Part shown: positions 1 to 6,646 of the stretch, piece after piece
Position numbering within the stretch: position 1 is the stretch's first letter
Layout: each line of letters opens with the position of its first letter
Made by a program: the position numbers and the translations under genes
NCBI GenBank assembly: GCA_030698575.1
Contig: JAUYMQ010000643.1
Location: 1-6,646, forward strand
DNA: 6,646 bases
Origin: Deltaproteobacteria bacterium
GTDB taxonomy: Bacteria > JAUYMQ01
Reading direction: 5' to 3'
Notes under the pieces: model-generated
The model's input: only the letters and a program-made list of their open reading frames with translations
Told to the model about the DNA's origin: nothing
The model's database searches: none

Positions 1-481
1 GTGGAACTTCTCGGGGTCCATCATCATCGGAAAGACCCCGTCGGCGACCTCGCCCGCGCAGCGCAGGCCTGCCGGACTGATCGACGCCGTGTAGATCGGA
101 ATCGCGGGGTTCCCGTGGAGGATGCTCTTCAGCGGCTTGCCGAGGCCCGTGGTGCCTTTTCCCTTTGCGGGGATCTCGAAGTCGCTGCCGTTGAACTCAA
201 GCGGCTTTTCGCGGGCGAGGATCTGGCGGATGATGCGGATGTACTCGCGCGTGCGGGTGAGCGGCTTGCCATAGGGGACTCCGTGCCAGCCCTCGATGAC
301 CTGGGGCCCGGAGGCGCCGAGGCCGAGGATGAACCGCCCGCCAGAAAGGTGGTCGAGCGTCATTGCCGTACGCCTCGGCCGTCCAGGCCGAATCGAAGCC
401 GAGTTCCTCCGCACGCCGGATCAGATCGAGATTGACCTGGGCCTTCGAACCGAAACCCAGGGCGCTGATTCCGAGCTTCAT
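1..481 (-). pseudogene. LLM-class F420-dependent oxidoreductase, partial, disrupted by an out-of-frame internal deletion
   Basis: The reading starts at the ATG at 481 (MKLGISALGFGSK...) and runs off the left edge. The first ~38 residues match the N-terminus of luciferase-like monooxygenase-type F420-dependent oxidoreductases, including the '[18 protein letters not shown]' segment. The frame then breaks: near 361-373 the homology jumps by +1 into the frame whose residues read [18 protein letters not shown], then [19 protein letters not shown] and [12 protein letters not shown], all typical of the Rv3520c-like subgroup. Intact relatives have about 35 residues between 'EAYG.DA' and 'TAMTLD.LSGGR', and these are absent here. 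Translation in the original frame stops at 197-199, giving a 94-residue truncated product. The family uses F420H2/F420 for hydride transfer to varied substrates; the substrate here is unknown. The start overlaps the stop of the upstream crotonase gene by ATGA, so the two were probably translationally coupled. A true pseudogene and an assembly error are both possible. Confidence 0.82.
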
Positions 482-1338
482 GGCGTTTCCTTCGTGCCCC
501 TGGTCTTGGGCAGGTCGACGAACTCGCCAGCGCGCTTCTGGGCGTTGGCGGCCATGGCCTCCATGATCTCGTCCGGCTGAAGCATGCTGGCGTTCCAGAC
601 CCCGACGTAGTCGAGCGTGTCGGCGGTCGAGTGATCGCGCGCATAGTTGATCAGGCGCTTGCAACCATAGATCGCCAGCGGCGCCTTGCGGGCAATCTCT
701 CGCGCGATGCCCATGACCTCCTCCAGCATGGCCTCCTGATCCGGAAAGACCCGGTTCACCAGACCCACCGACTGAGCCTCGGCGGCGGGCATGCGGCGCC
801 CCGTGTAGGCCAGCTCGCGCGCCACCCCTTCGGGAATGAGCTTCGCTATGCGCGGGAAGGTCCCGACATCCGCCGTCATGCCGATGTTTATTTCGTAGAT
901 GGTCAGGAAAGCGTCCTTCGTGGCGTAGCGCATGTCGCAGGCCGTCACGAGATCGACGCCCCCGCCCACGCAACCGCCCTGGATGGCTGCGATCACCGGA
1001 AGCCGGCAGGACTCGAGCGAGGAAAAGGTGCGCTGCATGCTCTGCACAATGAGATGGAACTTCGCGCCATGCTGGAGCCGCGCCTCTCGCTCTGTCGCGG
1101 GATCGTCGCTCTGCACGGCCAGGCCGGCAAAAGCGTTCACGTCGAGCCCCGAGGAGAAATGGGGCCCCGTGGAGGAGATGACGATGACCCGCGCGCGCGC
1201 GTTCTCGTCGATATCCTGGACAATGCGCGGCAGCTCGTCCCAGAACTCCGGGATCATGCTGTTGCGCTTCTCGGGCCGGTTCAGGACGATGTGCGCGATC
1301 TTCTCGTCGATGTTCACGTCGAAACAGCGGTAGGTCAT
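478..1338 (-). CDS. Enoyl-CoA hydratase/isomerase (crotonase) family, dienoyl-CoA isomerase (ECH1)-like
   Basis: A complete 286-residue cytoplasmic crotonase-fold protein acting on acyl-CoA thioesters. Visible landmarks are the N-terminal 'LNRPEKRNSM' (19-28), the first oxyanion-hole loop 'GPHFSSGLDV' (58-67) and the second, 'AIQGGCVGGGVDLVTACD' (118-135). Acidic residues D129, E149 and D157 have the spacing (20 and 8) of Asp176, Glu196 and Asp204 in mammalian delta3,5-delta2,4-dienoyl-CoA isomerase, and the 'TADVGTFPR' motif is characteristic of that branch. This argues for double-bond isomerisation in unsaturated fatty acyl-CoA oxidation rather than plain hydration, although assignment by residues alone is tentative. 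The start is supported by AGGAGG seven bases upstream of the ATG. The gene overlaps the following LLM oxidoreductase by four bases (478-481) and is divergent from the flavoprotein gene at 1546. No convincing promoter was found in the 207-base gap upstream. Confidence 0.93.
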   Translation of the reverse strand: MTYRCFDVNIDEKIAHIVLNRPEKRNSMIPEFWDELPRIVQDIDENARARVIVISSTGPHFSSGLDVNAFAGLAVQSDDPATEREARLQHGAKFHLIVQSMQRTFSSLESCRLPVIAAIQGGCVGGGVDLVTACDMRYATKDAFLTIYEINIGMTADVGTFPRIAKLIPEGVARELAYTGRRMPAAEAQSVGLVNRVFPDQEAMLEEVMGIAREIARKAPLAIYGCKRLINYARDHSTADTLDYVGVWNASMLQPDEIMEAMAANAQKRAGEFVDLPKTRGTKETP

Positions 1339-1545
1339 TCTCGGTCCTCCTGCGTTGGGCGCGGGATGTCCGTCGCCGGCCCGCGGCGCGTGAACGGTCC
1401 GGGCCGCGATGGTAGCGGGCGTCGGAAAACGGAATTTGGGTCAGGCCAGGGAAAACTTCGCATCGAGCGCGCCCCGCCCGGGGCCCTTCGCTGCGGAGCT
1501 GTCTATTATGACATATACTGCCGGGAAAATTCCGACGGAGGAACC

Positions 1546-2493
1546 ATGCGATTCGACAACCGCGTGACCCGTATGCTGGGCGTCGACACCCCGATCGTCC
1601 AGGCGCCCATGGGCTGGATTGCGCGATCGCAACTCGCCTCGGCGGTCTCGAATGCCGGCGCCATGGGAATCATCGAGACCTCTAGCGGCGAGCTGGATGC
1701 CATTCGCGGGGAGATCCAGCGGATGCGCGAACTCACGGATCGGCCCTTCGGTGTGAACATCGCCCAGGCATTCGTGCGCGACCCGGCCATCGTCGACTTC
1801 GTCATCGGGCAGGGCGTGCGCTTCGTGACGACCTCCGCCGGAGATCCGACGAAGTACACCCGGCAGCTGAAGGATGCCGGGCTCACGGTCTTCCACGTTG
1901 TTCCCACCCTCCGCGCCGCCCTGAAGGCCGTCGATGCCGGAGTCGATGGCCTGGTGGTCGAGGGGGGCGAAGGGGGCGGTTTCAAGAATCCGCGCCCGGT
2001 TTCATCCCTCGTGCTTCTGCCGCTTGTCCGCTCGCGTGTCGACGTGCCGATCATTGCGGCGGGAGGCATCTGCGACGGCGTCTCGATGGCCGCCGCCTTC
2101 GCGCTCGGAGCTGAGGGCGTCCAGATGGGCACGCGCATGGTCTCTGCGTCGGAATCGCCCGTCCACGACGGGTGGAAGCAGGCCATCGTCGCGGCGGCGG
2201 AGACCGGCACCTCTTTTCTGCGCTGCGAAGGGGGGCCGGCCCTGCGCGCGCTTCGTACCGCCCGCACGGATCGGCTGGAGCGAGGCGAGGGGCATCCCAT
2301 GATGGATCTGGCCGCGGGTATCCAGCAGGTCTATTTCGGAGGCGATCTGGAAGCGGGCGTGGCGCTTTCGGGCCAGGTGGCGGGTCGCATCGAAGCGGTG
2401 GAGCCCGTGGCCGTGATCATCGAACGAACCGTGCGCGAGTTCTCGGAGACGGTGGAGAATCTCGCCAAGCGCTACGCCACCTCGCAGGCGTGA
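1546..2493 (+). CDS. Nitronate monooxygenase / 2-nitropropane dioxygenase-family FMN protein
   Basis: A 315-residue TIM-barrel flavoprotein. The ATG at 1546 is chosen because GGAGG (1537-1541) lies just upstream and homology begins there ('TPIVQAPMGWIA', residues 15-26); the frame is open far upstream, but that stretch lies antisense to the crotonase gene and is not coding. FMN-site features are the early 'QAPMG' (19-23), 'AAGGICDG' (171-178) and 'GAEGVQMGTR' (188-197), the usual phosphate-binding loops of NMO and FabK-like proteins. Family members oxidise alkyl nitronates (propionate 3-nitronate) or act as enoyl reductases. The loop that reads G-x-E-(A/S)-G-G-H in classical NMOs and FabK is 'GGEGGGFKN' (140-148) here, so the catalytic His is replaced by Phe146. 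That places it in a divergent subgroup whose reaction should not be assumed. It is divergent from the crotonase/LLM pair and convergent with the gene ending at 2782. Confidence 0.9.
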   Translation: MRFDNRVTRMLGVDTPIVQAPMGWIARSQLASAVSNAGAMGIIETSSGELDAIRGEIQRMRELTDRPFGVNIAQAFVRDPAIVDFVIGQGVRFVTTSAGDPTKYTRQLKDAGLTVFHVVPTLRAALKAVDAGVDGLVVEGGEGGGFKNPRPVSSLVLLPLVRSRVDVPIIAAGGICDGVSMAAAFALGAEGVQMGTRMVSASESPVHDGWKQAIVAAAETGTSFLRCEGGPALRALRTARTDRLERGEGHPMMDLAAGIQQVYFGGDLEAGVALSGQVAGRIEAVEPVAVIIERTVREFSETVENLAKRYATSQA

Positions 2494-2549
2494 ACGCCGC
2501 GGCTTCCGTCCTCGCGAGAGATGCAGCCCACCACGTGATCCCCGCTATC

Positions 2550-2585
2550 TGTCATTGCGAGGAGCGAAGCGACGAAGCAATCCCC
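2550..2585 (+). repeat. Dispersed palindromic repeat, unit 1
   Basis: A 36-base unit starting TGTCATTGCGAGG and ending CGAAGCAATCCCC. The terminal ATTGC and GCAAT pair, and the GCGAAGCGAC centre supplies a short imperfect inner stem. The same ends recur at 2643-2684 (inverted) and 2696-2772. I recall this sequence class as a widespread REP-like element of GC-rich environmental bacteria. Position between convergent genes would allow a transcript-end or mRNA-stability role; that is inference. Confidence 0.8.
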
Positions 2586-2642
2586 CTGGCCAACGCTCCC
2601 GTCACAATCCCTGCCAGGTAGAGCACCGGTGCCGAGCGCGAA

Positions 2643-2684
2643 GGGGATTGCTTCGGCACCCCTGCGGGGTGCCTCGCAAAGACA
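2643..2684 (-). repeat. Dispersed palindromic repeat, unit 2 (inverted)
   Basis: On the minus strand this reads TGTCTTTGCGAGG ... CGAAGCAATCCCC, so it is unit 1 in reverse orientation with a different middle. The centre is a perfect 8-base stem, GGCACCCC (2655-2662) and GGGGTGCC (2666-2673), around a 3-base loop. The shared ends with an unrelated but still palindromic core show that the ends are conserved in sequence while the core is conserved only as a hairpin. Confidence 0.8.
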
Positions 2685-2695
2685 AAGGCGTGCAA

Positions 2696-2772
2696 GTCAT
2701 TGCGAGGCCCGAGGTCCCACGCGTAGCGTGGGCCGAGAGAATCTCCAAGATGCAGCGACGAAGCAATCCCCC
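2696..2772 (+). repeat. Dispersed palindromic repeat, unit 3 (long form)
   Basis: Starts GTCATTGCGAGG and ends GCGACGAAGCAATCCCC, matching unit 1 at both ends, but is about twice as long. The core holds a perfect hairpin, CCCACGC (2716-2722) and GCGTGGG (2726-2732) with a GTA loop, followed by GAGAATCTCCAAGATGCA. It ends ten bases before the stop codon (2782-2784) of the minus-strand DsbA-like gene. Confidence 0.75.
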
Positions 2773-2781
2773 CCGCGCTCG

Positions 2782-4152
2782 CTACTCCGAGCCTTCCAGT
2801 CGCCGACTGATCTCCTGCTCGACGCGCCACAGGCGGTCCTGGCCCCAGGTGTGATAGTCGGTCTTGCCGGCGCCGCCGATGATCCTGAAGCTCGGCACGC
2901 CCCACAGCCCCATCTCAAAAAGTGTTTTCCGGTTCTCCTCCAGCTCCTCGCGCCACCCTTCCCGATCGAGATGCTCGAGGGCTTCGGTCCAGGAGAGGCC
3001 CGCCCGCTCGACGATCCGCCGCAGGCCCGCGTCGGTGCCTGTTTCGATCCCCTCGGCGAAGGCCGATCGCGCAAAGGATTGCAGGAGCTCCGCTGCGCGC
3101 CCCCGCTCACGCGCCCAGGCGAAGAGCGAGAAGGCGCGCTCGATGGGGCGCCCCAGGGGATCCGCGATGCGCCCGAAGGGGACGCAGGCGTCCTCGGCCT
3201 CGCGCTTCGTGTCGAGCACGATGTAGATCTGCTTCGCGCGCGGCACCGGCAAACCGCGCATGACCATGGGGAGAACCGGCCGGATCACCAGCTCGATCGG
3301 ATAGCGGCGCGGCAATGCGAAGACCCGCTCCATCGAGATGGCCGTGTAGGGGCTCCGGAGCGAAGGGTAGAATTCCAGCGTCACCCGTCGATCGGGCAGC
3401 TCCGGTTCGACCCCGGGGCGGCCCGCGTGGCGCAAGTCCAGCGTGACGTGAGGCGCGCTCGTCAGATCGGGGCGGGAGACGATCGGATCGGTTACAGCGC
3501 CGGCACGATGCGCGCCGAGCGCGCGCAGGCGGCGCTCGAGGTGCCAGAGGCGGTCGACCCCCCAGTACCACTCGCCGCCGTAGTAGAACATCGCGCCGAG
3601 GTAATGGCCGAGCCGCGCGCGAAGCGCGCTCCCGGCTGCGACCGCCGCCTCTGTCGCCCCGGCGTCGGCCGGCGCGAAATCTTTGCTGAGCGTCTTGATC
3701 GAATCCCGTTCGCCCCGCCAGAGCGCCCTTCCCACAAGGGGCGCGGCGTCGGCGAAGGTTCCCGCCGCGACGGCGCCCTGGAGCATCCCAGCGGCCAGCG
3801 CGACCTCCCCAGGCGCGGGCGCTTCGCTTCGCGCCGGAAACTCGAGCCCGTAGCCCGGCGCCACGTCGGCCGCGTCCTCGCGCGACAGCGCTTCGAGGCG
3901 CGCTCTTTCCGGCGCTGCGTCGTCGGGAGGTGGTCCCGCCAGACAAGGCTCGAGGACGACGTCGTAGCGGTCGAGGAGGGGGCGGAGCGCCTGGGCCGCC
4001 AGGTAGCTGTAGGGGTCGTCAACCTGGTGGAAGTACAGGACGCGATGCGGCTCCCGCCGGAGCAGGCGGCGCTGCTCGGCGATCCATCGCCTCGCCGCGC
4101 GCGTGCGCGGGCTGGTCAGAGCCTGGGTGGCGTAGGGAGCGACCCTGCTCAT
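2782..4152 (-). CDS. Tandem DsbA/HCCA-isomerase-like thioredoxin-fold protein
   Basis: A 456-residue protein with two DsbA-like (PF01323-type, GST-kappa/2-hydroxychromene-2-carboxylate isomerase) domains at about 37-212 and 256-453. Domain 2 is canonical in outline: 'FYPSLRSPYTAI' (261-272) with SPY in place of CxxC, cis-proline loop 'GVPSF' (418-422) and terminal 'WGQDRLW' (436-442). Domain 1 repeats the plan with 'DDPYSYL' (45-51) and 'WGVDRLW' (197-203), but the cis-proline loop has become 'LGAMF' (185-189). Neither domain has a CxxC, so thiol oxidase activity is unlikely; a glutathione-dependent isomerase or transferase-like role is possible. There is no signal peptide or membrane segment, so it is probably cytoplasmic. 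The ATG at 4152 lacks its own clear Shine-Dalgarno and overlaps the stop of a 17-codon frame beginning at 4202. Product naming is at family level only. Confidence 0.88.
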   Translation of the reverse strand: MSRVAPYATQALTSPRTRAARRWIAEQRRLLRREPHRVLYFHQVDDPYSYLAAQALRPLLDRYDVVLEPCLAGPPPDDAAPERARLEALSREDAADVAPGYGLEFPARSEAPAPGEVALAAGMLQGAVAAGTFADAAPLVGRALWRGERDSIKTLSKDFAPADAGATEAAVAAGSALRARLGHYLGAMFYYGGEWYWGVDRLWHLERRLRALGAHRAGAVTDPIVSRPDLTSAPHVTLDLRHAGRPGVEPELPDRRVTLEFYPSLRSPYTAISMERVFALPRRYPIELVIRPVLPMVMRGLPVPRAKQIYIVLDTKREAEDACVPFGRIADPLGRPIERAFSLFAWARERGRAAELLQSFARSAFAEGIETGTDAGLRRIVERAGLSWTEALEHLDREGWREELEENRKTLFEMGLWGVPSFRIIGGAGKTDYHTWGQDRLWRVEQEISRRLEGSE

Positions 4153-4202
4153 GGCGCGGCCGGGGGGTGGAGCGGTTGCCCGGACCGGGGAATGGTCGGC
4201 AT
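4149..4202 (-). CDS. Possible 17-residue leader peptide ahead of the DsbA-like gene
   Basis: A small frame starts at the ATG at 4202, four bases after GGAGG (4211-4207), and encodes MPTIPRSGQPLHPPAAP before TGA. Its stop overlaps the ATG of the DsbA-like gene as ATGA, the arrangement used for translational coupling, and the main gene has no Shine-Dalgarno of its own. An alternative is a single-base error in the G/C runs near 4162-4167 that hides a 17-residue N-terminal extension of the main protein. Composition (six prolines in 17 residues) matches no leader family I know. Confidence 0.35.
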   Translation of the reverse strand: MPTIPRSGQPLHPPAAP

Positions 4203-4211
4203 GGCGCCTCC

Positions 4212-4250
4212 AAATAAGACGAGCCCGCCAGGGATCCCCCGACGGGCTCG
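4212..4250 (-). terminator. Intrinsic terminator-like hairpin after tRNA-Glu
   Basis: On the minus strand CGAGCCCG (4250-4243) pairs perfectly with CGGGCTCG (4227-4220) across a 15-base loop, followed at once by the T-rich run TCTTATTT (4219-4212). It sits 30 bases after the 3' end of tRNA-Glu, where the tRNA transcript should end. The T-run directly abuts the Shine-Dalgarno of the frame at 4202, so the downstream gene needs read-through or a promoter in or near the hairpin. Confidence 0.65.
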
Positions 4251-4280
4251 CGCTGCGAGGGCAGGCTCGCGGGCTCTAGA

Positions 4281-4355
4281 TGGTGGTCCCTACGGGAATC
4301 GAACCCGTGTTACCGACGTGAGAGGCCGGTGTCCTAACCGCTAGACGAAGGGACC
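4281..4355 (-). tRNA. tRNA-Glu (anticodon CTC)
   Basis: A 75-base cloverleaf can be folded by eye. The acceptor GGTCCCT pairs with AGGGACC, with discriminator A and an encoded CCA at 4283-4281. The D arm is GTC/GAC with a 10-base loop. The anticodon stem CCGGC/GTCGG (one G-T pair) carries loop CTCTCAC, so the anticodon is CTC (4322-4320), reading GAG. The T arm ACGGG/CCCGT has loop TTCGATT. It lies 29 bases downstream of tRNA-Gln and before a terminator-like hairpin, so the two tRNAs are probably one transcript. Confidence 0.97.
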
Positions 4356-4384
4356 GTAACGGCGCGTGCGGTGCGTAGAATTCT

Positions 4385-4458
4385 TGGTTGGGGGACTAGG
4401 ATTCGAACCTAGGTTACCGGGGCCAGAACCCGGCGTCCTGCCGCTAGACGATCCCCCA
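4385..4458 (-). tRNA. tRNA-Gln (anticodon CTG)
   Basis: A 74-base cloverleaf. The acceptor TGGGGGA pairs with TCCCCCA, with discriminator A and an encoded CCA at 4387-4385. The D arm is GTC/GAC with a 9-base loop, the anticodon stem CCGGG/CCCGG has loop TTCTGGC (anticodon CTG, reading CAG), and the T arm is CTAGG/CCTAG with loop TTCGAAT. The U1-A72 first pair and a D loop one base shorter than that of the adjacent tRNA-Glu are features associated with recognition by the GatCAB amidotransferase. A near-consensus promoter lies just upstream. Confidence 0.97.
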
Positions 4459-4469
4459 GCAGAGCGGCA

Positions 4470-4498
4470 TTTATAGCAACGCCCGCCCCGCCTGGCAA
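4470..4498 (-). promoter_or_regulatory. Sigma-70-type promoter for the tRNA-Gln/tRNA-Glu pair
   Basis: On the minus strand TTGCCA (4498-4493) and TATAAA (4475-4470) are separated by exactly 17 bases; each matches the consensus hexamer at five of six positions. Initiation about seven bases after the -10 would leave only a few bases of leader before the tRNA-Gln 5' end at 4458. The placement fits a tRNA operon that can be transcribed independently of gltX. Confidence 0.72.
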
Positions 4499-4503
4499 CC
4501 ATG

Positions 4504-4530
4504 GGCGAAAAGGGGGACTGTCCCTTTGCC
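4504..4530 (-). terminator. Hairpin downstream of gltX, possible terminator or dispersed repeat
   Basis: On the minus strand AAAGGG (4527-4522) pairs with CCCTTT (4514-4509) around a 7-base loop, extended by GGC/GCC after a small bulge; TTTT follows the C run. It starts 14 bases after the gltX stop. Its GGGACAGTCCC-type core resembles a short dispersed repeat that I recall from environmental genomes, so it may be a mobile palindrome acting as a weak terminator. Confidence 0.45.
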
Positions 4531-4543
4531 AATGCGCCGGTGG

Positions 4544-6019
4544 CTACTCTGACTTCGTTTTCCCGGCCGCGCGGACATGCTCGAGGGCCCGGCGGATGCG
4601 GCTAAGCGTCTTCTCCCGGCCCATGAGCGCGATGACGTCGAAGATTCCCGGGCTCACCTTCTTTCCGACGAGCGCCGCGCGAATGGGCTGCGCCACCTGC
4701 CCGAGCTTCATGCCGTACTGTTTGGCGATTTCGCGCAGAACCGGCTCCATCGCCGGGGGGCGGGTGTCGGTCATTCCGGAGATCCTCGCCGCCGCCTCCG
4801 CGAGCGGGCCGGTGATCTCCTCGGTGAGCATTCTCTCCGCGGCCGGTTCGTACGTGATCTCGTCCGCGAGGTAGGGCGCGAGGCTCTCGGCCATCTCGAC
4901 GAGCGTGCGGCTGCGCTCCTTGTGGGCATCGACCGCGCGCTCGAGCCACTTCTCGTCACGCCCTTCCGGGCTGCCAATGCGGGGAACGCCTGTCGCTTCC
5001 AGAAAGGGGCGGACGAGCGCGGCCATCTCGGCAACAGGCATTTCGCGGAGATGGTGGGCGTTCAGCCAGAGCAGCTTCTCGGGATTGAAGATCGCAGGGC
5101 TTTTCCCGACGTCCCCGAGCCGGAACTTCTCGACGAGCTCTTCCCGCGTGAAGACCTCCTGGTCGCCGGCCGACCAACCGAGCCGCGCCAGGTAGTTGTT
5201 CATGGCCGCGGGGAGATACCCCTGCTCACGGTAGGACTGGATGCTCGTGGCCCCGTGCCGTTTCGAGAGCCGCCCCTTGTCGAGACCGTGGATGAGCGGG
5301 AGATGCGCGAAGTGGGGGAGGGGAGAATCCATCGCCTGGAGGAGGAGGATCTGCTTGAAGGTGTTCGGGATGTGATCGTCGCCCCGGATGACATGGGTAA
5401 TCGCCATCTCCGCGTCATCCACCGTCACGGAGAGATAGAAGATAGGCGTTCCATCCGTTCTTTGAATGACGAAGTCATCGATTTCCGCATTCCGTTTGGT
5501 CTGCGGCCCCTTGACCAGATCCTCGAATCGCGTCTCGCCTTCCGTTTCGGTCCGGAACCGGACCGCCGCCGGAGCGCCCGACGGGACGTCCTTCCGATCG
5601 CGGCATCGCCCGTCGTAGCCGGGGGGGCGTCCGTCCTTCTTGGCTTCCTCCCGGCGCTGCTTCAGCTCCTCCGGCGTGCAGACGCATCGGTAGGCGCGCC
5701 CACGTCCGAGGAGATCCTCCACTGCCGCGCGGTAGTGGTCCATCCTGCGCGACTGGTAGACAGGCCCCTCGTCCCAGTCCAGGCCGAGCCACGCGAGTCC
5801 ATCGACGATTCCGGCGGCGGAATCCTCGGTCGACCGGGACAGATCGGTATCCTCGATCCGGAGCACGAAGACGCCCCCGTTGTGGCGGGCGAAGATATGG
5901 TTGAAGAGCGCCGTCCGGGCGCTCCCCAGGTGCAGGCTTCCCGTTGGACTCGGAGCGAACCGGACGCGGACCTTCTCAGCCCCGTTCTTTTCTGGCCCAG
6001 CCCCGTTTTTTTCTGGCAA
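4544..6019 (-). CDS. gltX: Glutamyl-tRNA synthetase (class Ic)
   Basis: A 491-residue enzyme that charges tRNA with glutamate in the cytoplasm; length is normal for bacterial GluRS. The HIGH-type motif is 'SPTGSLHLGSAR' (24-35), and the KMSKS-type loop is 'KGRLSKRHG' (248-256). C112, C114, Y135 and C139 have the 2/23/27 spacing of the E. coli GluRS zinc ligands (Cys98, Cys100, Tyr121, Cys125). The RNA-reaching 'DDHIPNTFKQ' (214-223) and a helical C-terminal anticodon-binding region are present. The only plausible start is TTG at 6019, preceded by a purine-rich GAGGGGGG; an in-frame stop lies 15 bases upstream. The first 14 codons include a near-perfect 21-base tandem repeat that adds residues before the conserved core. 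The downstream genes are tRNA-Gln and tRNA-Glu, which suggests a non-discriminating enzyme charging both. That is inference, since discrimination cannot be read reliably from the sequence by eye. Confidence 0.97.
   Translation of the reverse strand: MPEKNGAGPEKNGAEKVRVRFAPSPTGSLHLGSARTALFNHIFARHNGGVFVLRIEDTDLSRSTEDSAAGIVDGLAWLGLDWDEGPVYQSRRMDHYRAAVEDLLGRGRAYRCVCTPEELKQRREEAKKDGRPPGYDGRCRDRKDVPSGAPAAVRFRTETEGETRFEDLVKGPQTKRNAEIDDFVIQRTDGTPIFYLSVTVDDAEMAITHVIRGDDHIPNTFKQILLLQAMDSPLPHFAHLPLIHGLDKGRLSKRHGATSIQSYREQGYLPAAMNNYLARLGWSAGDQEVFTREELVEKFRLGDVGKSPAIFNPEKLLWLNAHHLREMPVAEMAALVRPFLEATGVPRIGSPEGRDEKWLERAVDAHKERSRTLVEMAESLAPYLADEITYEPAAERMLTEEITGPLAEAAARISGMTDTRPPAMEPVLREIAKQYGMKLGQVAQPIRAALVGKKVSPGIFDVIALMGREKTLSRIRRALEHVRAAGKTKSE
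5977..6017 (-). repeat. 21-base tandem duplication at the gltX N-terminus
   Basis: Two copies of a 20-base sequence (5977-5996 and 5998-6017) differ at one base and have a period of 21, encoding the repeated peptide PEKNGA(G/E). Because the period is a multiple of three the frame is kept. It lies directly after the TTG start codon and upstream of the conserved catalytic core. Confidence 0.85.
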
Positions 6020-6098
6020 TGATCCCCCCTCTCACGCCAGGCCCCGGGCCGGCGTTCACGATGGAAGCCGCGCCCCGGGCCGGACCAAGTCGGGCTAG

Positions 6099-6128
6099 AA
6101 GATAGGTAAGGTTCGAACGGCCTTTCAA
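6099..6128 (-). promoter_or_regulatory. Candidate sigma-70 promoter for gltX
   Basis: On the minus strand TTGAAA (6128-6123) and TATCTT (6104-6099) are separated by 18 bases, matching the consensus at five and four of six positions. It lies in the 123-base gap between the transporter stop and gltX and would give a leader of about 70 bases. No T-box or other riboswitch structure was recognised in that leader. Confidence 0.4.
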
Positions 6129-6142
6129 GGGATTATTTCCCG

Positions 6143-6646
6143 TCAAAGCAGCGCCATTCTCACACCCTCGATCCCCACGAGCGCGGCAAAGAGCCGCCGG
6201 AGCAGCGTCGCGGATGCGACGTTGGCGAGGTTCGCGCCCACGCGGGCCATCAGGATGCTCGTCGGCATGAGGCAGGCCGCCGCCAGCAGATTCACGTAGC
6301 CCCAGGAGTGCGGCGGCAGCACCGCCTCTTGCTGCCCCAGAAGGACGTTCCGGATGGTTCCGTAGATGGCCAGAAAAACGATGAGGGGGCTCGAGGTCCC
6401 GACGGCCTGATGGATGGGAAGCCGGCCCAGGCTGACGAGCAGGGGGACGGCGGCGATTCCGCCTCCCACCCCGAAGAAGAAGGACACGGCTCCCGAAAGC
6501 AGCCCGATCAAGAGAAAGAGGGCCCAGGCAGGCAGGGGCGGTTCGCCAGGGCGGGGCTTCGGGTGGAAAAAGAGCATCTGGAGGCTCACGACGACGAGCA
6601 GCGCGCCGAAGGCGGTGCGAAGGGTGCTCCCGGCCGTTCGCCTGGC
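6143..6646 (-). CDS. TauE/SafE (TSUP) family membrane transporter, C-terminal part
   Basis: The frame runs in from the right edge without a start codon in the window, so 167 C-terminal residues are visible. An internal GTG at 6589 could serve as a start, but residues before it (LRTAFGALLVVVSLQML) continue the family pattern, so the real start is beyond the window. TSUP proteins carry anions such as sulfite, sulfoacetate or other organosulfur compounds across the inner membrane and are built from two repeated halves. Visible here are a hydrophobic helix with the 'FGVGGGIAAVPLL' motif (58-70), the family signature 'AVGTSSPLIVFLA' (81-93), and further hydrophobic stretches around 115-134 and 148-167. 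The stop is 123 bases before gltX on the same strand. The transported substrate cannot be inferred from this part. Confidence 0.88.
   Translation of the reverse strand, partial: ARRTAGSTLRTAFGALLVVVSLQMLFFHPKPRPGEPPLPAWALFLLIGLLSGAVSFFFGVGGGIAAVPLLVSLGRLPIHQAVGTSSPLIVFLAIYGTIRNVLLGQQEAVLPPHSWGYVNLLAAACLMPTSILMARVGANLANVASATLLRRLFAALVGIEGVRMALL

Follow-up and report, generated by a model that had tools for sequence, protein, structure and literature searches.

The gltX locus and its features

The window, meaning the whole stretch of 6,646 nucleotides under analysis, is one entire contig (C573) of a 4.13-Mb deltaproteobacterial draft assembly comprising 653 contigs (91.6% complete, 4.6% contamination). 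On its minus strand, gltX is followed by tRNA-Gln(CUG), tRNA-Glu(CUC) and a strong intrinsic terminator, with gaps of 85 bp between gltX and the tRNA-Gln gene and of 29 bp between the two tRNA genes (Table 1). The initial annotation of this DNA, which was made from the sequence alone, had reported this same-strand grouping, and both tRNAs are called by ARAGORN and by Rfam RF00005. Its further observations of a U1-A72 pair in tRNA-Gln, of a D loop one nucleotide shorter than that of tRNA-Glu, and of a long D-arm stretch common to both tRNAs (UCGUCUAGCGG..AGGAC.CCGG) were likewise borne out; the acceptor pair and D-loop length of tRNA-Glu were taken from its own sequence and fold.

Table 1. Features of the window, with positions counted from its first nucleotide
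Feature	Positions	Strand	Description
gltX, glutamyl-tRNA synthetase	4544..6019	minus	491 codons, TTG start; TIGR00464, PF00749, PF19269
Promoter-like site TTGCCA-N17-TATAAA	4470..4498	minus	ends 11 bp before tRNA-Gln; putative promoter of the tRNA pair
tRNA-Gln(CUG)	4385..4458	minus	encoded CCA; U1-A72, A73, 7-nt D loop, U11-A24, U13.G22, A46, no base 47; ARAGORN and Rfam RF00005
tRNA-Glu(CUC)	4281..4355	minus	encoded CCA; G1-C72, 8-nt D loop; ARAGORN and Rfam RF00005
Intrinsic terminator 3' of tRNA-Glu	4214..4251	minus	15-pair stem, 3-nt loop, then CTTATTT; z-score -4.9
Tandem 21-bp repeat (PEKNGAGPEKNGAEK)	5977-6017		N-terminal extension of GluRS, right after the TTG start
Intergenic repeat	2551-2783		direct and inverted copies of GTCATTGCGAGG..AGCGACGAAGCAATCCCCC, resembling a dispersed palindromic repeat

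Glutamyl-tRNA synthetase and the charging pathway

The product of the gltX open reading frame matches the bacterial GluRS equivalog TIGR00464 over the full length with 509 bits (cut-off 290), and it carries both the catalytic domain and the bacterial anticodon-binding domain that define membership in the bacterial GluRS family. In a profile search of the assembly, gltX itself is the one PF00749 protein. The glnS model finds gltX alone, and weakly (1.3e-18); neither a GlnRS fragment nor a second GluRS (GluRS2) was detected in the 91.6% complete assembly. The gatCAB genes are complete, with gatC (841-1056), gatA (1146-2534) and the start of gatB (from 3770) on contig C224 and the remainder of gatB, which is split by a contig break, resuming at C373:3. 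An NAD-binding reductase-like gene (PF07993; C224:2592-3746, L144) lies between gatA and gatB. Because a genome search for AsnRS yielded sub-threshold model matches and none above the cut-off, GatCAB probably serves Asn as well as Gln.

Genomes with one GluRS, no GlnRS and gatCAB form the 1|-|+ class, the major bacterial group, predicted to use a non-discriminating GluRS (PMC3927822). The source genome resembles this class in having one GluRS, no detected GlnRS or GluRS2, and gatCAB, and no difference in gene content emerged where this was tested. Given complete gatCAB and no GlnRS found in its assembly, the source genome most likely has a non-discriminating GluRS, and very probably makes Gln-tRNA by the indirect route. 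The single GluRS would put glutamate on both tRNA-Glu and tRNA-Gln, and GatCAB would then turn Glu-tRNA-Gln into Gln-tRNA-Gln. The initial annotation had pointed to this pathway and to glnS and gatCAB as the genes by which to judge it, and this part of its interpretation is probably right and also ordinary.

The absence of GlnRS is not certain, because the assembly is incomplete: tRNAs for Glu(UUC), Trp and Phe are missing among those typed in the draft, and a tRNA-Glu(UUC) must exist in this genome. A discriminating GluRS working beside an unassembled GlnRS would fit the approximately 8% of the genome that is missing, the 123 of 290 sampled genomes that have GlnRS above the cut-off, and the Arg that the window enzyme carries at a site tied to discrimination in Thermus. 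We consider this alternative very unlikely, given that the assembly holds no fragment of a GlnRS gene, that gatCAB is complete, and that Arg proves to be the rule at this site in GlnRS-lacking genomes as well.

Residues were numbered by alignment to the Thermus thermophilus GluRS, whose sequence agrees with PDB 1j09 from end to end; Arg369 of the window GluRS corresponds to its Arg358, and Arg447 to its Arg435. Among 159 aligned GluRS rows, including a few second GluRS copies, Arg occupies the Arg358 site in 49 of 56 rows from GlnRS-containing genomes and in 83 of 103 from GlnRS-lacking genomes. A residue other than Arg had been proposed as the mark of a non-discriminating GluRS, with Arg counting against that assignment. 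The window enzyme has Arg and so formally falls on the refuting side, but the residue is uninformative in this sample and is not valid as a defining feature; we therefore rejected it as a discriminator. Changing the equivalent residue of Helicobacter pylori GluRS1 likewise had no effect (PMC3927822).

Identity features of the tRNAs

The proposal that the synthetase lies beside exactly its two RNA substrates is too strong. A tRNA-Gln(UUG) gene is located elsewhere in the source genome (C241), and since no second GluRS was found, the window GluRS must charge both the CUG and the UUG isoacceptors. A second tRNA-Gln(CUG) of another type (D arm GGUGUAACUGGCAACAC) is present near tRNA-Ala(CGC) at C231:5630 (L030), and could reflect transfer or contamination; tRNAs like it are the gltX-linked ones in genomes G038, G220 and G182. 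An additional ARAGORN call of tRNA-Glu(CUC) on C376 was judged to be a mistyped tRNA-Leu of 88 nt with a long variable arm.

The linked tRNA-Gln(CUG) has the two features taken as signs of a GatCAB substrate, namely U1-A72 and no extra D-loop base. However, U1-A72 is general to tRNA-Gln, being present in 79 of the 80 compared whatever the GlnRS status of the genome, and it is a determinant both for amidotransferases (PMC9976931) and for GlnRS (PMC3927822). We consequently do not retain this base-pair as a sign of GatCAB recognition, as the initial annotation had read it.

What makes the D arm of tRNA-Gln(CUG) resemble that of tRNA-Glu is an augmented D helix (U11-A24, U13.G22) and the lack of base 47, which are major determinants for GluRS (PMC9976931). 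Acidithiobacillus ferrooxidans GluRS1 charges only tRNAs with these features (PMC9976931), and it charges tRNA-Gln(CUG) and not tRNA-Gln(UUG) (PMC3927822). The source genome is similar in that both features, the augmented D helix and the missing base 47, are found in its linked tRNA-Gln(CUG) and not in its tRNA-Gln(UUG). In A. ferrooxidans, however, a second GluRS serves tRNA-Gln(UUG), and because none was found here, the source GluRS must accept the UUG isoacceptor too, unlike its A. ferrooxidans counterpart. The D arm of the linked tRNA-Gln(CUG) carries features by which GluRS recognises its tRNAs.

Across genomes, an augmented D helix without base 47 is carried by 36 of 58 tRNA-Gln(CUG) versus 4 of 22 tRNA-Gln(UUG) (p 9e-4, uncorrected for kinship), and its frequency is about equal in the two GlnRS classes. 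Where both isoacceptors could be read (19 genomes), it occurs in the CUG tRNA alone in nine and in the UUG tRNA alone in none. Among tRNA-Gln(CUG), 20 of 33 linked and 16 of 25 unlinked genes have it; it therefore goes with the isoacceptor and not with gene order, and was rejected as a mark of linkage.

The common D arm and the adjacency of the two genes might also be explained if the linked tRNA-Gln(CUG) had arisen by tandem duplication and remoulding of the adjacent tRNA-Glu(CUC). Only one anticodon base separates CUC from CUG, and in the source genome the tRNA-Gln(CUG) body is indeed closer to tRNA-Glu(CUC) (43/59) than to tRNA-Gln(UUG) (37/58). This hint is not repeated in most other linked genomes: in five of the seven compared, the body is closer to tRNA-Gln(UUG), as in G028 (48/58 versus 38/59). 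The D arm itself is shared by unlinked CUG tRNAs, and the acceptor stem is of the Gln type. These findings make remoulding most improbable, and the data lean towards membership of the linked gene in the tRNA-Gln clade.

Recurrence of the linkage in other genomes

Linkage was surveyed in approximately 160 genomes, mostly from different families and with one or two gltX loci each, plus 80 named loci. Counts refer to the 158 genomes in which the sequence extends 200 bp or more past gltX, and to tRNA genes on the same strand within 1 kb 3' of it. Because genomes were ranked for sampling by how closely their GluRS resembles that of the window, these frequencies do not apply to bacteria at large; the relatives compared share only the domain with the source genome. 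Genomes were scored for GlnRS from tabulated matches, with a partial gene taken as presence.

A tRNA-Gln(CUG) gene was found downstream of gltX in 28 of the 158 genomes (within 150 bp in 22 of them), and tRNA-Glu(CUC) accompanies it in 11 of the 28. In all, tRNA-Glu(CUC) occurs 12 times in this interval, whereas the remaining tRNA species add up to three occurrences (one Ser, one Ala and one Arg). With 28 and 12 occurrences set against three, the linkage of gltX with these tRNAs is not due to chance. Orientation and order are constant, with Gln preceding Glu wherever both are present, and no UUG or UUC isoacceptor lies within 1 kb. Conservation of the gene order in relatives, proposed as a check by the initial annotation, is thus borne out among far relatives.

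The grouping had also been read as the mark of a non-discriminating GluRS, and this reading is not supported. Linkage is as common in genomes with GlnRS (13/58) as in those without (15/100; Fisher p 0.28), independent pairs on the GluRS tree give a median p of 1, and binning by G+C content reveals no consistent excess of linkage with or without GlnRS. A correlation of linkage with the lack of GlnRS was therefore rejected.

The closest blocks are those of Nitrospirae and Deltaproteobacteria (L067, L084, L097, L101 and L129), which have the same order, strand and isoacceptors, with tRNA-Gln located 26-128 bp past gltX. They differ from the window in that both tRNAs are present only in L129. GlnRS is found in the genomes of two of the linked Nitrospirae (L084 and L101), as well as in a linked Syntrophaceae genome (L094, tRNA-Glu only), and none is shown in the two linked Nitrospirae L067 and L097. 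In the deltaproteobacterium L129, a fragment of GlnRS lies at the edge of a contig.

Two other arrangements were observed around gltX. In six genomes (L205, L233, L254, L259, L266 and L293), all of which have GlnRS, a tRNA-Ser gene (UGA, GCU or, once, CGA) sits just upstream on the same strand, and in two of them tRNA-Gln(CUG) lies downstream as well. In many GlnRS-containing genomes, glnS adjoins gltX or lies within approximately 1 kb of it (G199, G094, G242, G012, G057, G039, G051, G132, G182, G260 and G175).

Transcription of the tRNA pair

The promoter-like site before tRNA-Gln matches the consensus at 10 of 12 positions, a score that 200 shuffles of the upstream 80 bp never reached. A stricter scan, in which the second hexamer has to end in T, omits it. 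No terminator was found between gltX and tRNA-Gln in a scan of the window. A transcript with its own promoter and terminator probably yields the two tRNAs, and read-through from gltX may add to it.

Comparable promoter-like sites precede tRNA-Gln in G088, G095, G140, G218, G219 and G255. In 7 of 33 linked loci, tRNA-Gln begins 1-9 bp past the gltX stop codon with no promoter-like site better than shuffles, so that read-through is the likely source of the tRNA in those seven. As both modes of transcription occur with linkage, dosage coupling becomes less likely in general. The initial annotation had suggested co-inheritance or dosage coupling. In the window the tRNA pair has a promoter-like site of its own, so that neither strict dosage coupling nor coupling through one transcript is supported in the source genome.

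A broader form of this idea holds that one transcript keeps GluRS and its tRNA substrates in proportion and that the genes stay together for this reason. The seven loci with likely read-through and the constant orientation and order argue for it. Nevertheless, the promoter-like sites in the window and several other loci, the location of the UUG and UUC isoacceptors outside the group, the lack of linkage in most genomes and its frequent changes of state on the GluRS tree lead us to regard functional coupling as unlikely.

We consider it likely that our preferred explanation holds as a whole, combining a non-discriminating GluRS with GatCAB, recognition through the D arm, and a tRNA pair with its own promoter and terminator. 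The incomplete assembly, the Arg at the Arg358-type site, and a tRNA-Gln(UUG) that lacks the augmented D helix although this GluRS must charge it speak against this explanation.

Persistence of the linkage

On a FastTree tree of GluRS, the distribution of linkage takes 23 changes, versus 27-33 in 200 shuffles. Linkage thus appears to be inherited to some degree, yet often gained or lost. One reading is that it is a relic of an old bacterial arrangement that predates the spread of GlnRS and has been kept, without present function, in scattered lineages. Distant families share the order, the strand and the isoacceptors whether or not they have GlnRS, which is consistent with this reading, as is the greater than chance clustering on the tree. 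However, 23 is a large number of changes even so, an identical pattern would arise if the block had been assembled repeatedly or transferred as a unit, and a fast tree cannot separate gain from loss. We find the relic reading plausible, while stopping just short of leaning towards it. It would explain why the genes adjoin, and is compatible with the charging pathway and separate tRNA transcription preferred above.

A further step would be that the ancient linkage is kept even where GlnRS is present, CUG being the tRNA-Gln best recognised by GluRS, such that tRNA-Gln(CUG) would still be glutamylated to some extent in those genomes; we regard this extension as unlikely.

No description of the linkage between gltX and tRNA-Gln or tRNA-Glu was found in the open-access literature; it may be known from subscription papers, which lay outside the search. 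The pathway itself is textbook knowledge. What deserves to be retained is the recurrence, in distant families and independently of GlnRS, of a synthetase gene linked to one isoacceptor of each of its two substrates, a recurrence restricted to CUG and CUC. The linked genomes constitute a defined set in which to ask whether the arrangement is a relic of a state before GlnRS, and whether GluRS competes with GlnRS for tRNA-Gln(CUG).
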